NCBI GenBank assembly: GCA_046727435.1
Contig: JBKPCR010000157.1
Location: forward strand, 1 to 8,431
Direction of reading: 5' to 3'
Length of the DNA stretch: 8,431 bases
Source of the DNA: CAVPRW01 sp046727435 [NCBI: bacterium]
GTDB taxonomy: Bacteria > Tectomicrobia > Entotheonellia > J063
In this document: one piece after another, positions 1 through 8,431 of the stretch
How the letters are laid out: every line of letters starts with the position of its first letter
Numbering within the stretch: position 1 is the stretch's first letter
Notes under the pieces: model-generated
The model's database searches: none
Seen by the model: only the letters and a program-made list of their open reading frames with translations
Told to the model about the DNA's origin: nothing
Made by a program: the position numbers and the translations under genes

Positions 1-403
1 GCGTGCCGGCATTGAGCCAGTCATGCACCTTTTCCTCAACTTCAGTGTATGTATCACCGGGGGAGACGACTTCAACGGCTAGATCCGGCGCGCCTGGCCA
101 GAATCCCCGAGGAATACCCTCTTCTGGAATCCGCTCACGCCGCACAAATGCCAGGTCCGGAGCGCGGACGGTATCCGGCTCCGAAGCAATCTTGAACCCT
201 GTCTCGGCTCCGAAGACCACCCCGAGGCCATGGGCTTTCACAAACTGGTCCAGAGGGGTCCCCATGTTCATAATGACTGCCCCATGCTCACTGCCAGCAG
301 GTGGCATACGCCGGATCTCTCCTCTGACCAGCTCATAGCGGAAGCCATCATCGGGCCTCATGAACAACTCGTCAGCGGTTGCCAGCGCAGGCGTCGTGCT
401 CAT
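1..403 (-). CDS. Uma2 family endonuclease-like protein (C-terminus outside window)
   Basis: The minus strand encodes 134 visible residues starting MSTTPALATADELFMRPDDG and running off the left edge. The pattern is that of the Uma2 (DUF820) family, which has a PD-(D/E)xK nuclease-like fold. An N-terminal helix is followed by YELVRGEIRRMPPAG (residues about 23-37), then a strand ending in RAPDLAFV (D83) and the hallmark PDLAVEVVSPGD (about residues 106-117, with E111). A conserved lysine in VEEKVHDWLNAG (K125) closes the visible part. Family members are usually about 190-200 residues, so roughly the last third is missing. The start is well supported: AAGGAGGT lies at 408-415, four bases before the ATG at 403. 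The family is abundant and often multicopy in Cyanobacteria, Chloroflexota and similar genomes. Its cellular role is unproven, and nuclease activity is inferred only from the fold. It lies downstream of the 192-residue gene but has its own promoter-like box. Confidence 0.88.
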   Translation of the reverse strand, partial: MSTTPALATADELFMRPDDGFRYELVRGEIRRMPPAGSEHGAVIMNMGTPLDQFVKAHGLGVVFGAETGFKIASEPDTVRAPDLAFVRRERIPEEGIPRGFWPGAPDLAVEVVSPGDTYTEVEEKVHDWLNAGT

Positions 404-432
404 CGTGACCTCCTTCGGTCTATCCGACACAC

Positions 433-452
433 TTCTAGTATTATAGCTAGAA
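433..452 (-). promoter_or_regulatory. Likely promoter -10 box within an inverted repeat, upstream of the Uma2 gene
   Basis: On the minus strand a perfect TATAAT occupies 445-440, about 37 bases upstream of the Uma2-like start codon and 25 bases before its Shine-Dalgarno sequence. It sits between two 6-base arms, TTCTAG (433-438) and CTAGAA (447-452), which form an inverted repeat with an 8-base spacer. I see no good -35 hexamer at 16-18 bases upstream. The box is therefore either a weak promoter or one needing an activator, and the repeat could be an operator. This is inferred from pattern only. Confidence 0.4.
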
Positions 453-549
453 TTCGCGCCAAGCGTAGCACATTTAGCCGCGGTGTCCACAACAAGTGTC
501 GAGGGTAGCTGTTCGAGGCGACGATGCAAGCTGCAAGGCTACCGATGGC

Positions 550-1128
550 CTACGGACGTCGTGTGGAGCAGCCAATCTTTGCCAGAAATTTGTTCACGAT
601 GACGCGATAGGCCGGGCAATAGGTCCTCGTGTACATGTCAGAGTGATGCACCGCCGGGAACCCATCTGCCTGCATGTCGACAAAAAACTTCCGCAACGCC
701 TCGCCCGCAAACGGCAGAAGACCTGCCGCGGCCGTGTGTTGAGCATAACGCCAATAGCGATACAACGTCACTTCTGTCCCACGATACTCACGAACCGTCC
801 GCACGAAGGCTTCCAAGAGCGCAGTCGGATCCCCTCTGGCGGCCAGATAAGGACGCAAGTTGATGCGCACTATACAGCCGTCGGGTGAGATCGGGTCAAC
901 GATCGGTTCCTCAGGGCCATCCGCCAGCTCGAGCAGTTCACGCGCCAGCCAGCGGTGTGCGATGGTGAGATTGGAGACGACGTGTTCACTCCCCCGCGCC
1001 GCCTGCAAGATAAGCTTATACAGATCCTGGATTTCCAGGCGAGGGTAGCGCCGAATCTGCATTGCCAGCATGCGGCGGAACGCCGACTCGTCTGGCGTCA
1101 ACGGTGGCAAGAGATCATCAACAGCCAT
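550..1128 (-). CDS. Conserved-looking hypothetical protein, 192 aa
   Basis: I cannot name this gene. It encodes an intact soluble protein of 192 residues with no signal peptide or membrane helix and is mostly alpha-helical. Segments that look under selection are LEIQDLYKLILQAARGSEHV (31-50), a DPISPDGCIVRINLRPYLA block (78-96), LLEAFVRTVREYRGT (104-118), and a C-terminal PAVHHSDMYTRTYCPAYRVI stretch (158-177) with paired histidines and aromatic residues. The HH, D and Y residues could bind a metal or cofactor, but this is not shown. The ATG at 1128 lacks a strong Shine-Dalgarno sequence. The stop of a remnant reading frame lies only 13 bases upstream (1142-1144), as if the gene once followed another gene in an operon. 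The stop at 550 is followed by about 146 bases before the Uma2-like gene. Real coding is supported by the length, the residue composition and the absence of a competing long frame. Confidence 0.75.
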   Translation of the reverse strand: MAVDDLLPPLTPDESAFRRMLAMQIRRYPRLEIQDLYKLILQAARGSEHVVSNLTIAHRWLARELLELADGPEEPIVDPISPDGCIVRINLRPYLAARGDPTALLEAFVRTVREYRGTEVTLYRYWRYAQHTAAAGLLPFAGEALRKFFVDMQADGFPAVHHSDMYTRTYCPAYRVIVNKFLAKIGCSTRRP

Positions 1129-1141
1129 CGAACTCGGTCAC

Positions 1142-1252
1142 TTAGAAAGTTGTTCTGACCTCTGCCTCCGGCAAGGCGACGAGCGTGTTCTCTTCGTAAG
1201 AACCTGCTCCCACCTTATACCCCAGCCACTCCCTGGATGACAAGTCATCATA
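1142..1252 (-). pseudogene. C-terminal remnant of an unidentified minus-strand gene
   Basis: Reading the minus strand from about 1252 to a TAA at 1142-1144 gives a protein-like tail: SHYDDLSSREWLGYKVGAGS followed by YEENTLVALPEAEVRTTF. The composition looks coding: aromatic residues, glycines and acidic residues in a plausible beta-rich order, with no low-complexity runs. The frame stays open upstream only to about 1361, where it is antisense to the TPP-enzyme fragment, and it contains no good start codon or ribosome-binding site. I therefore read it as the 3' end of a gene whose 5' part has been lost. I do not recognise the family. Its stop lies 13 bases before the start of the 192-residue gene, consistent with a former two-gene operon. 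It could instead be a chance open frame. Confidence 0.35.
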
Positions 1253-1480
1253 ATGACTCGGCCACACGAGTCTGGCAGCTTCAGGCGCTACGAGAAGATG
1301 ATAGAGGCGTTTGGTGGCCACGCTGAGTATGTGACACGGCTGGAGGAGATCCGCGCAGCGCTAGAGCGTTCGTTCAACTCCGGCAAGGCATCACTTATCA
1401 ACGTCGCCATGGACCCCGGTGCGGCGCGCCGACCACAGGAGTTCGGCTGGTTGGATCGGCAGGGGAAGGTGAATTACTGA
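1253..1480 (+). pseudogene. C-terminal fragment of a thiamine-diphosphate-dependent enzyme (acetolactate synthase-like)
   Basis: This 75-residue frame matches only the extreme C-terminus of TPP-binding enzymes of the acetolactate synthase / oxalyl-CoA decarboxylase type, which are normally about 550-600 residues. The diagnostic part is RYEKMIEAFGGHAEYV (about residues 12-27), then EEIRAALERSFNSGKASLIN (31-50) and VAMDP. In intact enzymes this segment closes the C-terminal PP domain, where the equivalent pattern is 'Y..ma.a.G..ge.v..peei.pal..a..sgkp.lv.v..dp'. The frame ends properly in TGA. In-frame sequence upstream is stopped by TGA at 1238-1240, and no Shine-Dalgarno sequence precedes the ATG at 1253. 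The glycine/aspartate TPP-Mg motif (GDG...NN), the Pyr domain and the central domain are all absent. The fragment cannot be catalytic and is best read as a relic. Its first 11 residues do not look like the family and may lie beyond the breakpoint. Confidence 0.7.
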
Positions 1481-1739
1481 CATGTTGCGCTGCGAAGCCA
1501 GCCAAGACACTCGACTAGGGGAAGCCCAGGCATTAGCCTGCGGCTCGGATGATCGCATGTCGGCGTCAGAGACCGCTGGTCCCCCTCAGTCACAACAATG
1601 GGGGTGCGAAAAAGGTGAATGAAGACGAAGGCGGGCGCACCACCTATGGGCAAACGAGAGCTAGCTGACTGAGGAGGCGCCCCCTTCCCTCGTGCTTTCA
1701 TACGGCCTCGATGGGGAGAAGGAAGAGAGGCGCAGCAGA
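1481..1739. other. Intergenic stretch with no recognisable gene
   Basis: This is about 260 bases between the end of the TPP-enzyme relic and the end of the small minus-strand gene. Short open frames exist on both strands, including a 75-codon minus-strand one, but their translations are rich in Pro, Arg and Ser without family-like pattern and have no ribosome-binding site. I see no strong hairpin with a T-run, tRNA, tandem repeat or transposon end. Together with the two gene fragments to its left it makes up a degraded region of roughly 600 bases. Confidence 0.4.
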
Positions 1740-2216
1740 CTATCGGCTCAAGACAGGCGGTAACCGATCCACCCCACTTGGCCGGACCTCTGTTACGGCC
1801 TGGAGGATGCGCTCTTCGAGGGCTTCAAAAACTTTGGCAAGTTCCTTGGCCTTGATCTCGAGCTGCACAGCACGCTTCCGCACCAGCCCCTCGTCGCTCA
1901 GACGATATTTGCGCTCGCCATGGACCAGGTAGAGGGTCTTGCCGTCGCAGACGAGGTTGCGGGTGCCGCCAAGCAATTCGACCGTGACGGTGACGGTGAA
2001 GAGGAAATTCTCCTGCGAGGGGGGGAGGCTACGATCATATTTAGGGTTGTCTTGGATATCACCTGCCAGAATCGGCTCACACCCAGTCATCAACGAGAGT
2101 TCTTTCCGGGAAAGGCTGGCTTGCGGGTTTCCCATAATGACAACTCGGTGTGGGAATTCCTCATCTGGAAACCCATAGCGATCTTTCCGAATGATTTCGC
2201 GTGTTTTCTCAAACAT
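1740..2216 (-). CDS. Small soluble protein of unknown function, partner of the amidoligase-like gene
   Basis: I do not recognise this family. From the chosen ATG at 2216 it has 158 residues with no membrane segment or signal peptide. The N-terminal half is charged (FEKTREIIRKDRYGFPDEEF) and contains a short hydrophobic strand, HRVVIMGNP (23-31). A beta region follows with an alternating FLFTVTVTVELLGG (71-84) and GKTLYLVHGERKYRL (92-106). It ends in one long amphipathic helix rich in Lys, Glu and Ala (about 115-144) and a Pro-rich tail. An alternative in-frame ATG at 2243 overlaps the stop of the upstream gene by four bases (ATGA) and would add nine residues. I prefer 2216 because AGGGAGG lies seven bases before it, whereas the upstream ATG has no proper Shine-Dalgarno sequence. 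Either way it is translationally close to the 677-residue gene and almost certainly co-transcribed with it. A role as an accessory or regulatory subunit is inference. Confidence 0.7.
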   Translation of the reverse strand: MFEKTREIIRKDRYGFPDEEFPHRVVIMGNPQASLSRKELSLMTGCEPILAGDIQDNPKYDRSLPPSQENFLFTVTVTVELLGGTRNLVCDGKTLYLVHGERKYRLSDEGLVRKRAVQLEIKAKELAKVFEALEERILQAVTEVRPSGVDRLPPVLSR

Positions 2217-2223
2217 AGCGGTC

Positions 2224-2230
2224 CCTCCCT
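2224..2230 (-). promoter_or_regulatory. Ribosome-binding site that decides the start of the small protein
   Basis: The minus strand reads AGGGAGG here, seven bases ahead of the ATG at 2216. The in-frame ATG at 2243 has only a weak AGGG immediately before it. This favours the shorter 158-residue product with a 23-base gap after the upstream stop codon. Confidence 0.5.
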
Positions 2231-2239
2231 CGCGAACCG

Positions 2240-4273
2240 TCATGACCCTATGCCGTCCACTGCGGACAGTCTTTTCAAGGGAAGTGCGTCGAACTTTAAG
2301 AGCTTAACCAGCTCACGTTGAATCGTACTAGGCTGCCGCTCGATCGTGAGCCCGAAGGACAGTCCATGGAAGAAGCGGTGTCGTTTCGAATACCTATTGT
2401 GAAGAACGATTTCGAACGCCTCCGCTTCGGTGGAAACGAGGCGGTTACTGTAGCATGAAACCAGCTTCATCTCCCGGTAGGTGGCTTTGGTAGTAAACCA
2501 GGTGTAGATACAGGCGCCGATCTCAAAGATGATCCCTGGGATGATACCGAATGGCAGGATCGTCCGCCGAATCTCACTGTGGAAGGCCACCTCTGGGAGA
2601 TGATGATAATCCATAGTGAGGCTTAAAATCAACAAAATAGTCCCAATGCTGAAGAGCATAATGATTCCCACCAAGGAATCGTAATTGGGCTTGAAATGAT
2701 AGAGGTGGTGATTGAGAAAGAATCCGTTGCCCTCGACAATTAGGCTATTCTTCTTGACGTGCAGGAGCTCGCAGGGGATGGTCTCTTCATACTCCGCCTT
2801 TTTCAGTCGAGTATCGAGCGAGCGTTCGAGATGGGACACTAGCTTTTGGACTTTGGAGCGTTTCAGCCCTGGATCGTGATAAATCAACTGGCGCTTATTG
2901 TCCTGACTATAGGTGATCAAGCCTCGAGGCCCAACCTGGGTAAATTCGAAATCGTGCATCCCGAACAACGCCGCGAAGGCGCGGTCATCGAATAGGCGAT
3001 CATCGAGGCTCTCGCGTCGCCCAGCACACTCGCGCCCAATCTCAACCGCTTGCTGAATGGCCTCGACCTGATGGAGCGGAATCACCCGCTCGGTCCCCTT
3101 AGGTTTGCCGCGCTGGCGGAAGACCACAGCATACTTCGTGCCCATGCCGGCACTGATGGCGGAGGGCTCGGTCTTATAGCTGATGTCGAGAGCCTCGAGC
3201 GTGGTCGGGATACTGGGTTGGACCTCGACAGACTGCCGTAGTGCGATATACTCTTCGCCCAAGGCATGAATCATGAGGTCATCGACGATCGGCACCTCAC
3301 CCTCAAGGCGAATGAGTTCATCGGTGCGATACGGGCTGCGATCGAGAAAGCCCTCAGCGACGGCCCTGACGAGGATATAGTCCCCAAGGGGACCATTCTT
3401 AAGGAGACCGCGCCGAAATTCGTGCTTGCTCAGAAGCCAACGCAGGATCTCCCGGTAGGACTTTTCCCCGTGAATCGGTACATCCCATCCGCCAACGGTG
3501 ATCTTATTGATTTTGCGGAGTGCGACGACGGTATTCCATTCCAGAGCCCAATTCCAGTGTTCGACATACTCCAGCACGGACAGGGCCAAATTCAGCCAGG
3601 CCTGCCGATAATTCAGCAACAACCTGTGCTTGGGTAGCGCCTGATACTCGCGCCAAGCCTGCTCGACGACTTGGTCGTCCCCGAAGACTTCGGAGAGGTC
3701 GAGTAGGTCTCCTTCAACGTCGGAAAGGACTTCCCGGTCCACCTCCACCTCGAAGTCCAGGCGGTAAACGGTCAGGATCTCCTTGCGAAACTTGGTACGG
3801 GTCGTGCGGACGTTGGGGACGCGGGACTTGGTGATTTGATCATAGGTAATGCGTTCGGAGACAAAGCCGCGCTCGATGACACCGATGGGCTGGTAGTTGC
3901 GATTGGGGTCGTGGCTAGCGCTGCTCTTACTGATATGAATATTGTTGGGAACGGCAAAGACCTCCTTGCCGGTGGCTTTCGAGAGCATTTCGGAAGCCTT
4001 GTAAAAGTCGCTCTCGATGCTCCCCAGCAAGCGATTTAGGGTAAGACTCAGCTTGGCGGTCTGCAGGTCGCGTAAGCTGTATAGGATCGGGAAGGTCGAG
4101 ATCTCGTAGTCGTCCCGGTCGAAATGCGCCGAGCCCCCCAGGTGGTGCATGCGTTCAAACCTGGGGCACATTCGGAGGTAGTCTTTGGCGAGAATGCGTT
4201 CCCCGAAGAGGGTTCGAAACTCGCACTCAACCTCCAGCCCAGCCACGAGAGAGTCTTGCTTGGTTGGCTTCAT
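2240..4273 (-). CDS. Membrane-anchored protein with N-terminal glutamate-cysteine-ligase-fold (amidoligase-like) domain
   Basis: This encodes 677 residues with no overall family that I can name. The N-terminus carries the sequence signature of carboxylate-amine ligases of the glutamate-cysteine ligase / COOH-NH2 ligase fold. The pieces are a first strand GLEVECEF (G12, E14, E16, E18), an acidic DDYEISTFP motif (D54, D55, E57), a helical segment, and then NNIHISKS (H113). In known members these acidic residues bind Mg-ATP and the strand-borne histidine lies in the active site, and the enzymes join a carboxylate to an amine through an acyl phosphate. The domain probably extends to about residue 340. 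A basic middle region (about 345-530) is unassigned. A two-helix membrane hairpin follows (about 533-553 and 570-592), which would leave both ends in the cytoplasm, and a basic 85-residue tail ends the protein. No Shine-Dalgarno sequence precedes the ATG at 4273, so initiation may be leaderless or weak. The stop overlaps or nearly abuts the small gene downstream. The coding frame is certain, the amidoligase assignment is moderate, and the substrate is unknown. Confidence 0.72.
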   Translation of the reverse strand: MKPTKQDSLVAGLEVECEFRTLFGERILAKDYLRMCPRFERMHHLGGSAHFDRDDYEISTFPILYSLRDLQTAKLSLTLNRLLGSIESDFYKASEMLSKATGKEVFAVPNNIHISKSSASHDPNRNYQPIGVIERGFVSERITYDQITKSRVPNVRTTRTKFRKEILTVYRLDFEVEVDREVLSDVEGDLLDLSEVFGDDQVVEQAWREYQALPKHRLLLNYRQAWLNLALSVLEYVEHWNWALEWNTVVALRKINKITVGGWDVPIHGEKSYREILRWLLSKHEFRRGLLKNGPLGDYILVRAVAEGFLDRSPYRTDELIRLEGEVPIVDDLMIHALGEEYIALRQSVEVQPSIPTTLEALDISYKTEPSAISAGMGTKYAVVFRQRGKPKGTERVIPLHQVEAIQQAVEIGRECAGRRESLDDRLFDDRAFAALFGMHDFEFTQVGPRGLITYSQDNKRQLIYHDPGLKRSKVQKLVSHLERSLDTRLKKAEYEETIPCELLHVKKNSLIVEGNGFFLNHHLYHFKPNYDSLVGIIMLFSIGTILLILSLTMDYHHLPEVAFHSEIRRTILPFGIIPGIIFEIGACIYTWFTTKATYREMKLVSCYSNRLVSTEAEAFEIVLHNRYSKRHRFFHGLSFGLTIERQPSTIQRELVKLLKFDALPLKRLSAVDGIGS

Positions 4274-4310
4274 GGGGGTTGATGCCGCCTGAACAGCTCA
4301 AACCGAAAGA

Positions 4311-4333
4311 GATATATACACATACTATATATC
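4311..4333 (-). promoter_or_regulatory. AT-rich perfect palindrome, likely promoter/operator of the amidoligase-like operon
   Basis: GATATATA (4311-4318) and TATATATC (4326-4333) are perfect 8-base inverted repeats around a 7-base centre, in otherwise GC-rich DNA. The site lies 38-60 bases upstream of the 677-residue gene. On the minus strand TTGCAG (4355-4350) precedes TATATA (4331-4326) with an 18-base spacer, a plausible sigma-70-type promoter whose -10 box would lie inside the palindrome. A dimeric repressor binding there would block transcription. The sequence shows the repeat directly. Its function as an operator is inferred. Confidence 0.45.
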
Positions 4334-4475
4334 ATGGCAAGCAAATCGACTGCAACCGACTTTTTGCCCCTTGCGCGTCTCTGCGCTCAATGGTCTCGGT
4401 TTTTCATGTCCGTGTCAAGTGGGAACTCCTCCAGCGTCGGATGGCGGGGCAGCGTTGGCGGCGTGCTGTTGTCCG

Positions 4476-5654
4476 TCATTGCTCCGTTGGAGGGATAGAG
4501 GTCTCTTTCTTCTGGACTTCGATGAGCAGGAGAGCTGGTCGGATCTCCGTGATCTCGACACCTGCGGGCAAATCGATCTGATTCTTCGTGAGCAGAAAGT
4601 AGTTGATCCCCTCTCGTACCTGTGCGAGGCTCACACGCGCGCGCACCGGACGCGACCGCATGGCTTCCAGGGCAAGTTGAGAGCCGCGTAAGCGCACGTT
4701 TACCTCACGGGGCACTTCGCCACGTAGCTCGATGGCAGGGGCGATCTGCTGGTACTCGACGGGGATCGTCATGGCGATCTCAGAGCCTTGCTGACCGGCC
4801 AGCGCCACCCATAACAACCCCGCCAACCCGACCGCCATACCCTTGGCCCAAAGATTATTGGTGAGAAGGGCCCACCAATTGCGCTTGTCCGCATCACCCG
4901 AGAGTGTATCCTGGAGTTCCTGCTCTAACTCCTGCTGCAAACGCGCCGGTTCAAAGAACGGGATCAGGGTGCCCTTGCGTGCCAGGGCAACGGTCCCGCG
5001 CTCCTCAGACACCAGCAGGCATAAGGCATCGCAGCGTTCGGTGAGGCCAATGGCGGCGCGGTGGCGAGCACCGTACTCAGAGGGGAGGCCAATCGCCGTA
5101 GTCATCGGTAGAAAACAGGCAGCGCGTTCAACGCGATTAGCTCGAACCACCACAGCCCCATCGTGGGTGGGGGATGGCGGCTGGAACAAGGTGCGGACGA
5201 GCTCGCGGCTGACGATCGCCTCCATGTGCACCCCTTCACGGAGGTATTCGTCGATCGCCTCGTGGCCGGGCAGCACGATCAGCGCACCTACCTTTTCACG
5301 CGCCATGTCGAAGACCGTTTCAGTCAGCTCAACTAGCGTTTCCCGCTGCAGTGTGATCGGCTGGCCGCGCAGCAGGTCGAGGGGGTTCATACGCTCGAGG
5401 ATGCGCCGGATTTCCGGCTGGAACACGATGACAATGACCAATAGAATGATCGACCACAGTGACTGAAATAACCACCCTGTCATCACCATCCCCGTCCATC
5501 GGGCCAGCAGTGATAGGAGACCGATGACCGCTAGACCTGCCAAGGCTCGCAGCGCACGGCTTTCCCGTACCCAGAGATAGAGCTGGTAGAGGAGAAAAGA
5601 TACCAACAGGATATCGATGACACTGTGTAACTGAAAATAACTAAAAAAGTCCAT
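4476..5654 (-). CDS. cdaA: Diadenylate cyclase CdaA fused to a YbbR domain
   Basis: This enzyme makes cyclic di-AMP from two ATP at the cytoplasmic face of the membrane. The order is the CdaA one: membrane helices at about 12-28, 36-52 and 62-78, FQPEIRRILER (78-88), then the DAC (DisA_N) domain at about 105-230. Both catalytic signatures are intact: DGA in SPTHDGAVVV (D165-A167) and RHR in YGARHRAAIGL (197-199). After a coiled, Gln/Glu-rich linker (238-250) a fourth membrane helix (about 271-287) leads to a YbbR-like beta domain (about 291-380) that should lie outside the cytoplasm. In Firmicutes CdaA (about 270 residues) and its YbbR-domain partner CdaR are separate adjacent genes. Here they form one 392-residue chain with a single YbbR unit. 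GGGAGGG at 5664-5670 supports the ATG at 5654. The gene is divergent from the glycosyltransferase and followed, 202 bases on, by the amidoligase-like gene. Confidence 0.93.
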   Translation of the reverse strand: MDFFSYFQLHSVIDILLVSFLLYQLYLWVRESRALRALAGLAVIGLLSLLARWTGMVMTGWLFQSLWSIILLVIVIVFQPEIRRILERMNPLDLLRGQPITLQRETLVELTETVFDMAREKVGALIVLPGHEAIDEYLREGVHMEAIVSRELVRTLFQPPSPTHDGAVVVRANRVERAACFLPMTTAIGLPSEYGARHRAAIGLTERCDALCLLVSEERGTVALARKGTLIPFFEPARLQQELEQELQDTLSGDADKRNWWALLTNNLWAKGMAVGLAGLLWVALAGQQGSEIAMTIPVEYQQIAPAIELRGEVPREVNVRLRGSQLALEAMRSRPVRARVSLAQVREGINYFLLTKNQIDLPAGVEITEIRPALLLIEVQKKETSIPPTEQ

Positions 5655-5736
5655 CAGGGGTCGCCCTCCCGATCCCGCGCGCTACCCGTCTTGTCTGTCT
5701 CCTCTTGCAACCCATCTGGCCTCTTCACTGTGGTAT

Positions 5737-5766
5737 TGGACACGCAGCAGACTGAAACGTTACAAT
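5737..5766 (+). promoter_or_regulatory. Possible promoter of the glycosyltransferase gene
   Basis: In the 181-base divergent intergenic region the plus strand has TGGACA (5737-5742) and TACAAT (5761-5766) separated by 18 bases, each close to the sigma-70 consensus. Transcription would begin near 5773, giving a leader of about 60 bases. I found no comparably good box for the divergent cyclase gene. This is a pattern match only. Confidence 0.3.
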
Positions 5767-5835
5767 GCCGAGGCTTTTCGCTGCTGCGGTGGTCGCCACA
5801 CCATTCCATCAGGGCTCGCACAGGAGAACCGACAG

Positions 5836-7413
5836 ATGCACTCGCTGCTAGCGCGCGCACCTTCGTGGCAGACATGGGGGGCATATGGCCTGCTCTTTCT
5901 CATCTTCGTTACCATCACTTATGACCACTCTAAAGCCTGGAATAATCCTAACCGAGGGGATCAAGATCTTGACCTCACCCTGGGCCTCAAGATCCGGCAT
6001 TTTGAAGCCCTGAGCGATGGCTACCACCATCCCCTCCTCCCGGCCCTGGTTGCCCCTTTTGCTGAAAAAGCTCTAATCTACTTCGCCAAAGCCAAGTTGG
6101 TCAATGTTGCCATCGGAGCCCTGGCATTCTGGGTGATCGCATGGGTCGGGTGGCAACTGGTCGGACCCGCTCCAACCTTTCTGGCTCTCATCGCCATCGC
6201 TCCAGGCCTGTCGAATAAGAGCGCGGAATTCACTGCCGAACCTCTGTTGCTGATGCTCGTTGCGCTGACCTTCTACTGCTTGGTCAGAGGCTTCGAGCGG
6301 CCAGGGTTCTGGGGCTTCGCTGGAGCCTCCGCCGGCTTTGCCTATCTGACGAAAGGGTCCGGCCTGCTCTTACTGCTTGCCTATGCCCTGACGGTGTGCA
6401 GAAGTGGGTCAAAGCTCGTGTCCACCCCACGCTTTTGGCTCTTTCCGCTGGCGTTTGTGCTCGTTGCTTCACCGTTACTGGCCCATAACTGGCGGGTCTT
6501 TGGTTCACCGATCTTCAACTACAACACCACTCATGTCATCTGGCTTGACTATACAGAAGAGCAGATGATCATGTTCGATAAGGGCCTACCGACGATGTTT
6601 TCCTATCTCGCTACGCACAGCCTTGCAGATATACTGCATCGGTTTCTCAGAGGACTCGTGCGGGTGCGTGGGGTCGAATGGGTCTGGCCGTTCCTGGTCG
6701 CCTTTGTCTTCATACCCAAAAGGTGGTTCACCTACTTTCAGGTTCCTCCTACAAAGCAACCGATGGTCATGGTCGCCAGCTCATTGGTGTTGACTTTCTA
6801 TCTCGCCTTCTCGTGGAGCGCTGTCGTCCAGCGTGGCATACGCTATCTCTTGCCGATCTTTCCTATCATCTTGCTGATGCTGGCGGATATCCTCGTCTAT
6901 TATGCAGCCCGACTCGTCTGCCGATGGTGGCCATCCCCGAGGCCGGAACGCCTGACCAGGCTGGCGATGTGCGGGCTGCTAGTAGCGCTGAGCGTGGTCT
7001 GGCTGGTGCAAATTGGCTGGCGGGATTTCCCTGCCCCCCTGGCCATCGATTTTGAGGATCAGGCAACGGCCGAGATGTATCGCCTGCTGGATACGCCAGC
7101 GTTCGATGGCAAACAGGTGCTCTTTGGGCCGAGCCATGAGTTCACGGGGACCTGGCTCTTCCGGCACCATGTGGCGTTTCCCATCATCCCCCCTGGGCTA
7201 TCCGCGGCGGAGTTTGTCGCCTGGCTCAAACGGGCTGGAATCGACTATATACTTGCTAATCGAGAGATGATCAGGCGTCGTCGACACAGCGTGGGCGAAC
7301 ATTTGGCGTATTTGCCAGGCGAAGGGGTGCAGATATTACGGTTGGAACCGGAATGGGAGGTCGTCTACCAGGGGCCGCCACCGTCGAGGTTTGTGCTGAT
7401 TCGTGTGCGCTAG
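5836..7413 (+). CDS. GT-C family membrane glycosyltransferase (ArnT/PMT-like, GT39/GT83 type)
   Basis: This is a 525-residue polytopic membrane protein with about 9-11 hydrophobic helices up to residue 395 and a soluble C-terminal domain (about 400-525). It has the layout of GT-C enzymes that move a sugar from a polyprenyl phosphate donor on the outer face of the membrane. The first external loop carries NRGDQDLDLTLG, with D42 and D44 as candidate catalytic acids, followed by YHHPLLPAL (63-71), the counterpart of the RPPLYP-type motif. FTAEPLLLM (132-140) and AYLTKGSGLL (169-178) match the AE and LTKG elements of the ArnT/PMT group, and RYLLPIFP (336-343) is the usual RY-LP motif. AGGAG at 5822-5826 supports the ATG at 5836. 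The acceptor (lipid, glycan or protein) cannot be read from sequence. It lies alone between the divergent cyclase and the convergent PEP carboxykinase, so context gives no substrate clue. Confidence 0.85.
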   Translation: MHSLLARAPSWQTWGAYGLLFLIFVTITYDHSKAWNNPNRGDQDLDLTLGLKIRHFEALSDGYHHPLLPALVAPFAEKALIYFAKAKLVNVAIGALAFWVIAWVGWQLVGPAPTFLALIAIAPGLSNKSAEFTAEPLLLMLVALTFYCLVRGFERPGFWGFAGASAGFAYLTKGSGLLLLLAYALTVCRSGSKLVSTPRFWLFPLAFVLVASPLLAHNWRVFGSPIFNYNTTHVIWLDYTEEQMIMFDKGLPTMFSYLATHSLADILHRFLRGLVRVRGVEWVWPFLVAFVFIPKRWFTYFQVPPTKQPMVMVASSLVLTFYLAFSWSAVVQRGIRYLLPIFPIILLMLADILVYYAARLVCRWWPSPRPERLTRLAMCGLLVALSVVWLVQIGWRDFPAPLAIDFEDQATAEMYRLLDTPAFDGKQVLFGPSHEFTGTWLFRHHVAFPIIPPGLSAAEFVAWLKRAGIDYILANREMIRRRRHSVGEHLAYLPGEGVQILRLEPEWEVVYQGPPPSRFVLIRVR

Positions 7414-7431
7414 ACGGAACCACAACCCAAA

Positions 7432-7478
7432 TCACTACCTGCATCCTCCCCGCTGGTGGGGAAGGATGCAGGTAGTGA
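7432..7478. terminator. Long near-perfect hairpin between convergent genes, probable bidirectional terminator
   Basis: TCACTACCTGCATCCT (7432-7447) plus CCCC (7448-7451) pairs with GGGG (7458-7461) plus AAGGATGCAGGTAGTGA (7462-7478). This gives a 20-base-pair stem with one bulged base and the 6-base loop GCTGGT. It starts 18 bases after the glycosyltransferase stop and ends 57 bases beyond the PEP carboxykinase stop on the opposite strand. No T-run follows on the plus strand. The minus strand continues into a modestly T-rich stretch. Position and symmetry suggest shared transcription termination or mRNA 3'-end protection. Confidence 0.65.
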
Positions 7479-7535
7479 GAGCCCGTCGATAGACGCCGAG
7501 GGCATCGGTGATCGATGGACCGCTTGTTCACGCCC

Positions 7536-8431
7536 CTAGGACTTTCCCCCTGCCGGAACGCTGACACGGTGGAGGCGCTGCTGCAGAGCCTCGTGTTCCG
7601 CCTGAATCTCACGCGGCAGGCGCGAGCCAAACTGCGCGAAGAACTCCCGTTGCGAGGCGACCTCATTCTCCCAATCGCCTCGATCGATCTGCAGCAGTTC
7701 TTCGAGCGTGCTGGTGGGCAAATCGAGGCCCTCGCGCTCGATGCCATCTGGGGTCGGGATCCAACCGATGGGGGTTTCAACAGCCTTGCCACCGCCGCGC
7801 ACCCGCTCCAGGATCCATTTCAGTACCCGCACGTTTTGTCCAAATCCAGGCCAGAGGAAATTGCCCTGGGCGTCCGTGCGGAACCAATTAACTTGGAAAA
7901 TCTTCGGCGGCTGCGCAGTGCTTTGCCCCATCTTCAACCAGTGGCCGAAATAGTCCGCCATATTGTAGCCGCAGAAGGGTAGCATCGCCATCGGGTCGTG
8001 ACGCACCACACCCACAGCCCCGGTCGCCGCAGCGGTGGTTTCGGAGGCCATTGAGGCGCCCATGAATACCCCATGTTGCCAGTCAAAGGATTGGTACACC
8101 AGTGGTGCGACCCGCGCGCGGCGGCCACCGAAAATGATGGCCGAGATGGGAACCCCTTGCGAGTCTTCCCAGTGTGAAGAGATGCTTGGGCACTGATGGG
8201 CCGGCGTGGTAAAGCGTGAATTCGGATGGGCCGCCTTCTCCTTACCGGGTGCCCAGGGATTGCCACGCCAGTCGGTGAGCTGCGGTGGGACGGGGCCGTC
8301 CATTCCCTCCCACCAAGGCTCTCCGTGGGGAGTAACGGCCACATTCGTGAAGATCGAATTCTGCCGAATGGCCCCCATCATATTCGGGTTGGTTTTCAAG
8401 CTCGTACCAGGCGCGACGCCGAAGAAGCCAG
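7536..8431 (-). CDS. pckG: Phosphoenolpyruvate carboxykinase (GTP), C-terminal half
   Basis: This enzyme interconverts oxaloacetate plus GTP with phosphoenolpyruvate, CO2 and GDP in the cytoplasm and is the entry step of gluconeogenesis. About 298 residues are visible out of the usual 600 or so, and the 5' part lies beyond the right edge. The visible part opens with GFFGVAPGTSLKTNPNMM, typical of the family. NSRFTTPAHQCPSI follows (the conserved arginine and cysteine region), then GVPISAIIFGGRRARVAPLV, FMGASMASETTAAATG, and the guanine-binding block NWFRTDAQGNFLWPGFGQN with VRVLKWI. These features separate it from the unrelated ATP-dependent PckA. The C-terminal helix (FGSRLPREIQAEHEALQQRL) and the TAG stop at 7536 look normal, and I see no frameshift. 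It is convergent with the glycosyltransferase, sharing the hairpin at 7432-7478. The P-loop-like kinase motif lies upstream, outside the window. Confidence 0.96.
   Translation of the reverse strand, partial: GFFGVAPGTSLKTNPNMMGAIRQNSIFTNVAVTPHGEPWWEGMDGPVPPQLTDWRGNPWAPGKEKAAHPNSRFTTPAHQCPSISSHWEDSQGVPISAIIFGGRRARVAPLVYQSFDWQHGVFMGASMASETTAAATGAVGVVRHDPMAMLPFCGYNMADYFGHWLKMGQSTAQPPKIFQVNWFRTDAQGNFLWPGFGQNVRVLKWILERVRGGGKAVETPIGWIPTPDGIEREGLDLPTSTLEELLQIDRGDWENEVASQREFFAQFGSRLPREIQAEHEALQQRLHRVSVPAGGKS

Follow-up and report, generated by a model that had tools for sequence, protein, structure and literature searches.

The 8,431-nucleotide stretch of DNA analysed here (the window) encodes, on its minus strand, a 677-residue bacterial membrane protein that is very rare and not otherwise known, and that we tentatively read, at a probability of about 0.45, as a divergent, probably membrane-anchored ligase-like protein of the glutamine-synthetase (GS) fold. 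The gene runs from an ATG at 4273 to a stop codon at 2240-2242 (2240..4273, minus strand), as the first-pass annotation had it, and is defined by the ORF list, GC3, hydropathy, charge and a 60% identical relative with the same start. Given the composition of the window, the probability that a frame stays open at random over 677 codons is about 2e-11, so chance does not explain this ORF. The encoded protein consists of a soluble region (about residues 1-529) followed by a hydrophobic hairpin and a basic tail. Hydropathy revealed the two segments of the previously proposed membrane hairpin at about residues 530-557 (2618..2680, minus strand, covering about residues 532-552) and 570-595 (2489..2560, minus strand, about residues 572-595), with helices predicted at 533-552 and 576-595 in a very low-confidence model. 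The last 82 residues, with 14 K/R vs 8 D/E, agree with the basic tail annotated before; the "unassigned basic region" of the same annotation did not hold, as residues 346-529 contain 27 K/R and 24 D/E, and residues 176-345 contain 19 K/R and 30 D/E.

The small gene noted downstream is also present, with two possible start sites: an ATG at 2243 gives 167 residues and a 4-base ATGA overlap, and an ATG at 2216 gives 158 residues (1740..2216, minus strand) and a 23-base gap. The 158-residue version is the likelier, since inspection of the sequence identified a ribosome-binding-like AGGGAGGG (2223..2230, minus strand) 6 bases ahead of ATG 2216. This partner showed a likeness to the CT0912-like C-terminal domain (PF22087; PDB 3gn6) with an E-value of about 9e-4 and 19.3-19.5 bits, below the Pfam cut-off of 27 bits. 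Residues 33-111 of the partner align with a CT0912-like protein at 29% identity, and the motifs G-D-x3-N-P-K and D-G-x-T-x-Y-L-x-H-G are common to the partner and the domain; the partner has no equivalent of the ABM-like domain with which the matching protein begins.

In the collections searched, the sole relative of the 677-residue protein was L001, encoded in a metagenome-assembled genome labelled 'Nitrospinota' (G001), which is 60% identical over residues 6-455. The contig of L001 ends at residue 455, before the membrane hairpin and the partner, and the proposal of a two-gene system is therefore unsupported. A search of G001 for the partner found no copy, which carries no weight given this truncation. 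Different codons were used at 151 of the 268 residues identical in both proteins, which, at 60% identity, indicates that the protein sequence is under selection. No further homologue was found in viral contigs, phages, plasmids, five genomes of the phylum of G001 or 386 relatives of G001, nor in the phyla of G176 (3 genomes), G300 (45 genomes) and G230 (95 genomes), the last one chosen for its closest PEPCK (70%). The scan of genome contigs over the whole collection relied on six exact peptide patterns and detects close relatives only; among the genomes searched, the gene was carried by G001 only. When synteny with G230 and G359 was sought, pckG was the only gene in common. One match in G176 (E 1.6e-4) was set aside, as it was not recovered with profile A1; the protein bearing it is, we presume, of the DUF523/DUF1722 type.

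Analysis of the first 120 residues revealed an ordered trio of motifs, at the places given in the first-pass annotation (G12-L-E-V-E16, D54-D-Y-E57-I-S-T60 and N110-N-I-H113-I-S115). The first one, GLEVE (residues 12-16; 4226..4240, minus strand; GLDIE in L001), is of the GhExE type and matches with G12-L-E14-V-E16 the strand-1 motif Ex[EH] of the GS-fold carboxylate-amine/ammonia ligase superfamily, as defined in PMC2588565. The second, GGSAHFDRDDYEISTFP (residues 46-62; 4088..4138, minus strand), is an acidic hairpin in which H50, D52, D54, D55 and E57 are unchanged between the window protein and L001; the assignment of these acidic residues to strands 2 and 3 depends on a model of low confidence (strand 59-65). 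The third, NNIHIS (residues 110-115; 3929..3946, minus strand), is a candidate core strand 4, with N110, N111, H113, I114 and S115 invariant. Regarding the four residues whose retention in homologues had been proposed as a check, E16, E57 and H113 are invariant in L001 and E14 is replaced by D, the residue found at the equivalent place in all nine COOH-NH2 ligases fetched.

The trio pattern, composed after the window sequence had been seen, matched 29 of 48 reference GS-fold ligases (8/8 of the Pup-ligase family, 9/9 COOH-NH2 ligases of type 2, 11/25 GCS2 and 1/6 Amidoligase_2). Among decoys, it matched 4 of 708 ORFs from G003, one of them itself a GCS2, leaving 3 of the 706 not known to have this fold; for the strict form, these values were 2/708, including the same GCS2, and 1/706. 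Shuffled versions of the first 240 residues matched in 0.735% (loose) and 0.035% (strict) of cases. In the window protein the trio starts at residue 12, near the N-terminus as in most references, vs residues 37, 69 and 94 in the three other decoy matches.

The remaining superfamily motifs, likewise taken from PMC2588565, are inexact or unplaced in the window protein. The strand-4 motif, [HD]x[NH] or [HQ]x[NH], would correspond to N111-I-H113 or H113-I-S115, with one of the two positions fitting in either register; literal matches lie at residues 122, 239, 457 and 555 and are not conserved in L001 where comparable. The strand-6 motif Ex[RK]x2D is absent throughout the 677 residues, and its alternative form [QH]x4D occurs only at residues 50 and 462, the latter past the end of L001. 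Fourteen arginines within residues 101-345 are invariant between the two proteins; the superfamily is characterised by arginines in and before core strand 5 (PMC2588565), a strand that is unplaced here.

Sequence and profile searches gave no family assignment. No match was obtained for the 677-residue protein in Pfam, NCBIfam, PHROGs or PADLOC at E up to 1, nor in Pfam at E up to 10, where L001 matched only Pes-10 (E 0.061); a defence-system reading thus lacks PADLOC support. A sequence search of the PDB returned chance-level matches only (E 0.058 and above). The comparison with PF12224, PF14395 and GCS2 that had been suggested as a check consequently gave no Pfam match, and hhalign against four reference profiles, a test of little power, gave no signal, the best alignment being out of register with a probability of 2%. 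In the control for this experiment, two-sequence profiles of known families also missed one another (best 9%), so the hhalign result is weak evidence against the fold. The best local hhalign alignments pair the strand-1 motifs at noise-level scores, both for Amidoligase_2 (residues 10-20 to 26-36) and for the COOH-NH2 ligase (9-53 to 6-49). Smith-Waterman group scores, likewise of little power, were near chance for the window protein and for L001, with z of 2 or more in 1/50 and 5/50 comparisons, respectively, vs 5/120 and 4/120 for decoys. One alignment between L001 and PafA was in register (L001 residues 43-147 to L009 residues 50-148; z 2.1-2.2), being one of 14 comparisons and one of 50 per query; the other three alignments among those listed, above z 2.4, were out of register.

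The model of residues 1-345 was of low confidence (mean pLDDT 47, pTM 0.42), and no conclusion on the fold was drawn from the full-length model (pLDDT 33). The predicted order of elements in the former (strand 11-21, strand 59-65, helix 72-101, strand 105-116) is compatible with the superfamily, in which a helix sits between strands 3 and 4 (PMC2588565). Foldseek searches with this model gave no match at E 0.001, all values being above it. After re-alignment of the PDB list, 12 of the 50 rows corresponded to glutamine synthetase, GmaS or plant glutamate-cysteine ligase, at Z 3.5-4.2 and 8-14% identity, with the longest alignments among the 50 rows (139-145 residues); polymerases, transposases and cyclases equalled or exceeded these scores. 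The alignment with 7w85, the GS of E. coli, starts by pairing residue 3 with 118, which without gaps would place E14 and E16 at 129 and 131; the GPEPE of E. coli GlnA contains E130 and E132, with Met1 counted. With regard to the six-stranded saddle-like sheet of 231465 order described in PMC2588565, the model stands at pLDDT 47, Foldseek gave no significant match, and the GS rows are tied with unrelated folds.

The ligase-fold reading of the first-pass annotation is thus retained as a tentative one: the rarity of the trio in decoys, the order of elements and the 12 of 50 PDB rows argue for it, and the lack of profile or pairwise similarity, the low pLDDT, the Foldseek values and the strand-6 motif, which is not recognisable, argue against it. 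These latter results leave a considerable chance that this membrane protein is an orphan whose fold is unrelated or new, the motif trio being coincidental or otherwise employed. No sequence or fold search returned a significant likeness, two superfamily-defining motifs are inexact or unplaced, and a pattern chosen after seeing the sequence has loose matches in 3/706 ORFs not known for the fold. On the other hand, coincidence sits poorly with the invariance of the most diagnostic residues in a 60% identical relative, with a trio starting where most references have it, and with an element order that fits the ligase fold in the low-confidence model.

Departures from the motifs also bear on whether a GS-fold domain would be catalytic at all. 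The change of E14 to D in L001, the substituted strand-4 motif and the unrecognisable strand-6 motif would suit a domain that is no longer catalytic and instead senses nucleotides or metabolites, regulating the membrane protein to which it belongs; this we regard as unlikely, as E16, D52, D54, D55, E57, H113 and the 14 arginines are invariant, a pattern suggestive of a functional polar site. A ferredoxin-like domain that handles nucleotides, such as those of nucleotidyl cyclases, is very improbable: guanylyl cyclase Cya2 (E 0.47-0.83) is among the best Foldseek rows, a viral guanylate-cyclase-domain protein reaches E 0.22 (prob 0.57) and adenylyl cyclase attains Z 4.2 in the re-aligned PDB list, but all these matches are non-significant, their alignments reach up to 135 residues vs 139-145 for GS, and no cyclase family was matched in Pfam.

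Under the preferred reading of a divergent GS-fold ligase-like protein, the two-helix hairpin near the C-terminus would hold the protein at the cytoplasmic face of the membrane. Mg-ATP would sit on a curved sheet of the N-terminal half, bound by E14 and E16 (strand 1), D52 and E57 (strands 2-3) and H113 (strand 4), and a carboxylate would be phosphorylated and passed to an amine, with amide formation on a substrate that is membrane-associated or membrane-delivered. According to PMC2588565, the superfamily usually acts on carboxylates of the glutamate type, in amino acids, peptides or proteins. The downstream gene may encode a translationally coupled accessory protein. To our knowledge, the conjugation of proteins or lipids at bacterial membranes has been little explored. 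Ligase activity in the N-terminal domain would make it a new branch of the superfamily to which glutamine synthetase and the ubiquitin-like Pup system of bacteria belong. It is a rather remote idea that these genes represent a rare new family of GS-fold ligases, anchored in the membrane and each served by a small partner of its own, that would attach an amino acid, a peptide or this partner to membrane proteins or to lipids by chemistry distinct from pupylation and the glutathione type. At present the case for a ligase is built on short motifs and a weak model, and its value is that of a defined, testable lead.

Comparison with known systems revealed partial likeness to several ligase families. 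GCS2 (PF04107), COOH-NH2 ligase type 2 (PF14395) and Amidoligase_2 (PF12224) have in common with the window protein an N-terminal, ordered set of G-x-E/D-x-E, an acidic residue before E-hydrophobic, and an H-containing strand, but show no profile match to it. The COOH-NH2 ligase (265 residues) and the Amidoligase_2 (385 residues) of phage UFV-P2 both have H-x-H, whereas the window protein shows N-I-H-I-S and carries a long additional region that includes the hydrophobic hairpin. Glutamine synthetase, GmaS and plant glutamate-cysteine ligase (PDB 7w85, 7cql and 2gwc) account for the 12 of 50 rows mentioned above, with strand 1 of 7w85 apparently in register, but their Z values come from a low-confidence model and are tied with those of unrelated folds.

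In the case of the Pup system, the Pup ligase/Dop family (PF03136) gave no match to the 677-residue protein at E up to 1 or 10; in the control, all five genomes of the phylum of G001 gave matches (E 5e-134 to 7e-180), with two or more genes each. One of the 78 window ORFs of 40-120 residues ends in GE, and it lies on the opposite strand (1482-1622); the partner ends in L-S-R. At the control locus L072, 2 of 71 such ORFs end in GE, and one of these, of 98 residues and ending in GGE, adjoins the Pup_ligase gene. A Pup system was therefore dropped, given the lack of both a PF03136 match and a Pup-like neighbour. The arrangement had been taken as undescribed, and no paper naming it was found among the matches listed in the ligase and the membrane-plus-ligase literature. 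Membrane-anchored ligases of the GS-fold superfamily are nevertheless already described: the PafA-like Pup ligases of Plesiocystis and Rhodopirellula (Iyer et al. 2008, PMC2588565) resemble the window protein in a strand-1 GhExE and in acidic residues assigned to strands 2-3. According to that paper, these ligases have four membrane helices after core strand 4 rather than in the C-terminal part, an adjacent Pup gene and a linked membrane-protein gene, whereas the window protein has a two-helix hairpin near the C-terminus and no co-directional small G[EQ]-ending ORF. If it is a ligase, it would thus be tied to the membrane by a route other than that of the described Pup ligases with inserted helices.

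The window encodes on its minus strand a 677-residue protein (2240-4273) with a small open reading frame directly behind it (158 or 167 aa; 1740-2216 or 1740-2243), as the first-pass annotation had described, and the codon-position base composition was about that of the neighbouring genes. One relative of the larger protein was found, in a contig-truncated locus (L001; RFHZ01000846.1, 'Nitrospinota bacterium isolate J063') of genome G001, with 60% identity over residues 6-455 and a shared start, its coverage stopping at residue 455, before the predicted membrane hairpin. The two genes use different codons at 151 of the 268 identical residues, and across 450 codons compared, differences fell at 270 third, 137 first and 108 second positions. 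Since synonymous codons have changed and third positions vary most, the protein sequence is under selection.

The flanking genes are not alike in the two loci. In the window, the gene is preceded at 202 bases by the diadenylate cyclase gene cdaA, also on the minus strand; its upstream neighbour in L001, which we take from its sequence to encode a RimO/MiaB-type protein, sits on the opposite strand. Between 1500 and 4700 there were no terminator-like sites (3.0 expected) and four promoter-like sites (1.2 expected), none of these four in the interval between cdaA and the 677-residue gene. The CdaA protein (392 aa, 4476-5654, minus) matched TIGR00159 above cut-off, and its C-terminal end shows a weak resemblance to YbbR (E 0.026); CdaA and YbbR/CdaR are as a rule encoded by separate genes. 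The window also holds a 192-aa reading frame (550-1128, minus) that gave no match at E up to 1 in Pfam, NCBIfam or PHROGs, and a 525-aa hydrophobic protein (5836-7413, plus), presumably a glycosyltransferase of the GT39/ArnT kind judging by eye, whose sole Pfam match, to 7tm_3, was sub-threshold and is probably spurious.

At an E threshold of 1, Pfam, NCBIfam, PHROGs and PADLOC gave the 677-residue protein no match, and neither did tblastn against 50,697 phage and 72,556 plasmid records; among PDB sequences there was no meaningful one (best E 0.058). The whole-genome searches, which could miss distant relatives, placed it in G001 only: in one of five genomes of that phylum, in one of 386 relatives of G001, where one additional weak match was set aside, and in none of 3, 45 and 95 genomes of three other phyla. 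With G001 as sole carrier, the gene is rare.

According to PMC2588565, which assigned the Pup ligases to the glutamine-synthetase (GS) fold superfamily, strand 1 of its members carries Ex[EH], strands 2 and 3 bear acidic residues, strand 4 has [HD]x[NH] ([HQ]x[NH] in PafA) and strand 6 Ex[RK]x2D ([QH]x4D in PafA), with arginines within and ahead of strand 5 and helices behind strands 3 and 6. The front of the 677-residue protein bears G-L-E14-V-E16, D52, D54, D55 and E57, and N111-I-H113-I-S115, the strand-4 motif being inexact against the superfamily pattern. Ex[RK]x2D is absent from the protein, and past strand 4 [QH]x4D occurs at residue 462 only, outside L001 coverage. Invariant in L001 are E16, D52, D54, D55, E57, N111, H113 and S115; V15 and I112 are replaced by I and V. 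The proposed catalytic set is thus retained at E16, E57 and H113 and departs at E14, which is D in L001. The COOH-NH2 ligases fetched have D at the first acidic place in 9/9 cases, and GCS2-family reading frames in loci L040 and L041 start with G-x-D-W-E, not G-x-E-x-E, so that aspartate recurs at the first metal-site position of the superfamily.

A search pattern for these three motifs in order, drawn up after the window was seen and therefore biased towards it, matched the protein and its relative (2/2), the Pup-ligase family (8/8), the COOH-NH2 ligases (9/9), GCS2 (11/25) and Amidoligase_2 (1/6, five of the six being aligned stretches only). Among 708 non-overlapping decoy reading frames from 1.2 Mb of genome G003, four matched, one of them a GCS2 (at 2331494); a second GCS2 (near 1204931) was missed, and without these two the loose pattern matched 3/706 and the strict one 1/706. 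In an earlier decoy set 4/66 matched, all four Pup_ligase genes. Of 394 reading frames in a wider set, drawn mainly from loci retrieved for the reference families, 32 matched: L001, 27 reference-family members by their first residues, and four others (L008, L013, L029, L038) presumed members from their loci, which were fetched for those families. Shuffled sequences matched at 0.735% (loose) and 0.035% (strict).

Each of the five genomes covered from the small phylum of G001 (G001-G005; L004-L011) has at least two Pup_ligase (PF03136) genes. In G001, contig C873 holds a 98-aa Pup-like reading frame with a GGE end adjoining Pup_ligase genes (L072, 2708-3004), and contig C895 a second, more divergent Pup_ligase pair (L071, 3439-6607; E 1.7e-145 and 9.2e-134), either a second system or contamination. 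PEPCK (GTP) matches with an in-alignment stop codon were also seen (G005, G181, G370, G124, G177, G152, G113, G335, G283, G094, G155, G080), possibly alignments overrunning the gene end.

Profile comparison with the four reference families was negative, in a test of low power: two-sequence profiles of these families miss one another too (best probability 9%), and with full-row profiles GCS2 and COOH-NH2 ligase were the sole mutual match (65-75%). Pairwise alignments, taken as groups, were near chance (mean z 0.2-0.7 for the window protein, 0.0-0.9 for L001, -0.1 and -0.15 for decoys). AlphaFold2, given two sequences, modelled the whole protein at pLDDT 33 and residues 1-345 at 47, the latter model having strands at 11-21, 59-65 and 105-116 and a helix at 72-101. 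Foldseek found nothing significant for it in the PDB or a viral library, with no GS-fold ligase among the best 50 PDB matches listed. When the 442 chains it ranked highest were re-aligned (440 aligned), GS, GmaS or plant GCL made up 12 of the 50 matches listed (Z 3.5-4.2), with the longest alignments in that list (139-145 residues; next longest 135). In 7w85 the first aligned pair, if ungapped, sets E14/E16 on the strand-1 glutamates of E. coli GS (E130/E132, Met1 counted). Polymerases, IS608 transposases and adenylyl cyclases scored equally or higher (Z up to 5.0), so the GS-type result is suggestive only. Altogether, the protein is real and rare, with hallmark residues of GS-fold ligases at its front; we judge a GS fold somewhat likelier than its absence, and the predicted ligation activity less certain than the fold.

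Hydropathy agreed with the predicted two-helix hairpin, with hydrophobic segments at about 530-557 and 570-595; because a basic tail follows such a hairpin, the simplest predicted topology would leave both termini cytoplasmic. The small protein encoded behind it, a putative partner, is similar to PF22087 (CT0912-like C-terminal domain) with an E of about 9e-4, under the cut-off; a search of 386 genomes with it yielded one match (E 4.5e-4 per genome), to a genuine CT0912-like protein (E 1.1e-80; PDB relative 3gn6). Both similarities involve one set of residues and are not independent evidence. As query it gave no match in PDB sequences, phages, plasmids or viral contigs. From its CT0912-type likeness, it may be a ferredoxin-like accessory protein. 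Its C-terminus is unlike that of Pup. Since membrane-anchored ligases of the superfamily have precedent, the 677-residue protein would not be wholly new in kind.
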